From NCBI GenBank assembly GCA_017557405.1, contig JAFYYV010000039.1:1-64000 (forward strand): a stretch of 64,000 nucleotides of DNA, in the 5' to 3' direction. Below are positions 1 to 64,000 of the stretch, piece by piece. Within the stretch, counting starts at the first letter, position 1. Every line of letters begins with the position of its first letter. The DNA comes from Prevotella sp. Its GTDB lineage: Bacteria > Bacteroidota > Bacteroidia > Bacteroidales > Bacteroidaceae. The notes below the pieces were generated by a model. It saw only the letters and a list, made by a program, of their open reading frames with translations. It searched no databases and was not told where the DNA came from. The translations under genes were made by a program, and so were the position numbers.

Positions 1-120
1 ATAATATATAATATATAATACTAACTGGTTGTCAATCGATTTTTCACAAACTGTCATCTGTCATTTGTCATCGATACGGAAGACGAATGACATATAAGAT
101 ACTGATATTCAACAAAAAGA

Positions 121-186
121 CTACAAATAATGCGCTCAGAGTTATGCAATGAGGTGGTCAAAACTATGTAATGACCTTGTCAAAGA
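121..186. repeat. 22-bp tandem repeat array, locus A
   Basis: Two clear units (143-164 and 165-186) and a degenerate one before them (about 121-142) follow each other with a period of exactly 22 bases. The reverse complement of unit 143-164 nearly equals the units at 38769-38812 (shared TTTGACC, then CTCATTGCATAG), so this is the same family in the opposite orientation. Confidence 0.7.
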
Positions 187-224
187 TGCCCTTTTACAAA
201 TGTAAAAGATAAGGAATGAGAAAT

Positions 225-402
225 GTTTCAAATTGTAAGTTGTGAAAAATGGGGTGAAAAACGAGGCGTTAGAGCGCGGAAAAATGGGTGGAAAATGGCG
301 AAATGAGCACGGAAAACAAGGGAAACGGCTATGTTTGGGGGGTAAAAACGCGGAAAAACGAGGGTGAAAAACGGAGTGAGAAACTGGTTTCAAATTGTAA
401 GT
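225..402. repeat. 16-bp direct repeat pair bounding 146 bp
   Basis: The 16-mer GTTTCAAATTGTAAGT occurs at 225-240 and again at 387-402. Between the copies lies purine-rich sequence without a coding signature. It could be a remnant of a duplication or of a small non-autonomous element; nothing in it identifies a mobile element. Confidence 0.6.
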
Positions 403-403
403 A

Positions 404-439
404 ATAAAAAAATCCGATGGAGCATGAGCTTCATCGGAT
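404..439 (-). terminator. Rho-independent terminator of tRNA-Asp
   Basis: The inverted repeat ATCCGATG (412-419) and CATCGGAT (432-439), with additional pairing towards the loop, is followed on the minus strand by a T-rich run (A run 404-411 on plus). It lies just past the tRNA 3' end. Confidence 0.8.
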
Positions 440-451
440 GGCGTGTCCTTG

Positions 452-525
452 CGGTGCGTACGAGACTCGAACTCGTGACCTCCTGCGTGACAGGCAGGCA
501 TTCTAACCTACTGAACTAACGCACC
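452..525 (-). tRNA. tRNA-Asp (anticodon GTC)
   Basis: Read on the minus strand, the 74 bases fold as a tRNA. The acceptor arm pairs GGTGCGT (525-519) with ACGCACC (459-453). The anticodon stem CCTGC/GCAGG encloses the loop CTGTCAC with anticodon GTC. The T arm holds GTTCGAGTC and the discriminator base is G, as expected for tRNA-Asp. CCA is not encoded. It has its own promoter and terminator. Confidence 0.95.
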
Positions 526-554
526 AATCGGGGCCTGTTTGTCTTTTGCGGATG

Positions 555-585
555 CAAAGTTAAGAATATTATTTGATTTTGCAAA
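555..585 (-). promoter_or_regulatory. Bacteroidetes-type promoter for tRNA-Asp
   Basis: On the minus strand TTTG (585-582) is followed after 19 bases by TAACTTTG (562-555), matching the TTTG/TAnnTTTG consensus. Predicted transcription begins about 25 bases before the tRNA 5' end. Confidence 0.75.
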
Positions 586-601
586 ACTTTCAAGGGCTTT
601 T

Positions 602-1111
602 TTACAAAAATAATTGCATGAGGACGGCGGGGTGATATTGGCTGCCATCGAAGAGCCAGTCGGCGAGCTGGGCGGCGATGGTGAATCCCGCATGACGGAA
701 CAGGTTGAGGGAGGCTTCATTGTCGTTGGCAACATAGGCGTAGAGCTGATGGATGTGGAGCACGCGACGCGCATGTTCGACCACCTTGCAGAGGACCTCT
801 GTGGCGTAGCCCTGCTCACGGAAGGGCTTCTGGATGACGATGCCCACTTCCGCCCGGTTGTGCTGGGGTTCGTAGTTCACCAAGTCGACGATGCCGATGG
901 TACCGACATTCTCGACTTCAACCATCAACCGTACCTGGCGGTCGGCATAGATATCGGAGGTGCTGTTGGCGATGTAGTTGCGAAGGGCGTAGTGGGAATA
1001 AGGCACGTTGGTGGGTCCCACGTCCCACAGCTCGCGGTCGTTCTCTATTTGGTAGAGAAGTTCCAAATCCTCGGGTTCGAGTGCCCGTAGTGTCATCTTG
1101 TGCTGGCTCAT
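602..1111 (-). CDS. GNAT family N-acetyltransferase
   Basis: A 169-residue acetyltransferase of the GNAT fold, closest in pattern to SpeG/RimJ-like enzymes that transfer acetyl from acetyl-CoA to an amine. The N-terminal strand-helix (TLRALEPEDLELLYQIEN) and the acetyl-CoA loop region around residues 95-112 (VIQKPFREQGYATEV, in the position of the usual Q/RxxGxG/A motif) are visible, followed by the typical NDNEASLNLFRHAGF stretch. The start ATG overlaps the TGA of the upstream glycosyltransferase by four bases, so the two are translationally coupled. The substrate (polyamine, sugar or protein) cannot be read from the sequence. Confidence 0.88.
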   Translation of the reverse strand: MSQHKMTLRALEPEDLELLYQIENDRELWDVGPTNVPYSHYALRNYIANSTSDIYADRQVRLMVEVENVGTIGIVDLVNYEPQHNRAEVGIVIQKPFREQGYATEVLCKVVEHARRVLHIHQLYAYVANDNEASLNLFRHAGFTIAAQLADWLFDGSQYHPAVLMQLFL

Positions 1112-2310
1112 TGCAATATCTCGCTATTGGTGATGATGGTTTGCGTATGCTGGTTGTAGGTCCCCAGAGAGACGTTGGGCAGCGGCTGGCTGGAGAAGAG
1201 TCGGAAGATGGTCTCGAAGGAATAGGAGCAGACGTCGTAGACGACATACACCATCTTGCCATGCGATGGGAGGTCGGCGAGCATCGAGAGATGGCCGTCG
1301 GGATGTGAGGCTTCGGTGGCTTCGACAAACTGCGCCTGCAAGCCGTTTCCAGAGGCGAGCTTGCGACATTGGGCAAGCATCTCGGGACTTCCCAGGAAGA
1401 CGTAGAGAGGTGGCTCGGAGGGACGTGAGGAGCGGAAGCCGAGGCTTTCCTTCACCCTCTCGACCCGCATGTTGACCAACGCTACGAAGGCCTTCATGTA
1501 GATGGCGATCTTGATGGGTACGGTGAGGAAGAGGCTCGAGTGGGCATAGTGCTTCTTGAAGAAGATGAGCATGGCCTCGTAGAACACGTGGACATATTGG
1601 TAGGAGGTCTTCTGGGTGCTCTCGCCCTTGTAGTGAAGGATGTTGACAGGATAGTACCAATTCTCGAAACCGCCCTTGAGGATGCGATAGGAAAGGTCGA
1701 TGTCCTCGCCATACATGAAGAAGTCCTCGTCGAGGAAACCGATCTTGTCCAACGCCGTGCGACGTGCCAGGAAGCAGGCTCCGCTGACCACATCGATTGG
1801 AGCGGCTTCGTCCCACGAGAGTCCACTCATGTAGTAGCGTCCGAAACGCTTGCTGTTGGGATAGCGGGCACAGAGCCCACACATCTTGTAGAACGCCACC
1901 ATCGGCGTGGGAAGTCCGCGGCGCGACTCCATAGCCTTCTCGCCGTTTGCCTTGAGCATGCAGACGCCCAATCCACCTGCCTTGGGATGGCTATCCATGA
2001 ACGCCAGCGTGTCGCGGAGGGTTTGTTCGCCCACGATGGTATCGGGGTTGAGCAGCAACACATACTCGCTCTCGCTCTGGGCGATGGCGATGTTGTTGGC
2101 GCGAGCGAAACCCTGGTTGTGGTTGCAACGAATGAGATGGATGTCGTCGAAACGGCTGGAGAGGAAGGAAACGGAGTTGTCGCTAGAATGGTTGTCGACC
2201 ACATAGATGTCGGCATCAATGCCCTCCAATGCCCGACGTAGAGACATCAGACATTGCTCGACATAATGCTTCACATTGTAGTTGACAATGACAACCGCCA
2301 GCTTCCTCAT
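1108..2310 (-). CDS. Glycosyltransferase family 2
   Basis: A 400-residue GT-A fold glycosyltransferase of family 2, in the group often compared with rhamnosyltransferases. It opens with the family signature (VVIVNYNVKHYVEQCL), then VVDNHSSDNSV, the nucleotide-sugar/metal region LLLNPDT (near residue 98) and GEDIDLSYR (near 205), the likely base region. About 100 residues follow the catalytic domain (from about residue 300) and resemble nothing I can name. It overlaps both neighbours by ATGA-type junctions, so it sits inside an operon with a membrane protein upstream and an acetyltransferase downstream. A role in cell-surface polysaccharide or glycolipid synthesis is inferred; donor and acceptor are unknown. 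Confidence 0.88.
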   Translation of the reverse strand: MRKLAVVIVNYNVKHYVEQCLMSLRRALEGIDADIYVVDNHSSDNSVSFLSSRFDDIHLIRCNHNQGFARANNIAIAQSESEYVLLLNPDTIVGEQTLRDTLAFMDSHPKAGGLGVCMLKANGEKAMESRRGLPTPMVAFYKMCGLCARYPNSKRFGRYYMSGLSWDEAAPIDVVSGACFLARRTALDKIGFLDEDFFMYGEDIDLSYRILKGGFENWYYPVNILHYKGESTQKTSYQYVHVFYEAMLIFFKKHYAHSSLFLTVPIKIAIYMKAFVALVNMRVERVKESLGFRSSRPSEPPLYVFLGSPEMLAQCRKLASGNGLQAQFVEATEASHPDGHLSMLADLPSHGKMVYVVYDVCSYSFETIFRLFSSQPLPNVSLGTYNQHTQTIITNSEILQ

Positions 2311-2726
2311 GGCTCAATCTCAGCTTTACAACGATCTTTGGTAGGCACGACGAAAAACATGCACAGGAAGAGGATGATGGCCAGATAGCCGAAGGCGGCG
2401 TGCATGGTGAGATAATACAGCACGGTGTTGACCACCATCGGCACCGTGAGCATCTCCAAGCGGATGGTGCCCCACTTCTGCAGGCCTTTCTCGCGTCGCT
2501 CCACCAGCTGGCTCTTCACCTTCTTGAAGCGGAACAGACGCAATGCGAGGGGTATCATGCAGATGGTGACCATCTCCATGACGGCCAGCAGGATGAACTC
2601 AATCTGGTCGTTGCCTTCGAGCTTTCCCGTCGGGATGATGTTCAACTCGCCCAAGAGAACGATGATGGCGCAAAGCGCGATGGGCAACCAAAACTCTGCT
2701 ATCAGTCTTTTCCTTACCTGTTCCAT
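2307..2726 (-). CDS. Small four-helix membrane protein, unknown function
   Basis: A 139-residue integral membrane protein with four likely transmembrane segments: about 12-31, 44-65, and two between 97 and 127. A basic cytoplasmic loop (RFKKVKSQLVERREKGLQKW) lies in the middle. I do not recognise a named family. Its stop overlaps the start of the glycosyltransferase, and recR ends 25 bases before its start. The coupling with the glycosyltransferase suggests a shared envelope task, but that is inference. Confidence 0.8.
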   Translation of the reverse strand: MEQVRKRLIAEFWLPIALCAIIVLLGELNIIPTGKLEGNDQIEFILLAVMEMVTICMIPLALRLFRFKKVKSQLVERREKGLQKWGTIRLEMLTVPMVVNTVLYYLTMHAAFGYLAIILFLCMFFVVPTKDRCKAEIEP

Positions 2727-2751
2727 AAACTAATTTCGTGTTTCTGACAAC

Positions 2752-3369
2752 CTAATTCGTGTTTGTGAACGGAATCCTATTCAAGATAGAACGCCCCAAT
2801 GTGACCTCGTCGGTGTATTCCAACTCGTTGCCCACGGAGATGCCCCGAGCGATGACGCTCAACGCCACGTGGGTGTGCTCGAGCTTGCGCGAGATGTAGA
2901 AGTTGGTGGTGTCGCCCTCCATCGTCGAGCTGAGCGCCAAGATGACCTCGTCCACCCCACCCTGCTCCACGCGCTTCACCAACGAGTCGATCTCGATGTC
3001 GGCGGGTCCTATGCCGTCCATGGGTGAGATGATGCCCCCCAGCACGTGATAGAGCCCATGATACTGCTGTGTGTTCTCGATGGCCATCACGTCCTGTATG
3101 TTCTCCACGACGCACACGGTGGTGGAGTCGCGCTTCGCATCGGAGCAGATGGAACACACGTCGGTATCGCTGATGTTGTGGCACACGCGGCAATACTTGA
3201 TCTCGCGCTTCAACTGGGCGACGGCGTTGGCAAAATCGTCGACCTCGGCATCGCTTTCACGCAGCAGGAACAGAACAAGGCGCAAGGCAGTCTTGCGCCC
3301 TATCCCAGGCAGCTTCGCGAACTCGGAAACCGCCTTCTCCAGTAATGCCGAGGGATACTGTTGCTCCAT
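2752..3369 (-). CDS. recR: Recombination mediator protein RecR
   Basis: RecR of 205 residues, close to the usual 200. It has the N-terminal helix-hairpin-helix ([20 protein letters not shown]), a four-cysteine zinc finger ([19 protein letters not shown], about residues 57-75), a Toprim domain ([14 protein letters not shown]) and the conserved end region with [15 protein letters not shown]. With RecO and RecF it helps load RecA on gapped single-stranded DNA. The start at 3369 is chosen because it begins the conserved N-terminus; a longer frame to 3489 would run into the upstream gene. The upstream stop and this ATG overlap (TAATG), indicating coupling. Confidence 0.97.
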
Positions 3370-3881
3370 TAAAAATAGAGTCCGAAACCGATTCTGAATC
3401 CGAAGGTCGAATAGTCGGAATGATTCTTGAACGACTGGTCGTAGTAGACGGCGGGCTCGACGGTGGCCGTGCGGCTCAGGAAGAAGCAATAACCCACTTC
3501 CACACCCGGCATGAAGTCGTTGTAGTTGGACTTTGCATGCACGTATTTTCCGTTAAGACCCAGGAACAAACCGTTCTGCTCGATGTAGTAGCGCAAGCCC
3601 ACTCCCACAGAGAGGTCATCGGGAATGGCGTGTGAGCCGTTGTGGTTGTAGGCCACGCTGGTGTGAGCCAGCACATTGTCGGTCATCATGTAACCCAACT
3701 GGGCGCGGACACCCATGTTGAAACCGTCGTCGCCATTGTAGTTCAGGTCGAACCCTGAGAGGGAGGCGCCAATGAAGAACTTGTCCTGCTCGAAGGGAGT
3801 CTGACGATAATTCACATACTGAGCACTTGCAGAAAGTGTCATCAGCATCAATGCAAACACTGCAACTAATTTCTTACCCAT
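3369..3881 (-). CDS. Outer membrane beta-barrel protein
   Basis: A 170-residue protein with a cleavable signal peptide ([20 protein letters not shown], cleavage near residue 20). The rest shows alternating aromatic/hydrophobic strands ending in a terminal phenylalanine (FRIGFGLYF), the hallmark of an outer membrane barrel. The size fits an eight-stranded OmpW/OmpX-like barrel. Ligand or role cannot be told. It sits between cstA (27 bases upstream) and recR (one-base overlap). Confidence 0.85.
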
Positions 3882-3908
3882 AATTTTATTGTTTTTAGAA
3901 TTGATTGA

Positions 3909-5396
3909 TCATTTTGAAGAGTTCTGGCTTTTCAGCTTCTGACGCCAGGTGAAGAACCAGGTGGCAGCCACTACGAACACCACCAAGCTGCCCATGTAGG
4001 AGATGTCGGGAGTGAGGCCGAACGCCTGGTTGGAGATGAGGAGGAACGTGGAGCACACCACCGTCATGAAGAGGGCGGGAACGAGTGTGACCACATATTT
4101 CTTTTGCTGGCGAACCAGATAGACGGTGATGGCCCAGAGGGTGAAGACGGAGAGCGTCTGGTTTGACCATCCGAACCAGTTCCAAATGGTGTTGAAGCCC
4201 TTGGCGTCGGCCATCTGCCACACCAACAAGGCGATGGCGGCGGCAAACATGGGGATGCAAACCAAGAGACGACGATTCAACGACTTCTGCTCGATGTGCA
4301 GGAAATCGGCGATGATGAGTCGGGCACTACGGAAGGCTGTATCGCCACTCGTTATGGGGGCGGCAACAACTCCCAACATGGCCAGGATTCCACCAAACAC
4401 ACCCAACCAATCGTTGCAAATGAGGCTCACAACAGAGGGTGCGTCGCCCACGGCTTCGGCTCCTCCAGCCATCACCTGATAGCCAGGAGTGGGTTGGTCG
4501 TAGAAGAAATACATGGCCACCGTCGCCCAAATCAAAGCCACGATGCCTTCGGTGATCATGGCTCCGTAGAAGATGGGACGGGCTTGCTTCTCGCTCTTCA
4601 CGCAACGAGCCATCAAAGGGCTTTGGGTGGCGTGGAATCCACTGATGGCTCCACACGCAATCGTGATGAAAAGCACGGGGAAGATGGGTGCATGGAAGTC
4701 GAGCATCTTGTCTCCACGATTACCTAACCCATCCCACAATTCGGGCAGGTCGGGCATCTTGACGAACAAGCACACCATCAAAGCCAACGCCATGAATATC
4801 AACGAGAAAGCAAACAATGGATAAATCTTTCCTATAATCTTATCGATGGGGAGCATGGTGGCGATGATGTAGTAGATGAACACCACCATAATCCAGAAGA
4901 AATACTGACCGAAATGCTCGGTGAAGAAGGCGGGTTCCCAGATGCCTCCCAAAATTTTCGCAGGGCTGAAAACGAACACCACACCCACCATCATCAACAG
5001 GAACACCGAGAAGATGAGCATCACCTGCTTGGGACCTTTTCCCAGATATTTGCCGATGATGTCGGGCAGGTTGGCTCCTCCGTTGCGGATGGAGAGCATT
5101 CCACTCATGTAGTCGTGGACGGCTCCAGCGAAGATGCATCCGAACACAATCCACAAATAAGCCACAGGACCGAACTTAGCTCCCATGATGGCGCCGAAGA
5201 TGGGGCCTGTACCCGCAATGTTGAGGAACTGGATCATGAAGATTTTCCAACTAGGCAAGACGATGTAATCCATTCCGTCGGCCTTAGAAACAGCCGGTGT
5301 AGGACGATCGTCGGGACCGAAAACTTTTTCTATGAACTTGCCGTAGATAAGATAACCTGCGACTAAAGCCACGAGGGCAATAGTAAATGAAATCAT
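3909..5396 (-). CDS. cstA: Carbon starvation protein CstA family transporter
   Basis: A 495-residue polytopic membrane protein with roughly 13 hydrophobic segments and CstA signatures: the N-terminal GYLIYGKFIEKVFGPDDR, the IAGTGPIFGAIMGAKFGP stretch and ISGFHATQSPLMARC. CstA proteins are peptide or pyruvate transporters induced by carbon limitation in enterobacteria. This one is the shorter form (E. coli CstA has about 700 residues), common in Bacteroidetes, so it is not truncated. It is the first gene of the minus-strand group running to the acetyltransferase. The substrate here is not determinable. Confidence 0.93.
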   Translation of the reverse strand: MISFTIALVALVAGYLIYGKFIEKVFGPDDRPTPAVSKADGMDYIVLPSWKIFMIQFLNIAGTGPIFGAIMGAKFGPVAYLWIVFGCIFAGAVHDYMSGMLSIRNGGANLPDIIGKYLGKGPKQVMLIFSVFLLMMVGVVFVFSPAKILGGIWEPAFFTEHFGQYFFWIMVVFIYYIIATMLPIDKIIGKIYPLFAFSLIFMALALMVCLFVKMPDLPELWDGLGNRGDKMLDFHAPIFPVLFITIACGAISGFHATQSPLMARCVKSEKQARPIFYGAMITEGIVALIWATVAMYFFYDQPTPGYQVMAGGAEAVGDAPSVVSLICNDWLGVFGGILAMLGVVAAPITSGDTAFRSARLIIADFLHIEQKSLNRRLLVCIPMFAAAIALLVWQMADAKGFNTIWNWFGWSNQTLSVFTLWAITVYLVRQQKKYVVTLVPALFMTVVCSTFLLISNQAFGLTPDISYMGSLVVFVVAATWFFTWRQKLKSQNSSK

Positions 5397-5423
5397 TTTT
5401 ATTGGTTTTACGAAAATCTATTG

Positions 5424-5431
5424 CAAAAGTA
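5424..5431 (-). promoter_or_regulatory. Possible -7 box of cstA
   Basis: TACTTTTG on the minus strand, 28 bases before the cstA start, matches TAnnTTTG. The upstream TTTG element is weak. It overlaps the region of the divergent promoter at 5441-5471. Confidence 0.45.
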
Positions 5432-5440
5432 AACAAAATA

Positions 5441-5471
5441 TTTGAAAAACGAAAAAATATCACTACCTTTG
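5441..5471 (+). promoter_or_regulatory. Bacteroidetes-type promoter for the GHL10 gene
   Basis: TTTG (5441-5444), 19 bases, then TACCTTTG (5464-5471): a full consensus match 19 bases before the start codon at 5491. Confidence 0.7.
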
Positions 5472-5490
5472 TTCCAAAAATATAAGAATT

Positions 5491-7137
5491 ATGAAACGAT
5501 TGTCCATAATATACATCATTTTGGCCTTCTGGCTGCCTATTTTCGCACAAACTCCCAAGCACGAAGTGAGGGCCGTGTGGCTCACAACGATAGGTGGAAT
5601 CGACTGGCCCCACTCGTTCGCCTCCACCCCGCAATCCGTTGAACGTCAGAAACAAGAGCTTCGCGACATACTCGACCGGTTGAAGAAAAGCGGCATCAAC
5701 ACCGTGCTTCTGCAATCGCGCATCCGCGCCACCACCATCTATCCTTCAAAATACGAACCGTGGGATGGCTGCTTGAGTGGAAAGCCGGGTGTGAGTCCTG
5801 GATACGACGCCCTTCAATTTGCCATCGACGAATGTCACAGACGCGGTATGGAACTCCATGCGTGGGTGGTGACCATCCCTGTGGGCAAATGGAACGCGGC
5901 AGGATGCACCCAGCTGCGGAAACGTTATCCGAACATGATTCGCAAGATTGGACAAGACGGATTCATGAATCCTGAGGTGCAACAAACGGCCACTTACCTT
6001 GCCGACATCTGCGAGGAAATCACCCGAAACTACGACATCGACGGCATTCACCTCGACTACATCCGCTATCCCGAGACGTGGAAAATCAAAGTCTCGCGCA
6101 CGCAAGGTCGGCAATATATCACCAACATCGTATCGGCCATCCAAAAGAGAGTAAAAGGCATAAAACCTTGGGTGAAGATGAGTTGTTCGCCCATCGGTAA
6201 GTTTGACGACCTCTCTCGTTTCCGCTCGAACGGATGGAACGCCTACACCGCCGTTTGCCAAGATGCACAAGGGTGGCTTCGCACGGGTTTGATGGACGAG
6301 CTGTTCCCGATGATGTATTTCAAGGGCAACCAGTTCTTCCCCTTCGCCATCGACTGGGCAGAACATAGTTATGGAAAGATTGTAGCACCTGGATTGGGCA
6401 TCTATTTCCTCAATCCTCGCGAGGGCAACTGGACGCTCGAGACCATCACACGCGAGATGGAGGTGTTGCGCCAATACAACCTCGGACACACGTATTTCCG
6501 TAGCAAGTTCTTCACCGACAACGACAAGGGAATCTACGACTTCGCTATGCGATTCGACCAGAATCCTTCGCTCATCCCCGCTATGACTTGGCAACATAGC
6601 ACGCCGCCTTCTCCCCCAACCCAACTGACCATCGGAGCGAATAGCATCGCGTGGACGGGAGCGAAGGACCGAAGCGACGCGCCCTACCTTTTATATAATG
6701 TCTATAGCAGTCGCACGCTTCCTGTTGACATCAGCGATGCCCGCAACTTGGTGGCCACCCGATTGATGGAGCCTCAACTGACGTTGAGCCAAACGACCGA
6801 TGGCCGCTATTTCGCCATCACCGCAATGGACAGATACGGAAATGAGAGCCAGCCGTTGCAAAGTCATTCGCAAAAGCAAACCATCTCGATTCCACAAAGC
6901 GTGAAAATGCTTCCGTGTGATGGAAAACGGGTGACTTTCCCCGATAAAGACAGCTCCCTCGATGCCGATGTCATCACCATTGAGAACATGCAAGGTCGCA
7001 TCGTGGCTTCCCGCTCCTACAAAGGAAAGAGCGCGGACGTCAGTAAGCTTGCCGACGGCATGTATGTGATGCGCTCGGTCAATCGCAAAGGCATCTCCCA
7101 TCGGTTGGGATATTTCATGATCAAGAGGAAGTTGTAA
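5491..7137 (+). CDS. Secreted family 10-like glycosidase (GHL10)
   Basis: A 548-residue exported protein. After a signal peptide (cleavage after about residue 20, IFAQ) comes a GHL10/DUF187 TIM barrel: HEVRAVWLTTIGGIDWP, INTVLLQSR, the GMELHAWVV strand and IDGIHLDYIRYPE, which includes a typical Asp at the barrel mouth. From about residue 370 a fibronectin-III-like module follows. The last 70 residues (TIENMQGRIVASRSYKGK, then LADGMYVMRS and a basic end) resemble a type IX secretion sorting domain; I infer export across the outer membrane, less certainly. It probably acts on peptidoglycan or polysaccharide outside the cytoplasm. It is monocistronic, with its own promoter and terminator. Confidence 0.88.
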   Translation: MKRLSIIYIILAFWLPIFAQTPKHEVRAVWLTTIGGIDWPHSFASTPQSVERQKQELRDILDRLKKSGINTVLLQSRIRATTIYPSKYEPWDGCLSGKPGVSPGYDALQFAIDECHRRGMELHAWVVTIPVGKWNAAGCTQLRKRYPNMIRKIGQDGFMNPEVQQTATYLADICEEITRNYDIDGIHLDYIRYPETWKIKVSRTQGRQYITNIVSAIQKRVKGIKPWVKMSCSPIGKFDDLSRFRSNGWNAYTAVCQDAQGWLRTGLMDELFPMMYFKGNQFFPFAIDWAEHSYGKIVAPGLGIYFLNPREGNWTLETITREMEVLRQYNLGHTYFRSKFFTDNDKGIYDFAMRFDQNPSLIPAMTWQHSTPPSPPTQLTIGANSIAWTGAKDRSDAPYLLYNVYSSRTLPVDISDARNLVATRLMEPQLTLSQTTDGRYFAITAMDRYGNESQPLQSHSQKQTISIPQSVKMLPCDGKRVTFPDKDSSLDADVITIENMQGRIVASRSYKGKSADVSKLADGMYVMRSVNRKGISHRLGYFMIKRKL

Positions 7138-7169
7138 AAGACATTTGGGATTCAAAGCCGACACATAAG

Positions 7170-7208
7170 AAACACCGCACACGAGGAATCGCATGCGGTG
7201 TTTCTTTT
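7170..7208. terminator. Bidirectional terminator between convergent genes
   Basis: Perfect 10-bp inverted repeat AAACACCGCA (7170-7179) and TGCGGTGTTT (7194-7203), followed by a T-rich run on plus. It separates the GHL10 gene from the outer membrane protein gene on minus. Confidence 0.8.
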
Positions 7209-7238
7209 ATAATCAACTGTGATAAATCTCGGAAGGGA

Positions 7239-7784
7239 TTAGAAGCTGAAATAGAGACCGAACATGATGTTGTTGCCATTCAGGTCGACACCAATCTTGT
7301 TGCTGCTGTCGCCATCACCCTTGGGGCTGAAGCTGTCGAAGCCAACGAAGCCTACGTGAGCAACAAAGCTGATCTTGTCGCTGAAGCTGACTGCAACACC
7401 TGGACGGAGACCAAGGCTGAACTCTGTGCCGATGTCCTTGTAGCTGGCCAAGCCAATGCCACCATCTACAAACAGGTTGACATGATTGGTGTTCCAAGCT
7501 GTGTAACGAACATAAGGATTCACGGAGAACACCTCTGTGTCAACATCCTGGCCATAGCCACCGTAAAGCAGATCGCAAGCGCCTTTCTGATAGCCGAAAG
7601 CAACACCAGCTGCCCACTCGTTGCTAAAGTTCCAACCAATCTCGGGAACGAACTTGTAAGTGGTCTCAGCATCTGCTCCACCATGCTTTACACTTGCCAC
7701 ACCAATAGAACCACCAAAGTAGCCCTGGGCATTCACACTCACAGCCATTGCAGCTGCAACTAAAACCATCAATAATTTTTTCAT
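7239..7784 (-). CDS. Outer membrane beta-barrel protein
   Basis: A 181-residue protein with a signal peptide (MKKLLMVLVAAAMAVSVNAQ) and a barrel pattern ending in MFGLYFSF with the terminal aromatic residue needed by the outer membrane assembly machinery. Repeated strands such as VNPYVRYTAW and FSLGLRPGVAVSF fit a small eight-stranded porin-like barrel. Its composition is very Gly/Ala/Val rich. It may be a paralogue of the 3369-3881 protein in fold, but direct similarity looks low. It is transcribed alone; no function can be assigned. Confidence 0.85.
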   Translation of the reverse strand: MKKLLMVLVAAAMAVSVNAQGYFGGSIGVASVKHGGADAETTYKFVPEIGWNFSNEWAAGVAFGYQKGACDLLYGGYGQDVDTEVFSVNPYVRYTAWNTNHVNLFVDGGIGLASYKDIGTEFSLGLRPGVAVSFSDKISFVAHVGFVGFDSFSPKGDGDSSNKIGVDLNGNNIMFGLYFSF

Positions 7785-7851
7785 AATCTCTAATGTTTAA
7801 AAGTTAAAAAAATTACTCTATTCTAGGAATTCGTTATCCTATTATATGTCG

Positions 7852-7859
7852 CAAAAGTA
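7852..7859 (-). promoter_or_regulatory. Possible -7 box for the outer membrane protein gene
   Basis: TACTTTTG on the minus strand about 68 bases before the start at 7784. No clear TTTG partner is visible. Confidence 0.4.
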
Positions 7860-7930
7860 AACATTTTTCCTGAAAACTCCATAAGAATTGCTCAGTTTTT
7901 CATCTGATGATGTAAATAACTGTTAAAATC

Positions 7931-7961
7931 TTGTGACTTCAAAGCCTTTTCAGTAACTTTG
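7931..7961 (+). promoter_or_regulatory. Promoter of the kdsA operon
   Basis: TAACTTTG (7954-7961) matches the -7 consensus; a TTGTG motif at 7931 lies at the right distance for a weak -33 element. The kdsA start is 34 bases further. Confidence 0.6.
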
Positions 7962-7994
7962 CAACGATATACACCTATTTCATATACATAAGAC

Positions 7995-8750
7995 ATGCAA
8001 CCGATATTCATAGCAGGCCCTTGCGTGATTGAGTCGCAAGATCTTCTTGACACCGTAGCCGAGGAGTTGTGCCGACTGAGCCAGAAACTGGGCATCGACA
8101 TCATCTTCAAGGCGTCGTTCGACAAGGCCAACCGCACTTCCATCCGTTCCTTCCGAGGACCTGGATTGGAAAAAGGACTCCAGATGTTGGCAGATGTGAA
8201 GTCGCGCTTCGGACTTCGCATATTGACCGACATCCACGAAAGCCATCAAGCCGAGGCGGCTGGGCAAGTGTGCGACGTGCTCCAAATACCCGCTTTCCTT
8301 TGCAGGCAAACCGACTTGTTGGTGGCTGCGGCACGCACGGGGAAGATTGTGAACATCAAGAAGGCTCAGTTCCTGAGTGGTGCCGATATGCGCTACCCTG
8401 TTGAGAAGGCGAAGGATGCCGGAGCCAAAGAGGTGTGGCTCACGGAGCGAGGCAACTGTTTCGGATACAATAATCTCGTGGTGGATTTCAGGAACATCCC
8501 CGACATGTTGGAGATTGTGCCTCGCGTGATTATGGATTGCACGCATAGTGTTCAACGCCCGGGTGCTGGCAACGGAACAACAGCCGGCGATCGTCGATTT
8601 GTTCCATCTATGGCGTTGGCTGCCAAAGCTTTCGGAGCAACGGGATATTTCTTCGAGGTGCATCCCAATCCTGACAAAGGACTTAGCGACGGCCCTAACA
8701 TGTTGCAACTTGACCAACTGGAACCACTCATCTCAAAAATACTATCATGA
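7995..8750 (+). CDS. kdsA: 3-deoxy-8-phosphooctulonate synthase
   Basis: KdsA, 251 residues, condenses phosphoenolpyruvate with arabinose-5-phosphate to give Kdo-8-phosphate for lipid A core synthesis. Visible signatures are IAGPCVIES at the start, FKASFDKANRTSIRSFRGPG, ILTDIHE, NIKKAQFLS, TERGNCFGYNNLVVD and FFEVHPNPDKGLSDGPN. The cysteine in GPCVIES, together with the His in FEVHP, marks the metal-dependent class (metal-independent enzymes have Asn there). It is the first gene of an operon with kdsD (four-base ATGA overlap), which makes its sugar substrate, and then a PLD-type enzyme. Confidence 0.97.
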   Translation: MQPIFIAGPCVIESQDLLDTVAEELCRLSQKLGIDIIFKASFDKANRTSIRSFRGPGLEKGLQMLADVKSRFGLRILTDIHESHQAEAAGQVCDVLQIPAFLCRQTDLLVAAARTGKIVNIKKAQFLSGADMRYPVEKAKDAGAKEVWLTERGNCFGYNNLVVDFRNIPDMLEIVPRVIMDCTHSVQRPGAGNGTTAGDRRFVPSMALAAKAFGATGYFFEVHPNPDKGLSDGPNMLQLDQLEPLISKILS

Positions 8751-9694
8751 ACATCAGAGATTATGCCATACAGGCCATCAGAGACGAGGCGCAAGCTGTG
8801 CTCGACCTGATTCCGAAGCTTGATGAAAACTTCGACCGCGCCGTCGAACTCATCTACCATTGCAAGGGAAAAGTGATTGTGACGGGAGTGGGCAAAAGCG
8901 GACATATTGGCGCGAAAATCGCTGCCACCTTGTCAAGCACGGGCACCCCTTCGTTCTTCATCAATCCGCTCGACGTGTTTCATGGCGACTTGGGGGTGAT
9001 GACAAAAGACGATGTCGTGTTGGCCATCAGCAATTCGGGACAAACCGATGAGTTGTTGCGTTTCATCCCGATGGTGCTCCACATGAACGTGCCCATCATT
9101 GGAATGAGTGGCAATGTGGATTCGTTGTTGGCGAAATATTCAATCGTCCACCTCAATGTGAAGGTGGCCAAAGAGGCTTGTCCGCTGAACCTGGCGCCCA
9201 CAAGCTCGACAACCGCCCAACTCGTAATGGGCGACGCTTTGGCTATCGCTCTGATGGAGATGCGCCATTTTCGTCCGCAAGACTTCGCTCAGTTCCACCC
9301 TGGTGGCGAATTAGGTAAACGTCTGTTGACAACCGCTCGCGATGTGATGCGCTCGAACGACTTGCCTATCATTCCGCAAGACATGCACTTGGGAGAGGCC
9401 ATCATCCACGTGAGCAAAGGAAAGCTGGGATTGGGTGTATCGTTGGAGAACGGGAAGATTGCCGGTCTTATTACTGATGGCGACATTCGTCGGGCAATGG
9501 AGAAATGGCAAGCTGAGTTCTTCGACCACACGGTGAGCGACATCATGACACGTTCGCCCAAGCTTGTGCTTCCCACCACACGCATCACGGAAATACAACG
9601 CATCATGCACAAATTCAAGATTCACACCGTGCTGGTGGCTGACGAGGAACGTCATCTGCTGGGTGTCGTCGACCATTATTCCTGCATGATTTGA
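8747..9694 (+). CDS. kdsD: Arabinose-5-phosphate isomerase
   Basis: KdsD/KpsF family, 315 residues: interconverts ribulose-5-phosphate and arabinose-5-phosphate. A SIS domain spans about residues 35-175, with the sugar-phosphate loop VTGVGKSGHIGAKIAATLSS and the SNSGQTDELL loop; HPGGELGKRLL follows. Two CBS domains fill the C-terminus (VMRSNDLPIIPQDM and IMTRSPKLVLPTTR). Its start overlaps the kdsA stop, so the enzyme making arabinose-5-phosphate is coupled to the one consuming it. CBS domains may bind a nucleotide effector; this is family knowledge rather than visible here. Confidence 0.96.
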   Translation: MNIRDYAIQAIRDEAQAVLDLIPKLDENFDRAVELIYHCKGKVIVTGVGKSGHIGAKIAATLSSTGTPSFFINPLDVFHGDLGVMTKDDVVLAISNSGQTDELLRFIPMVLHMNVPIIGMSGNVDSLLAKYSIVHLNVKVAKEACPLNLAPTSSTTAQLVMGDALAIALMEMRHFRPQDFAQFHPGGELGKRLLTTARDVMRSNDLPIIPQDMHLGEAIIHVSKGKLGLGVSLENGKIAGLITDGDIRRAMEKWQAEFFDHTVSDIMTRSPKLVLPTTRITEIQRIMHKFKIHTVLVADEERHLLGVVDHYSCMI

Positions 9695-9713
9695 ACAATC
9701 CTCTTTCGCAGAT

Positions 9714-10988
9714 ATGTCAAGAGCATTCCACACGATATTCACCACCGCCCTACTCCTCTCCTTCTGTCTGCCGTCGGGCGCTCAGACTTCCGATTCGTTG
9801 ATAGCAAAAAAGATGCGGGAACACAATGTTACGTTCTCGCACGACAACTCTGTCGTCTTGTTGTGTAGCGGACAAGAGAAATTCGATGACATGTTCAAGG
9901 CCATCAGTCAAGCGCGAAGCAGCGTTCACCTGGAATACTTCAATTTCAGAAACGACTCCATCGCGAACGCTTTGTTCGATCTGTTGGCTCAGAAAGTGAA
10001 GGAAGGTGTGGAAGTGAGGGCGCTCTACGACGCATTTGGCAACGCTTCGAACAACCAACCTTTGAAGCGCCACCACATGAAGAAACTGCATGATGAAGGC
10101 ATCGAGATTGTCAAATTCGACCCGCTCAATTTCCCTTGGATCAACCACGTGTTCGCACGCGACCATCGGAAGATTGTGGTCATCGATGGAAAGATTGCCT
10201 ACACGGGTGGAATGAATGTGGCTGATTACTATATTCACGGAACCGAGCAAGTGGGTTCGTGGCGCGATATGCATTGCCGCATCGAAGGCGAGGAGGTGAA
10301 CACGTTGCAGAAAATCTTCTTGAAGATATGGAACAAGGAAACCGGGCAAAACATTCATGGGGAGAAATACTATCGGGGGCTCCGAACACCTGAGTATTTT
10401 CACGACCTGAAACCCGACACCACAGAAACGGCAGGCAGCAAGATGGCGGGCATCATCAATCGCGAACCACGCATCAGCAACGAGATCATCAGGGAATTCT
10501 ACACGAACGCCATCGATTTCGCACAAGACAGCATCAAACTCATCAACCCCTATTTGACGCTGAACCACAAGTTGAAGAAAGCGCTGAAGAATGCGGTGAA
10601 GCGTGGTGTGAAAGTGGAAATCATGGTATCTACTCACAGCGATATTCCTTTGACTCCCGATTGCGTGTTCTACAATGTCCACAAACTGATGAAGAAAGGT
10701 GTGGACGTTTGGATGTATGAACCTGGCTTCCACCACACGAAGGTCATCATGGTGGACGGGCGGTTCTGCACGGTGGGAAGTGCCAACCTCAACGCACGAA
10801 GTTTGAATTGGGATTATGAGGAAAACGCAGTCATTATCGACCCTTGCACAACCAAAGAGCTTTCAAATTTGTTCGACTATGACAAACGCGATAGTTTCAA
10901 ATTAACGCAAGAAAGTTGGAACGAGTTTCGCACACCTTGGAAGAAATTCGTGGGATGGTTTGCCCATCTGCTCACACCCTTCCTTTAA
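9714..10988 (+). CDS. Phospholipase D-family protein, cardiolipin synthase-like
   Basis: A 424-residue PLD superfamily protein with two HKD motifs: HRKIVVIDGKIAYTGGMN (about residues 153-170) and HTKVIMVDGRFCTVGSANLN (about 342-361). Such enzymes typically join phosphatidylglycerol molecules into cardiolipin. The N-terminus (FTTALLLSFCLPSGAQT) looks like a cleavable signal peptide instead of the usual two membrane anchors of Cls, so it may act in the periplasm or on the outer face of the inner membrane. It follows kdsD by 19 bases and is likely co-transcribed, linking Kdo and phospholipid supply to envelope building. Cardiolipin synthase is the best guess; another phosphatidyl-transferase remains possible. 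Confidence 0.85.
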   Translation: MSRAFHTIFTTALLLSFCLPSGAQTSDSLIAKKMREHNVTFSHDNSVVLLCSGQEKFDDMFKAISQARSSVHLEYFNFRNDSIANALFDLLAQKVKEGVEVRALYDAFGNASNNQPLKRHHMKKLHDEGIEIVKFDPLNFPWINHVFARDHRKIVVIDGKIAYTGGMNVADYYIHGTEQVGSWRDMHCRIEGEEVNTLQKIFLKIWNKETGQNIHGEKYYRGLRTPEYFHDLKPDTTETAGSKMAGIINREPRISNEIIREFYTNAIDFAQDSIKLINPYLTLNHKLKKALKNAVKRGVKVEIMVSTHSDIPLTPDCVFYNVHKLMKKGVDVWMYEPGFHHTKVIMVDGRFCTVGSANLNARSLNWDYEENAVIIDPCTTKELSNLFDYDKRDSFKLTQESWNEFRTPWKKFVGWFAHLLTPFL

Positions 10989-11007
10989 TCTTGATGACAC
11001 CCTCCCT

Positions 11008-11619
11008 TTAAATCTTGTTGATGTCCACATATCCGTGCATCACGGCATAGATGGTCAACGCGCTCACGCTCTTCATGCCCAACTTGTCCATGATGTTCTT
11101 GCGGTGTGAGATGACGGTTGTGAGCCCGATGTTCAACTGGCTGGCAATCTCCTTGTTGATATAACCCTGAACAATCAACGAGAGCACTTCAATCTCGCGG
11201 TCGGTCAGAATTTTCGCCTCCAAAGCACGAGGCATTTGCGGAAGATTCTTACCGTGGGCATGAGCGTGTTGCTCGAGCATCAGTATTGAACGCACCAGTT
11301 GTTTTTCGGGTACATTGATGCAAAGGCAATTGAAATCGCTCATCTGGGCATTAGGGTTGGTGGACGTAGTCAACACGATGGTCTTCTGACGACGCTGCAA
11401 GAAGAATGCACGATTTTGAAGCACCACATTCATCGCCACAAAATAATGCACATAACCATCCGGATTGTTTGCTTCAAGTTCAGCAAACGAGCCGAAAACA
11501 TCCACGCTCATGATAGGCATCACGTTCTGCAATATCTGACGCATTCCCAATGCTGACAACGTATTGGGATCTATAACCGCCACAAGCGGACGTGAACCGT
11601 TTTTCTTTTCTTCCATCAT
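11008..11619 (-). CDS. LuxR-type transcriptional regulator with degenerate receiver
   Basis: A 203-residue regulator. Residues about 10-115 resemble a response-regulator receiver fold (LVAVIDPNTLSALGMRQIL, then IVLTTSTN), but the strand that should carry the phosphoacceptor Asp reads YFVAMNVV, so phosphorylation is unlikely. The C-terminus is a LuxR/FixJ helix-turn-helix (LTDREIEVLSLIVQGYINKE, then IGLTTVISHRKNIMDKLG). Its last 25 residues (ALTIYAVMHGYVDI) parallel those of the hemerythrin-LuxR protein at 14952-15908. It lies downstream of nrdDG on the same strand, beyond a terminator. The ATG at 11619 is chosen over a TTG at 11631 that lies inside the promoter box; a second ATG follows at 11616. 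Confidence 0.82.
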   Translation of the reverse strand: MMEEKKNGSRPLVAVIDPNTLSALGMRQILQNVMPIMSVDVFGSFAELEANNPDGYVHYFVAMNVVLQNRAFFLQRRQKTIVLTTSTNPNAQMSDFNCLCINVPEKQLVRSILMLEQHAHAHGKNLPQMPRALEAKILTDREIEVLSLIVQGYINKEIASQLNIGLTTVISHRKNIMDKLGMKSVSALTIYAVMHGYVDINKI

Positions 11620-11628
11620 TTCAAGGTG

Positions 11629-11636
11629 CAAAGTTA
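11629..11636 (-). promoter_or_regulatory. Possible -7 box very close to the start codon
   Basis: TAACTTTG on the minus strand ends nine bases before the ATG at 11619, which would give an almost leaderless mRNA if used. Confidence 0.45.
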
Positions 11637-11716
11637 AGCATATATTCTTGAATGAGCAAGACTTAACTCTTCAAATTAAAACGGAAGAAACAAAATACTC
11701 ACTAATGATGAGGAAA

Positions 11717-11757
11717 CAAAAAAACTCAGACTCCTATATTTGGAACCTGAGCTTTTG
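11717..11757 (-). terminator. Terminator after nrdDG
   Basis: CTCAG (11725-11729) pairs with CTGAG (11747-11751), with T-rich tails on both sides. On the minus strand the hairpin is followed by seven T, fitting the end of the nrdD-nrdG transcript. Confidence 0.65.
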
Positions 11758-11792
11758 GTTGCTTCGGAAGCGGAGGTTTACGTTTTGCCTCA

Positions 11793-12257
11793 TCATTTCC
11801 AGAAGCGGGAAGTTATATCAGTAAATTCGTCCCCTACTGTATGTTTGTACAACCGTTGGTTGGTCGTGCGGTCTTTCAAGCTTCCCAAGTGCTTGATATA
11901 CGGCCCGATCTTGATGTAATCGAAGTCGCTCTTGTGCACCACCGAAGGAATCCTGATTCGTCCGCTGTACCACGCCACCTTGTAGCGAGGGTGCTCGCGA
12001 TGCACGTATTGCGCCAACTCGTTGACAGAAACAGGATCGGCATCACCTCCCATGAAACACAAGCAAGTGATGTTGCTCCCATACTCACGTATGAACTGAT
12101 CGATGACTGGCGGTGTCAACGGCTCACCAACGTCCGCCCACAAATACTTGCTGTGACAACCCGGACATCTGCATGGGCAGTTGGAGATGTTGATGGAGAG
12201 TGTCACCTCATCAGGAATCTCCTGAAAGACGACTCCTGTATTGACGTATTTCAGCAT
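11793..12257 (-). CDS. nrdG: Anaerobic ribonucleotide reductase activating protein
   Basis: NrdG, 154 residues, a radical SAM enzyme that uses S-adenosylmethionine to install the glycyl radical on NrdD. The 4Fe-4S motif C27-x3-C31-x2-C34 is present in NCPCRCPGCHSKYLW, followed by FMGGDAD, the usual SAM-binding GGE-like loop (here GGD). It lies 20 bases after nrdD and ends before a terminator, so both form one transcript. Length is normal for the family. Confidence 0.95.
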   Translation of the reverse strand: MLKYVNTGVVFQEIPDEVTLSINISNCPCRCPGCHSKYLWADVGEPLTPPVIDQFIREYGSNITCLCFMGGDADPVSVNELAQYVHREHPRYKVAWYSGRIRIPSVVHKSDFDYIKIGPYIKHLGSLKDRTTNQRLYKHTVGDEFTDITSRFWK

Positions 12258-12277
12258 ATTGGGTGGAGGCTGTTTGT

Positions 12278-14392
12278 TTATTGTGCCTCCACCGTATACT
12301 TCGCCTTACCTGCATAGAAACGACGTGCGGCCTCTTCCTGACGCGGCTGCGAGAAGTTGCTCACTCGCTTCAGGTATCCGATGATACGCGTCATGTAATC
12401 CACGTCGGTAGAGTGGCACTTCGGGCACTCGTGCAAGTAACGCTTGTCAATATGACCGCACTTGTTGCAGATGGTGTTGGGGATGTTGAACGTGAAATAG
12501 TTGCATCCTTCCTGGGCAGCCACCTTCAGCAACTGGCGGTATTGCGACTTCGAGAGGTGCTCCTCCAAGTTCATGTGAAGAGCAGAACCACCTGTGAGGT
12601 GCTGGATGTAAGGAGCTCCGTGCAGCTTGAACTTGTCGATGATGTTCAACGAGTCGTCCTCCACCACATAGAAATAGGAGTTGTAGCAGTCGCGCGGCAC
12701 AAAATAGCCGTCCTCGCGATCCCACTTTGCGTGCTTCACACCCACGTTCTCGGCTGGAATCATCTCGCAGTTGAAAAGCACATCCTTCGTGCGATACTGC
12801 TTGTTGAACTTCTCCACCAATCCGAGCACTGTCTGCACGAAGGTCAGGTAATCAGGATTGTCGCTGATCTTGATTCCCATGAACTCGGCAGCCTCCACCA
12901 AACCGTTGATACCGATGGTCAGATACTGACGACCGATGTTGATGTAACCAGCATCGAAGAGGGGCAACATGCCGTTGCTCTGCAACTCCTTCAGGTTCTC
13001 GTTGTAAGCCAACTGCACCTTGTGGCAAAGGTCGATGACATACGAGAGATACTCCTTGTAGTCTTGTCCTTTGTTCACGGCAAACTGGATGCAACGGTTC
13101 AGATTGATGGTCAGCACGCTCTTCGAACCTGTTGATACACCACCAGCTCCCAGCGTGTAGCTGAAGCCGTTGTCCTGAATCTCATTGCGCAGGCGGCAGC
13201 ACGAACTCAGCGAGTCGGCATTGTCGCTCATGTAGGTGAAGAAGGAATGACCCTCAGAGTACATCTCGGCAGCAAAGTCACCCCACTCCTTGTCCAGGCA
13301 GTCGCCGTCTTTGGTAAGCAACGACATCGTCTCCACAGGGAAGGTGAGAACGGCCTTCGTGCGCTCCTTGTTGAACCACTTCATGAAACGCTTCTGCAAC
13401 CAAGAAAGACCATCCCAATCGGGCTTGCTTCCATCGGGGAAGTAGAAGTTGCCGAACATGCTGTTGAAATAGTACTTGTCGTAGTAAGCCACATTCCAGA
13501 ACACGGCCTGATAGTTGCGTGCGCCAGTGGGTTGGTTGATGGAATAGACAATCTGCTCGAAGCAATCGGTGATGACCTTGTCAATCGTGCGCTTCTTCAG
13601 AGAGAGGTCCACCACGCGCTCGGAATCCTTATAATAATCTGTTCCATACTCCATTCCGATGAAGTAGTTCAGATACATCAGGAACTCAGGTGTGGCACAA
13701 GCACCACTCAACATCGAACTAACCATGAACACCATGTTGACAAAACCGCCACAGAAGGCCTTCAGGTTGGTGGGTGCAGTAGAGTTGCCACCAATAGAGG
13801 TCGTGCCGCCGATGAGCCAAGGATACATCGTGATGGAAGCGCAATAGTTGGCCAACGAAGTCTCATCATTCTTGTAGATGAAATGATGAGTCAGCAGGTC
13901 GATATATTCGTCAGCCAAACCCTTGCCGTACATCTTTTTAATACGATCCACCAGAAGACGGCGGTTCAAACGAATGAAACTTGACTTGGGCAATTCGCCA
14001 ATCAAAGTTGCAATGTTTTTATGTTCCACATTTGCATTTGCGTCATACTTTGAACCAGTTGCCGCGTTTGCTGCTTCACAATAGTCTGCCAAAAATTTCA
14101 ATCGCTCCAATGTCTCACGATCCTCAGCGTGCTGCTGACGATAGAGCATGAACGACTTGGCGACACCATAGTGCCCCTCCCTCATCAGGGCCTCCTCAAC
14201 CTGGTTTTGGATATCCTCCACCTTGATGTCGTCGTGGATGTCCAAGTGGCTGAGTATCTTGGAGATAGACCCCAAATCAATGGGGTGGTTAACAGACTCG
14301 AATGCCTTGATGATGGCATTCATGATTTTGTCAAGAGAAAAACGGTCTTTAGAGCCGTCTCGTTTGGTGATGGTAAAGTTTTTAATTTCCAT
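12278..14392 (-). CDS. nrdD: Anaerobic ribonucleoside-triphosphate reductase
   Basis: Class III reductase of 704 residues that makes deoxyribonucleotides without oxygen. An N-terminal ATP-cone (TKRDGSKDRFSLDKIMNAII, about residues 1-95) gives allosteric control. The C-terminus has a zinc site made of two CxxC pairs (CNKCGH and CPKCHS) and the glycyl radical loop RIIGYLKRVSNFS with Gly672. The ATG at 14392 is chosen because AAAGGAAATATA precedes it and the frame upstream (to 14461) is poor. The promoter at 14512-14541 gives a leader of about 115 bases. It is co-transcribed with nrdG, and hemerythrin-LuxR and LuxR genes lie on either side. Confidence 0.96.
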   Translation of the reverse strand: MEIKNFTITKRDGSKDRFSLDKIMNAIIKAFESVNHPIDLGSISKILSHLDIHDDIKVEDIQNQVEEALMREGHYGVAKSFMLYRQQHAEDRETLERLKFLADYCEAANAATGSKYDANANVEHKNIATLIGELPKSSFIRLNRRLLVDRIKKMYGKGLADEYIDLLTHHFIYKNDETSLANYCASITMYPWLIGGTTSIGGNSTAPTNLKAFCGGFVNMVFMVSSMLSGACATPEFLMYLNYFIGMEYGTDYYKDSERVVDLSLKKRTIDKVITDCFEQIVYSINQPTGARNYQAVFWNVAYYDKYYFNSMFGNFYFPDGSKPDWDGLSWLQKRFMKWFNKERTKAVLTFPVETMSLLTKDGDCLDKEWGDFAAEMYSEGHSFFTYMSDNADSLSSCCRLRNEIQDNGFSYTLGAGGVSTGSKSVLTINLNRCIQFAVNKGQDYKEYLSYVIDLCHKVQLAYNENLKELQSNGMLPLFDAGYINIGRQYLTIGINGLVEAAEFMGIKISDNPDYLTFVQTVLGLVEKFNKQYRTKDVLFNCEMIPAENVGVKHAKWDREDGYFVPRDCYNSYFYVVEDDSLNIIDKFKLHGAPYIQHLTGGSALHMNLEEHLSKSQYRQLLKVAAQEGCNYFTFNIPNTICNKCGHIDKRYLHECPKCHSTDVDYMTRIIGYLKRVSNFSQPRQEEAARRFYAGKAKYTVEAQ

Positions 14393-14511
14393 TATATTTC
14401 CTTTTTGGAAAACTTCAGAGCCGAAATTTTCATAAAAGTTTCCCGTTTCGAGTAACTTCAATAAGAATTGCGGTTAGTAAGTTTCCTTTTTTGTGAATTC
14501 GTAATCGACCG

Positions 14512-14541
14512 CAAATTTAGAAAAAAAAATCAGAAGTCAAA
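14512..14541 (-). promoter_or_regulatory. Promoter of nrdDG
   Basis: On minus, TTTG (14541-14538), 18 bases, then TAAATTTG (14519-14512). The leader to nrdD is long (over 110 bases); I saw no NrdR box or riboswitch that I can name in it. Confidence 0.6.
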
Positions 14542-14951
14542 CAAAAATAAACCAAAAATTTTCTCATTTTTACAACTTTTAGTGATATATTTTTTACAAA
14601 AATTAATGGAATTTTTTACACTTAAACGTTCTTTTCTATTGATATATAAACAATTAGGTTTTAGACCTTCAAGGAAATAGTCATCCAACCAATATTTTTT
14701 CAAATCACCACCCTTTTGAGAAGAAAAATGGAAGGGGCTTTTTGACAAAATGTAAGCATAGCTTTAGTCGCCCAAGAGCTATGCTTTGAGGTTGTCAAAG
14801 CATAGCTTTCAGAGGGTCAAAGCATAGCAATGGGAATACTGGCGGAAAAGTAAAAACTCTCAACAAACACGTTAATAAAACGCCCCTTTCGCTTTACAAT
14901 TTGCACAAAAAAGAGCCCGTTTGCTGACAAAATGTTCCGAAGCGGATTGTG
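14542..14951. other. AT-rich intergenic stretch between nrdD promoter and the hemerythrin gene
   Basis: No gene is supported here; a 72-residue minus frame (14530-14748) overlaps the nrdD promoter and looks random (Lys/Phe rich). The stretch contains the 22-bp repeat array at 14756-14834. Confidence 0.5.
14756..14834. repeat. 22-bp tandem repeat array, locus B
   Basis: Three units of exactly 22 bases (14756-14777, 14778-14799, 14800-14821) and a partial fourth. Each has GCATAGCTTT or GCTATGCTTT followed by a TGA-to-TCA core; unit two contains the inverted pair TTTGA-N6-TCAAA. Same family as 54259-54390. Confidence 0.8.
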
Positions 14952-15908
14952 TCAGAGTTTTACGCTGGTGATGTCGACCAAATTGTTCACAATGGCGTAG
15001 ATGGTGAGACCTGCCGGCGAGTGAATCTGAAGTTTGCGAGCGATGTTGCGCCGATGGGTGATGACCGTGTTGACCGAAATGCACAGATGGTCGGCTATCT
15101 CCTTGTTTGTCATTCCTTGCACCAAACTGATAATCACATCTTTCTCCCTATCGCTGAGCGCCTCGCCGTTATCGGGCGTTTGGTTGATCATGTTCGAGAT
15201 CTTCGCCGAAACATCGTTCTGCTTCGAGCGCTGCTCCAATCGGCGAATAGCCGGAATGAAAATCTCATCCTCCACTTTTGCGTGCGAAGCCAACCACTCC
15301 TCATTATTATAAATGTCGTAGAGCGTGGCCGACAACTGGTTGTTGTGCAATCCATCGCTGGGCAGGTATTTGATGATGATGTGCTTCAGTTCGCGCAATT
15401 TCACATCGGTTTGTCCGTGATGTTTCGAGAAAGTATCAATGTCGTAATTGTTGCTCACACGCCCAGCCAACAGGTTCTCCACGTATGGAAAGACTGTCTT
15501 CTCCTCATATTTCATGTGCGAACGGATGCTGTGGGCGTATTCATCGTAAAGTTTGAGGATGAGTCGGGCCAAGTTGTCGTTCTCGTCGAGGGCATCAACA
15601 AGCTCTTTGCGGATGAAAGGAAGCTGGAAATCGAGATAATACTCGTGCGACGCACTCAAGTAATGCATCAGCGTGGGAATGGAAAGACGGTCAACATCTT
15701 CTTTGTCGCGATAGCCGTTGATGGTGAAATTGACCACCGCCAAGAACGTGTAAGTGTCCACGCCCTGATCTTCGCACACCTCCCGGATGGTCTTGTCGCC
15801 AAAACCCAGATTGATGCCAAACGAACCCAAACTCTGGAGGATATTGTAGTTGTCGCGTATGATGGAGATCAACTTGTCGTCAGCCTCATACATTTTCTGA
15901 TTCTTCAT
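14952..15908 (-). CDS. DUF542-hemerythrin-LuxR fusion regulator
   Basis: A 318-residue protein in three parts. Residues 8-62 resemble the DUF542/ScdA N-terminal domain of Ric/YtfE iron-centre repair proteins, but the usual CCGG site reads LGFGD. Residues 80-226 form a hemerythrin-like four-helix bundle with candidate di-iron ligands H88, H126, H131, E135, H163/H164, H209 and E213. Residues 250-315 are a LuxR helix-turn-helix (LSDREKDVIISLVQGMTNKE and ISVNTVITHRRNIARKL). The layout suggests a transcription factor sensing O2, NO or peroxide through a di-iron site. It lies upstream of nrdD on the same strand, with separate transcription. The sensing role is inferred. Confidence 0.87.
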   Translation of the reverse strand: MKNQKMYEADDKLISIIRDNYNILQSLGSFGINLGFGDKTIREVCEDQGVDTYTFLAVVNFTINGYRDKEDVDRLSIPTLMHYLSASHEYYLDFQLPFIRKELVDALDENDNLARLILKLYDEYAHSIRSHMKYEEKTVFPYVENLLAGRVSNNYDIDTFSKHHGQTDVKLRELKHIIIKYLPSDGLHNNQLSATLYDIYNNEEWLASHAKVEDEIFIPAIRRLEQRSKQNDVSAKISNMINQTPDNGEALSDREKDVIISLVQGMTNKEIADHLCISVNTVITHRRNIARKLQIHSPAGLTIYAIVNNLVDITSVKL

Positions 15909-16083
15909 ACCTATTCATTATTATATATAAACAACCTAAAAGGACGGTGCAAAGAAACAAAAAATTTGCGAGATATGCAATAATTATAAGTAGGTAATTT
16001 TGAACAAAATACGGATTCAACCCTTACCATCCACCCTCTTTCATACCTACTAATTATGATGGAGGATTTACCAATTTTTGAGT

Positions 16084-16115
16084 ATTGCACTATATATGGG
16101 AAACCAGTACCTTTG
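16084..16115 (+). promoter_or_regulatory. Promoter of the porin-imelysin-cytochrome cluster
   Basis: ATTG (16084-16087), 20 bases, then TACCTTTG (16108-16115). The porin start lies 70 bases further on. No Fur box could be recognised with confidence by eye. Confidence 0.55.
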
Positions 16116-16185
16116 CACTCGAAATCAAGTACTTACGACACATCGTGTAAGCAGGATTATAAACGAATTATAGATATCAAAGAGG

Positions 16186-17487
16186 ATGAAAAAACTTACG
16201 ACAACCATGATAGCCTGTTCGTTGGCTTTATGTGCAACAAACGTCAGCGCACAAGAGAATGCAGGCGATAGTGTAATGAACCACGCTCGAGGCAATCGGC
16301 TGAGTGTTGGCGGATATGGAGAGATTGCCTACGGGCGCAATTTCTATAGCGACCACGTGAGCCGATATAGTCAACCCGAACTTCACAAAGACGATCCCAG
16401 TCATGGGCGTTTTGATATTCCACATGCGGTCATCTACATGGGTTACGATTTTGGAAAAGGCTGGAGTTTCGGCACTGAGATTGAGTTCGAGCACGGTGGT
16501 GCTGGAATCGCCTACGAGAAAGAAGACGAGGAAGGCGGTGAATGGGAGCAAGAGACCGAGAGAGGTGGTGAGGTTGAACTCGAACAGTTCTGGATTCAGA
16601 AGTCGTTCTCGCGCGCCGCAAACCTTCGAATGGGACACATTGTGGTTCCTGTGGGTCTCAACAATGCTCATCACGAGCCGCTCAGTTTCTTCACCGTTTA
16701 CCGCCCTGAAGGCGAAAACACCATCTTGCCTTCCACGTGGCATCAGACGGGTGTGAGCTTCTGGGGGCGTAGTGGCGATTTCCGATATGAAGCCCAACTG
16801 CTGGCAGGTTTGAACGCCGACAACTTCACCAATACGGGATGGATCAGCAAGGGTCATAAATCGCCGATGGAATACGATGTTGCCAACAAATACGGAGCCA
16901 GCTTACGACTCGACAACTATAGCATTCGCGGCCTTCGCATCGGTTTGAGTGGATATTATGGCCACTCCATCGGCAACAGCTATCCTCGCAATGCGAACGG
17001 TGTGGACGCCCAATACAAAGGACAGGTGGCCATCGGAGCCATCGACTTCACCTACAACGACCACAACTGGATTGTCCGCGGGCAAGCCGATTATGGTTAT
17101 CTGGGAGATGCCGAGCAATTGAAGTACGTCTACAACCGACTGAATTCAAAGTCGCCTTTCAAGCATTCCGCGTTTGTTTCCAAGAACGCCTACGCCGTTG
17201 GCATCGAGGCCGGCTACAATGTGTTCTCGCAAATAGCTTCCTTACGCGCGCATAATAAAAAGATGTATGTGTTCGGTCGCTACGAGATGTATAATCCATA
17301 CGCCAGCAACACCAAAGGAACCGCCTACGACTACACCGCCGTGAAACGTATGGCTGTGGGTGTGAACTATTACCCCATTCCGCAAATCGTGGTGAAAGCC
17401 GAATACTCCAACCGCTTCCTGAAGTCCATCTACAACAACGAACCCGCCTTCAACATCGGAGTGGCCTATGAAGGTTTCTTCAGATAA
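16186..17487 (+). CDS. Outer membrane porin of an iron-uptake-like cluster
   Basis: A 433-residue outer membrane protein: signal peptide (MIACSLALCATNVSAQ), then a barrel of about 16 strands starting with LSVGGYGEIAYGRNF and ending in FNIGVAYEGFFR. An extended acidic insert at about residues 110-130 (Glu/Asp rich) could bind cations. Fifty-six bases downstream lies an imelysin lipoprotein and then a di-heme cytochrome, both linked in other genomes to periplasmic iron uptake. I infer that this barrel brings the metal, or a metal complex, through the outer membrane. It resembles phosphate-selective porins only in general architecture. Confidence 0.8.
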   Translation: MKKLTTTMIACSLALCATNVSAQENAGDSVMNHARGNRLSVGGYGEIAYGRNFYSDHVSRYSQPELHKDDPSHGRFDIPHAVIYMGYDFGKGWSFGTEIEFEHGGAGIAYEKEDEEGGEWEQETERGGEVELEQFWIQKSFSRAANLRMGHIVVPVGLNNAHHEPLSFFTVYRPEGENTILPSTWHQTGVSFWGRSGDFRYEAQLLAGLNADNFTNTGWISKGHKSPMEYDVANKYGASLRLDNYSIRGLRIGLSGYYGHSIGNSYPRNANGVDAQYKGQVAIGAIDFTYNDHNWIVRGQADYGYLGDAEQLKYVYNRLNSKSPFKHSAFVSKNAYAVGIEAGYNVFSQIASLRAHNKKMYVFGRYEMYNPYASNTKGTAYDYTAVKRMAVGVNYYPIPQIVVKAEYSNRFLKSIYNNEPAFNIGVAYEGFFR

Positions 17488-17543
17488 GAAGGTTCGAACA
17501 ACAGAATAAAAGAATAATCACAAAAATAAAAAACTTACGTAAA

Positions 17544-18815
17544 ATGAAAAAACATCTCATTCTATCGATTGCCGTCCTCATGGGCGCCCTGACATTCACA
17601 TCGTGCAGCGACGATGATGATGAAAAGAAAGATTCAAACTCAACCATCGTTGACAATGCCAAGTACAAGGACAAGAGCTATGGAAACGCAGCCATCGACG
17701 CTTGTGCCAACGTGGTGAGCCAATTTGAGAACGCCAACCAAATCATCGCAACCGCAAGCCTCACAAGCGAACAAGAGGACTATCTGCGCAACACGCTGAC
17801 CAACCTCGTTGACAACGTGATTGTGCCCACCTACACCGAGTTGGCCGACGATGTGGAGGATTTGGAGAAGACGTTGAATGGATTGACCGTCAACACCATC
17901 ACGCAATCGCAAATCAACACTGCCTGCAACGATTTCAAGAAGGCTCGCGAGAATTGGGAACGCTCAGAGGCTTTCTTGATGGGCGCTGCCAGCGATTTCG
18001 ATATCGACCCCACCATCGACTCTTGGCCGTTGAACCGCACGCTGTTGCTCAGCTATTTCAACAATGGAATGAACGACGAGATGCTCGAAGATGCCACTAT
18101 TCTGGGCTTCCACGCCCTTGAGTTCATCCTCTTCCGCAATGGTCAACCCCGCAAGGTATCTGAGCTTCAGGCGAACGATACTTACAAGAATTTCGAGAAG
18201 ATTTCAGGCGCTCAGGAGCTGAAGTACGCACAAACCATCTGCACCCTGCTCAAACAGCGTTGCTTCCAATTGCAAGTGGCGTGGGATGGTGGTAAGAACG
18301 CCAGCCGTCTGGCTGTTGTAAAAGCCGCAGGACTTGACTACCAGACGGAGAACGGACTCTCGTACGGAGAGAATCTCACGAGTGCTGGTATCAACAACAA
18401 GAGCACTTTCCCCACCCTGAAAGCCGCTATCGCTCAGGTGCTCTCCGATGACGAAGGCAGTTGCGCCGCCATCGCCACAGAGGTGGGGACAGCCAAGATT
18501 GCCAATCCCTTCTCAGCTGGCGACATCTCGTACGTTGAATCGCCCTACAGCTACAACTCCATCACCGACTTCCAAGACAACATCCGTTCCATCCGAAACG
18601 TGTGGTATGGAAGCACAAACGGAAAAGCAGCCAACGTCAGCTTCAACGGCTTCTTTGCCAGCGTGAACCAATCAGCCACCAACTCGACTGTGACCAAAGC
18701 ATTCGAAGATGCCATCACCAAGATTGGCATCATGCCCTCTCCTTTCGTGAAATACTGTAGCACGGTGTGGAACATCGAATTTGTTGACGACGAAGACTGG
18801 GAAGTGGAAGAATAA
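17544..18815 (+). CDS. Imelysin family lipoprotein
   Basis: A 423-residue imelysin/EfeO-M75-like protein. It begins with a lipoprotein signal (LTFTSC, lipidated Cys21) followed by an acidic linker. The family GxHxxE motif is present as GFHALE (Gly188, His190, Glu193), and the two-fold helical bundle pattern is plain. Imelysins are periplasmic or surface iron-binding proteins; the old view as peptidases is doubtful. It lies between the porin and the di-heme cytochrome on one strand with short gaps, so the three probably work as one uptake path. A hairpin separates it from the next gene. Confidence 0.92.
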   Translation: MKKHLILSIAVLMGALTFTSCSDDDDEKKDSNSTIVDNAKYKDKSYGNAAIDACANVVSQFENANQIIATASLTSEQEDYLRNTLTNLVDNVIVPTYTELADDVEDLEKTLNGLTVNTITQSQINTACNDFKKARENWERSEAFLMGAASDFDIDPTIDSWPLNRTLLLSYFNNGMNDEMLEDATILGFHALEFILFRNGQPRKVSELQANDTYKNFEKISGAQELKYAQTICTLLKQRCFQLQVAWDGGKNASRLAVVKAAGLDYQTENGLSYGENLTSAGINNKSTFPTLKAAIAQVLSDDEGSCAAIATEVGTAKIANPFSAGDISYVESPYSYNSITDFQDNIRSIRNVWYGSTNGKAANVSFNGFFASVNQSATNSTVTKAFEDAITKIGIMPSPFVKYCSTVWNIEFVDDEDWEVEE

Positions 18816-18841
18816 TCAAACATAGCACTATATCCAATAAA

Positions 18842-18880
18842 AAGCGCCTTGCTTTCCTTTTTCAGGAGCAAGACGCTTTG
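18842..18880. other. Intercistronic hairpin
   Basis: AAAGCG-C-CTTGCT and AGCAAG-A-CGCTTT form a long stem between the imelysin and di-heme genes. On plus it lacks a T tail, so it may stabilise the upstream message or reduce read-through; on minus a T run follows, but no minus gene is nearby. Confidence 0.6.
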
Positions 18881-18910
18881 ACCGTTCAATCAAAATAAAA
18901 CAAAACGATT

Positions 18911-20680
18911 ATGAAAAAGTTCAAGTATTTACCTAAGTTGATGTTCGTGGGAGCATTTGCCATTCCCGTGCTGACAGCTTGTTCCGACAAAGATGAAGTG
19001 GAAGACCTCGGTTCACTTGTCCCACAGGAAGAGGTATTCGGCAAAGCCAACGATGTGTTCAGCGCCGACGAATGGTATCCTGGAGGCCAACTGGGAACAA
19101 CCGAGAAAGCCAGCTATTCGGCGGCTGCTCCTGCCGTCATGAACATTGCGGGGATGGAGGAAGACTTCAACACAGGTGAGGATTTCTTCGAGCATCTCTA
19201 CACGTTCGAACAAGCTCCACGCAAAGGGCTCGGTCCTGCATGGGTGCGCAACAGCTGTATCGCCTGCCACCCCAGCTACGGACACGGAAAGCGGCAGACG
19301 GAATACAAAGCCAACACCATCGGCAACGGCTACCTGCTCGTGATCTACCATCCCGACAATAACGCCTACATCTCCGAGGTGACTGGTATGCCACAAACAC
19401 AAGCTATGTCGCCCTTCAAAGCGCCTATCAACGAAGACCAAATCCAAATAGAATGGAAGAACGTGACCGCGATGGAAAGCGGGCTTCCCATGAAATTCGA
19501 AGATGGTGAAAGCTATTCGTTGATCTATCCCGAAGTGAGAATCCCACAGACTGCATTCAACACCAATCCAAAGCCTGAGAACTACGAAGTGCGTCTGGAG
19601 TCGACCATCGGCATCTATGGCACCGGTTTGCTCGATGCACTCAACGATGAAGACATCGAAGCACAATGGGCGGCTGAAGCACCCTACGTGGAATTGAATC
19701 CCGCGATGTGGGACAAAGAGACTAACAGATTCAAAGCAAGTGCCTACTATTCAGCACCTTATAACGACACGGGAAAGTTTCATGGCGACCACGGTCCTTT
19801 GAAGCGATTCACCTATGCGATGACTCGTGGAACCCTGCAAGACGGAGCTGGAGCCAACGCCATCTGGAACATCACCAACGTCACCCGCTCCGACCGCCAT
19901 TGGCTCTACACGACTTCCGCATGGGCAAAAGCACAAAGCGAAGACAACGAAGTCATCGACTACATCAAGCGACATGGACAGTCAGAGGCCAACATCCTTC
20001 ACCCCTATTATGCCGATGGAACCAACGAGGGCATCTCCAATCGCATCTACGAGATATTGAACACGCCATCGGTCGCCTACAAGAGCACCTTTGAACAATA
20101 TCTTCTCAACGGAGCACCCTACAACGGCAAGGAGGAAATGAGCAACAAGCAGTATTACCAATTCATGGTGTGGCATCGCGGACTTGCCGTTCCTGCCGCC
20201 CGCAACCTGAACAGAGCCGAGGTGAAGCGCGGAAAGACGCTCTTCATGCAAATGGGATGCGCACAATGCCACCGTCCTTCGTGGACAACCGGCAACGACA
20301 ACATGTGGGTTGACGCCAGCATCAAAGCCTACGCAGATGCCAACGGATTGGCGAAAGACGGCGACTACACCAAACTTTTGCCCAAGTTCCCGAAACAAAC
20401 CATCTGGCCTTACACCGACATGGTGCAACATCGCCTCTTCATGGTCAACGACATTCGCACAGGATGGTGCCGCACAACTCCTCTCTGGGGACGTGGTCTT
20501 TCAAGGCAACTCACTGGAGCCGACGACCGTCTGCACGACTGCCGCGCACGCACCATCATCGAAGCCATCATGTGGCACGGCTACTCCAAGAAGAGCGATG
20601 CCTACCGAGCCACCGAGAAGTTCTACAAGCTTCCCAAAGCCGATCGTGATGCTGTCGTGAAATTCATTGAAGCGATTTAG
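18911..20680 (+). CDS. Di-heme oxidoreductase lipoprotein (DUF1111 type)
   Basis: A 589-residue lipoprotein (LTAC, lipidated Cys24) of the di-heme oxidoredictase/DUF1111 family, distantly related to MauG and cytochrome c peroxidases. Two c-type heme sites are visible: C116-x2-C119-H120 (CIACH) and C450-x2-C453-H454 (CAQCH). Other family features are VRNSCIACHPSYGHG and GRGLSRQLTGADDRLHDCRA near the end. It is the third gene of the porin-imelysin cluster. A role in periplasmic electron transfer, perhaps changing the iron redox state for the imelysin, is inferred from context only. Confidence 0.9.
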   Translation: MKKFKYLPKLMFVGAFAIPVLTACSDKDEVEDLGSLVPQEEVFGKANDVFSADEWYPGGQLGTTEKASYSAAAPAVMNIAGMEEDFNTGEDFFEHLYTFEQAPRKGLGPAWVRNSCIACHPSYGHGKRQTEYKANTIGNGYLLVIYHPDNNAYISEVTGMPQTQAMSPFKAPINEDQIQIEWKNVTAMESGLPMKFEDGESYSLIYPEVRIPQTAFNTNPKPENYEVRLESTIGIYGTGLLDALNDEDIEAQWAAEAPYVELNPAMWDKETNRFKASAYYSAPYNDTGKFHGDHGPLKRFTYAMTRGTLQDGAGANAIWNITNVTRSDRHWLYTTSAWAKAQSEDNEVIDYIKRHGQSEANILHPYYADGTNEGISNRIYEILNTPSVAYKSTFEQYLLNGAPYNGKEEMSNKQYYQFMVWHRGLAVPAARNLNRAEVKRGKTLFMQMGCAQCHRPSWTTGNDNMWVDASIKAYADANGLAKDGDYTKLLPKFPKQTIWPYTDMVQHRLFMVNDIRTGWCRTTPLWGRGLSRQLTGADDRLHDCRARTIIEAIMWHGYSKKSDAYRATEKFYKLPKADRDAVVKFIEAI

Positions 20681-20704
20681 GAAGAATCCGTTCAGTCGGA
20701 GCAT

Positions 20705-20744
20705 ATAAAAAACAGGTGTCTATTTGTCCCAATTGTCACACGTC
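20705..20744 (+). repeat. 40-bp dispersed element, copy 1
   Basis: Contains a run of A, then GTGTCTATTTGTCCCAATTG and TCACACGTC. Its closest relative is copy 4 (22510-22550) in the opposite orientation. Each copy has the half-unit ATTGTC twice, ten bases apart. Confidence 0.75.
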
Positions 20745-20800
20745 TTGCAACCATTCAACTTTTCCAGGGTAGTACAAGGCAGCGCATACAGTTTTCTGCT

Positions 20801-20840
20801 CTGTGACAATTGTGACAATTAGACAGTCGTTTTTTACACG
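20801..20840 (-). repeat. 40-bp dispersed element, copy 2 (inverted)
   Basis: Opposite orientation to copy 1: TGTGACAATTGTGACAATTA, then GACAGTCGTTTTTTACACG. With copy 1 it could form a large hairpin around a 56-base loop downstream of the di-heme gene. Confidence 0.75.
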
Positions 20841-21080
20841 GTCGGAAATCATTGAACATGGAACATGGAACATTGAACATGATTGATGCTTTTTCAAGTA
20901 GCATTTTTTCCAGCCAAAAATAGAGATAGAAACATCTAAATCTATCTATATATCTATATAAATGTATATATATAATATAATATATATGTTAATATATATA
21001 TAATTATTATTAATTATTATTAATTAATTATTGTAACTTGTTGATAATCAACTCTATGCGCGAATAACTCAAAATTGGGG

Positions 21081-21120
21081 CACGCAAAAAAGGGGTGTCT
21101 AATTGTCCCAATTGTCACAA
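21081..21120 (+). repeat. 40-bp dispersed element, copy 3
   Basis: Same core GTGTCTAATTGTCCCAATTG then TCACAAG, preceded by an A run. It lies about 160 bases beyond the end of nspC. Confidence 0.75.
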
Positions 21121-21166
21121 GCTCGCGAATGGTGCTGAAAATGAGGCATTTGGGCTGATGCAGAAA

Positions 21167-21275
21167 AGCACTATTTTGAGGTTAAAAGCCACAAATAAGG
21201 CGGCTAAAGGCCATATTTGATGCGCTTAGATGCCAATTCTGACGCACTCAGAAACCACACCTGACACACGCTCAA
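21167..21275. repeat. 22-bp tandem repeat array, locus C
   Basis: Four full units (21188-21209, 21210-21231, 21232-21253, 21254-21275) and a shortened one before them. Units are diverged in sequence but keep the exact 22-base period, a GCCA start and a TGA...TCA/TTA core. The array ends seven bases before the nspC stop. Confidence 0.7.
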
Positions 21276-21281
21276 AAGGCG

Positions 21282-22466
21282 TCAATCCATGCGGTCGCGA
21301 TAGTCCTCGTAGGTGTACTCGCGAAGCATTTCCAGCTCTCCATCGCTATGCACGAGGCCGATGGCAGGATGACCGATGCCGTTGAACATGGTGGTCTTCA
21401 CGGTGGTATAATGGAGCATGTCCTCAAAGATGATGTTCTCGCCGATTTGCAACTCGTGGTCAAAACGCCAATAACCCATGAAATCGCCCGAAAGACAACT
21501 ATTGCCACCGATGCGGTAGAGAGAGCCCCCACCTTGGGTGTTGGATGTTGGATGTTGGCTGTTGGTGGTTACTTCCTCAGCACCTCGAATAGCGGGCATG
21601 TAGGGCATTTCGAGGCAATCGGGCATGTGGCAAGTGAAGCTGACGTTGACAATAGCGGTACGTATGTCTTTGTCCTCGACCACATCCACCACCTGAGCCA
21701 CCAGAGGGCCTGTCTGCCAGCCGAAAGCGCTGCCAGGCTCCAATATCACCTTCAACCAAGGATAGCGCTCGTGGAAGCCTTTCAGGAGGCTTATGAGCAA
21801 CGGAACATCATAGTCGCGACGCGTCATCAGATGGCCACCTCCGAAGTTAATCCATTTGAGTTGCTTGAACCAAGGAGCGAATTTCTCCTCGATGTGCTCA
21901 AGGGTGCGTTCGAACACATCTGCCCCACTCTCGCAATGGCAATGGCAATGGAAGCCCTCAATATCTGCGGGCAACGTCGGTGGCATCTTGTCGGCCGACA
22001 CGCCAAAACGTGTTCCTGGGGCGCAAGGATTGTAGAGTTCGGTCTCCACCTCCGAGTACTCAGGATTCACACGAACGCCGAAACTCAGCGCGGGATTAGC
22101 CTTCCGAGCCGCTTCGCGATGGCGTTGGTACTGGCTGAAGGAATTGAAAGTGAGATGGCTCGACATACGTGCGATTTCAGCCATTTCATCATCGGTGTAA
22201 GCGGGTGAATAGGTATGGGCAGGACTTCCGAACTCCTCGTACGCCAGACGCGCCTCAAAGAGAGAACTGGCGGTCGTAGAGTGGATGTACTCGCGGAAGA
22301 TGGGGAATGTCTTCCACAGGGCGTATGCCTTGAAGGCGAGGATGATCTCCACGCCAGCCTCTTCGGCCACTCGGCTGATGAGCGACAGATTGCGCCGCAA
22401 GCGGTCTTCCTCCAGCAGGTAGGTAGGCCGATGAAGTTGCTCGAAAGTCTCAGTATTTATCTTCAC
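21282..22466 (-). CDS. nspC: Carboxynorspermidine decarboxylase
   Basis: NspC, a PLP enzyme of the alanine-racemase-fold group, converts carboxy(nor)spermidine to (nor)spermidine. PLP Lys is in ILAFKAYALWKTFP; other family stretches are GFHCHCHCESGADVF, WINFGGGHLM, ILEPGSAFGWQTG and the CLSGDFMGYW active-site Cys region. From the GTG at 22466 it has 394 residues; a longer frame to a TTG at 22529 would read into a dispersed repeat and is doubtful. Between GAEE and YRIGG lies a low-complexity insert (about 13 residues, NSQHPTSNTQGGG) encoded by decamer-type repeat DNA. The usual partner, carboxyspermidine dehydrogenase, is not in the window. Confidence 0.93.
   Translation of the reverse strand: MKINTETFEQLHRPTYLLEEDRLRRNLSLISRVAEEAGVEIILAFKAYALWKTFPIFREYIHSTTASSLFEARLAYEEFGSPAHTYSPAYTDDEMAEIARMSSHLTFNSFSQYQRHREAARKANPALSFGVRVNPEYSEVETELYNPCAPGTRFGVSADKMPPTLPADIEGFHCHCHCESGADVFERTLEHIEEKFAPWFKQLKWINFGGGHLMTRRDYDVPLLISLLKGFHERYPWLKVILEPGSAFGWQTGPLVAQVVDVVEDKDIRTAIVNVSFTCHMPDCLEMPYMPAIRGAEEVTTNSQHPTSNTQGGGSLYRIGGNSCLSGDFMGYWRFDHELQIGENIIFEDMLHYTTVKTTMFNGIGHPAIGLVHSDGELEMLREYTYEDYRDRMD
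21528..21570. repeat. In-frame decamer-repeat insertion inside nspC
   Basis: The DNA reads TTGGATG three times with small changes (TTGGATGTTGGATGTTGGCT) and encodes NSQHPTSNTQ. Flanking protein sequence matches the NspC family on both sides, so the insertion kept the frame. Confidence 0.6.
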
Positions 22467-22509
22467 AATCTTGTTTGTTGGGTAATAGGTATAATGGTGG
22501 TTTTGTTTG

Positions 22510-22550
22510 ACGTGTGACAATTGGGACAATTAGACAGTTGTTTTTTACAC
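22510..22550 (-). repeat. 40-bp dispersed element, copy 4 (inverted)
   Basis: GTGTGACAATTGGGACAATT followed by AGACAGTTGTTTTTTACAC, the inverse of copies 1 and 3. It lies between the nspC and alpha-galactosidase genes and supplies the doubtful TTG start of nspC. Confidence 0.8.
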
Positions 22551-22555
22551 GCTTC

Positions 22556-24754
22556 TCATTCAGCTTCCAGATAGAGTACACGACTCGACCAGTTGGTCTT
22601 CTTACCCCAATCCACATCGTGCGTGTAGGGCATTTCCAAGCCGTGGTTCATCAAGTAGGCACCGCTGTACGAGTGACCTTCCACGTCGAGCGGACGGTTG
22701 TCAATGCGGTTGAGTTCGTGCACCTTGTACATGCGATGGGCATCAAGACCCGCCATTTTCACACGGGGCAGATGTTCGTTTTGGAACTGCTCGGTCTTCC
22801 ACCAATAGAAGACGGCTTTGTCTTTCGCCTCAGCGACGTACATCAGCGAGGCAAGACCCTTATGCTCATAGGGCGAGAGCAGGCGGTAGATGTCGCCAAA
22901 CTGCACCACAGGGCGTATTTGCTTGTATTCGGCAATCGCCTTGCGACACAATTCCTTCTCCTCGTCGGTCATGTTCTTGGGCTGTATCTCCATTCCCAAA
23001 CGGCCACTCATAGCCACATCGATGCGCATCTTGAGCGATGTGGTGCGATAGACGGTGTGGTTGGGGGCAGCCGAGATGTGGGAGGCCATCGCAATGGCAG
23101 GGAAGAAATAGCTGGTTCCCCATTGCATGTAGATGCGCTGGAGGGCGTCAGTGTTATCGCTCACCCAGAACTCATCGAAGTAAGGGAGCACACCCCAGTT
23201 GGCCCTGCCGCCACCGCTGGCACAAGCCTGGATGGTCAGGTCGGGATATTTGGCTCGCACACGCTGACACACCTTCTCGAAACCACGATGATATTCGATG
23301 TAGAGATGGCTCTGGTCCTGAGCGGGCAGATATTGCGAACCGTGGTTCATGACAGCCATGTTGGCGTCCCACTTGATGTAGTCGATTTCAGGATATTGCG
23401 TCATGAGGTTGTCAACCACGCTGAAAACAAAGTCCTGCACCTTTGGATTGCTCATGTCGAGCACCAGTTGGGTGCCTCCACGTCCCAACACCGCATCGCG
23501 CTTGGGAGCCTTCAACACCCAATCGGGATGTTTCTCGTAGAGTTCGCTCACAGAATTGGTCATCTCGGGTTCAATCCAGATGCCGAACTTCACACCATTC
23601 TTCTTGGCATCGCGCAACAGACCTTCGATACCATCAGGCAATTTCCCTTTGTCGACCACCCAGTCGCCAAGGCTTGAGTTGTCGGTCTTGCGGGGATATT
23701 TGTCGCCAAACCAACCATCGTCCATCACGAAAAGCTCGCCACCCATCTGGGCGATGTCGTTCATCATCTGGTCCATCCCCTTCTGGTTGATATCGAAATA
23801 AACGCCCTCCCACGAGTTGAGCAGAATCTTGCGCTCGGTGGTTCCATGCGCCAACTTGTAGAGTCGCCCCCACTTGTGGAAATTGCGCGAGGCACCGCTC
23901 AATCCCTCTTTCGAGAAAGTCAATGCCAAGGCGGGTGTCGTGAATCGCTCACCTTTCTTCAGATGGAATTCGGAATTGTCTTCGTTGATGCCCGCAAAGA
24001 AATAATGGTAATCAGTGTCATCGGTCTCAATCTTCAATCGGAAGTTGCCCGAATAGCAGAGGGCGGCTCCGATGACATCGCCCGCATTCTCGCGTGGTTT
24101 GCCATCGAGCGAAAGCATCACCTCGGCATGATCGGTGTGTGAGTTGCGCACACCATCCTTGTTCTTGATAATCAGTTGTCCTGGCTCCAACGGCTCTTCG
24201 GTGAGCCTTCCTTCGTTCGCCCACGAGCCCCACAGGTGGGAAGCCCAAACATCACCTCGGCGGATGGGCAGGCAACCCGATGCAAAGGTGGTGAGCGTAA
24301 CGGTTCCTTTCTCGTTGTTTACAATCTCCGTCCATGTCTCTATCATGTCCACATCGTTGTAGGCACGGTATTTCACATCGACATTGATGGGATATTGTGG
24401 GTCTTTCAGATGGATGGTGGTCACGGTGGCAGTGGGCTCTGAAGCCTTCTCCACACCCGTTGCAACCAGTTCGGTCGACATGTTTCCATCCACATGGCGC
24501 ATAGCGAAAGCGGCCTCCTTGGGAGCATTCTGCCCATAGGCGGGATAAACGTCCATCATACCGCCACGCGGCCATTGGAAATGACTCAAATCGGCTTCGC
24601 TAAGTCGGCTTCCGAAATAGATATACGAGGGGTGCTTGCCATTGTTCACCTCCACCACAAGCGTCATTTTTTTCGTTTGGATGTTCACGAGGTCGGCCAA
24701 GGCATACGTAGCCGATGACAGCAATAGTGCCATCAAGAATGATTTCTTCATCAT
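22556..24754 (-). CDS. Alpha-galactosidase, GH36
   Basis: A secreted GH36 alpha-galactosidase of 732 residues from the ATG at 24754 (another ATG follows at 24751); the frame further up lacks a signal peptide. After the signal peptide (ALLLSSATYALA) comes the N-terminal beta-sandwich, then the barrel with LLNSWEGVYFDI, DDGWFGDKYPR, IDYIKWDANMAVMNHGS (nucleophile Asp463) and CASGGGRANWG followed by WVSDNTDALQR (acid/base Asp533). It releases alpha-galactose from oligosaccharides such as raffinose or melibiose in the periplasm. It follows the 24780-25457 gene by 25 bases and may share its transcript. No SusC/D pair is near. Confidence 0.95.
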   Translation of the reverse strand: MMKKSFLMALLLSSATYALADLVNIQTKKMTLVVEVNNGKHPSYIYFGSRLSEADLSHFQWPRGGMMDVYPAYGQNAPKEAAFAMRHVDGNMSTELVATGVEKASEPTATVTTIHLKDPQYPINVDVKYRAYNDVDMIETWTEIVNNEKGTVTLTTFASGCLPIRRGDVWASHLWGSWANEGRLTEEPLEPGQLIIKNKDGVRNSHTDHAEVMLSLDGKPRENAGDVIGAALCYSGNFRLKIETDDTDYHYFFAGINEDNSEFHLKKGERFTTPALALTFSKEGLSGASRNFHKWGRLYKLAHGTTERKILLNSWEGVYFDINQKGMDQMMNDIAQMGGELFVMDDGWFGDKYPRKTDNSSLGDWVVDKGKLPDGIEGLLRDAKKNGVKFGIWIEPEMTNSVSELYEKHPDWVLKAPKRDAVLGRGGTQLVLDMSNPKVQDFVFSVVDNLMTQYPEIDYIKWDANMAVMNHGSQYLPAQDQSHLYIEYHRGFEKVCQRVRAKYPDLTIQACASGGGRANWGVLPYFDEFWVSDNTDALQRIYMQWGTSYFFPAIAMASHISAAPNHTVYRTTSLKMRIDVAMSGRLGMEIQPKNMTDEEKELCRKAIAEYKQIRPVVQFGDIYRLLSPYEHKGLASLMYVAEAKDKAVFYWWKTEQFQNEHLPRVKMAGLDAHRMYKVHELNRIDNRPLDVEGHSYSGAYLMNHGLEMPYTHDVDWGKKTNWSSRVLYLEAE

Positions 24755-24779
24755 CGATTGTTTATGTGTTGTTAGGTTG

Positions 24780-25457
24780 TTATTGCCCAAGGAAGGTGCC
24801 ATCGTTCTGCAGATAACCCTTCATGTGCCCTTTGGTGGCCTCGAAATAAGGAGGCTCGTCACGAAGCGAGATGTCGTCGTAGAGGAAATCGGCCACAACG
24901 GTATCGTGATAGTCGGGCATCACAAGCCCCATCTTTCCGTTCTTCTGGGCGATGATGGGCATCTGCTTCAAGTCGTCGACATAGACATAGCTGGTGCGCA
25001 GGAAGTCGTAGGACGGCGACAGCAGCACACGTCCCTGATGGTCCTTGATGCCGAACTTGCCATCTTGCTCGAACACCTCGTGGAACTGGATGTATTTCTC
25101 CTTGATTCGATTCAGATAATAAACCATCCTCCGCTTGTCGTTCACCAACTTCAACAGGTAGCTGAACGTATCGCAATAGTTGGCCATCGCACGGGCAAGT
25201 ACAATCTTGAAATCCAGCCCCGAAATGGCCTTGCGGTTCAAGTCGATATAGCGTGCGATAGCCTCTTCGCGTTGGGGAATGGTGAGTGTAGAGAGTTGCT
25301 CCTCGAATCTCAACATCATCTGCTTGCTGCCGTGCATAGCCTTGATGTAGCGATGAATCTGGCGTCCCATCTCATCACAGACAAACTTGTCTATCTGCCG
25401 CTCTTCAATAGGGTCGACATATTCCGCATCAAAGTTCTCCAAAGTTATCTGTTTCAT
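24780..25457 (-). CDS. WG-repeat-like hypothetical protein
   Basis: A 225-residue protein without signal peptide or membrane segment. Residues 1-125 are helical and charged. From about residue 125 there are two or three WG-like beta repeats (DGKFGIKDHQGRVLLSPSYD and NGKMGLVMPDYHDTVVADF). WG repeats are common in uncharacterised Bacteroidetes proteins. The ATG at 25457 follows AAAGGAAATATC, the same spacing as nrdD, which decides the start. It may be co-transcribed with the alpha-galactosidase; no function can be assigned. Confidence 0.75.
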   Translation of the reverse strand: MKQITLENFDAEYVDPIEERQIDKFVCDEMGRQIHRYIKAMHGSKQMMLRFEEQLSTLTIPQREEAIARYIDLNRKAISGLDFKIVLARAMANYCDTFSYLLKLVNDKRRMVYYLNRIKEKYIQFHEVFEQDGKFGIKDHQGRVLLSPSYDFLRTSYVYVDDLKQMPIIAQKNGKMGLVMPDYHDTVVADFLYDDISLRDEPPYFEATKGHMKGYLQNDGTFLGQ

Positions 25458-25561
25458 GATATTTCCTTTCTTTTTCCGCAAAATTACCAATTATCTTCGA
25501 GAAAAGAGAAAGGAGTGTTGATTTTTTCTCAAATGACCGTTAAAAAAAACTAACAAAACAT

Positions 25562-25592
25562 TTTGTCGTCTACGAAATAAAGTGTAATTTTG
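25562..25592 (+). promoter_or_regulatory. Promoter of the GH25 lysozyme gene
   Basis: TTTG (25562-25565), 19 bases, TAATTTTG (25585-25592), 20 bases before the start at 25613: a full consensus match. Confidence 0.7.
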
Positions 25593-25612
25593 AATGCCGA
25601 ATCAAAGAGAAG

Positions 25613-27283
25613 ATGGTAGAGAAAAAGAAGACTGGCAACAAGAAGAACCGCAGATGGGGATTGAAGATGGCTGCTTTGGCCATTCTCTTCTGCATCTTGT
25701 TCATATATGTGGCCTTGCGCCCCTCGAAGGAGTATGTGGAAAAGGCGAAGGCTGTGGTTGAGGTACGCCAACACTGGGTGGTGAGTGTTGGTGGCAAGCC
25801 TGTGCTTTATTTTTCAAGTTTCTCGCCCGACAGCACCTGTCAGGGAATCACCCTGAAAGCCGACTCGGTGGAACCTGCCGTGCATCTCACGTCTGCCGTG
25901 TGGAGCCATCTGCTTCCTATGATTCCTTGGAGTCCTGGAAGAATCGTCATTCGCGACACATTGAACGCTCATTTCAACCCCGATGCGACCTCATTGGTGG
26001 CTAATCAGATTGCGAACATCGACTCTGCGCTGAAAACCATGAACGACGAAGACGGCGAACTGCGCTATTATCTGCGCGTTCACGATGTGCAAGACGAAGG
26101 CTACAACATGATTGCCGACTACCACTCCAACCTGTGTCAGCGCATCAACATCTACCAGCGGGCGCTCAAAACCTTGCAAACCATTCACCCCAACAAGAAA
26201 CCCATGCTTCTGCTGGTTACAAATTATTCTGTTCTACATACAGATTCCATCGGAAACACCCGAACGGAGCCTTGCAAGATGGTGTGGGCAAAAGGGGGGA
26301 AGATACGACTACGAGCCAAGAACCACCTCTTGCACAAGAACGCCACCAGCATCTGGCGATTGGCAAATGCCATCGACACGATTGTGGGAAAAGACTTGAC
26401 ACCCAAGCTACCATCGGGGCCTCCACAAGAGGGCGTTCACGCCTACAAAGCCGACGATGGTTCCTATTACGAGGGTGATTGGGTACAAGGCAAGCGCAAC
26501 GGATTCGGATTCGCCATTCAGGGCAATCGATTGCGGGTGGGCGAATGGAAAGACGACGTCTATAAAGGTGAACGGCTTACCTACACCACCCAACGCATCT
26601 ATGGCATTGACATCTCGAAATACCAACACGAGATTGGGAAAAAGAAATACGCCATTCAGTGGAACCGCCTGCGTATCAACCACTTGGGAACCATTAGCCA
26701 GAAACGCATCGATGGTGATGTTGACTACCCCATCTCTTTCGTTTACATCAAATCAACCGAAGGAACCACTATCCGCAATGCCTACTTCGCCAACGACTAC
26801 ACGCAAGCACGACACAACGGAATACGCACAGGCGCCTACCACTTCTTCTCCATCAGAAGCAGCGGAAAAGACCAAGCGCAATACTTCCTGAAGAACACCC
26901 GGTTCAACAAGGGCGACCTGCCGCCCGTGCTCGATGTGGAACCCAGCAACGCTCAGATACGGACGATGGGAGGAGACTCCGTGCTCTTCAGCCACATACG
27001 CACGTGGATGAAAATGGTGGAGCAACAAGTAGGCGTGCGCCCCATCCTCTATGTCAACCAGATGTTCGTGAACAACCACCTCTCGCAAGCGCCCGACATC
27101 AAACGCGATTATGATGTGTGGATTGCCAGATATGGTGAATACAAACCCGATGTGCGGCTTTCCATTTGGCAGCTGTGTCCCGACGGACGTGTAACAGGCA
27201 TTCAAGGCGCTGTTGACATCAATGTCTTCAACGGCTATCAGAGTGCTTTCGAAGAGTTCCTCTCGAACAGTACCATACCATAA
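25613..27283 (+). CDS. Membrane-anchored GH25 lysozyme with MORN repeats
   Basis: A 556-residue protein with a basic N-terminus and one membrane segment (about residues 20-37), so the rest is periplasmic. Residues about 45-265 form a domain I cannot name. MORN-like repeats follow (about 272-320: DGSYYEGDWVQGKRNGFGFA and VGEWKDDVYKGERL). The GH25 muramidase domain begins with YGIDISKYQ (Asp near 332) and has VLDVEPS (catalytic DxE near 441) and IWQLCPDGRV near the end. It should cleave peptidoglycan between MurNAc and GlcNAc. MORN motifs next to a lysozyme are unusual and could position it on the membrane or wall. Confidence 0.9.
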   Translation: MVEKKKTGNKKNRRWGLKMAALAILFCILFIYVALRPSKEYVEKAKAVVEVRQHWVVSVGGKPVLYFSSFSPDSTCQGITLKADSVEPAVHLTSAVWSHLLPMIPWSPGRIVIRDTLNAHFNPDATSLVANQIANIDSALKTMNDEDGELRYYLRVHDVQDEGYNMIADYHSNLCQRINIYQRALKTLQTIHPNKKPMLLLVTNYSVLHTDSIGNTRTEPCKMVWAKGGKIRLRAKNHLLHKNATSIWRLANAIDTIVGKDLTPKLPSGPPQEGVHAYKADDGSYYEGDWVQGKRNGFGFAIQGNRLRVGEWKDDVYKGERLTYTTQRIYGIDISKYQHEIGKKKYAIQWNRLRINHLGTISQKRIDGDVDYPISFVYIKSTEGTTIRNAYFANDYTQARHNGIRTGAYHFFSIRSSGKDQAQYFLKNTRFNKGDLPPVLDVEPSNAQIRTMGGDSVLFSHIRTWMKMVEQQVGVRPILYVNQMFVNNHLSQAPDIKRDYDVWIARYGEYKPDVRLSIWQLCPDGRVTGIQGAVDINVFNGYQSAFEEFLSNSTIP

Positions 27284-27318
27284 AATAACCCTCGTCGTTC
27301 ATATTAAACAGCCCAAAC

Positions 27319-27350
27319 CTTGCATAAATCAAATAATTCCACTATATTTG
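27319..27350 (+). promoter_or_regulatory. Promoter of the small secreted protein gene
   Basis: CTTG (27319-27322), 20 bases, TATATTTG (27343-27350), 45 bases before the ATG at 27396. Confidence 0.55.
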
Positions 27351-27395
27351 CAACGAAACAACAACTTATGTATCACTAATAAACCACTCGGAAAC

Positions 27396-27797
27396 ATGAA
27401 AAAGAACCTTTTCTTCTGCATCCTCATGATGCTCATGTGCCTTTCTCCACAACTGGCAACGGCACAATCCAACAAAGGTGTGAACATCGCCCTCACGGGA
27501 AAGATCGGCGACTCTGAAGGCTATCTCAACATGGATGGCCTCAACGGCTCCTACAGCTACAAACTGCCCAACGGAAAAGTGGAGCGCCGCTTGGAGTTCG
27601 TTTCTTACGACAAAAAGACAGGACGGCTCGTCCTGAAAGCCAGAGACAAGCAAGGGAAGTATGTCGGACAGTTCAACGGTATCTACAAATCCGTGAAATA
27701 TACGGAAAATGGAGAGCAGTTGCAAACCGACACCTACAAGGGCATATTCACCAATATGAAAGGAGTGAAAATCGACTTCGACCTCTACATGGATTGA
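27396..27797 (+). CDS. Small secreted protein, unknown function
   Basis: A 133-residue protein with a clear signal peptide (FFCILMMLMCLSPQLATAQ). The mature part is about 110 residues of beta-rich sequence (LNGSYSYKLPNGKVERRLEF, LVLKARDKQGKYVGQFNG). Similar small proteins are common in Bacteroidales, but I know no function. The upstream frame extension to 27213 overlaps the lysozyme gene and is rejected: the signal peptide and promoter fix the start at 27396. A terminator-like hairpin follows at 27836. Confidence 0.78.
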   Translation: MKKNLFFCILMMLMCLSPQLATAQSNKGVNIALTGKIGDSEGYLNMDGLNGSYSYKLPNGKVERRLEFVSYDKKTGRLVLKARDKQGKYVGQFNGIYKSVKYTENGEQLQTDTYKGIFTNMKGVKIDFDLYMD

Positions 27798-27835
27798 GTC
27801 CACACGATTATTCAAACTCAGTAGACAAAACAAAG

Positions 27836-27870
27836 AATCCCCGCTATGCTTCATCTGCATAACGGGGATT
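27836..27870. terminator. Hairpin between convergent genes
   Basis: AATCCCCG (27836-27843) pairs with CGGGGATT (27863-27870), with extra inner pairing (TATGC/GCATA). T-rich sequence follows on the minus strand, so it likely ends the serC-serA transcript as well as the plus-strand gene. Confidence 0.7.
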
Positions 27871-27894
27871 ATCAATATCGAATCCTCAAGGGAT

Positions 27895-28812
27895 TTACTT
27901 GTTCACTTGGAACTTGGTGTCGCCAGTGGCAAAGAAAGCATTGATCTGCTTGGCGGCGGCAATACCAGCGTTGATGTTAGCCTCGGCTGTCTGAGCACCC
28001 ATCTTCTTGGGAGTCGAGAAGTAACGACCTTCCAACTTGGCAAACTCATCGTTGGCGTCGGGCATAATGTCGGTAACGAACTTCAAGTCCTCACGCTCAG
28101 CCATCAGCTTCAGCAGTTCGGGCTCGTTGATGACCTCTTTGCGGGCGGTGTTCACAAGAATACCACCCTTCTTCATCTTACCCACGAGTGCATAGTTGAT
28201 GCTCTGCTTGGTCTCAGGAGTAGCGGGAATGTGGAGTGAAACAACATCACACTGCTCGAAGAGAGCGTCCTGGTTCTCAACAGCATGCACACCAGCGGCC
28301 TCGATGACCTCTGCAGGGCAGAAAGCATCGTAAGCATAGACGTCCATACCGAATCCTTTGGCGATGCGAGCCACATTGCGACCTACATTACCAAAAGCGA
28401 GAATACCGAGTTTCTTACCCAGCAGTTCCGAACCACTTTTTCCATTGTAGAAACCGCGAACGGCCATCACCAACAAACCGAATACGAGTTCGGCAACGGC
28501 ATTGGCATTCTGACCAGGAGTGTTCTCGGCCACCACGTTGTGAGCGGTAGCGGCGGCAAGGTCGATGTTGTCATAACCAGCACCAGCGCGAACGACAATC
28601 TTCAACTGCTTGGCGGCATCGAGCACCTCAGCGTCCACCTTGTCCGAACGGATGATCAACGCGTCAGCATCTTTCACGGCCTCCAACAACTGAGCCTTCT
28701 CAGTATATTTCTCCAGCAGGGCGAGTTCGTTGCCTGCTCCTTCAATCTCTTTGCGAATGCCCTCGACAGCAGCGGCTGCGAAAGGCTTTTCTGTTGCTAC
28801 AAGAATCTTCAT
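27895..28812 (-). CDS. serA: D-3-phosphoglycerate dehydrogenase, Lys-type
   Basis: SerA, 305 residues, first step of serine synthesis: 3-phosphoglycerate to 3-phosphohydroxypyruvate with NAD. The substrate/NAD regions are present: VVRAGAGYDNID, LGILAFGNVGRNVARIA (nucleotide fold), LHIPATPETKQS and NTARKEVINE. It lacks the C-terminal ACT regulatory domain, so serine feedback of the E. coli kind is not expected. The usual catalytic His in TPH is replaced by Lys (STPKKMGAQTAEAN, near Lys269), as in the type IIIK enzymes of Entamoeba and Bacteroides. It is the last gene of serC-orf80-serA. Confidence 0.94.
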   Translation of the reverse strand: MKILVATEKPFAAAAVEGIRKEIEGAGNELALLEKYTEKAQLLEAVKDADALIIRSDKVDAEVLDAAKQLKIVVRAGAGYDNIDLAAATAHNVVAENTPGQNANAVAELVFGLLVMAVRGFYNGKSGSELLGKKLGILAFGNVGRNVARIAKGFGMDVYAYDAFCPAEVIEAAGVHAVENQDALFEQCDVVSLHIPATPETKQSINYALVGKMKKGGILVNTARKEVINEPELLKLMAEREDLKFVTDIMPDANDEFAKLEGRYFSTPKKMGAQTAEANINAGIAAAKQINAFFATGDTKFQVNK

Positions 28813-28815
28813 GTT

Positions 28816-29058
28816 CTATTTTACTACAATAATAATATTAATAATAAGCCAAATGCTAATCAGTAACGGAAGTATTGTAAAGAATACATAATGAAACACA
28901 TTCCCCCACTTTTCTCCAAATAGCCTTTTCGTCAGTTTTAACGTCAGAAGGTATTGCCCCTTGCCTGCCAGTTTCATGATGAGTGTGAACAAACCATAAG
29001 CCAGAGCCACTAAGGCAATGCCAGCAAAGAGGATAAGTAAGAGGAATGGAATCAGCAT
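28816..29058 (-). CDS. Small two-helix membrane protein between serC and serA
   Basis: An 80-residue membrane protein with two hydrophobic helices (about residues 3-28 and 55-78) joined by a basic loop (KLAGKGQYLLTLKLTKRLFG). It starts one base after the serC stop and ends three bases before the serA start, so it belongs to the serine operon. I do not recognise the family. It could be unrelated to serine synthesis or could tether or regulate; nothing in the sequence decides. Confidence 0.75.
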   Translation of the reverse strand: MLIPFLLLILFAGIALVALAYGLFTLIMKLAGKGQYLLTLKLTKRLFGEKWGNVFHYVFFTILPLLISIWLIINIIIVVK

Positions 29059-29059
29059 A

Positions 29060-30127
29060 TTAGTGATTAGCCTCGAATTCCTTCATGCAAGCCACCAGAG
29101 CGTTGACACCCTCGATGGTTTGGGCATTGTAGCAAGAAGCACGGAAACCACCCACCGAGCGGTGACCCTTCACGCCAACCATACCTTTCGATACAGCGAA
29201 GTCCAAGAAGTCTTTCTCGAGTTCTTTGTACTCAGGAGCCATTACGAAGCAAAGGTTCATCAGCGAACGGTCCTCTTCCTTGGCGGTACCAACGAACATC
29301 TTGTTGCGGTCGATCTCACCATAGACAATCTCAGCACGCTGCTTGGCGAGCTTGTCCATAGCCTCCACTCCACCGTTCTTCTTGATCCAACGGAGGGTCT
29401 CCAGAGCGCTGTAGATGGGCACCACAGGAGGAGTGTTGAACATGGAACCCTTGTCCACATGAGTGCGATAGTCGAGCATTGTGGGAATCTCACGAGGAGC
29501 CTTGCCCAGTTTCTCGTCCTTCAAGATGATGATGGTCACACCGGCCATAGCCAGATTCTTCTGGGCACCAGCATAGATGGCGTCATATTTCTTCACGTCG
29601 ATGGGACGGCTGAAGATATCGGAAGACATGTCGGCAATCAGAGGTACTGCCACATCGAGGTCCTTGCGGATTTCTGTTCCGTAAATGGTGTTGTTGGTTG
29701 TGATATGCAAGTAATCTGCATCAGCAGGAACCGACCAATCTTTGGGGATGAAAGTATAATTGGCGTCGGCTGAAGAAGCCACTTCAACCACTTCGCCGAA
29801 GAGTTTTGCTTCCTTCATGGCCTTCTTTGCCCACACGCCGGTGTTCAGATAGGCAGCCTTTTTGATCAAGAAGTTGTAAGGAATCATACAAAACTCAAGT
29901 GATGCACCACCACCAAGGAAAATTACTGAATAACCTTCTGGTACATCAAGCAATTCTTTTACTAAGGCGACAGCCTCATCAACAACAGGCTGGAAATCCT
30001 TTGCACGATGGCTGATCTCCATCAAGGAAAGACCCGAGCCATTGAAATCAAGACACTGTTTAGCGGTATTCTCGATCACCTCACGTGGAAGCATCGATGG
30101 ACCTGCATTAAAGTTGTACTTCTTCAT
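29060..30127 (-). CDS. serC: Phosphoserine aminotransferase
   Basis: SerC, 355 residues, a PLP class V-type aminotransferase that turns 3-phosphohydroxypyruvate plus glutamate into phosphoserine. It starts with the classic [13 protein letters not shown], contains [15 protein letters not shown], the PLP lysine in [12 protein letters not shown], and [14 protein letters not shown] near the C-terminus. It heads the operon serC-orf80-serA. A box resembling TAnnTTTG (TAACTTCG) lies about 55 bases upstream. Confidence 0.97.
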
Positions 30128-30262
30128 CTGAATTATGATTAAAAATATTTATGTGAACTAGTATTCTTTCTTAATGGGCGCGAAGTTACACTTTTTATTT
30201 GATATGGGCAAATATTTAGACAAATATTTAGCAAATCAGGAGAAATATTGTCGTTTTGACAT

Positions 30263-31582
30263 TTAATCCACCAATTCTACAATCGTTTTGATTCCTTTGA
30301 TTTTCTCTCCGGAGGTCATTTTCAACACCTGTTGGAGTCGTATTCGGGAGATGGCGGCATAGGCATATCGGTCTTTGACATCAATACGTCCAATCTCCGA
30401 CATTTCGAGTCCTCCTTTCTTGCAGAGGAAGCCTACGATGTCGCCCTTGCTGATCTTGTCCTTCTTGCCCTTTCCGATGTAGATGGTCACCATCCGCGGC
30501 TTGGCTGGTTTAGGAAGATTCTCGGGAATGTCGAATTCCTCCACCTCAGCATCCACATAGTCGGGTACTTGTTCCGTAGGACCCAGCACGAAGAACGCGC
30601 GCCCTTGTGCATTCCAACGAGCTGTACGCCCCACTCGATGCACATAGCCGTCTTCGCTCTCCGGCAGATGATAGTGGATAATGTTGCCAATGGAAGGAAT
30701 GTCAAGACCTCTCGAAGCCAGATTGGTGCTCACAAAGATGTTTGCCGAGCCATTGCTGAACTTGTACAAGGCGTCCTCGCGAGCCTTCTGTTCCATTCCT
30801 CCATGAAAAGCGCTGGTTGAAAAACCCTGTTCGCGGAGGTATTCGTCGGTTCGCTCAACACTATCACGATAGTTCAAGAAGACGATGCTGCTTTCATCAC
30901 CTAAATGACGCAGCAGTTTTGCCAACGTCTCCAGCTTGTCCTTCTGAGGGCTACGCACCTGATAGATGGTCACCCTATCAGAAACCTGCTCGTCAGCCGA
31001 GAGAAAGTTGATGCGCTCCGTGCGACCCATATTGACAAAACGGGGAATCTCCTCTGCATCGGTGGCTGAAAGGAGGATGTGGCGCTTGGCCTGTGAGAGC
31101 TTTTCCAAAAGCGCACTCATCTCCTTGGCGAATCCCATTTCCAGACATTTGTCGAACTCGTCAATCACCACATATTGCACCTGCTCGGTCAGAATGTTCT
31201 CTTTGTCGATGTGGTCGTTCAACCTACCCGGTGTTCCGAACACCACATGAGGATGAACCTGACGAAGCACACGATGCTCGTCCATCGCCGCACGACCTCC
31301 ATAGCAGGCACAACAACGTGCACCGCTACCCATATCCTTCAGCACCATCGCCGACTGCAAGGCAAGTTCGCGCCCAGGCACAATCACAATGGCTTGCACC
31401 TCGTTGCTCGACATGTCCAGCCGTTGCACCAACGGGAGCAGATAAGCCAAGGTCTTGCCGCTTCCCGTTGGGGAAAGCACTACCAGATCCTTGTCTGAAT
31501 GCAAGAAGCTGTCCACCACCGACTCCTGCATGGAGTTGAGTTCGTCAATACCCAGTTTTTCAAGTATTCTGTTTACATCCAT
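30263..31582 (-). CDS. dbpA: DEAD-box RNA helicase, DbpA type
   Basis: A 439-residue ATP-dependent RNA helicase. Motif Q and I (SMQESVVDSF, LSPTGSGKT), Ia, II (VIDEFDKC, DEFD instead of DEAD), III (LLSATDAEE), IV-VI (ASRGLDIP, HRVGRTAR) are all there. The last 75 residues (VTIYIGKGKKDKISKGDIVG, then IGRIDVKDRYAYAAI) form the DbpA RNA-binding domain, which in E. coli targets 23S rRNA hairpin 92 during large subunit assembly. It begins 16 bases after the last TPR gene and may belong to the gyrA-TPR transcript. The A-to-F change in motif II is conservative in many helicases. Confidence 0.9.
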   Translation of the reverse strand: MDVNRILEKLGIDELNSMQESVVDSFLHSDKDLVVLSPTGSGKTLAYLLPLVQRLDMSSNEVQAIVIVPGRELALQSAMVLKDMGSGARCCACYGGRAAMDEHRVLRQVHPHVVFGTPGRLNDHIDKENILTEQVQYVVIDEFDKCLEMGFAKEMSALLEKLSQAKRHILLSATDAEEIPRFVNMGRTERINFLSADEQVSDRVTIYQVRSPQKDKLETLAKLLRHLGDESSIVFLNYRDSVERTDEYLREQGFSTSAFHGGMEQKAREDALYKFSNGSANIFVSTNLASRGLDIPSIGNIIHYHLPESEDGYVHRVGRTARWNAQGRAFFVLGPTEQVPDYVDAEVEEFDIPENLPKPAKPRMVTIYIGKGKKDKISKGDIVGFLCKKGGLEMSEIGRIDVKDRYAYAAISRIRLQQVLKMTSGEKIKGIKTIVELVD

Positions 31583-31598
31583 TTTGTCTATCCTTTCA

Positions 31599-32804
31599 TT
31601 ATTTCATCTCACGGATCAACTTGTCAATCTCATCAAATTCGTTACCCATGTTTAGGTTCAAATAGATGGTATAGAGTGGCAACGCCCATTGTCTCTTCCT
31701 ATCGGGCGCCAAAGCCCTGTAGCGTTGCAGATAGGGCATCGCGGTCTTGTAGAGGCTCTGCACCTTTTTACGTTGCTTGGCAGAGGTCTTTGTCGACTTG
31801 TCCATCTCGATCGCCTGGTTGAACCACGCCAATCCTGCATTGTAATAAGGGTCGGCCAAACTGTCGTTGCGAGCGATGAGCGTGTCGCAGATGGCTATAC
31901 ACTCGTCGTTGCGACCAATGTTGAGCAACGCCGTACTCTTCGCGAAAAGGAAACCCACATTGTCAGCCTCGCTCTCCAACGCCTTGTTAGAGATGTCAAG
32001 CACCGTCTTCCAATCGTTCAAATCGCCATAATGCTGAATCAACCGAGGGAAGAAGAACGGGAAGGTGGGATACTTCTCGAAACCCTCTTTCAACGTCTTC
32101 ACATAACGCGCCGTATCGTCCTCCAACTTGTAGGTCTCCGCCAGATATTGCAACATCAGATGATAATGCGCCGTGTCCTTCAACGCCAGATAAGTGTGGT
32201 GGAACGTCTTCTTGGGATCTTGCGCTTTATAACCGCAATACACCGCCCAATAAGCCGCCTCAGGCATCATCGTGTCGGTTTCGTTGTAGTTGAACCGCTC
32301 GAACAAAGGTTGGTGGGCGCAATCGAGATACATATCAAAAAAGGAATAAGCCTCCTCGTACTTCTGCTTGTTCACAAAGAACAACCCACCATTGAACAGA
32401 TTGGCTCGATAGCGGTCGAGAATCTCAGAGTGCTTCTTCCTGTGGTCAATCGACACCTTCCCCTTCTTGTCGGGAAGGGCGTCAATCGAGTCGAAGCTCT
32501 CCGCGATGACAAACATCTTCTTTGTCAGGTTGAACAAAGCCGACGTGTCGTATTTCTGTTTCAAATAAAGTTTCATGTTGCCCTGGTCATATTGCTTGCT
32601 GACAGCATCAAACAATATGAGCCATATCTTTTCATTATACCTATTGGCCGAGTCGCCCAGCAGCTTCTGCATCGACTGCTCTGCCTGCTCTAGGTTCTTG
32701 TTTTTCTTCACATTGTCCTTCGCCAATGCCATCTCCTTCTTTTGGGCATTCGCGTTCAAGGTGGCAAACAGCAAAAGCAATATGATGTAGTTAAGTCTAT
32801 TCAT
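31599..32804 (-). CDS. Exported TPR protein, third of three tandem paralogues
   Basis: A 401-residue exported protein (signal peptide ILLLLFATLNANAQ) made of helical tetratricopeptide-like repeats. It shares with the two upstream proteins a PDKKGKV motif in its first third (LPDAKGK in the longest paralogue) and a closing PLYxxY segment (WALPLYTIYLNL). Its ATG overlaps the upstream stop by eight bases. TPR proteins mediate protein contacts; being exported, it probably scaffolds something in the periplasm. There is no enzyme motif. Together with the neighbours it looks like local duplication and divergence. Confidence 0.82.
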   Translation of the reverse strand: MNRLNYIILLLLFATLNANAQKKEMALAKDNVKKNKNLEQAEQSMQKLLGDSANRYNEKIWLILFDAVSKQYDQGNMKLYLKQKYDTSALFNLTKKMFVIAESFDSIDALPDKKGKVSIDHRKKHSEILDRYRANLFNGGLFFVNKQKYEEAYSFFDMYLDCAHQPLFERFNYNETDTMMPEAAYWAVYCGYKAQDPKKTFHHTYLALKDTAHYHLMLQYLAETYKLEDDTARYVKTLKEGFEKYPTFPFFFPRLIQHYGDLNDWKTVLDISNKALESEADNVGFLFAKSTALLNIGRNDECIAICDTLIARNDSLADPYYNAGLAWFNQAIEMDKSTKTSAKQRKKVQSLYKTAMPYLQRYRALAPDRKRQWALPLYTIYLNLNMGNEFDEIDKLIREMK

Positions 32805-33900
32805 TATCCAACAATGGTTTCAGCATCGCAGCCTTATCCTTCTGCTCCAATGCATTATATACCTGATAAAGAGGAGAAGCCCACGACACAATCTCCATCT
32901 CGGGGTCGATCTGTTTCACGTTCTCCAAATAGATTTTCGCTTTCTCAAGCAACGTTGTCAACTCCTGTTTCTCCTTTTCATCAACATTATCCTCGTCTTT
33001 TCCCAATCTTTCGCGACATTCCGCCGCCATCGAGCAGTAGCACACGCCGAGATTGTACAAAGCCTCCACGAAACCGTCGTCGATGGCCACCGAACGCTCG
33101 AAGCACCTGATGGCCTCGTCCCACTGGCGTATGCGCATCTGCGTCTCACCCAGCAAAGCCCACGCATATTTGTTCGTCGTGTCCTTGCGGACCTCGTCTT
33201 GCGCGAACTGTCCCATCTCGACGTCATATCCAGGCGATGAAAAATAATCCATCAGCAATTTGTAGTACACCTCGTTCTCGGGAGCCTTGTCGTGCAACTC
33301 CAGCAAAGCAATCAGATACTTCGTCGAGTCGGCCTTCTCGGTCATCTGGTTCTTCATGCAAAGCAGTTTCACCTCGGCAGCATCCTTCGCATACACATCG
33401 TCCTTCAAAGCCACGTCGGCATATTTCTCAGCCTTTTGGTATTCCTTCATTCCATAAGCAAGCAAACTGGCATAGTAGGCCGTTTGTCCCAACTGGTGGG
33501 CTTGATCGTGGAATAAAGAAGAAGCGCAGCACTCGATGTACATCACGAAGTTCTCCATCGCAAACTGATTGCGCCGCCGACGGTATTCATACATGCCGGC
33601 ATCAATGATCTTGGGAATGACGGGCGACAGCCTCTGCTTGTTCTTCACCCGGTACTTGAGTCTCACCCTGCCTTTGGCATCGGGCATCCTGTCGTAATAA
33701 TCACACAACAACGCATTCTTCACCAACACCTCCAAGACCTCGTAGTATGCTGCTGAATCCTTTGTGTGATAGAGTTTTTCAAATAAAATGTCCACTTGCT
33801 TGTCCAGTGCTTTCGCTTTCTCACGATTGCTCAAGTCCTTGCCTTGGCTGATGGAGGCAAAGCAAAACACGAAGACAAACAAGAGGACACTCTTATACAT
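32797..33900 (-). CDS. Exported TPR protein, second of three tandem paralogues
   Basis: A 367-residue TPR protein with signal peptide (LLFVFVFCFASISQG). It holds the paralogue marker MPDAKGRVRLKY, three or four clear TPR units in the second half (about residues 225-300: YAWALLGETQMRIRQWDEAI, then VEALYNLGVCYCSMA) and the final segment ASPLYQVYNALE. It is separated from the first paralogue by 170 bases that contain an imperfect inverted repeat, while it overlaps the third by eight bases. Function unknown. Confidence 0.82.
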   Translation of the reverse strand: MYKSVLLFVFVFCFASISQGKDLSNREKAKALDKQVDILFEKLYHTKDSAAYYEVLEVLVKNALLCDYYDRMPDAKGRVRLKYRVKNKQRLSPVIPKIIDAGMYEYRRRRNQFAMENFVMYIECCASSLFHDQAHQLGQTAYYASLLAYGMKEYQKAEKYADVALKDDVYAKDAAEVKLLCMKNQMTEKADSTKYLIALLELHDKAPENEVYYKLLMDYFSSPGYDVEMGQFAQDEVRKDTTNKYAWALLGETQMRIRQWDEAIRCFERSVAIDDGFVEALYNLGVCYCSMAAECRERLGKDEDNVDEKEKQELTTLLEKAKIYLENVKQIDPEMEIVSWASPLYQVYNALEQKDKAAMLKPLLDNE

Positions 33901-33944
33901 TATTTATTTTAATATGAAGTTTCGCAAGCTCCACTTCAAGGCTT

Positions 33945-34061
33945 AAAGTGCTTAAAGAGGAGTGAAGGTGTATAAAGGGACGTATGCTTTGCTTTTGCAG
34001 GGCGTTTCGAGGGCAGGACTACTGTCCCTTTAAGCCCTCTCACTCCCCTTTATACCCTTTA
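33945..34061. repeat. Imperfect inverted repeat between TPR genes
   Basis: The arm at about 33949-33980 (TTAAAGAGGAGTGAAGG then TGTATAAAGGGA) and the inverse of 34024-34055 (TATAAAGGGGAGTGAGAGGG then CTTAAAGGGA) match at roughly three quarters of positions. Each arm itself contains a TAAAG motif twice, about 20 bases apart. It may fold into a large hairpin in the transcript upstream of the second TPR gene. Confidence 0.6.
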
Positions 34062-34071
34062 TGCTTCTACT

Positions 34072-35313
34072 TTAGTTTCCCTTCAACAATTGTTCCATTT
34101 CCTTGGTGCGTGGATCCTCAGCGCTATACACAAGGTAGTAGCATTGGTAGAGAGGATAAGCCCAGTTGGCCTTCTCACGGTTCGGGTCGATATCCTTCGC
34201 ACGCTCCAGATGCTTCAGCGACTCTCTGTAGAGCTCCTTCTGAGCATTGCGGTCGTTCAGCGTAGCAGCCTTCGAGTTCAGGCAGAAGCCAAGGTATGTG
34301 AGAACGATAGGATTGGTACCGTCAATCTCGATAGCCTTCTTGAACGAGTTGATGGGGCTGTCCCAGTCGGCATTATCACCAGCCACGTTGGCGGTGTTCA
34401 TCTCCGTCTGTCCCTTCAAAGCCCATGCGGTGGCGTTGTTGGGGTCGGCAGCGATCTTCTCCTTGATGAGGGCGTTGAACTCATCCACCATGTTCAGGTT
34501 CGAGTACATGTTGCAAAGGGTACCGAAAGCGAGCTCGTTGTCCGGCTCCTTCTGATAAAGCTCCTTCAACATGCCGATGTACTTCACAGAGTCCTCGCGG
34601 GTCTTCAGGTTGCGCTGAGCCAAAGAATACTTGAAGGTCAAAGCATCCTTGCCCACCTCGGGATCATTCACGGCGAGGTCGATATACTTCTCGGCGAGCT
34701 CATACTGCTTGGCCTGGTTGGCGTAACGAGCGGTGTAGTAAGCCACCTGTCCCATGAAAGCCTTCTCGGCAGCCTTGTCGATGGCAGCAAACAGAGGTGC
34801 ATTGTCGGTATCGAGGAAGGTTCCCCAATATTTCAGCACACCATCCTGATCACCCTTACCGGCAGCGTCGTTACCTGCGTTGACAAGAACCTGACGAGCG
34901 TTGAACACCTTCTGGGCATTGGCATCGTGGAACTTGGGTTTCACCTTGCCTTTGGCATCGGGCAGTTGGTCGTATTTGTCACACTCGACGGCGTTCACCA
35001 GAGCGTTCAAGGCAGCGTTGTACATGCCAAGCGTGTCAAACTGCTCCACTTTCGTCTTGTTCAGCTCAGCCATAGCATTGGCTGTCTGCACATTCTGCTC
35101 CTTGGTGAATTTCTCCAATGCAAGTGTTACCAGGTGGTTGTAGGCTCTGGCCTTCTCAGCGTTATCGGCAAGCTGTCCCAGAGACGACTTCACCAGAGAC
35201 TCTGCCTCGGCATAGTTCTTCAGTTTCAGGATACCCTTCAAGGCATCGCTGTCACCAGCAAAAGCTGTTGACGATGCAAGCACCATCGCAGCTGCAATCA
35301 AAAATTTTCTCAT
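34072..35313 (-). CDS. Exported TPR protein, first of three tandem paralogues, next to gyrA
   Basis: A 413-residue exported TPR protein (signal peptide LIAAAMVLASSTAFAG). It carries the marker LPDAKGKVKPKF (near residue 118) and the closing segment WAYPLYQCYYLVYS, like its two neighbours. Several TPR pairs lie between residues 170 and 370 (AEKAFMGQVAYYTARYANQA, ATAWALKGQTEMNTA). It starts 31 bases after gyrA and is probably co-transcribed with it. Lys/Ala/Asp-rich composition and high codon regularity suggest strong expression. Function unknown. Confidence 0.84.
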   Translation of the reverse strand: MRKFLIAAAMVLASSTAFAGDSDALKGILKLKNYAEAESLVKSSLGQLADNAEKARAYNHLVTLALEKFTKEQNVQTANAMAELNKTKVEQFDTLGMYNAALNALVNAVECDKYDQLPDAKGKVKPKFHDANAQKVFNARQVLVNAGNDAAGKGDQDGVLKYWGTFLDTDNAPLFAAIDKAAEKAFMGQVAYYTARYANQAKQYELAEKYIDLAVNDPEVGKDALTFKYSLAQRNLKTREDSVKYIGMLKELYQKEPDNELAFGTLCNMYSNLNMVDEFNALIKEKIAADPNNATAWALKGQTEMNTANVAGDNADWDSPINSFKKAIEIDGTNPIVLTYLGFCLNSKAATLNDRNAQKELYRESLKHLERAKDIDPNREKANWAYPLYQCYYLVYSAEDPRTKEMEQLLKGN

Positions 35314-35344
35314 AAGCTGTTAAATTAAAAAAGGTTTATAATGT

Positions 35345-37987
35345 TTATTCTTCTCCAAGGTCAACCAACGGTGCCTCGTCCATCTCGGCATCATCGATCG
35401 GCTCTTCTGTTTCATTTGACTTCTCGGCGTCGCGTTGGTTTATTCCGGTCGTTTCTTTTTGGAACTGCTCGTTCGTCTTAGCCCACTGTGCGCGGCTTTC
35501 CTCCGTCACATAAGCCTCGAGCTCCGAACTCATCACCTTGCAGACGCTGGCAATCACATCGTTCTTCTTGGCCAGGTTGATCAGGCGCACACCTTGTGTG
35601 GCACGACCCATCACGCGGCACTCCGAAACAGCCAGTCGAATCACGATTCCACTCTTGTTGATGATCATCAGGTCGTTGTCGTCGGTCACATTCTTGATGG
35701 CCACCAGTCGACCCGTCTTCTCCGTGATGTTCAAGGTCTTCACACCCTTACCACCACGGTTGGTCTTACGATAGTCTTCTACCTGCGAGCGCTTGCCATA
35801 TCCGCTTTCGCTCACCACCATCACCGTCTCGTTCTGGGCGTCGTTCACCACAATCATACCCACAACGGCATCATCGTCATCATCCAGACGCATACCACGC
35901 ACACCCGTAGCCGTACGGCCCATCGTGCGGATGGTGTTCTCGTCGAAGTAAACGGCACGACCGTTGCGGTTGGCAATGATCAGTTCGTTGTGGCCGTTCG
36001 TCAGACGAACATCCACCACCTCGTCGCCCTCTTCGATATTGATGGCAATCACACCGTTTGCACGCGGACGCGAATAAGCCTCGAGCGAAGTCTTCTTCAC
36101 CGTACCGTTCTTCGTGCAGAACACGATGTAGTGCGAGTTGATGAACTCCTCGTTCTCCAATCCACGACCGCGCAGGCGCAGGATGTTGTTCACCGAGTCG
36201 TCGGGCTCGATATTCAACAAGTTCTGGATGGCACGACCCTTCGAGGTGCGGTCGCCCTCAGGAATCTCATAGCACTTCAGCCAGTAGCAGCGGCCCTTCT
36301 TCGTGAAGAACAGCAACGTCTGGTGCATCGTGGCGGGATAGATATACTCCGTGAAGTCCTTGTCGCGCGACGAAGCACCTTTGGCGCCTACGCCACCACG
36401 AGCCTGCTCGCGGAACTCCGACAGCGGAGTGCGCTTGATGTATCCCAGATGGCTCACCGTAATCACCACGGGATCGTTGGGATAGAAATCCTCGGCGTTG
36501 AACTCGTGCTCGTCCGGAATGATCTCCGTACGACGTGCGTCGCCATACTTCTCCTTCACCTCGATGAGCTCCTGCTTCATCACCTCCTTGCAACGCTCTG
36601 GGTTGTCCAGAATCTCCTGCAGGTCGGCAATCAGCTTCATCAAGTCGTCATATTCCTGGTGCAACTGATCCACACGCAGGCCAGTCAGCTGCGACAAACG
36701 CATATCGACGATGGCTTTCGACTGCAGCTCGTCCAGCTCGAAACGCTTCTCCAAGTTGCGTTGTGCATCGCTTGGCGTCTTCGAGTTGCGGATGATGTGC
36801 ACCACCTCGTCAATATTGTTCACGGCGATGATCAAGCCCTCCAAGATGTGGGCGCGCTCCTGAGCCTTCTTCAAATCGTATTGGGTGCGACGGATGGTCA
36901 CATCATGGCGATGCTCCACAAAATATTTCACGCACTCCTTCAACGACAAAAGGCGTGGACGACCCTTCACCAGAGCGATGTTATTCACTGAGAATGAGCT
37001 CTGTAGGGCTGTCATCTTAAACAGTTTGTTCAATATCACGTTGGCATTCGCATCGCGCTTCACATCAATCACGATACGCATACCCTGACGGCCCGTCTCG
37101 TCGTTCGCGTTCGAGATGCCGTCCAGCTTGCCTTCCTTCACCAGGTCGGCGATATATTCAATCAGCTGCTGCTTGTTCACACCGTAGGGAATCTCCGTCA
37201 CCACGATGCGGTCTCCATGCTCGTCGCTTTCAATCTCGGCCTTCGCACGCATGATGATGCGTCCACGACCTGTCTCGTAAGCGTCCTTCACGCCCTGCAA
37301 TCCATAGATGTAGGCACCTGTGGGGAAGTCGGGCGCGGGGATGTATTGCATCAGCCCCTCGGTGTCGATGTCGGGGTTGTCGATATAGGCACAGCAGCCG
37401 TCGATCACCTCACCCAGGTTGTGCGTCGGGATGTTCGTAGCCATACCCACCGCAATACCGTTACCGCCATTCACCAGCAGGTTCGGAATCTTCGTGGGCA
37501 TCACGCTCGGCTCCGTCAGCGAGTCGTCGAAGTTGTTCACCATGTCCACCGTGTCCTTCTCCAGGTCGTCCATGATGTGCTCACCCATCTTCGAGAGACG
37601 GCACTCCGTGTAACGCATGGCGGCTGGAGAGTCACCGTCCACCGAACCAAAGTTACCTTGCCCGTCCACCAGGCAGTAGCGCATGTTCCACTCCTGACCC
37701 ATACGCACCAGGGCGCCATACACCGATGAGTCGCCGTGAGGGTGATACTTACCCAGCACCTCACCCACCACGCGGGCACACTTCTTGTAAGGGTTGTTGC
37801 TCGTGTTACCGATACCCAGCATACCGTAGAGGATGCGGCGGTGCACAGGCTTGAAGCCGTCACGCACATCAGGCAGCGCACGAGCGACAATCACCGACAT
37901 CGAATAGTCGATGTAAGAGGATTTCATCTCCTCCTCAATGTTGATCTTAATGATTCTGTCTTGATCAATTGTCTGATTTTCGTCCAT
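35345..37987 (-). CDS. gyrA: DNA gyrase subunit A
   Basis: GyrA, 880 residues: the DNA-breaking subunit that with GyrB puts negative supercoils in DNA. The N-terminal winged-helix/tower domain holds [17 protein letters not shown], the quinolone region [16 protein letters not shown] and catalytic Tyr126 in AAMRYTECR. The C-terminal beta-pinwheel has six repeats and the GyrA box (NRGGKG), which separates it from topoisomerase IV ParC. The end is an acidic tail (about residues 845-880). At the position of E. coli Asp87 this protein has Gly91, while the Ser is kept (Ser87). It is first in a minus-strand group with TPR genes. Confidence 0.97.
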
Positions 37988-38128
37988 TTAAATTTCTTGT
38001 ATTTTTGTCATTTATCGTTTTTATCGTACTCACGGGGCAAGGCTCGCAACTCGTGGCGCAAAGCCCGGAAATCGCCTCAGAGGCCTTTTTTTTGCGTTCT
38101 AAGCGATTCACCCCTTCCTAACAAGGTA

Positions 38129-38136
38129 CAAAAATA
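38129..38136 (-). promoter_or_regulatory. Possible -7 box of gyrA
   Basis: TATTTTTG on the minus strand, about 140 bases before the gyrA start; the -33 partner is unclear. Confidence 0.4.
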
Positions 38137-38401
38137 CAACTTTTTTCCGACCTACGAGTCATTTTAAATACAAAAAAACGCAAAATTTCATAAAATTAGC
38201 ACCAACACTCTTTTTTTACAAAAAAGACCACCAGAACTGAGAACATTGTTTAAGGACATTAAGGACTTTTACGACCTTAAGAACTTTATGAATTTTCTGG
38301 ATCAAGGTTCCTGTGATGCAAAGCTAACTAATGATTTTGAATCATAAAAAACGAGAGGGCAAACTTTTAGAGAAAAACATAAAGTCCAGTAAATCAAGGA
38401 G

Positions 38402-38668
38402 ATGCACAAAAATGTAACAATGTAACAATGTAACATTGTAACAATAAGGTGGTTCCAGTTTTCCCAAATGAAAAAATGATTGAAAATTGAAAGATTTATA
38501 TATGTAAATATTAATGGAGTATAATAATATTAATTTTATTATAATATATAATATTTATATTATATATTATAATAACTTATGGTCGAGGAGGGCACTTTGT
38601 ACATGTGGAAGGTGCTTAATGTTACAATGTTACAATGTTACAATGTTACAATGTTACAAAATGCACCT
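38402..38668. repeat. Inverted decamer repeats flanking an AT palindrome
   Basis: The left arm has AATGTAACAATGTAACAATG and more (38411-38445); the right arm has ATGTTACA five times with ten-base spacing (38618-38657). Both are bordered by a GATGCAC/GTGCA(T/T) motif on the outer side, so the arms are inverse relatives. Between them lies a nearly perfect palindrome of 40 A/T bases (38536-38575), centre near 38555. Confidence 0.75.
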
Positions 38669-38746
38669 CTCCCTCCCATTTTTTACAGATTTTTACAGAA
38701 TGCTCGTTTTTCACCCCTCTTCCGCCCGCGCCGCTGCGCCTCTGCC

Positions 38747-38834
38747 ATTGACCATCTTTGACCGCCTCATTGCATAGCTTTGACCTGCTCATTGCATAGC
38801 TTTGAGCGTGTCATTTGTGGTCTTTAGCGCTGTA
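38747..38834. repeat. 22-bp tandem repeat array, locus D
   Basis: Four units of exactly 22 bases (38747-38768, 38769-38790, 38791-38812, 38813-38834). The middle two read ATTGCATAGCTTTGA then CCTGCTC or GCGTGTC; the outer two are diverged. Same family as 54259-54390 and, inverted, 143-186. Confidence 0.85.
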
Positions 38835-38853
38835 AAGATTTTTTACCATGAAA

Positions 38854-38885
38854 TTTGGAGGATTGAAAATAATTTCGTAAATTTG
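38854..38885 (+). promoter_or_regulatory. Promoter of the thioredoxin-like gene
   Basis: TTTG (38854-38857), 20 bases, TAAATTTG (38878-38885), 28 bases before the ATG at 38914: a full consensus match directly after the 22-bp array. Confidence 0.7.
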
Positions 38886-38913
38886 CAATGTAAAAAAAAA
38901 GCGAATAACGACT

Positions 38914-40452
38914 ATGAACAAGAAATACTTTTTGATGGTTTTGCTCGTCCTCGTGGCTTGGGTGGGACGGGCTCAGACGGCACCCGATACGGTTACGATC
39001 AACTTCCAGTTGGCCAGCAAGGCGAAGGGAGAGACGGCGGGGGGGCTCTATCCTGACTTCCTGACTTTTGGGGCTCCTTCGCTCCAACCTGTCACCGACA
39101 GCAACGGACGCTGGACGGTGAGGATTCCTGCCTATCGCACGCTCCACGTCAAGGTGTGGAATCAGAACAAGATTCAGAGGGTGGTAGGACGGGAGATTCA
39201 TCTCTTCTGCCGTCCTGGAACGGAAACGAACATCTTGCTGGACGACATCAACAACCGTTGCACCTTCACAGGCGAGAATGCCGAGGCTCATCAGGCGCAA
39301 GTGGACCATCCACTGGAGATTGTGTATTTCAACGGCAAGATGGACGATATGGAGATCGGTGCGGCTGCCCAATCCATCCGAGCCATACACGAGCTGAACC
39401 TTCAGCGCATCGACTCGCTCTGCAACGCCCTTCCTACCCTGCCTGACGGCTATGTGGAGGCTCTTCGCGCCATCGCCAACTACGGATTCGGCAAGAACAT
39501 GACGGAGAATGTCATTGGGCATTTCCAACAGAATATGAGCAGGTTCATTGAACAAGGAAACAAGCTTCCGAAGGAGTATATCGACTTGTTGCACGAGGCG
39601 GAAACGCACGAGCTGATGCATCCGAACAAATGGATCACACGCGACGCCATCTTCTATTTCAGCAACATGATGAGCCTTGAGGCGTTGGCGCAGAACGGAA
39701 TCGTGCAGGAGATTCTGGATGATGGTGGGGATGACTTCCAACTGAGCCAATTGAAACAATACTGCTCGTTGATTGATGCCTTGGACGCATCGGACGAGGT
39801 GAAGCAGATGATGAAGACCTACTCTTTCCTGAAATATTGCGAACTCGACCTGACTCCCCAGCGGGAGGAATACCTGCGCAGCCAGCTCTCTGCCGAGTGG
39901 TTGGGGCGGTTGCGATTCCACATCAACGAATCGTTGGCTGCAAAAGCCCAGTATGAGGCCATTTCCGACAAGGAGGTGGAGGCGTTGGCGAAGAAGTCGA
40001 TAGAGAAGCTTGAGGATGGCAAGGACATCTTCCAGAAGCTCATTGCGCCCTATCGTGGTCGCGTGGTGTATGTGGATTTCTGGGGAACATGGTGCGCCCC
40101 TTGCATGAAAGAGATGGAATACGTGAAAATGTTGCACGAAGCCCTCAAAGGTCTGCCCGTCACCTACATGTATTTTGCCAACAAATCGCCCAAGGAGGCT
40201 TGGGTGAAGGCTACACAGCGCTTCGGTCTTGACGGCAAAGACTGCGTGAACCTGCGGCTTTCCGACCGTCAGCAACAAGCTGTGGAGGATTATCTGAACA
40301 TTGCGACCTTCCCCACCTATCTGCTGGTTGACACGAAGGGAACCATCGTCAACGACAATGCTCCGCGACCCAGCTCGGCGAGCTCACTCAGGGAAGTCGT
40401 AGAGAAGATACTGCATGAGGGGCTCGGTGGGATAGTTGGTGAGGCGCCCTGA
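38914..40452 (+). CDS. TlpA-like thiol-disulfide oxidoreductase with long N-terminus
   Basis: A 512-residue exported protein (signal peptide FLMVLLVLVAWVGRAQ). The first 370 residues form a domain of beta strands then helices, common in Bacteroidetes TlpA-type proteins but of unknown job. A thioredoxin fold follows with VVYVDFWGTWCAPCMKEMEY, catalytic Cys394 and Cys397, and the cis-Pro in ATFPTYLLVD. It should reduce or exchange disulfides in the periplasm. The last 69 bases overlap the end of the convergent gene at 40384-41685, so both strands code there. Confidence 0.9.
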   Translation: MNKKYFLMVLLVLVAWVGRAQTAPDTVTINFQLASKAKGETAGGLYPDFLTFGAPSLQPVTDSNGRWTVRIPAYRTLHVKVWNQNKIQRVVGREIHLFCRPGTETNILLDDINNRCTFTGENAEAHQAQVDHPLEIVYFNGKMDDMEIGAAAQSIRAIHELNLQRIDSLCNALPTLPDGYVEALRAIANYGFGKNMTENVIGHFQQNMSRFIEQGNKLPKEYIDLLHEAETHELMHPNKWITRDAIFYFSNMMSLEALAQNGIVQEILDDGGDDFQLSQLKQYCSLIDALDASDEVKQMMKTYSFLKYCELDLTPQREEYLRSQLSAEWLGRLRFHINESLAAKAQYEAISDKEVEALAKKSIEKLEDGKDIFQKLIAPYRGRVVYVDFWGTWCAPCMKEMEYVKMLHEALKGLPVTYMYFANKSPKEAWVKATQRFGLDGKDCVNLRLSDRQQQAVEDYLNIATFPTYLLVDTKGTIVNDNAPRPSSASSLREVVEKILHEGLGGIVGEAP

Positions 40453-41685
40453 GCGAGTCACAAACGAGAGGATTCCATTATAGACACCCTTTCCGAAGGT
40501 GAACTGACCTCCGTAGATGTTGATGTAGTGCATGCGGCGGGCGTCGTAGTTCAGGAGTGGCTCGATGTCGCTCACAGGCATTCCATCGATGAGCACGAGC
40601 GTGGGCAACGAGCTGTTGAAAACATCCTGCTCCTTGCGGACAATGAGGCGTGGGACGCCATCAACGGTCGTGTTCTTGACGCAGAGCACATATTCGAGCA
40701 GCACCTCACGGATGGTGAGGAACTGGCGATATTCGTCGAGGTTGTAGGACAGGTCGGGGCGGGTTCCAATAACCTTCTCGTCGTAGGGTAACGGCTCAGT
40801 CTCAGCTTGTTTCTCGGCATTGAGCATGAGCTGATGGCGCTGCATGTCGAGTGAGCGTGCTTCCACCTCGCTGCGGTTGTAGCGGAACACGAGGTGCGGG
40901 AGCTGCTTCGGGCGGTAAATGGAAAAAGGACTGAGCAGCTCGATGGGCAGGCTCACGCCTGTGGAGGTGGTGGCGGAGAGCACCAACGGCTGACGGCCAT
41001 GCACGTCGAAGGTGCGGAAGACGGCTGTGGAGTCGTCGACCATCTCGCCCTCAAAATAATGTATCTGCTTCCCCACAATGCTCAACGAAGGACAAATGTC
41101 GCTGCCCTTGAACGTGTGGCCTTCATGGTGGTTCTTCACGCGAGCGAAGAGGAGGTGGGAGTCGAGTTCGGGAGCCTCATCCCCGACCCCTCTCCAAAGG
41201 GCGAGGGGAGAATATATTTCACCTAATTCGTCCAATTGTGGATTATTAATTATGAATTCTTGCTCTGGCAAGCGTCCCTGCGGGTCGAGCGGTGAATTAG
41301 CTTCTTTCCATTCTATATCATCGTCGATGCTTCGGCGGAGGGGGTTGACGACAGCCACCAGTTGGTGGGAGTGATGGACGTCGTTGCGCGTGTAAGCCGA
41401 CAACAGATAGTAGCCACTATGGAGGTTGGAGGGCAGTTCGAGGACGCCGACGCCCTCGTTTCCCTGCAAACGGATGACGACACCAGCCGCCAACCCGTGC
41501 GTGTCGCACAGCTCAGCATAGGCTATCGCGGCATCATCGGCAGTCACCTTGACCTTCATCGCCTCGCCAGCAAGATACCACGTGTGGTCGGTCTTCACAT
41601 CCACAGCAAAAGCGCTCGTCACCATCAACGTGGTGAAAATGCAAGAATTAAAACATTTAAAAATGAAAGAAATATAGCGCTTCAT
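40384..41685 (-). CDS. MG2/plug-like exported protein in a TonB receptor operon
   Basis: A 433-residue exported protein (signal peptide TLMVTSAFA). The N-terminus (TDHTWYLAGEAMKVKVTADD, then HSGYYLLSAYTRND) matches the macroglobulin MG2-like domain found in many Bacteroidetes surface proteins. The C-terminal part (LPTLVLIDGMPVSD, NGILSFVTRSGR) resembles the plug domain of TonB receptors but no barrel follows, and it stops soon after. A GC-rich palindromic element sits in frame near residues 160-170 (LALWRGVGDEAPEL). It is the last gene of the receptor, DUF4249, MG2 group. Function unknown; a partner of the receptor is likely. Confidence 0.78.
   Translation of the reverse strand: MKRYISFIFKCFNSCIFTTLMVTSAFAVDVKTDHTWYLAGEAMKVKVTADDAAIAYAELCDTHGLAAGVVIRLQGNEGVGVLELPSNLHSGYYLLSAYTRNDVHHSHQLVAVVNPLRRSIDDDIEWKEANSPLDPQGRLPEQEFIINNPQLDELGEIYSPLALWRGVGDEAPELDSHLLFARVKNHHEGHTFKGSDICPSLSIVGKQIHYFEGEMVDDSTAVFRTFDVHGRQPLVLSATTSTGVSLPIELLSPFSIYRPKQLPHLVFRYNRSEVEARSLDMQRHQLMLNAEKQAETEPLPYDEKVIGTRPDLSYNLDEYRQFLTIREVLLEYVLCVKNTTVDGVPRLIVRKEQDVFNSSLPTLVLIDGMPVSDIEPLLNYDARRMHYINIYGGQFTFGKGVYNGILSFVTRSGRLTNYPTEPLMQYLLYDFPE
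41175..41210. repeat. GC-rich palindromic element, in frame inside a gene
   Basis: CATCCCCGACCCCTCTCC-AAA-GGGCGAGGGGAG forms a hairpin with a CCCCTC/GAGGGG stem. It belongs to the family also found at 45125, 45214, 46182 and 50041, and leaves the reading frame open. Confidence 0.75.
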
Positions 41686-41713
41686 TTTGCCCCTTTTATA
41701 ATTTTATAATTGT

Positions 41714-42913
41714 TTAATTTTTTAATTCTTCCTCTTCCCAAAATTCCGGTTCATCCGCATACGCTCCTTTTAATCGGACATCGAGTTGATAGTCGTATGC
41801 CCACGCCGTGCGCAACTTTCCATTGGGTTGGTATCGTTCGTCTCTCCATTCGCAGAGGTACATGCCCTCTACCTGCACCATTCGCAGGCAAGCCTGCTCT
41901 GTGCAGTTGTCGAGCCAAGTACGGGCGTCTTTGGGGTATTTGCGGTCGATGGAGTAATCCATAGCTCGGACGAAGACACGCTTTACAGCCGTGTTCAACG
42001 CGCAGCCCACGAACCCGATGACATGCTTGCGCGAGGTGAGACAACGGATGTTGGTGGGCAGGGCCGATGGTAGCGGGGTGAACAGGCCTCCCATCTCGGA
42101 ACTCGCCTGACGGCGTGCGAGCTCGTATTCGTACTCGGCCTTCGAGAGGGCTCGTTGGCGCACCAAGGTGCTATACTTGAAAAGCACTCGCTCGTTGCCA
42201 CGATCGACATCGTAGAGCTTGAGACCGCGAATCTGCTGACCTTCGTAGTTGTGGCTCGCACTCACGAGAATCTCCGTGCTCGTCGCATTCTTCCATCCGC
42301 GCGCAGGGAACTGATATGGGTCGTAGACAGGCGCCAACAGCCTCGTGTCGAAATAGATGTCGGTCGTATAGTCGGGATGAACCTCCCACGTCTCCTCGTA
42401 GGTCCACGAATAGTAATTCGCCTTGCTGGCATCGAAAGGAGCCTCGGGGGTGACGAAAAATTCGATATTACTCTCAGGAGTACTCTGCACCACACTCACC
42501 TCGGCTATCTCCTCGGTGCGCATGGGTTTCTGGGGTTCGGATTCATAGACCTCGCCATCGGTCTCTATATGCAGATAATACTCCACATTGGGGTTGAGCT
42601 CCCCCATCGAACAGGCGTAATATCCATCGGCTGCCTGCGCCACATATTCAGAGCCGTCGCTCCCGTGTACAGAAACCTTTGCCCCCGTGACCATACGAGG
42701 TTGGGAGGTGGAGTTGACAGCTTGCGAGCGCGTCAGGATGAACTTGTTCAACTGGGAAGAACAGATTGTGCCCTCAACCACCAGCAAATTGGAATCGTCG
42801 GACGGAATGTCGGCTGTGTATTCATCGATGCAACTCGAAAGCGTCAGCAACAAAGCCGCTGCCACTATAGTAAAATTAAAAAATTTAAAATTTAAAGAAT
42901 TATCGCGCATCAT
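41714..42913 (-). CDS. DUF4249 lipoprotein
   Basis: A 399-residue lipoprotein (LLLTLSSC) of the DUF4249 family, which in Bacteroidetes always sits beside a TonB receptor. Start of the mature part: CIDEYTADIPSDDSNLLVVE, typical for the family; later FILTRSQAVN and WTYEETWEVHPD. Two adjacent ATGs (42913, 42910) can begin it; longer frames use a TTG inside the upstream gene. The receptor ends 22 bases upstream. It probably works as a surface lipoprotein lid or substrate-binding partner of the receptor, by analogy with SusD. Substrate unknown. Confidence 0.9.
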   Translation of the reverse strand: MMRDNSLNFKFFNFTIVAAALLLTLSSCIDEYTADIPSDDSNLLVVEGTICSSQLNKFILTRSQAVNSTSQPRMVTGAKVSVHGSDGSEYVAQAADGYYACSMGELNPNVEYYLHIETDGEVYESEPQKPMRTEEIAEVSVVQSTPESNIEFFVTPEAPFDASKANYYSWTYEETWEVHPDYTTDIYFDTRLLAPVYDPYQFPARGWKNATSTEILVSASHNYEGQQIRGLKLYDVDRGNERVLFKYSTLVRQRALSKAEYEYELARRQASSEMGGLFTPLPSALPTNIRCLTSRKHVIGFVGCALNTAVKRVFVRAMDYSIDRKYPKDARTWLDNCTEQACLRMVQVEGMYLCEWRDERYQPNGKLRTAWAYDYQLDVRLKGAYADEPEFWEEEELKN

Positions 42914-42935
42914 ATTTTTCAAATTTACATGTTCC

Positions 42936-45900
42936 TCAGTTGAATCGAATGTTAAGTGAGACAAAAGGAATGGCGGTGCCAAACACAGACAACTGATAGC
43001 CCTTCACCCTACCCCCTTCTGTGACATAGTAGATGGAATAGGCGTTCCGACGTGCAAGGGCGTTGTAGACACCCATTGAGAACGACGTGTGGAAGAAGCT
43101 CGTGAGCTTGTGGGTGGGCTCGATGTTGAACGCAAGGTCGAGTCGCATGTAGTCGGGAATGCGATAGGTGTTGCGGTTGGTATAGTACGGCATGTACTTC
43201 TGATTGTACGAGTCGTAGTACTTGCCGGCTGGCAACGTCGTGGGACGACCGGTAGCGTAGTTGAAATTGCTCGAAAGACTGTAGCGCTCGGTGAACTTAT
43301 AGTTGAGCACGGCCTTCACCTCATGCGGTCGGTCGTATTCAGAGGGGTACCAGTCGCCATCGTTCAGCGGCATTGCCACTCGCTTGTCGTCCTGACGAAC
43401 CAACGAGCGTGAGAAGGTATAGCTCACCCATCCGTTCATCTTTCCCAAGGGTTTCTTCGCCTGAAGTTCCACGCCATAGGCACGTCCTTTGGTGGAGATG
43501 ACATCGGTCTCAAGGTGGTGGTTCATCAGCAGGACAGCCGAGCTTCGATAGTTGAGGTAGTCACTGATGTGCTTGTAATAGACCTCTGCTGAGAACTCGT
43601 ATTTCTTGCCGAGCGTCTCGTGATAGACGCCCGCAGCCAACTGCCAACCATTCTGGGGCTTGATGTTGACGTCGGAGAGTTTCCATATGTCGGTAGGCGA
43701 CATGATGGCGGTGTTCGACACCTTGTGGATATACTGGTGCATCGTGTTGAAACCTGCCTTCAACGAGAGGTTCTCCTGCAAAGCATAACGTGCCGACAGA
43801 CGAAACTCGGGAGCGTGATAGGTCTTGATGATGCCCGTCTCGCTACGCGTCTCCAACAAGGTCTCCTCGGAGGGTAGTTCGCCCTCGAGATAATGGTTCA
43901 CTTCGCGCGGACCTAAGGCGTTGAACATCGAATAACGCAAGCCTGCCGACATCGACAACTTCTCCGTGAGCGAACGCTCGTAGTCGATATAGGCAGCACT
44001 CTCCAATGCCTTCTCGTTCTGCAACTGGTCGGTCTTGATGAACGATTGGCTGCCCACTGGCTCGTACTTGCCTGCCTGCACATCGTAATGCTGAAGGGAG
44101 AGACCATAAGAGAGGGCGTTCTTTTCGGACAGACGCTGACGAATGTGGAGCTTGCCCCACAACTGGTCGATGCCGAAACTCAACCGGGCGGCCATCGTGG
44201 GCGTGTTCCTGTCCTCGTTGAAATAGTCGTAGTGGTCGAGGCCGGCAGAGACGGTGGCGGTCAATCGATCGTTGAGGATGGAACGCCACTCGGCTGAGAA
44301 GTTGCGGTTCTGATAGCCGTAGTTGTCTTTTGTGCTGAACGAGAATCGGTCGTTGCTCCAATAGCCGTAGAGCTTGAGGCGATGCATGTTGTTGAGCTTC
44401 CACGCCAGCACCCCACCGAAGTCGTTGAAGTTGGCGTTTCCGTTCTTGTAGCCGCTCTTCTCGGGCAACCGCTTCATAATCCAGTCGCTATAGGTGGTGC
44501 GGCCGTTCAACAGGAGCGAGACATGATCCTTCACGATGGGAATCTCGATGTTGGCCTTGCTGGTGAGGGCTCCGATGCAGGCCGAGCCGGTGAACTTCTG
44601 CATGTTGGCCTCTTTCGAAACCACCTTCAGCACGCTGCTGATGCGTCCGCCATATTCCACGGGAATGCTCGACTTGAACAGTTCCACATCCTCGACAGCA
44701 TCGGAATTGAACGAGGTGAAAAGTCCGAAGAGATGCGACGGATTGTAGACGGTTCCTCCATTGAAAAGAATAAGGTTCTGGTCGGTGGCTCCTCCTCGCA
44801 CATTGTATCCGCTGGAGGCCTCGCCAACGGTAGTCACGCCGGGCAGGGTGAGCACGATTTTCATGATGTCGGATTCGCCAAAGGCCGACGGGATGTTCTT
44901 GAGTATCTCGGGCTTGAACTTCTCAGCGCCCATCATCATATTCTTCACCGCCGACTGACGTCCGCCCACCACCACAATCTCGGCCAATTCGTGGTCGTCG
45001 GCAATACTCTCTTTCGCCTTCTGCACGCCCGGCACGATATATACATTCGTGGGTGAAGCTCCCACCGACAGGCGAATGGAGTCGTTGTCCAAAACAGGGA
45101 TGCCGGGAATGAGGGAAGAGGCTGCCTCTCCCCCTACCCCTCTCCCACTAGAGAGGGGTGTTATCACCTCTGCTTTTTGTTCTTCATTTGCTTTTACGTT
45201 TTGAGAGAATTTACTCCCCTCGCCGGTTGGAGAGGGGATGGGGGTGAGGCTTCTTACTACTTCCACCAAACTTTTTTCACGCTCACTCTTTGAGAAGGAA
45301 AGATGGTTCTTTTTCGCAAACTGCTTGATTTGTTTTTTCTGTTCAGGAAAGATTTTCGCCACATCCGACGCGCGCTTCACATGATGCATCGAGCCGTCGG
45401 AGGTGATGAGCGTATAAAGCTCTTCGTCGTTCAGCGTCTGCAGGTATTTCTCACCGCCGAAAGTCCGCTCACGACCATACACCTTCCATTCGCTATGATA
45501 GAGTCGGATGCCGTTGGAGCTACCATCGCAGAGCAGAGAAGCATATCGGGAGTTGTCCTCTGGGTCGTGCACATAGAGGTGGCCATCCATCTCGAACCAG
45601 TCGACAAACTCCTGTTCGGGCAGGCAAATCACTTTTTCGCCGGGAGGAAGAACAACCACACATTGCTTCAACTGGTCGTAACGCAACTGCACATTGTCGT
45701 AAACCACACCGTGATAGCTGATGCGACCTTTGTACATATTGGTGTTGCCTTTATAATAAGGCATGTCGTGCCACAACGATTTGGGGTACTGAGGTTCTAC
45801 CGCACCCACATAGAGACGAGCATAATCAGAAGCAGAGGAAAGCGTACGAATGGGCGTGCCAGGCTTGGAAACGGATTGCTCCTGAGCCCCCACATTCTGT

Positions 45901-45968
45901 ACCATTGCCATCAAAAAGACTAATACTAACCTATACTTCTTCAAGTTTTTATATTGGCTTCCATTCAT
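42936..45968 (-). CDS. TonB-dependent outer membrane receptor with N-terminal extra domain
   Basis: A 1010-residue TonB receptor. After the signal peptide (LVFLMAMVQNVGAQ) comes a domain of about 200 residues I do not recognise (PPGEKVICLPEQEFVDWFEM is part of it), then a linker with two GC-rich palindromic elements translated in frame (about residues 240-281), then the plug (VLTLPGVTTVGEASSGYNVR, LFGLFTSFNSDAVEDVEL) and a 22-strand barrel ending in FGTAIPFVSLNIRFN. It imports a ligand across the outer membrane with energy from TonB. The usual carboxypeptidase-regulatory-like domain is not evident. It heads an operon with DUF4249 and MG2 proteins. The ATG at 45968 lies eight bases from a promoter box. 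Confidence 0.93.
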   Translation of the reverse strand: MNGSQYKNLKKYRLVLVFLMAMVQNVGAQEQSVSKPGTPIRTLSSASDYARLYVGAVEPQYPKSLWHDMPYYKGNTNMYKGRISYHGVVYDNVQLRYDQLKQCVVVLPPGEKVICLPEQEFVDWFEMDGHLYVHDPEDNSRYASLLCDGSSNGIRLYHSEWKVYGRERTFGGEKYLQTLNDEELYTLITSDGSMHHVKRASDVAKIFPEQKKQIKQFAKKNHLSFSKSEREKSLVEVVRSLTPIPSPTGEGSKFSQNVKANEEQKAEVITPLSSGRGVGGEAASSLIPGIPVLDNDSIRLSVGASPTNVYIVPGVQKAKESIADDHELAEIVVVGGRQSAVKNMMMGAEKFKPEILKNIPSAFGESDIMKIVLTLPGVTTVGEASSGYNVRGGATDQNLILFNGGTVYNPSHLFGLFTSFNSDAVEDVELFKSSIPVEYGGRISSVLKVVSKEANMQKFTGSACIGALTSKANIEIPIVKDHVSLLLNGRTTYSDWIMKRLPEKSGYKNGNANFNDFGGVLAWKLNNMHRLKLYGYWSNDRFSFSTKDNYGYQNRNFSAEWRSILNDRLTATVSAGLDHYDYFNEDRNTPTMAARLSFGIDQLWGKLHIRQRLSEKNALSYGLSLQHYDVQAGKYEPVGSQSFIKTDQLQNEKALESAAYIDYERSLTEKLSMSAGLRYSMFNALGPREVNHYLEGELPSEETLLETRSETGIIKTYHAPEFRLSARYALQENLSLKAGFNTMHQYIHKVSNTAIMSPTDIWKLSDVNIKPQNGWQLAAGVYHETLGKKYEFSAEVYYKHISDYLNYRSSAVLLMNHHLETDVISTKGRAYGVELQAKKPLGKMNGWVSYTFSRSLVRQDDKRVAMPLNDGDWYPSEYDRPHEVKAVLNYKFTERYSLSSNFNYATGRPTTLPAGKYYDSYNQKYMPYYTNRNTYRIPDYMRLDLAFNIEPTHKLTSFFHTSFSMGVYNALARRNAYSIYYVTEGGRVKGYQLSVFGTAIPFVSLNIRFN
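45125..45160. repeat. GC-rich palindromic element inside the TonB receptor gene (1)
   Basis: CCTCTCCCCCTACCCCTCTC, then CCACTA and GAGAGGGG: stem CCCCTCTC/GAGAGGGG. It encodes SSGRGVGGEAA in the receptor linker. Confidence 0.8.
45214..45249. repeat. GC-rich palindromic element inside the TonB receptor gene (2)
   Basis: CTCCCCTCGCCGGTTGG, then AGAGGGGATGGGGGTGAGG. Opposite orientation to copy (1), 53 bases away; it encodes LTPIPSPTGEGS. The reading frame stays open through both. Confidence 0.8.
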
Positions 45969-45976
45969 ATCGACGG

Positions 45977-46008
45977 CAAAGGTACAAAGAAAATTCTTTT
46001 TCACCAAA
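45977..46008 (-). promoter_or_regulatory. Promoter of the TonB receptor operon
   Basis: On minus, TTTG (46008-46005), 20 bases, TACCTTTG (45984-45977). The box ends eight bases before the ATG at 45968, implying a nearly leaderless transcript. Confidence 0.6.
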
Positions 46009-46030
46009 AATACACCCACAAAGACATAAA

Positions 46031-46063
46031 GAAAAAAGCCACCGAAAGTTCGATGGCACTTTT
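46031..46063 (-). terminator. Terminator after the nucleoside hydrolase operon
   Basis: On minus, GCCA-TCGA and TCGG-TGGC pair around ACTT, followed by TTTTTTC. It lies downstream of the 46221-46823 gene. Confidence 0.6.
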
Positions 46064-46181
46064 CTTATAGGAGTTAAAGCAATTTAAAACTTCACGATTT
46101 ACGATTTGACCGCTCGGCTTTGCCGCTTTTACAAAGGCGTCAGCCGACTAAAAGAATTGGTTTACCGATTTGGCTATTTCT

Positions 46182-46220
46182 TCCTCCCCTCCCCCTTTTG
46201 GGGGAGGACGGGAGGGGGCT
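46182..46220. repeat. GC-rich palindromic element touching a stop codon
   Basis: CTCCCCTCCCCC-TTTTG-GGGGAGG then ACGGGAGGGGGCT. It ends exactly one base before the stop codon (46221-46223) of the minus-strand gene. Same family as the copies inside genes. Confidence 0.75.
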
Positions 46221-46823
46221 TCACTTCTTCAGCACCGGCTTCATCCCATCCCAACCGTAGGTGTAGGAATTCACTTGCTCACCCACATACTCATTGATGT
46301 GGATTTCCTTACCTGTGCGAGGCAGGGAGATGAAGTAGTTGGCTGAGTTCTTGGGCACAATCTGGTCAACAAGTTCCTTTTCTGGCTTCAAGACGTGCGT
46401 CTGTGGATTGTAATCGTAGAAGCAGAGTGCATGAATGTCGAACTCCAAACTGTTCAGATTGACGGCAAAGAGCCGATGACCATTGGAACGCTTCCACACG
46501 CACACTTCGATGGCCTCGGGGTGCACATTTTCTTCATCAGTCACGTCGTCGGCGTAATCCATAAAGCCATTTTTCTTGGCCACGTCCTCGTAAGTCTGCC
46601 CGCCACCGCCAGGAACTCGTCGCTTGGCTTCTGCGAACATTTTGCGTGCGGCACGGGTGGGAAACGCGCGATGGAACGCTTTGGCGAGTTCAATCACGTC
46701 GCCACCACCCACGCCTGTGATGGTCTTTTCTGCCCATGTGTCACGCACCTCAGAAACGTAGTTGTCTTGGGCGTGAAGGGTGAGGGCGGCAAATAGCAAA
46801 AGGAATGAAAATAGTTTACGCAT
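46221..46823 (-). CDS. Small secreted protein next to the hydrolase-kinase fusion
   Basis: A 200-residue exported protein (signal peptide LFSFLLLFAALTLHAQ). The mature part has a Gly-rich segment (GVGGGDVIELAKAFHRAFPT and RVPGGGGQTYEDVA) and a mixed beta region (IEVCVWKRSNGHRLFAVNLN). I do not recognise the family. It starts seven bases after the upstream fusion gene ends, so they are co-transcribed, and a palindromic repeat lies at its very end. The start at 46823 is set by the signal peptide; a longer frame begins within the upstream gene. Confidence 0.75.
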   Translation of the reverse strand: MRKLFSFLLLFAALTLHAQDNYVSEVRDTWAEKTITGVGGGDVIELAKAFHRAFPTRAARKMFAEAKRRVPGGGGQTYEDVAKKNGFMDYADDVTDEENVHPEAIEVCVWKRSNGHRLFAVNLNSLEFDIHALCFYDYNPQTHVLKPEKELVDQIVPKNSANYFISLPRTGKEIHINEYVGEQVNSYTYGWDGMKPVLKK

Positions 46824-46830
46824 AACAATA

Positions 46831-48792
46831 TTACCTAATTTTGTATTCTTGGGTGATTTCACGCACTCGGTCGGTAATCTGCTTTGCCAAAGTCACATTG
46901 TCCTGACGCATATTGGGGATGGCGAGCAGGTTGCCTGTTGCCGAGAGGAGTGAGCCGGCATCAATCTCGCCAGCGTTGATTTCATCGTTCAGATAAGCGA
47001 GCAACGAGTGGATTTCATCTTCCGACACCTTGTGGTTCCACTTTTGGGCCTCCTCCAAACTCACTTGCTTAAGACTCTGGTTGCCCGAGAGGTCGATGGG
47101 CATGATTTCCACATCGGGATATTGGGCATGAACCTGATCGAGCTTGCCTACATTGTCGCGGAAAGCGCCTACGAGATAGTCAAGGGCAATATAACGCCAA
47201 GTGTTCTTGCCACGATTGACGGCATTCTTGTAGCAGGTCAACACATCGTTGTAAACCATCACCACCTTTATTTTCTCCATTCCCTCGCGCTTTGCTTTGG
47301 CGATAGCATCAGCCAGTCGGTTGTTACCCGTGAGGGCGGCATCGTAGATCAATCCTGCCTTCTTCAAGTTCAGCTGGTTGACGACGGTGGTCTTGCCACA
47401 AGCAGGCGCACCTGTAACAATCACCACATCGCGTTTGCCTGCCTTGTAGGCTTTGCGAAGCATAGCGGTGTAGATGGTGTCTACCAACATATTCTCTGCG
47501 GCGGTATAGTCAGACACGTTAGGACCTGAATAACCCAGCGGACGGAACATGGCGCGTACATCGTCGGGGTCGAGTTTGTTGCCGGCAGAACCCAGATATT
47601 TGTCCATGAGCTGACCTGTACGCAACTTCGCCCACTCCAAGGCGGCATTGCCCGTGAGCTGCGGCTGTGGAGCCTCGATGGTGTATCTGGCGGGATAGTT
47701 GTTCATACGGGTGTGGCGGCGAATGTCCATCAACTTGTCGAGGTTGAAATAGGAGTCGCCAGGAATCTGATAACGGGCATTGCCATTCGGGTCGTTCTTG
47801 AACAACATCAACGACTCTTCTCCCCTATCCACGAACGACACCCATCCACGCGGCGAGAGATGATATTGGGCATCACCCAACACGGCGTTGACAAGACAGT
47901 TGGTATCCCACATACGCTGACCAGTGTCGCAGGTGTAGTTGGTATAAACGGCCTTGATGGGGTTCACTTCTGTGTAGGAAAGATCAACAAGCACATCCTT
48001 GGGCAGATAATCCATCTGGTCGCCGATGTTACTGGGCGACATTACGATGTCGACATTCTTGGGGAACTTGTCGTAGAAGATGGCCGACTGCCGCGAGGCA
48101 GCACGCATGTTGTAGCCGCTCAAGCTGTCGCCCGACTCGAAACGACCCGACTGGATATAGACGGCCTTCACCTTCTGTGCGAAAAGGTCGAGACCACTCT
48201 GGTTGGAATACTCGTCAGCACCCGACTCGAAGAGTTGCGCCAACGTGGTGGCGAATCCGATGGCCACGACTACGATGGATTTGTCTTCTGCCTGGCTGAG
48301 CAATCGGCGATAGAGCTTGTAGCCATCGAGACAGTTGCTCAGGTCTTGCGAACGCTTGAAGAGTGGCTGACCTTGTGCGTCTTTCAGGTCGCAGATACCA
48401 TTATAAGGAATGAAGCAACGGGGATTCTTCACACCATTACGCTCCAATCCGATGGGGATGTCGGGGTGGCCATAGTAGGTATTGAAGATGTCGACCAGCT
48501 GGGCATTCTTCTCACCCTCACGGTCAACGACAACGCCCTTCAAATCGACCAATCCATCATCAATGTAGTGGTTGAGCATCATCAATGCGAAGAGGTCGTC
48601 GGTGCTGCTTCCGAAGTCGGAGTCGAGAATCATGTTGACGACAGGTTGTTTCGTTTCGGTGGTGTTGGAAACGACTACGGGTTGTTCAATCTTGGTTTGG
48701 GTCACACAGGCGTCTAAACCTGTCAGCATGGCCGCGCACACCATCGTGAAAATGGCCGTACGCATCATTGTTCTTGGTGTATTAGGTTTCAT
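46831..48792 (-). CDS. Exported nucleoside hydrolase fused to a P-loop kinase-like domain
   Basis: A 653-residue lipoprotein (MLTGLDAC, Cys29). Residues about 52-400 form an inosine/uridine nucleoside hydrolase-like domain: the metal loop reads DSDFGSSTDDLFALMML (Asp57, Asp59, Asp65, Asp66; one Asp of the usual DxDxGxDxDD is Ser), with later VVVAIGFATTLAQL and ICDLKDAQG. Residues about 440-600 carry a P-loop (VIVTGAPACGKTTVV) and look like zeta-toxin or small-kinase NTPases (VKVVMVYNDVLTCYKNAVNR region). A kinase outside the cytoplasm would lack ATP, which makes this fusion odd. It is co-transcribed with a small secreted protein. Function is open. Confidence 0.82.
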   Translation of the reverse strand: MKPNTPRTMMRTAIFTMVCAAMLTGLDACVTQTKIEQPVVVSNTTETKQPVVNMILDSDFGSSTDDLFALMMLNHYIDDGLVDLKGVVVDREGEKNAQLVDIFNTYYGHPDIPIGLERNGVKNPRCFIPYNGICDLKDAQGQPLFKRSQDLSNCLDGYKLYRRLLSQAEDKSIVVVAIGFATTLAQLFESGADEYSNQSGLDLFAQKVKAVYIQSGRFESGDSLSGYNMRAASRQSAIFYDKFPKNVDIVMSPSNIGDQMDYLPKDVLVDLSYTEVNPIKAVYTNYTCDTGQRMWDTNCLVNAVLGDAQYHLSPRGWVSFVDRGEESLMLFKNDPNGNARYQIPGDSYFNLDKLMDIRRHTRMNNYPARYTIEAPQPQLTGNAALEWAKLRTGQLMDKYLGSAGNKLDPDDVRAMFRPLGYSGPNVSDYTAAENMLVDTIYTAMLRKAYKAGKRDVVIVTGAPACGKTTVVNQLNLKKAGLIYDAALTGNNRLADAIAKAKREGMEKIKVVMVYNDVLTCYKNAVNRGKNTWRYIALDYLVGAFRDNVGKLDQVHAQYPDVEIMPIDLSGNQSLKQVSLEEAQKWNHKVSEDEIHSLLAYLNDEINAGEIDAGSLLSATGNLLAIPNMRQDNVTLAKQITDRVREITQEYKIR

Positions 48793-48855
48793 GTTTTTGG
48801 TTTTATGAATGTTCGCTTAGTGATTATTTTCGTTCAAAGTCTTATAGAGACGATG

Positions 48856-48863
48856 CAAAGTTA
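48856..48863 (-). promoter_or_regulatory. Possible -7 box of the hydrolase-kinase operon
   Basis: TAACTTTG on the minus strand about 64 bases before the start at 48792; no clear -33 motif. Confidence 0.45.
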
Positions 48864-48952
48864 CACATTTTTCCCGTTCCAGAAAGAAAATCGAGGAAAA
48901 ACATTCAGGAAACAACGCATTTCTTTTACAATTTGTTCACATTCTCTGCCTA

Positions 48953-48987
48953 TTTGATTGGGGATTCAACTATTTTGAGTAATTTTG
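48953..48987 (+). promoter_or_regulatory. Promoter of the rRNA methyltransferase gene
   Basis: TTTG (48953-48956), 23 bases, TAATTTTG (48980-48987), 31 bases before the ATG at 49019. The spacer is slightly long. Confidence 0.5.
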
Positions 48988-49018
48988 CGGCATCAAAACG
49001 ATTCATTTATTAAATATC

Positions 49019-50536
49019 ATGGCCAGAAACAAAAAACCATTACCTATATTTGAGAATATCACCATCACAGATGTGGCTGCCGAAGGCAAATCACTCGTAC
49101 GCATCCCCATTCCTGCTCACGACGGACAACCTGAAAGCCAACTGGTGGTATTTGTTCCATTCTGCGTTCCAGGCGATGTTGTCGACTTGCAAATTCGCAA
49201 AAAGAAACATAGCTATGCGGAAGCCGAAGTCATCAGATTCCGCGAATACAGCAAAGTGCGCGAGACACCTCGTTGCCAGCATTTCGGTATCTGTGGCGGA
49301 TGTAAGTGGCAGAACTTGCCCTATGAGGAACAACTGCGTTTCAAACAGAAACAAGTATATGACCAACTGACTCGCATCGGACACCTCGCCCTACCCCAAC
49401 CTGGTTCGAAAAGCGAGGACGGACGCACAGAATTTCGTCCCATCATGGGGAGTGTGGAGCAATATGAATACCGGAACAAACTGGAGTTCGGCGCTTCCAA
49501 CCGCCGCTATCTGACCCGCGAGGAGATTGCCAGTGGGAATGCCTACGAACGCAATGCACTCGGTTTTCACATCACGGGAGCTTTTGACAAAATCCTACCC
49601 ATCGAGAAATGCCATTTGATGCACGACCTTCACAACCAGATTCGCAACAACATACGCGATTATGCGTTGGAGAATGACTTCTCGTTCTTCGACCTTCGTG
49701 AGCAGACAGGATTGCTTCGCGACATGATGATTCGCAATTCGAATACGGGCGAATGGATGTTGCTTGTGCAATTCAAATTCCAAGAGGAAGGCGACGAACA
49801 GAAGGCCATGAATCTGCTTCAACATATTGCAGATAAATTCCCTGAAATCAGTTCGTTACTATGGGTGGACAACCAAAAGCGAAACGACACTTTCGGCGAC
49901 CAAGAGGTGCATGTCTTCAAAGGCAATGACCACATCTTCGAGATGATGGAAGACCTGCGTTTCAAGGTGGGCGCCAAATCGTTTTATCAGACGAACACCG
50001 AACAGGCTTACCACCTCTATTCGGTAGCGCGGGAGTTTAGCCTCTCCCCCTACCCCTCCCCCGTAGGGAGGGGAGAATTGGACACCCTTCCTTTAATCTA
50101 CGACCTCTATACCGGCACAGGCACCATCGCCAACTTCGTCGCCCGACAAGCACGTCAGGTCATCGGTATCGAGTATGTGCCTGAAGCCATCGAAGACGCG
50201 AAGGTGAACTCCGATATCAACGGCATCACCAACACGTTGTTCTATGCAGGCGATATGAAAGACATCCTGACCGATGAGTTTATCGCACAGCATGGTCGTC
50301 CCGATGTCATCATCACCGACCCACCCCGTGCTGGAATGCACCCCGATGTGGTGAAAACCATATTGAAAGCTGCTCCGCGACGCATCGTCTACGTGTCGTG
50401 CAACCCAGCCACCCAAGCACGCGACTTGGAGGAGTTGACCAAGCAATACCACATCAAGGCCATCCAACCTGTCGACATGTTCCCTCACACACCCCACGTG
50501 GAGAACGTAGTGCTATTGGAAATGAAGGATTTATAG
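49019..50536 (+). CDS. rlmD: 23S rRNA (uracil-5-)-methyltransferase, RlmD/RumA type
   Basis: A 505-residue SAM-dependent methyltransferase that makes 5-methyluridine in RNA. An N-terminal TRAM domain (about residues 8-70) binds RNA; the 4Fe-4S cluster is held by CQHFGICGGC and probably Cys in IEKCHLMH. The SAM fold has DLYTGTGTIANF; motifs TDPPRAGMHP and VYVSCNPATQARDL carry the catalytic Cys. A GC-rich palindromic element sits in frame at about residues 341-352 (SLSPYPSPVGRGE), just before the SAM motif. Family members also include RlmCD and TrmFO-unrelated tRNA enzymes; the exact target uridine cannot be read. Confidence 0.92.
   Translation: MARNKKPLPIFENITITDVAAEGKSLVRIPIPAHDGQPESQLVVFVPFCVPGDVVDLQIRKKKHSYAEAEVIRFREYSKVRETPRCQHFGICGGCKWQNLPYEEQLRFKQKQVYDQLTRIGHLALPQPGSKSEDGRTEFRPIMGSVEQYEYRNKLEFGASNRRYLTREEIASGNAYERNALGFHITGAFDKILPIEKCHLMHDLHNQIRNNIRDYALENDFSFFDLREQTGLLRDMMIRNSNTGEWMLLVQFKFQEEGDEQKAMNLLQHIADKFPEISSLLWVDNQKRNDTFGDQEVHVFKGNDHIFEMMEDLRFKVGAKSFYQTNTEQAYHLYSVAREFSLSPYPSPVGRGELDTLPLIYDLYTGTGTIANFVARQARQVIGIEYVPEAIEDAKVNSDINGITNTLFYAGDMKDILTDEFIAQHGRPDVIITDPPRAGMHPDVVKTILKAAPRRIVYVSCNPATQARDLEELTKQYHIKAIQPVDMFPHTPHVENVVLLEMKDL
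50041..50075. repeat. GC-rich palindromic element inside rlmD
   Basis: CCTCTCCCCCTACCCCTCCC, then CCGTA and GGGAGGGG, stem CCCCTCCC/GGGAGGGG. It encodes LSPYPSPVGRGE and keeps the frame. Confidence 0.8.
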
Positions 50537-50560
50537 AAAAAACCAAATCCTTCGCAAAAA

Positions 50561-50592
50561 TTTGGCGGTTTCAAAAAAAACATGTACATTTG
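50561..50592 (+). promoter_or_regulatory. Promoter of the porin O/P gene
   Basis: TTTG (50561-50564), 20 bases, TACATTTG (50585-50592), 29 bases before the ATG at 50622: full consensus. Confidence 0.7.
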
Positions 50593-50621
50593 CAAAAATT
50601 TTAAAACAACTTTAAAACGAT

Positions 50622-51701
50622 ATGAAAAAAATCATGATGACAACCCTGCTCGCCCTTTTGACATTGGGCGCAGGAGCACAAGAAAAAAAGACTATTGAGT
50701 TGCCCGCTTGGGTGAACAATGTGAAATTCAGCGGTTATGGAATGGTTCAATACCAGGCACACGACAAAGAAGGTGCTGAGGAGAACTCGTTCCAGCTGCG
50801 CCTGTTGCGTCTGGCTTTGGAAGGACGTATCCAGCAGGATTGGTATTGGAAGATGCAGTTGCAGATGAACGGAAACGTCTCTTCACTGAACTCTTCTCCC
50901 CGCGTTGTTGACGCATTTGCCGAGTGGCAGAAATACAAGCCTTTCATGATTAAGGCTGGACAATTCAAGCGCCCCTTCACATTTGAGAACCCCATGCACC
51001 CCATCACACAGGGATTCATGTCATACTCACAACCCGTATCGAAACTTTCCGGTTTCTCTGATCGCACAGGAGAGCACTCTTGCAACGGTCGTGATATCGG
51101 TGTGCAGATTCAGGGTGACCTTCTGCCCGACGCAACTGGTCGTGCTTGGTTGCACTATCAGGTGGGTGTGTTCAATGGTGAAGGCATCAACACGAAGGAC
51201 AAAGACAACAAGAAGGATATCATCGGTGGCGCATGGGTGATGCCTATCAAGGGTCTCCGCGTGGGTGCATTCGGTTGGACAGGTACACGCTATATGACAA
51301 CAACCGAAACCACTGAGGCTGGTACTGTCTCGACAACCGGAAGCGTTCGCAAGAACCGCTACGCCCTTTCTGCCGAGTATGCCCAGAACGATTGGACATT
51401 CCGCACAGAGTACATCCATAGCCAAGGTTTTGCTGCCAACAAAAACAAGGGCGACAAGGCTGATGGTTACTATGCTCTTGCTATTGCTCCTATCATCAAG
51501 AACAAGATGCACGCAAAGGCTCGCTACGACCTCTATCGCGACCAGAAGACTTGGGATTCTTCGAAGACTTTCTATGAGATTGGCGCCGACTATCTGTTTT
51601 CGAAGAACCTGCAGTTGAATGTGGAATATGCACGCGTGAACGAGCGCGCCACCCATAGCAACTACAACCTCATTGACGTTGAGCTCGACTTCCGCTTCTA
51701 A
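50622..51701 (+). CDS. Phosphate-selective porin O/P family
   Basis: A 359-residue outer membrane porin (signal peptide TLLALLTLGAGAQ). The family stretch AGQFKRPFTFENPMHPITQG and the strand pattern ending in LIDVELDFRF (terminal Phe) are clear. OprO/OprP-like porins favour phosphate or polyphosphate in Pseudomonas; specificity in Bacteroidetes is unknown. It lies 61 bases before the pyrophosphatase gene hppA on the same strand, so a link with phosphate or pyrophosphate supply is possible. It has its own promoter. Confidence 0.9.
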   Translation: MKKIMMTTLLALLTLGAGAQEKKTIELPAWVNNVKFSGYGMVQYQAHDKEGAEENSFQLRLLRLALEGRIQQDWYWKMQLQMNGNVSSLNSSPRVVDAFAEWQKYKPFMIKAGQFKRPFTFENPMHPITQGFMSYSQPVSKLSGFSDRTGEHSCNGRDIGVQIQGDLLPDATGRAWLHYQVGVFNGEGINTKDKDNKKDIIGGAWVMPIKGLRVGAFGWTGTRYMTTTETTEAGTVSTTGSVRKNRYALSAEYAQNDWTFRTEYIHSQGFAANKNKGDKADGYYALAIAPIIKNKMHAKARYDLYRDQKTWDSSKTFYEIGADYLFSKNLQLNVEYARVNERATHSNYNLIDVELDFRF

Positions 51702-51762
51702 ACCAAGGAGCGGAAACCGACAAATAAGAATGACTAACAATAAAACCTAAATTAATACGAAT

Positions 51763-53949
51763 ATGAACATACCTATGGTATTTTGGCTCGTGCCCTTCGC
51801 ATCAATCGTGGCACTGAGCATGGCTTGGATTTTCTTCAAGTCGATGAAAAGCGCTGACGAGGGTACTCCCCGCATGCGTGAAATCGCCAAGTTTGTGCGC
51901 GACGGCGCAATGGCTTACCTAAAACAACAGTATAAAGTAGTTGGCATCGTATTCGTCGTGTTGTGCGCTTTGTTCGCCTTCATGGCCTACGTGCTGAAAG
52001 TGCAGAACCCCTGGGTGCCCTTCGCATTCCTTACCGGTGGTTTCTTCTCAGGTTTGGCTGGATTCTTCGGTATGAAGACCGCCACATACGCTTCGGCTCG
52101 CACAGCCAACGCTGCACGCCAGAGCATGGATGCTGGTTTGAAAATCGCTTTCCGCTCGGGTGCCGTGATGGGATTGACCGTTGTGGGACTTGGATTGCTC
52201 GACATCGCTATCTGGTTCGTCGTGCTGAACCACTTCGAGCATGGCGCACTCATCGCTATCACAACAACGATGCTGACCTTCGGTATGGGTGCATCTACAC
52301 AGGCTCTGTTTGCTCGTGTGGGTGGTGGTATCTATACGAAGGCTGCCGACGTGGGTGCTGATATCGTAGGTAAAGTCGAGGCCGACATTCCTGAGGACGA
52401 CCCACGCAACCCTGCTACTATCGCCGATAACGTGGGTGATAATGTGGGTGACGTTGCTGGTATGGGTGCCGACCTCTACGAGAGCTATTGCGGTTCTATC
52501 CTTTCAACCGCCGCTCTGGGAGCTGCTGCCTTCAGCGTTGCTGGTGGAGACACTCAGTTGAAGGCCGTCATCGCCCCGATGTTGATTGCTGCTGTAGGTG
52601 TGTTCCTGTCTTTGCTGGGTATCTTCCTCGTTCGCACGAAGGAAGGCGCTACAATGCGCGACCTGCTGAGATCGCTTTCGCTTGGAACCAATGTATCGGC
52701 TGTACTTATTGCTGTAGCCACCTTCGCCATCCTCTATCTGCTTGGCATTGAGAACTGGCTCGGTCTTTCATTCTCTGTCATCTCTGGTCTTGCCGCTGGT
52801 GTGATTATCGGCCAGGCCACAGAATACTACACCTCTCATTCCTACAAACCGACTCAGAAGATTTCGGAAGCAGGTCTTACCGGCTCTGCCACCGTTATCA
52901 TCAAGGGTATCGGAACGGGTATGATTTCCACTTGCATCCCCGTGATTACCATTGGTGTGGCCATCTTGATGAGCTACCTCTGCGCTAACGGATTCGATCT
53001 CTCGATGTCGTCTGAAAGCTTGGCTCACGGTCTTTATGGTGTTGGTATCGCTGCCGTTGGTATGCTTTCCACACTGGGTATCACTCTCGCTACCGATGCA
53101 TACGGACCTATTGCCGACAATGCTGGTGGAAACGCCGAGATGTGTGAGCTGGGTGAAGAGGTTCGTCATCGTACTGACGCCCTCGATGCACTCGGAAACA
53201 CCACCGCTGCTACGGGTAAGGGATTCGCTATCGGTTCAGCTGCTCTCACCGCTCTGGCTCTGTTGGCTTCCTATATCGAAGAAATCAAGATTGCTATGGA
53301 ACGTGCAGGCACTACAATGACCAACGTGAAGGGCGAAATCATCAACGCCGCACAAGCCACTATCCCCGACTTCATGAATTTCTTCCAGGTGAACCTGATG
53401 AACCCGAAAGTGCTGGTGGGCGCCTTCATTGGAGCTATGGCTGCTTTCTTGTTCTGCGGTCTCACAATGGAAGCTGTCGGTCGTGCCGCCCAGAAGATGG
53501 TTGTTGAGGTGCGCCGTCAGTTCAAGGAGATTGCTGGAATCCTCGAAGGTACAGGCACTCCCGATTATGGTCGTTGCGTTGAAATCTCCACACGTGCTGC
53601 CCAGCACGAGATGATTCTTCCGTCCATCCTCGCCATTTTGATTCCCATTATCGTTGGTTGTCTCCTCGGAGTAGCTGGCGTACTCGGATTGCTCGTTGGC
53701 GGTTTGGCTGGCGGATTCACACTCGCCGTATTTATGGCCAATGCTGGTGGTGCATGGGATAATGCAAAGAAGAACGTTGAGGAAGGCAACTTTGGCGGTA
53801 AGGGTTCGTTTGCCCACAAGGCCACCATCGTTGGCGATACCGTAGGTGACCCGTTCAAAGACACTAGCGGTCCTTCGCTAAACATCCTCATCAAACTCAT
53901 GTCGATGGTAAGCATCGTTATGGCAGGTTTGACTGTCGCATTTATTTGA
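51763..53949 (+). CDS. hppA: K+-stimulated, ion-pumping membrane pyrophosphatase
   Basis: A 728-residue membrane pyrophosphatase with about 16 transmembrane helices. It splits pyrophosphate and pumps Na+ and/or H+ outward. Substrate motifs: DVGADIVGKVEADIPEDDPR, NPATIADNVGDNVGDVAGMG, DAYGPIADNAGGNAEM and GDTVGDPFKDTSGPSLN. At the site that tells K+-dependent from K+-independent enzymes this one has Ala (GNTTAATGKG, Ala482) where the independent ones have Lys, so K+ stimulation and Na+ pumping are likely. It follows the porin gene and precedes a poly-His peptide gene by 22 bases, then a terminator. Confidence 0.96.
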   Translation: MNIPMVFWLVPFASIVALSMAWIFFKSMKSADEGTPRMREIAKFVRDGAMAYLKQQYKVVGIVFVVLCALFAFMAYVLKVQNPWVPFAFLTGGFFSGLAGFFGMKTATYASARTANAARQSMDAGLKIAFRSGAVMGLTVVGLGLLDIAIWFVVLNHFEHGALIAITTTMLTFGMGASTQALFARVGGGIYTKAADVGADIVGKVEADIPEDDPRNPATIADNVGDNVGDVAGMGADLYESYCGSILSTAALGAAAFSVAGGDTQLKAVIAPMLIAAVGVFLSLLGIFLVRTKEGATMRDLLRSLSLGTNVSAVLIAVATFAILYLLGIENWLGLSFSVISGLAAGVIIGQATEYYTSHSYKPTQKISEAGLTGSATVIIKGIGTGMISTCIPVITIGVAILMSYLCANGFDLSMSSESLAHGLYGVGIAAVGMLSTLGITLATDAYGPIADNAGGNAEMCELGEEVRHRTDALDALGNTTAATGKGFAIGSAALTALALLASYIEEIKIAMERAGTTMTNVKGEIINAAQATIPDFMNFFQVNLMNPKVLVGAFIGAMAAFLFCGLTMEAVGRAAQKMVVEVRRQFKEIAGILEGTGTPDYGRCVEISTRAAQHEMILPSILAILIPIIVGCLLGVAGVLGLLVGGLAGGFTLAVFMANAGGAWDNAKKNVEEGNFGGKGSFAHKATIVGDTVGDPFKDTSGPSLNILIKLMSMVSIVMAGLTVAFI

Positions 53950-53971
53950 TAGAACATAACAGAAACTGAAT

Positions 53972-54175
53972 ATGGCAGAAGACAGTTCTGATAGACATCA
54001 TAGTCATCATCATCACCATCATCATCACGAAGAAGATGAAGCAACCGTCTTTAAAAACAAGAATCTTGAAGCGAAAAAGCGCAGAAAGATTATGTCGAAT
54101 TTGCTCTTCATCGTGTTATGTGCCTTAGCGGTCGTTGTAACGCTGGCAGTGCTCTATGTTTATTCAGTAAACTGA
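53972..54175 (+). CDS. Poly-histidine single-pass membrane peptide
   Basis: A 67-residue protein. Residues 9-19 read HHSHHHHHHHH (ten His), then acidic EEDE and a basic stretch (KKRRK), then one membrane helix (about 44-64). Orientation by the positive-inside rule puts the His tail in the cytoplasm. It begins 22 bases after hppA and ends before a strong terminator, so it probably belongs to the same transcript. Such a tail may bind metal ions (Ni, Zn, Cu) or buffer protons; I know no named family. Its short length and odd composition could make automated callers miss it. Confidence 0.75.
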   Translation: MAEDSSDRHHSHHHHHHHHEEDEATVFKNKNLEAKKRRKIMSNLLFIVLCALAVVVTLAVLYVYSVN

Positions 54176-54196
54176 TATCATTCACTTAGTTCTATG

Positions 54197-54231
54197 GAGC
54201 GGTTTCGAAATTTCGGAGCCGCTCTTTTTTT
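54197..54231 (+). terminator. Strong terminator after hppA and the poly-His gene
   Basis: GAGCGG...CCGCTC (54197-54224) with an inner TTTCGAAATTTCGGA loop, followed by TTTTTTT. Confidence 0.85.
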
Positions 54232-54258
54232 GCCTTTGATTCGTATCCTTTTGCTTTG

Positions 54259-54390
54259 TCATTCCATAGCTTTGACGAGGTCATTCCATAGCTTTGAGCG
54301 CCTCATTCCATAGCTTTGAGCGTGTCATTCCATAGCTTTGAGCGTGTCATTCCATAGCTTTGAGCGTGTCATTGCATAGCTTTGCCTTCG
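54259..54390. repeat. 22-bp tandem repeat array, locus E (six units)
   Basis: Six consecutive 22-base units from 54259 to 54390. The third, fourth and fifth are identical (TCATTCCATAGCTTTGAGCG then TG); the first, second and last differ at one to seven bases. It lies just after the hppA terminator, before a second repeat-like segment (54391-54460). Confidence 0.95.
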
Positions 54391-54459
54391 GCGAAGCTGC
54401 TCACGTTCGGGGTAGCCCGAATGGAATTCAGCTCTCCTCTCACTAACTCGCAGCTTTGA

Positions 54460-54503
54460 CAAAAAGTAAAAAGGCCATTGAAACCGAAGTTCCAACAGCC
54501 TTT
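54460..54503 (-). terminator. Terminator of the DUF4301 gene
   Basis: On minus, AAAGGC-TGTTGGAAC pairs with GTTTCAATG-GCCTTT around a TTCG tetraloop, followed by a T-rich run. It lies about 50 bases after the stop at 54552. Confidence 0.8.
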
Positions 54504-54551
54504 GCTTCAAGCATATAGAAACACCTTAATGAGGGTGTCTTTTTCATAAGA

Positions 54552-56069
54552 TTATTGATGCTGATCGCGAAGCAAATCGTTGACGGTCTTCACGGGGTTG
54601 AAGGTGGTGAGAGGCACTTCAACAAAAACCGTGTTCCAATCGCTCATGGCTCCGTTCCACAATCCTGGCAACTCGAGGGCTTTCAGTTCGCGACCATTCT
54701 TGCTCTTCGAACTGATGAAGCCTGTGCTTGCATCAACGAAATCGGGCAGATTGAACGGTTTGCCTTGATAATCCTTGATGGCGCAAACGAGATCAACAGG
54801 GTTGAAGTGAGTACCCTCGGTGAACATCCGCATGTATTCCTCGTTGGACTTGTCGATTTGCGAACTTTCAAGAATCTGAAGTGAAACGGTACCATCTTGG
54901 TTGTAGGTCAGGAACGGACCTCCACCCGGCTCACCCACATTCTTCACCACACCACACACACGCATCGGGCGGTTGAGTTTCTTGCGCAGATAGATGACCA
55001 ACTCGGCATCTTCCAACTCCTTGATGTCATAGCGGCGGCAGCAAAGGTCGCGTTGGACGAAGCGGATGATCTCCTGCAATTGCTCTTGTGTGTATTTGCC
55101 CGTATCGAGCAGGCGCAGATAGCCGAACGCCTTCTGTTGCAACTTGACGAGAATGCCCGCAAGGAGTTGTTTGTAGACAACGGTGTCTTCCTTCAAACGG
55201 TCGGGCACAACGTTATCGATATTCTTGATGAACACGACATCGGCATCAATCTCATTGAGGTTTTGAATCAATGCTCCATGTCCTCCTGGACGGAAAAGCA
55301 AAGAGCCGTCCTCGTTGCGGAATGGTGTGTTATCGGGGTTGGCAGCGATGGTATCGGTACTAGGCTTCTGCTCGGAGAAACTGATATTGTATTTCACACA
55401 GAACTTCTGAGCGTAGAAGTCGGCCTTCTCTGCCACCTTCTGTTTGAAGAGTTCCAGATGATCGTGGCTAACCGTAAAATGTACATTTGCCTCACCATTC
55501 GAGCTAGCATAGAGGGCGGCCTCAACGAGATGCTCCTCCATAGGTGTGCGCGGACCTTCTTCATAGTTGTGGAAGAACAGCAATCCCTTGGGCAGTTGTC
55601 CGTAATTCAAGCCCTCCTTTACCAACATCTGACGGGCGACAGCCTTGTAATTGCCTTCATCCAGCAAGGCGCGGATTTTCTTGCCCTCGTTTGCTTTGCA
55701 TTTCTCGCAAAGAGCCTCACGGAAAGCAAACTGCTTGATGTGGTCGAAGAAATACTTCTCGAAGTCGGTTGTAGGTGCATCATAGGGAGCATCAACAAAG
55801 GCGAACATGTCCTTGAACATTCGGCTGGCTGCACCACTTGCAGGCACGAACTTCACAATCTTGTGGCCTTCCTGCTTGTATTGGTTCCACGCCTCGATGC
55901 ATTTGGCTCTTTCTTCATCCGAAGGCGCCACGATGCCTTTCCCGATGGCGGCAGCAGCTTCCAACTTCAAAAATGGAAAACCAGTCTTGAATTGCTCTAA
56001 TTGATGGTTCACCTGCTCCTCAGTGATTCCACGAGCAGCGATTTGTTTTAAGTCCTGATCTGATAACAT
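54552..56069 (-). CDS. DUF4301 family protein
   Basis: A 505-residue soluble protein of the Bacteroidetes family DUF4301. The stretch VKFVPASGAASRMFKDMFAF resembles the nucleotide-binding loop of sugar nucleotidyltransferases; RPGGHGALIQNLNEID and VFIKNIDNVVPD fit the same fold. There is no signal peptide. I infer a nucleotidyl or phosphosugar transferase-like activity, which is weak evidence. It is divergent from the rel gene with a short shared upstream region and has its own terminator. Confidence 0.85.
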   Translation of the reverse strand: MLSDQDLKQIAARGITEEQVNHQLEQFKTGFPFLKLEAAAAIGKGIVAPSDEERAKCIEAWNQYKQEGHKIVKFVPASGAASRMFKDMFAFVDAPYDAPTTDFEKYFFDHIKQFAFREALCEKCKANEGKKIRALLDEGNYKAVARQMLVKEGLNYGQLPKGLLFFHNYEEGPRTPMEEHLVEAALYASSNGEANVHFTVSHDHLELFKQKVAEKADFYAQKFCVKYNISFSEQKPSTDTIAANPDNTPFRNEDGSLLFRPGGHGALIQNLNEIDADVVFIKNIDNVVPDRLKEDTVVYKQLLAGILVKLQQKAFGYLRLLDTGKYTQEQLQEIIRFVQRDLCCRRYDIKELEDAELVIYLRKKLNRPMRVCGVVKNVGEPGGGPFLTYNQDGTVSLQILESSQIDKSNEEYMRMFTEGTHFNPVDLVCAIKDYQGKPFNLPDFVDASTGFISSKSKNGRELKALELPGLWNGAMSDWNTVFVEVPLTTFNPVKTVNDLLRDQHQ

Positions 56070-56129
56070 AACGATATAAGGTTTTAGAGTTTAAGTTCAA
56101 CGTACTACCCTATTCTTGGTAATTATTTG

Positions 56130-56137
56130 CAAAAATA
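56130..56137 (-). promoter_or_regulatory. Possible -7 box of the DUF4301 gene
   Basis: TATTTTTG on the minus strand, 60 bases before the start at 56069. Confidence 0.4.
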
Positions 56138-56180
56138 CAAAAAATATCGTATCATCAAGCGTTCGTTTCCCATTTTTTTT

Positions 56181-56188
56181 TAACTTTG
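56181..56188 (+). promoter_or_regulatory. Possible -7 box of rel, next to the start
   Basis: TAACTTTG ends two bases before one ATG (56190) and seven before a second (56196). If used, the first ATG would be untranscribed and the message nearly leaderless. A weak or missing -33 element lowers confidence. Confidence 0.45.
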
Positions 56189-56195
56189 CATGAAA

Positions 56196-58421
56196 ATGGC
56201 AGATACATATATGGAAAATAATATATTGTTAACACCCGAAGAACGTGAAGAGACCTTGCAATTGCTGAAAGGCATCAAGGAGGCGCTTGACTCATCGCTC
56301 ACGAACAAAGATGAGGAGAATGTCAAGCAATACATCCGCAATGCCGCCGAGAATGGCAATTTGCAACGCGACGTCTTCGGGCTCCACCCTTTGCTTCATG
56401 CTTTCCAGACAGCCAAAATCGCTATCGACGAGATTGGTTTGAGGCGTGATGCTGTCATCGCCATTTTGCTCTATACAAGTTCCACAGGCGCCAGCATCAA
56501 CACCGAGGAGATTGCCAAGACGTTTGGTGAATCGGTCGCACGAATCATCAGCGGATTGGTGCGCATACAAGACCTTTACAAGAAGAATCCCGTCATCGAG
56601 AGCGAGAACTTCCGTAACCTACTTCTCTCGTTTGCCGAAGATATGCGCGTGATTCTCATTATGATAGCTGATCGTGTGAACTTGATGCGCCAGATACGCG
56701 ATACAGAGAACCTGGAGGCAAAGCAACAAGTCAGCGAAGAGGCTTCCTATTTATATGCTCCGTTGGCTCACAAACTGGGACTTTATAAACTGAAGAGCGA
56801 ACTCGAAGACCTCAGTTTGAAATATCTCGAGCACGACGCCTACTATCTCATCAAAGAGAAACTGAACGCCACGAAGAAATCGCGCGACGCCTATATCGAA
56901 CGCTTCATCGAACCCGTCGAGCAACGTTTGGAAGAGGCAGGCCTGAAGTTCCACATGAAAGGTCGCACCAAGTCCATCCACTCCATCTGGCAGAAGATGA
57001 AGAAACAACATTGCGGATTCGAGGGCATCTACGACCTCTTCGCCATTCGCATCATCGTTGATGCTCCACCTGAAAAGGAGAAGATGCAATGCTGGCAGGC
57101 ATTTTCCATTGTCACCGACATGTATCAACCCAATCCCAAACGTTTGCGCGATTGGCTCTCCGTTCCCAAATCGAATGGCTACGAAAGCCTCCACATCACC
57201 GTGCTCGGCCCTGAGAACAAATGGGTGGAAGTGCAAATCAGAACCGAACGAATGGACGACATTGCCGAACGAGGATTGGCTGCCCACTGGCGTTACAAAG
57301 GTGTGAAAGGCGAAAGCGGACTTGACGAATGGCTCAACAACATCAGAAGCGCGTTGGAGGCTGGCGATGACACGCAACTGTTGGATCAGTTCAAGATGGA
57401 CCTCTACGAAGACGAGGTATTCGTTTTTACCCCCAAGGGCGATCTCATCAAATTCCCCAAAGGAGCCACCGTGCTCGACTTCGCCTACCATATCCACTCG
57501 GGTATTGGAAGCTCGTGTGTGGGAGGACGCATCAACGGAAAAGCCGTCTCCATTCGCCAGAAGCTCCATTCGGGCGATACGGTGGAAATCATCACCCAGA
57601 GCAACCAAAAGCCACGAAACGAATGGCTCAACATCGTGAAGACCGCCCGTGCAAAGGCGAAAATCCGATTGGCCCTGAAGGAGACGCAACAGAAAGACGG
57701 ATTGATGGCGAAGGAGATGTTGGAACGCAAGTTCAAGAACAAGAAAATCGAACCTGTTGAGGGCATCTTGGCGCATACCATCAAGAAGTTGGGCTTCAAA
57801 CTCACTTCCGACTTCTACAAGCAACTGGCTGAAGAGAAATTGGACGTGAATACCGTCATCGAGAAATACATCGAGGTGCGCGACTACGAGCTCAACCTCA
57901 ACGCCCCCACCCCAACCAGGAGCGCCGAGGAGTTCAACTACGAGAACCCTGACGAGGAAATCGGACGAGGCAACGATGATGTGCTTGTCATCGACAATTC
58001 GTTGAAAGGCGTCGACTACACGCTCGCCAAATGCTGCCACCCCATCTATGGCGACCCCATCTTCGGATTTGTCACCGTCAGCGGTGGAATCAAGGTTCAC
58101 CGATTGAATTGCCCCAACGCGAAGAACATGCGCGAACGCATGGGCTATCGCATCGTGAAAGCCAAATGGAGTGGAAAGGGTACATCGCAATATAGCATCA
58201 CCTTGCGCGTGGTTGGCAACGACGACATCGGCATTGTGAACAACATCACGAGCATCATCTCGAAGGAGGAGAAAATCATGATGCGCTCCATCAACATCGA
58301 CTCCAACGATGGCCTCTTCAACGGCTATCTAACCGTGATGGTGGAAGACACATCGCGCATGGAGGCGCTCATCAAGAAGCTACGCACCGTGAAAGGCGTG
58401 AAGCAAGTGACACGAACATAA
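56196..58421 (+). CDS. RelA/SpoT-family (p)ppGpp synthetase with degenerate hydrolase domain
   Basis: A RelA/SpoT homologue of 741 residues (from the ATG at 56196). The N-terminal hydrolase fold keeps one His (LHPLLHA) and the later Asp (ADRVNLMR), but the key HD pair reads YT (AILLYTSSTGASINTEE), so ppGpp breakdown is probably lost. The synthetase domain looks complete: GRTKSIHSIWQKM, GFEGIYDLFAIRII, NGYESLHITVLGP and WVEVQIRTERMDDIAERG. TGS (VFVFTPKGDLIKFPKGATVL) and ACT (ITLRVVGNDDIGIVNN) regulatory domains follow. It should make (p)ppGpp on starvation. The frame 24 bases before the amidase gene suggests joint transcription. Confidence 0.94.
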   Translation: MADTYMENNILLTPEEREETLQLLKGIKEALDSSLTNKDEENVKQYIRNAAENGNLQRDVFGLHPLLHAFQTAKIAIDEIGLRRDAVIAILLYTSSTGASINTEEIAKTFGESVARIISGLVRIQDLYKKNPVIESENFRNLLLSFAEDMRVILIMIADRVNLMRQIRDTENLEAKQQVSEEASYLYAPLAHKLGLYKLKSELEDLSLKYLEHDAYYLIKEKLNATKKSRDAYIERFIEPVEQRLEEAGLKFHMKGRTKSIHSIWQKMKKQHCGFEGIYDLFAIRIIVDAPPEKEKMQCWQAFSIVTDMYQPNPKRLRDWLSVPKSNGYESLHITVLGPENKWVEVQIRTERMDDIAERGLAAHWRYKGVKGESGLDEWLNNIRSALEAGDDTQLLDQFKMDLYEDEVFVFTPKGDLIKFPKGATVLDFAYHIHSGIGSSCVGGRINGKAVSIRQKLHSGDTVEIITQSNQKPRNEWLNIVKTARAKAKIRLALKETQQKDGLMAKEMLERKFKNKKIEPVEGILAHTIKKLGFKLTSDFYKQLAEEKLDVNTVIEKYIEVRDYELNLNAPTPTRSAEEFNYENPDEEIGRGNDDVLVIDNSLKGVDYTLAKCCHPIYGDPIFGFVTVSGGIKVHRLNCPNAKNMRERMGYRIVKAKWSGKGTSQYSITLRVVGNDDIGIVNNITSIISKEEKIMMRSINIDSNDGLFNGYLTVMVEDTSRMEALIKKLRTVKGVKQVTRT

Positions 58422-58444
58422 CGTTATCAGCAAAAAGAGAAAAC

Positions 58445-59320
58445 ATGAGACACTATAAGCTTTTGGCTACCATCATATTGGCTTGTTGTTGCCAAATGGC
58501 ATTTGCCCAACAACCACCCTCCTACTCCCAACGCGATAGCATCAAGGTGGTGGAACTCCTGGCTACAGCCAAGCAACTCCAACCTGATGACAACCTCATC
58601 CTTCACTTCGCACGCCAACTGCTCGACATTCCCTATGTGGCCAAGACGTTGGAGAAATATCCCAAGGAACGGCTCATCGTCAACCTCACGCAACTCGATT
58701 GCACCACTTACGTGGAGAACGTGATGGCGCTGGCGTTGTGCGTGAAGAACAAAAAGACCACCTTCGCCGACTTCTGCCGCTATCTGCGCCTGATACGCTA
58801 TCGCAATGGAGTCGTGTCCTACGTGAACCGCCTCCACTATTTCACCCAATGGATTGAGGACAACACCCATCTGGGATACGTCAAGGAAGTGGATGAACCC
58901 AACCCGCCATTCATTCAAGAACAAACGTTGGCCATCGACTACATGAGCACACATGTCGGCCAATACCCCATGCTCGTGAAGAATCCCGAGTGGGTGGATG
59001 AGATTGCGAAGATGGAGGACGAACTCAATGGAAGGAAATACGCCTACATCCCGAAAGAGGAGATACAGAACAACGAACTTTTCTGGGATACCATCCACGA
59101 TGGTGACATCATAGCCATCACCACCAACAAGAAAGGACTCGACATCTCCCACATCGGATTCGCCGTCTGGCATTTGGGCGGATTGCACATGCTCAACGCC
59201 TCACAAGTGCGCAAGAAGGTGGTTGAAGAGCCCATGACGCTCTACGAATACATGCAGAAGCATCCATCCCAGACGGGCATCAGAATCATCCGCCCCAACA
59301 TTTTGCCGGGCGAGACATGA
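58445..59320 (+). CDS. DUF1460 N-acetylmuramoyl-amidase-like protein
   Basis: A 291-residue exported protein (signal peptide ATIILACCCQMAFAQ). DUF1460 belongs to the NlpC/P60-like cysteine peptidase clan; the catalytic Cys lies in TQLDCTTYVENVMAL and the His in DISHIGFAVWH, with LHMLNASQVRKKV following. Members of this family were crystallised as peptidoglycan amidases; I infer cleavage of cell-wall stem peptides. It follows rel by 24 bases on the same strand. A 22-bp repeat array starts 22 bases after its stop. Confidence 0.9.
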   Translation: MRHYKLLATIILACCCQMAFAQQPPSYSQRDSIKVVELLATAKQLQPDDNLILHFARQLLDIPYVAKTLEKYPKERLIVNLTQLDCTTYVENVMALALCVKNKKTTFADFCRYLRLIRYRNGVVSYVNRLHYFTQWIEDNTHLGYVKEVDEPNPPFIQEQTLAIDYMSTHVGQYPMLVKNPEWVDEIAKMEDELNGRKYAYIPKEEIQNNELFWDTIHDGDIIAITTNKKGLDISHIGFAVWHLGGLHMLNASQVRKKVVEEPMTLYEYMQKHPSQTGIRIIRPNILPGET

Positions 59321-59341
59321 AAGAAAAATAAGGGTAATTCG

Positions 59342-59429
59342 CTTACATGTGGCATCTGGGAGGCTTACATGTGGCATCTGAGAGGCTTACATGTGGCATC
59401 TGAGAGGCTTACATGTGGCATCTGACAAA
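59342..59429. repeat. 22-bp tandem repeat array, locus F
   Basis: Four units of exactly 22 bases (59342-59363, 59364-59385, 59386-59407, 59408-59429), CTTACATGTGGCATCTGAGA then GG; the first differs in one base and the last in its end. Sequence differs from the TTTGAGCG type but the period and a TCTGAG...TTACA core are shared. Confidence 0.9.
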
Positions 59430-59433
59430 ACCT

Positions 59434-60570
59434 TTACCTATCGCCGAAATTCACACCCACGTAAAAGTTCAGGTTGCCAAAGGTGCTGTTCGTTGAGAAT
59501 TGGCTTTTATCGTAATTATAAGTATGGAAGATGGCGCTCGCACCCGCATACCATCGTCCATTGTTCCACACCACGCCAAAACGTCCCACACCATCAAGAT
59601 TGAAGTTGCGGAACGAGAAGTCGCGCAAGAGCGATGTCTCGCGTTGCAAATCGCCCGTTGCCTGCTTGTAGCCAACTGCAATAGATAATGAAGCGGCAAA
59701 GAGCCATTGGGGGGCAAACACCCAGTTGTAGCCATAACCACCCGATAGCGAGTAATCGGTATAATGGACATTCGCGCCATGCACGGTGCTATCTTCCAAT
59801 TCCATCATAGCCACCTCATCGCCCAAACGATCCTTCACCAATTCGCCCAAACGGTCGGCGTCAATCTTCAGGTTGTGTCGCATGTAGCCAAAGCCAGCCA
59901 AAGGCGACCCTTGGCTGATGAGTTGGCGTGTGCTCTGACTGAATGCCGCCGGATACGAGAACCGCTTGTGGTTCACGATATAATAGATGTTAAAACCCTG
60001 GACCTTCGATTTCAATCCATCGAAACTCACATTCTTCATCGCCCGCGTATCGATGCCATCGCCCAACGTCATGCTACGCACGCGATAATCGTTTCCCGAG
60101 TTGCGGAAGAAGATGTCAAAACCAATCTGATTGCTATAAAGGCTGAAATCGAAACCTTGCTTGTTATGACCATCGCCCAAGTGGGTGAAGTCAATCGTGT
60201 AACCCAACACCAGCCAACGCCATCCTACGTAAGGCCCCACCTTGAAACTCGGCTTAGGAGCCAGCACCACCTCTTGTCCTTGCTTGTTGCTGAGCGTGTA
60301 CGACTCGATGGTGTTCGTGTTTTGAAGCATCACGGTGTAGTTGTATTGTTGCGGTTCGATGTAACGTTTGTCCACGCGGCTAAAGTCCTTGATAACCTCA
60401 TAAAGCTCCTCCCATTTGCGTTTCAAGACGTTCCCCTTCGCGGGTTCGTTTGGCAAGGTCAACGAGTCTTCAGGCTCATTCATCAAAGCCGACGACTCCT
60501 CCGTCTGACAGAAACCTGCCAGCGACATCAACGCGAACATGATGGAAAGAAACAATCGAATTCTCAACAC
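59434..60570 (-). CDS. DUF4421 outer membrane-like protein
   Basis: A protein of about 378 residues of the DUF4421 family, found in Bacteroidetes. Family stretch: RVDKRYIEPQQYNYTVMLQN, then GPYVGWRWLVLGYTIDFTHL and later beta strands ending in LNFYVGVNFGDR, like an outer membrane barrel. The start is uncertain: the signal peptide (RLFLSIMFALMSLAGFCQ) fits a GTG at 60570 or TTG at 60567, while the ATG at 60657 lies inside the upstream gene. It follows the Gfo/Idh gene by 17 bases. Function unknown. Confidence 0.82.
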   Translation of the reverse strand: MLRIRLFLSIMFALMSLAGFCQTEESSALMNEPEDSLTLPNEPAKGNVLKRKWEELYEVIKDFSRVDKRYIEPQQYNYTVMLQNTNTIESYTLSNKQGQEVVLAPKPSFKVGPYVGWRWLVLGYTIDFTHLGDGHNKQGFDFSLYSNQIGFDIFFRNSGNDYRVRSMTLGDGIDTRAMKNVSFDGLKSKVQGFNIYYIVNHKRFSYPAAFSQSTRQLISQGSPLAGFGYMRHNLKIDADRLGELVKDRLGDEVAMMELEDSTVHGANVHYTDYSLSGGYGYNWVFAPQWLFAASLSIAVGYKQATGDLQRETSLLRDFSFRNFNLDGVGRFGVVWNNGRWYAGASAIFHTYNYDKSQFSTNSTFGNLNFYVGVNFGDR

Positions 60571-60587
60571 AACTACTTTTATATACT

Positions 60588-61568
60588 TCAGAACTTCCCT
60601 AACACTCTGTCGAGCACCCAGTTCACAGGAGTGGCACTCACGCTGTTGCACGTGCATACGCCGAAGCCTTGCAAATCCTCGATGACCGAACGAATCAAAG
60701 GCAGCTGCACATAGGGCGGATTCTCCACCACGATGCTCTCCCTACCCTCGCTCGTCACCACTTCGATGGGCTTGTAGTCGAACACGGAGAACGAAATCAT
60801 TCCCTTCTCGCCAACCACCTCTATATGATCCTCGGTAGCACTCTGATGACCCACGAAACACCACGAGCCACTACCCACCAATCCGTTCTCGAATCGGAAG
60901 CAGGCGCTTACCGTGTCCTCGGCGTCATACAGATGGGCGCGGTTGGTGCAATAGCCATGAGCCTTCACTATCACACCGAAGAAGTCTTGAAGCAAATCCA
61001 ACTGATGGGGTGCCAAGTCATAGAAATAGCCACCGCCCGATATCTCAGGTTGCAGACGCCAAGGAAGGTTATCACGATGGTAATCGACCTCACGCGGAGG
61101 CACCGAGAACCTCACCTGTACGTTCGTCACATTGCCAATCCTACCCTCGTCAATCATCTGCTTAACGCGTTGGAAATAAGGTAGGTAGCGACGATAGTAA
61201 GCCACATAGCAAGGCACACCCGTCTCCACGCTTACACGGTTCACACGGGCGCAATCCTCATAGCTCGACGCCAGCGGTTTTTCGACATATACAGGCTTTC
61301 CTGCACGCATGGCCATGATGGCGTAGGTGGCGTGGCTGCTCGGAGGTGTGGCCACATAGATGGCGTTCACATCGGGGTCGTCAATCAGCCTTTGCGCGTC
61401 GGTGTACCATTTCCTCACCCCATGACGCTCGGCATAGCTACGGACACGCCGCTCCGTGCGGCACATTACCGCTTCGATATGCGACCCTTCCACCTCGTTG
61501 AAAGCAGGTCCCGACTTCAATTCAGTCACTTCACCACAACCGATGAAGCCCCAACTAATCAGTTTCAT
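60588..61568 (-). CDS. Gfo/Idh/MocA family oxidoreductase
   Basis: A 326-residue NAD(P)-dependent sugar or inositol oxidoreductase. The Rossmann region is SWGFIGCGEVTELKSGPAF; the catalytic-lysine motif is VYVEKPLASSYEDC; YDLAPHQLDLLQDFFG includes the usual late His. There is no signal peptide, so it is cytoplasmic. The ATG at 61568 is chosen because AAAAAAGGACG lies before it and the sequence begins the fold. It shares a transcript with the DUF4421 gene. Substrate (sugar, cyclitol or sugar nucleotide) cannot be told. Confidence 0.92.
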   Translation of the reverse strand: MKLISWGFIGCGEVTELKSGPAFNEVEGSHIEAVMCRTERRVRSYAERHGVRKWYTDAQRLIDDPDVNAIYVATPPSSHATYAIMAMRAGKPVYVEKPLASSYEDCARVNRVSVETGVPCYVAYYRRYLPYFQRVKQMIDEGRIGNVTNVQVRFSVPPREVDYHRDNLPWRLQPEISGGGYFYDLAPHQLDLLQDFFGVIVKAHGYCTNRAHLYDAEDTVSACFRFENGLVGSGSWCFVGHQSATEDHIEVVGEKGMISFSVFDYKPIEVVTSEGRESIVVENPPYVQLPLIRSVIEDLQGFGVCTCNSVSATPVNWVLDRVLGKF

Positions 61569-61664
61569 ACCACGTCCTTTTTTCCATTTATCATGCAAAA
61601 GTACAAAAAGTCGACGCAACCACCAACGCCCCACAACTTTTTTTATCCTTTTTTAGTGCAACTT

Positions 61665-61695
61665 TTTGCCATGTGGGCAGTTTTTTGTATCTTTG
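61665..61695 (+). promoter_or_regulatory. Promoter of the DMP19-smpB-metH genes
   Basis: TTTG (61665-61668), 19 bases, TATCTTTG (61688-61695), 42 bases before the ATG at 61738; an AAGGAGGAC Shine-Dalgarno-like site stands just before the start. Confidence 0.75.
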
Positions 61696-61737
61696 CCACG
61701 TTATTGTTTTTAGAAACCAAACAAGGAGGACAACAAG

Positions 61738-62256
61738 ATGAAAGAAGTGAGTGTGAGCGACGCCAGCTTGCGACAAGCAGCGCTCGAAGGGATGGACGCG
61801 TTCGTCGATGTGTTCGTGAATGCCATTCGCGATGCCATCGGTGGTGAATTGACAGCCGAGACGATGGCCGAGCTATCAGCCGACCAGATCACCCTCTTGG
61901 CCTACGACATGCTTCGCGAGGAGGTGATGGATGGTGGTTTCGTGCAGCTCATCCACAACGGCTACGGACCTTTCTTCTTCCGCAATCCGTTTGACAAGGC
62001 CATGCGCAATTGGGGAATCCCCGACCTCTGCTCACTCATCCGCAAAGCCCACAAGCTCTACAACCAATATCGCGAGGAGCTCGAAGCCGACTGCTCCGAC
62101 GAGGAGTTCATGGCCATGTTCGAGCGTTATCCCGCCTTCGACGACCTCGACGACGTCTTTGTGGAGAACGAGGAGGATTGGACGGCGCTGGTGGCCGCCT
62201 ACATCGATGAGCACATCGAGAACTTCGCAACCGTAACAGAACCATCTGAACAATGA
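61738..62256 (+). CDS. DMP19 (DUF4375) family protein
   Basis: A 172-residue soluble acidic protein of the DMP19/DUF4375 type. The motif [20 protein letters not shown] and the following NGYGPFFF match the family (conserved N-G-G-F-x-Q). Some DMP19 proteins mimic DNA or regulate transcription, for example a Neisseria member; whether this one does is unknown, but its surface is strongly acidic (about 20% Asp/Glu). It has a good Shine-Dalgarno site (AAGGAGG) and overlaps smpB by four bases. Confidence 0.78.
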
Positions 62257-62732
62257 ACAAGGAACAACAGGAGATTCGCAAGAAAAGCCCCATACAAATC
62301 AAGAACAAGAAGGCCGCGTTCGAGTATTTCTTCGTGGAGGAATACACGGCGGGCATCGTGCTCACCGGCACCGAGATCAAATCCATCCGGGCGGGCAAGG
62401 CCTCGTTGGTCGATACCTACTGCTACATCGTGAACGGTGAGATATGGGTGAAGGGCATGAACGTTTCGCCCTATTTCTACGGCTCCTATGCCAACCACGA
62501 AGCCAAGCGCGAACGCAAGCTGTTGCTCACCAAGCGCGAGATACGCGACCTTCAGGAGGCCGACAAGCAACCTGGCTACACCATCGTGCCCACCTTGCTG
62601 TTCATCGACCAGAACGGACGTGCCAAGTTGGACATCGCCCTCTGCCGAGGCAAGAAGCAATACGACAAACGGCAGACCTTGAAGGAAAAGGAAGACCGCC
62701 GCGAGATGGAACGCGCCATCAAGCATTACTAA
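62253..62732 (+). CDS. smpB: SsrA-binding protein
   Basis: SmpB, 159 residues, partner of tmRNA in releasing stalled ribosomes. It begins with [20 protein letters not shown] and [18 protein letters not shown], followed by [13 protein letters not shown] and the basic C-terminal tail ([20 protein letters not shown]) that enters the decoding site. The start ATG overlaps the upstream stop (ATGA). No ssrA gene was seen in this window. Confidence 0.97.
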
Positions 62733-62749
62733 ACGACGACTCGAACTGA

Positions 62750-64000
62750 ATGACAATAGGAGATTTAGTCAGACAACGCATCCTCATCCTCGATGGCGCC
62801 ATGGGCACTATGATACAAGGATACGCCTTGGAGGAAGACGACTTCTGGACAGATGATTTGAGAGACAAGATGCCTTTCGTGAAGAAAGCCAATTTGCAGA
62901 TGAAAGGCAACAACGACATCTTGAACATCACGCGCCCCGACGTCATCCTCGACATCCATCGTCGCTATCTCAAGGCGGGCGCCGACCTCATCACAACGAA
63001 TACTTTCTCGGCACAATGCATCTCGCAAGCCGACTACCATGTGGCCGACCTCGCCTACGACATGGCGTTGGCTGGTGCGCGTTTGGCGCGTCAGGCGGCT
63101 GATGAATACGCCACCCCCGACTGGCCACGATTTGTCTGTGGCTCCATAGGTCCTACCAACAAGACGTGCTCCCTGAGCCCCGATGTGAGCAATCCCGCCA
63201 TTCGCGACATCACATTCGAGGAGTTGCGCTCGGCCTATCGTTCTCAAATCAACGGCCTGATAGAGGGCGGTGTCGACGCCTTGCTCATCGAGACCATTTT
63301 CGACACGCTCAACGCCAAGGCAGCCCTTGTGGCGGCTTGCGACGTGTTTGAAGAAAGACAGATTGAACTCACCCTCATGTTGAGCGTCACCGTGTCCGAC
63401 CTGGCTGGCCGCACGCTTAGTGGTCAGACCTTGGAGGCCTTCCTGGCGAGTGTCGCCTCCTACCCCGTCTTCTCCGTGGGACTCAACTGCTCGTTCGGAG
63501 CCGACCAGATGAAACCTTTCCTCAAGCAGCTCGTCCAGCGCGCACCTTATTATATCTCCGCCTACCCCAATGCCGGACTCCCCAACTCCATGGGGCAGTA
63601 CGACGAGACGGCCGAGAGCATGTCACCCCAGATAGCCGAGTTCATCGACGAGGGGTTGGTCAACATCGTGGGCGGTTGTTGCGGTACCACCGATGAGTTC
63701 ATCGCCCGCTATGCCGAAATGGCTCGAGGAAAGAAGCCTCCAATGCCCAAGCCACGTCCGCAGACCTTGTGGCTCTCAGGACTCGAGATGCTCGATGTGA
63801 CGCCCGAGGTGGGCTTTGTGAACGTGGGCGAACGATGCAACGTGGCTGGCTCCCGCAAGTTCCTACGGCTCATCAAGGAGAAGAAATACGACGAGGCGCT
63901 CTCCATTGCCCGCAAACAGGTGGACGATGGCGCTCTGGTCATCGACATCAACATGGACGACGGACTCCTCGACGCGCAAGCCGAGATGGTGACCTTCCTC
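62750..64000 (+). CDS. metH: Methionine synthase, partial (5' part)
   Basis: The first 417 codons of MetH, cut by the window end without a stop. The N-terminal homocysteine-binding barrel is complete: [39 protein letters not shown], and the zinc cysteines in GLNCSFGAD and [11 protein letters not shown]. The start of the folate-binding domain ([18 protein letters not shown]) follows. MetH moves a methyl group from methyltetrahydrofolate to homocysteine using cobalamin. The gap to smpB is 17 bases, and no cobalamin riboswitch fits there. Confidence 0.95.

Follow-up and report, generated by a model that had tools for sequence, protein, structure and literature searches.

We identified, in a 64,000-nucleotide stretch of Prevotella sp. 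DNA (contig JAFYYV010000039.1; the window), a protein termed Hr-LuxR in which a hemerythrin domain is fused to a LuxR/GerE helix-turn-helix (HTH). On balance, Hr-LuxR is probably a one-component transcription regulator of iron limitation, the fused form of hemerythrin and CdhR, with a second LuxR protein, RR2, as a separate regulator and with the nrdDG genes carrying no recognisable site for either. New in this analysis is a candidate NarL-like dyad, TACCTA-N4-TAGGTA, located at the -33 element of the Hr-LuxR promoter, with a second copy at the promoter of a divergent operon for a putative porin, an imelysin and a di-haem oxidoreductase (DHOR). The fusion, ligand conservation, promoter elements and gene neighbourhoods were read from the sequence, and the literature supplies the low-iron induction both of the split homologues and of an imelysin locus with the same gene content; the pairing of proteins with dyads, activation, the identity of iron as the ligand, and the signal are our inferences.

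Open-reading-frame and profile searches gave the following order on the minus strand: Hr-LuxR (P0001; 14952..15908, 318 aa, identified by Pfam), nrdD (P0003; anaerobic ribonucleoside-triphosphate reductase, 12278..14392), nrdG (P0004; activating enzyme, 11793..12257) and RR2 (P0002; LuxR regulator identified by GerE, 11008..11631). This confirmed all four genes of the sequence-only reading, which had placed nrdD-nrdG between two LuxR-type regulators. NrdD scored 988 bits against TIGR02827 (cut-off 568), the level of a class III ribonucleotide reductase, and was closer in the PDB to 4coi/4u3e (251 bits) than to 8p23 (50 bits); NrdG scored 174.6 bits against TIGR02826 (cut-off 151.7). The similar tails that had been noticed in the two LuxR halves, LTIYAIVNNLVDI and LTIYAVMHGYVDI, are real, and variants of them also occur in the aligned relatives of RR2, of the CdhR-like proteins and of Hr-LuxR. 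A terminator-like hairpin of 15 pairs lies 3' of nrdG (11720..11756, minus strand); such hairpins were not more frequent in the region than in shuffled sequence (3 found, shuffle mean 4.3).

Residues 84-221 of Hr-LuxR (15246..15659, minus strand) were assigned to the hemerythrin domain by Pfam (PF01814; 45.6 bits, cut-off 25.3) and by ligand alignment, and residues 250-305 (14994..15161, minus strand) to the GerE DNA-binding domain by Pfam (61.4 bits, cut-off 23.5). Four histidines and two glutamates, i.e., H88, H131, E135, H164, H209 and E213, are invariant in 120/120 aligned sequences (the window plus 119 loci left from 130 after filtering by length; 26 of these share 70% identity or less), which provides the ligand conservation that had been asked for. 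The earlier statement of a full set of His/Glu ligands holds for six of the seven YtfE positions but fails at the counterpart of YtfE H105, which is not a histidine. The YtfE ligand set is five His and two Glu, with the residues verified against the YtfE sequence; H88 was paired with YtfE H84 by eye, and the other five ligands by hhalign. The proposed DUF542-like start amounts to a weak likeness, since the RIC profile TIGR03652 aligns from its position 26 with 64.7 bits, far under the family cut-off of 204.7, and PF04405 matched in one of 11 members (E 0.097). The CCGG site is absent from Hr-LuxR, as had been claimed, with LGFGD in its place. A single-sequence search with the hemerythrin part returned no relative in the PDB, the one match being a chance hit to a protease (E 0.17); by profile search YtfE was matched no better than at E 0.17. 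A hemerythrin-fold protein with conserved ligands that is fused to a DNA-binding domain is most simply read as a metal-dependent regulator.

The arrangement had been presented as not known to be described. However, the consulted part of PMC10434189 already covers the fused protein as well as its split relatives, and it notes the fusion in P. intermedia (PIN17_RS10465). The split pairs named there, PG1236-PG1237 of P. gingivalis and BT0519-BT0520 of B. thetaiotaomicron, resemble Hr-LuxR in combining a hemerythrin domain with a CdhR-type HTH, with orthology presumed from the description in that paper, and are upregulated in low iron 6.9-7.3-fold and 16-20-fold, respectively; the same part gives no induction figure for the fused P. 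intermedia gene. In all six split loci that we inspected, the Hr reading frame overlaps a LuxR gene, and the HTH of the CdhR-like proteins encoded there shares 57-70% identity with that of Hr-LuxR and 40-45% with that of RR2. These CdhR-like proteins have ~130 residues ahead of the HTH; Hr-LuxR has ~28 residues between hemerythrin and HTH, and the receiver-like domain is absent. Hr-LuxR thus looks like the fused form, devoid of the pseudo-receiver, of the iron-regulated hemerythrin and CdhR pair. Since hemerythrin is fused to the CdhR-type HTH and the receiver-like part is gone, hemerythrin is suggested to be the sensor, and Hr-LuxR offers a single protein, a defined candidate DNA site and a promoter for testing this idea. 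In the consulted part of PMC10434189, the mode by which CdhR regulates hmuYR is called unclear and iron binding by CdhR is not shown; there is also a description of CdhR repressing mfa1 and luxS (PMC4082711, consulted in part). HmuY (PF14064) is the known target of CdhR, an activator of hmuYR; a search of the source genome did not find it.

Hr-LuxR could also act as just described and respond primarily to O2, peroxide or NO, with the iron response being secondary, which we regard as somewhat unlikely. The hemerythrin fold binds di-iron in relatives, and cdhR is reported, in the part of PMC10101095 consulted, to fall in microaerophilic conditions, whereas the linked genes relate to iron, as does the published induction (PMC10434189, in part). 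In plant BRUTUS, the hemerythrin domains react with both O2 and H2O2, and reduction makes some of their iron labile (PMC12022348, in part); iron and redox signals may therefore be one.

The promoter region fits the favoured reading of Hr-LuxR as an iron-limitation regulator. Candidate operator 1, AAATTACCTACTTATAATTATTGC (15977..16000, minus strand), is an inverted repeat that directly adjoins the -33 TTG in the promoter of Hr-LuxR, with the -7 box TTTCTTTG (15950..15957, minus strand) 20 nt after ATTG. Candidate operator 2, GATTTACCAATTTTTGAGTATTGC (16065..16088, plus strand), has the same architecture at the divergent porin promoter, whose -7 box is TACCTTTG (16108..16115, plus strand). A matrix scan of the window gave two matches above 4 bits, at 31.2 and 13.0 (maximum in one shuffled copy, 3.0), and the only match to the strict promoter form in the whole 3.56 Mb genome was that of Hr-LuxR. 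The palindrome TACC-N8-GGTA was rejected as a genome-wide predictor, with 58 matches vs 172 for the reversed control.

Comparative counts were based on upstream-region sets that include the window (81 for Hr, from the best 80 of 566 relatives, 32 for nrdD and 39 for RR2), and they are not independent events because the species are related. The Hr-promoter element occurs at 17 or more of 24 positions in 63/81 Hr regions and a good main site is missing from 18/81, the element having been defined on the same 81 sequences and the dyad pattern read off part of them. Because of this definition, and because some same-genus genomes in the survey may be of the same species as the defining loci, only the 24 rows from other genera serve as a test. 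Nine of them reach the same level, comprising all six split loci, which thus share the promoter element with Hr-LuxR, and three of 18 fused loci; six of the 15 rows under that level have the dyad at 9/10 or better. A second dyad (at least 9/10) is present in 34/81 Hr regions vs 0.3 expected, the pattern having been read off some of them. It was found in 22/38 loci with a divergent porin and 11/42 without one (best 80 of 566), so it is not confined to porin loci.

Downstream of operator 2, on the plus strand, are the putative porin (16186..17487), the imelysin (peptidase M75 family, 17544..18815) and DHOR (18911..20680), the latter two identified by Pfam; the porin has no Pfam or NCBIfam match and owes its name to the gene order at a locus of B. 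thetaiotaomicron. Among the best 80 of 566 relatives, a porin is directly upstream and divergent in 38/80 Hr loci, and a ResB-like gene is present in 31/80; no ResB-like gene is among the frames adjoining the three genes in the window. The B. thetaiotaomicron locus BT2473-BT2482 (CcsA, porin, thiol oxidoreductase, M75 peptidase) is upregulated 63-324-fold in low iron (PMC10434189, in part). In the loci L114 and L116, a flavodoxin gene with a similar promoter is divergent to Hr-CdhR.

Since the operator is assigned to Hr-LuxR by position, it could belong to another regulator: the dyads at the Hr-LuxR and porin promoters would then bind, e.g., a Fur-like protein or a LuxR paralogue, and Hr-LuxR would be a mere member of the regulon. 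An ECF factor is said, in the title of a paper found in reference lists, to regulate cdhR, and the main element is missing in 15/24 rows from other genera. A like architecture with different half-sites exists at flavodoxin, TonB-receptor and hmuY-region promoters, and several regulators may therefore share it. We nevertheless hold this alternative to be unlikely, as the site accompanies the Hr gene in 6/6 split loci and in the majority of loci within the genus, and paired NarL-like heptamers are the kind of site expected for a GerE-type HTH.

The sequence-only reading cast Hr-LuxR as a plausible di-iron sensor, responding to O2, NO or peroxide and in direct control of nrdDG. Linkage to nrdDG is indeed genuine in the genus, with nrdD adjacent in 27/62 fully flanked loci (best 80 of 566, minus 18 with less than 4.5 kb on one side). 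Of these, 25 have nrdD downstream on the same strand and two are divergent, and on the Hr tree adjacency changes state at least 13 times. Read-through from Hr-LuxR into nrdDG is possible, and nrdDG of P. intermedia goes up under low iron (PMC10434189, in part). No NrdR over the TIGR00244 cut-off was found in 61 family genomes, the source genome included (11 gave sub-threshold matches, in long frames of ~740-920 aa), so another nrd regulator is needed. Co-occurrence did not bear out the proposal: among 201 family genomes, 116 have Hr without nrdD and 63 have both (Fisher p = 0.15, with our own cut-offs of best E at most 1e-30 for Hr and at least 300 bits for NrdD), and at locus L046 nrdG is kept next to Hr without nrdD. 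The Hr dyad at 9/10 or better was found in 0/32 and 0/47 nrdD upstream regions, and the matrix scan gave no Hr site in the window gap upstream of nrdD (14393-14951). By weight matrix, 2/32 and 2/47 of these regions exceed the 99% level of shuffles; the strong matches are the divergent loci L016 and L047, where Hr's own site lies in the gap shared with nrdD, and the remaining pair score weakly, at 9.1 and 5.0 bits.

Moreover, nrdD has control elements of its own. In the window these are the -7 box TAAATTTG (14512..14519), dyad 1, AAGTTACTCGAAACGGGAAACTT (14436..14458, 13/14 matches), and dyad 2, AAGTTTTCCAAAAAGGAAA (14397..14415), all on the minus strand; such dyads occur in 27/32 nrdD upstream regions (Prevotella, window included). 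Other genera often have a cobalamin riboswitch at nrdD, in 12/18 sources that were chosen partly after riboswitch-like sequence had been noticed. An RNA hairpin was rejected as an explanation of the dyads, with half-sites varying without compensation and the spacer found in both orientations by eye. Control of nrdDG by Hr-LuxR is thus improbable, and nrdDG appear to be its neighbours rather than its targets.

RR2 has GerE (residues 141-196) as its sole Pfam domain over cut-off, and the Pfam receiver model gave nothing over cut-off in its N-terminal part. Its annotated TTG start (11631) falls within its own -7 box, TAACTTTG (11629..11636, minus strand), and an ATG at 11619 or 11616 is likelier. 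The LuxR subgroup to which RR2 belongs is associated with the dyad ATCCTCA-N4-TGAGGAT at TonB-receptor and haem genes; in 20 independent loci, the dyad was present in 6/6 with a TonB receptor and 0/14 without. This site was defined on the loci L115, L118, L121 and L125, and its search gave 49 matches, some palindromic places being counted on both strands, with loci for 30/49 and the listed neighbourhoods restricted to sites with a -7 box. No convincing RR2 site was found in the source genome, and L211 and L212 were discarded as looking like chance. RR2 was also rejected as the CdhR orthologue: the CdhR-like genes beside split Hr are nearer to Hr-LuxR in the HTH, and those genomes have RR2 orthologues as separate genes. 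That RR2 regulates nrdDG is very improbable. It shares a stretch with nrdD in 14/62 loci (best 80 of 566, minus 18) and lies directly 3' of nrdDG in the window and in locus L127 of another genus, but the dyads of its subgroup go with TonB receptors and are unlike the nrdD dyad, and some genera have RR2 without the nrdD dyad.

For Hr-LuxR as an iron-limitation regulator, we propose that the CdhR receiver-like domain was lost and the hemerythrin bundle was placed directly on a CdhR-type HTH. The hemerythrin domain would gain, lose or oxidise a di-iron centre, and in low iron a dimer would bind the inverted repeats beside the -33 element, centred by our estimate ~45 nt upstream of the transcription start. 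LuxR-family proteins bound next to the -33 element usually activate, and bound Hr-LuxR would raise transcription of its own gene and of the divergent operon. RR2 would act separately, its subgroup tied to the ATCCTCA dyad at TonB-receptor and haem-synthesis genes, and nrdDG would lie between the two without a site for either. Given the two dyads and their constant 20-nt distance to the -7 box, iron and haem regulons in gut and oral Bacteroidales could be predicted. A bolder and more tentative proposal, which may well be wrong, is that the di-iron domain senses iron/redox directly and switches the HTH, that elsewhere in Bacteroidales it acts via contact with the CdhR pseudo-receiver, because a natural fusion implies contact, and that a haem regulon is run by the RR2 subgroup, which has a dyad of its own. 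If true, iron and haem supply would be controlled by related LuxR proteins with one promoter architecture.

Compared with the known hemerythrin and CdhR pair, Hr-LuxR is one protein rather than two, lacks the CdhR receiver-like domain and coexists with the separate LuxR protein RR2, with nrdDG in between; the consulted part of PMC10434189 describes no operator for the pair. The iron-starvation locus BT2473-BT2482 resembles the divergent operon in gene content (porin, thiol oxidoreductase, M75 peptidase), not by sequence, and it differs in having its own HTH regulator, BT2482 (PMC10434189, in part), whereas the window genes are divergent to Hr-LuxR. The RIC di-iron repair proteins (YtfE/ScdA) share the hemerythrin bundle, and H131/E135, H164 and H209/E213 of Hr-LuxR align weakly (hhalign probability 7.7 and 53.5) with YtfE H129/E133, H160 and H204/E208. 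Unlike them, Hr-LuxR has no CCGG, no histidine at the H105 position, a score far under the RIC cut-off and an added DNA-binding domain. With NarL/FixJ-type LuxR regulators it shares the GerE HTH and an inverted heptamer repeat resembling the NarL site, whose consensus is a 7-2-7 heptamer arrangement, but it has no receiver domain. In its way of working, Hr-LuxR may be a counterpart in principle of FBXL5, a eukaryotic hemerythrin iron sensor. The same analogy extends to eukaryotic BRUTUS, in which a hemerythrin domain reports iron/redox state to iron-uptake control (PMC12022348, in part); FBXL5 and BRUTUS are ubiquitin ligases, whereas Hr-LuxR is a bacterial predicted DNA-binding protein with putative iron binding.

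Domain scans confirmed the gene set that the sequence-only reading had claimed, in the order it had given. All four genes lie on the minus strand: in order of transcription, the hemerythrin–GerE fusion Hr-LuxR (14952-15908), nrdD for the class III reductase (12278-14392), nrdG for its activase (11793-12257) and RR2, a second regulator with GerE alone (11008-11631). Genes for a putative porin, an imelysin and a di-haem oxidoreductase lie upstream of Hr-LuxR and are divergent from it.

Comparison of 81 upstream regions of the hemerythrin gene (Hr; 80 relatives and the window) revealed a common element and candidate Hr-LuxR operator, AAAATACCTA-N4-T-N4-ATTGC, followed 20 nt on by a Bacteroidales -7 box. 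The element is an inverted repeat of TACCTA halves terminating in the -33 TTG, and resembles the NarL 7-2-7 site. It was present at 17 or more of 24 positions in 63/81 regions and in nine of the 24 rows from other genera, namely all six split loci, where Hr and a CdhR-like LuxR gene are separate (18-20 of 24), and 3 of the 18 fused loci. A good main element was absent from 18/81 Hr regions and 15/24 other-genus rows, and six of these 15 rows carried the dyad at 9 or 10 of 10 positions. A second dyad on the side of the divergent gene (at least 9/10) was found in 34/81 regions vs 0.3 expected by shuffling; among the 80 relatives, it was present in 22 of 38 loci with the porin and 11 of 42 without. 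In the window, a weight-matrix scan returned two sites above 4 bits (31.2 and 13.0), the best in one shuffled copy being 3.0. The strict promoter pattern had one match in the whole genome. Evidence against the operator is that the bare palindrome was not enriched genome-wide, together with the regions and rows lacking a good main element and the second dyads at loci without the porin.

Control of nrdDG by Hr-LuxR, as the sequence-only reading had envisaged, is unsupported: the Hr-type dyad at 9/10 or better occurred in none of 32 and none of 47 nrdD upstream regions, nor in any of 39 RR2 regions. The matrix exceeded the 99% shuffle level in 2/32, 2/47 and 2/39 of them, respectively; the strong matches (L016 and L047 for nrdD, L023 for RR2) scored 31-35 bits and correspond to Hr's own site, located where two divergent genes share one upstream gap, and the others scored 9.1, 5.0 and 0.6 bits. 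The proposed association of the genes held within the genus. Among 80 named relatives, the best 80 of 566, nrdD was present in 32 loci; of the 62 fully flanked loci (at least 4.5 kb either side), 27 had nrdD (lying downstream on Hr's strand in 25 and divergent in 2), 35 had RR2, 14 had both and 14 neither. To account for where nrdD is present, the Hr tree needs 13 or more changes. In one locus, L046, nrdG but not nrdD is retained between Hr and RR2, adjoining Hr-LuxR, which points to nrdD loss. Across 201 family genomes, 63 had Hr and NrdD, 116 Hr alone, 4 NrdD alone and 18 neither (Fisher p = 0.15, with cut-offs of our own). Based on these counts, linkage within the genus is genuine, yet the regulator is not dependent on nrdDG.

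The nrdD genes have control elements of their own. A dyad, AAGTTnnCC-N5-GGnnAACTT, matched at 12 or more of 14 positions in 27 of 32 nrdD regions (named relatives and the window) vs 0.1 expected, in 27/27 cases downstream of a TAnnTTTG box. NrdR exceeded the cut-off in 0/61 family genomes, with 11 matching below it. Prevotella nrdD carries DNA dyads where several other genera of the family have a cobalamin riboswitch. Of 18 sources selected from other genera, 12 have the riboswitch in place of the dyad before nrdD (L119, L123, L124, L128, L132, L133, L135, L137, L138, L163, L166 and L168); the window contains no cobalamin riboswitch.

Separately, we observed arrays of ~22-nt units around AAAGCTATGCTTT at 14753-14831, 38756-38815 and 54257-54384 of the window, with four copies exactly 22 nt apart between Hr-LuxR and nrdD; at up to 2 mismatches, the unit had 8 matches in the window vs 1.3 expected. 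A 22-nt tandem repeat at 59341-59425 (3.9 copies, 98% match) has a different unit.

The best reading of RR2 is as a regulator of haem or iron uptake, given where its candidate dyad lies. A TonB-dependent receptor was near RR2 in 10/25 loci inspected outside the window's genus, and among the 20 newly fetched loci it was present in 6. All six of the latter receptor promoters had a dyad of the ATCCTCA-N4-TGAGGAT type with TTG and, 20 nt on, a -7 box, vs 0 of the 14 new loci without a receptor; from this adjacency we infer that RR2 would bind the dyad. Ten genomes of the window's genus gave 49 matches, some places counted on both strands, vs 8 for the reversed control. Six distinct sites with a -7 box were found among 30 loci examined: four precede TonB receptors (identity to the first, 33-39%), one HemN (408 bits, cut-off 325) and one protoporphyrinogen oxidase (252 bits, cut-off 98). 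The window's own genome yielded no convincing site. The HemN and protoporphyrinogen oxidase promoters belong to L189 and L183, in genomes of the window's genus. Promoters of like architecture with an ATCATCA-like half-site precede the frame before hmuY at L173, L175 and L177.

The sequence-only reading had been aware of no description of such a system; Hr-LuxR is a variant of a published fused regulator. According to PMC10434189, the hemerythrin/CdhR pair corresponds to PG1236-37 and BT0519-20, is induced in low iron and occurs fused in P. intermedia. PMC10434189 and PMC10101095 describe CdhR as an activator of hmu genes, and PMC4082711 as a repressor of mfa1 and luxS; according to PMC10434189, CdhR is not known to bind iron. 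Six loci of Bacteroides-like genera have a stand-alone Hr frame overlapping a LuxR gene, whose HTH shares 57-70% identity with the Hr-LuxR HTH and 40-45% with the RR2 HTH. The N-terminal part of the CdhR-like proteins, receiver-like as judged by eye and with no Pfam match, is missing in the fusion. Of the full ligand set claimed for the hemerythrin, six ligands were invariant in 120/120 sequences, but the position matching H105 of the RIC protein YtfE is not His. Five of the six align with YtfE ligands, weakly given hhalign probabilities of 7.7 and 53.5, and H88 was matched to YtfE H84 by eye.

Among the likely targets, the porin is directly upstream of and divergent from Hr in 38/80 loci, and genes for porin (40), imelysin (35), di-haem oxidoreductase (38) and a ResB-like protein (31) cluster across the 80. 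L114 and L116 have a flavodoxin gene in divergent orientation to Hr-CdhR, preceded by a related promoter. A role in iron limitation, in which Hr-LuxR would activate itself and control the divergent imelysin operon, appears the best fit, with a somewhat better than even chance of being correct. In B. thetaiotaomicron, the locus BT2473-82 (porin, thiol oxidoreductase, M75 peptidase, CcsA), which includes its own HTH gene (BT2482), is reported in PMC10434189 to be upregulated 63-324-fold in low iron, and its gene content is like that of the porin, imelysin and di-haem oxidoreductase cluster.
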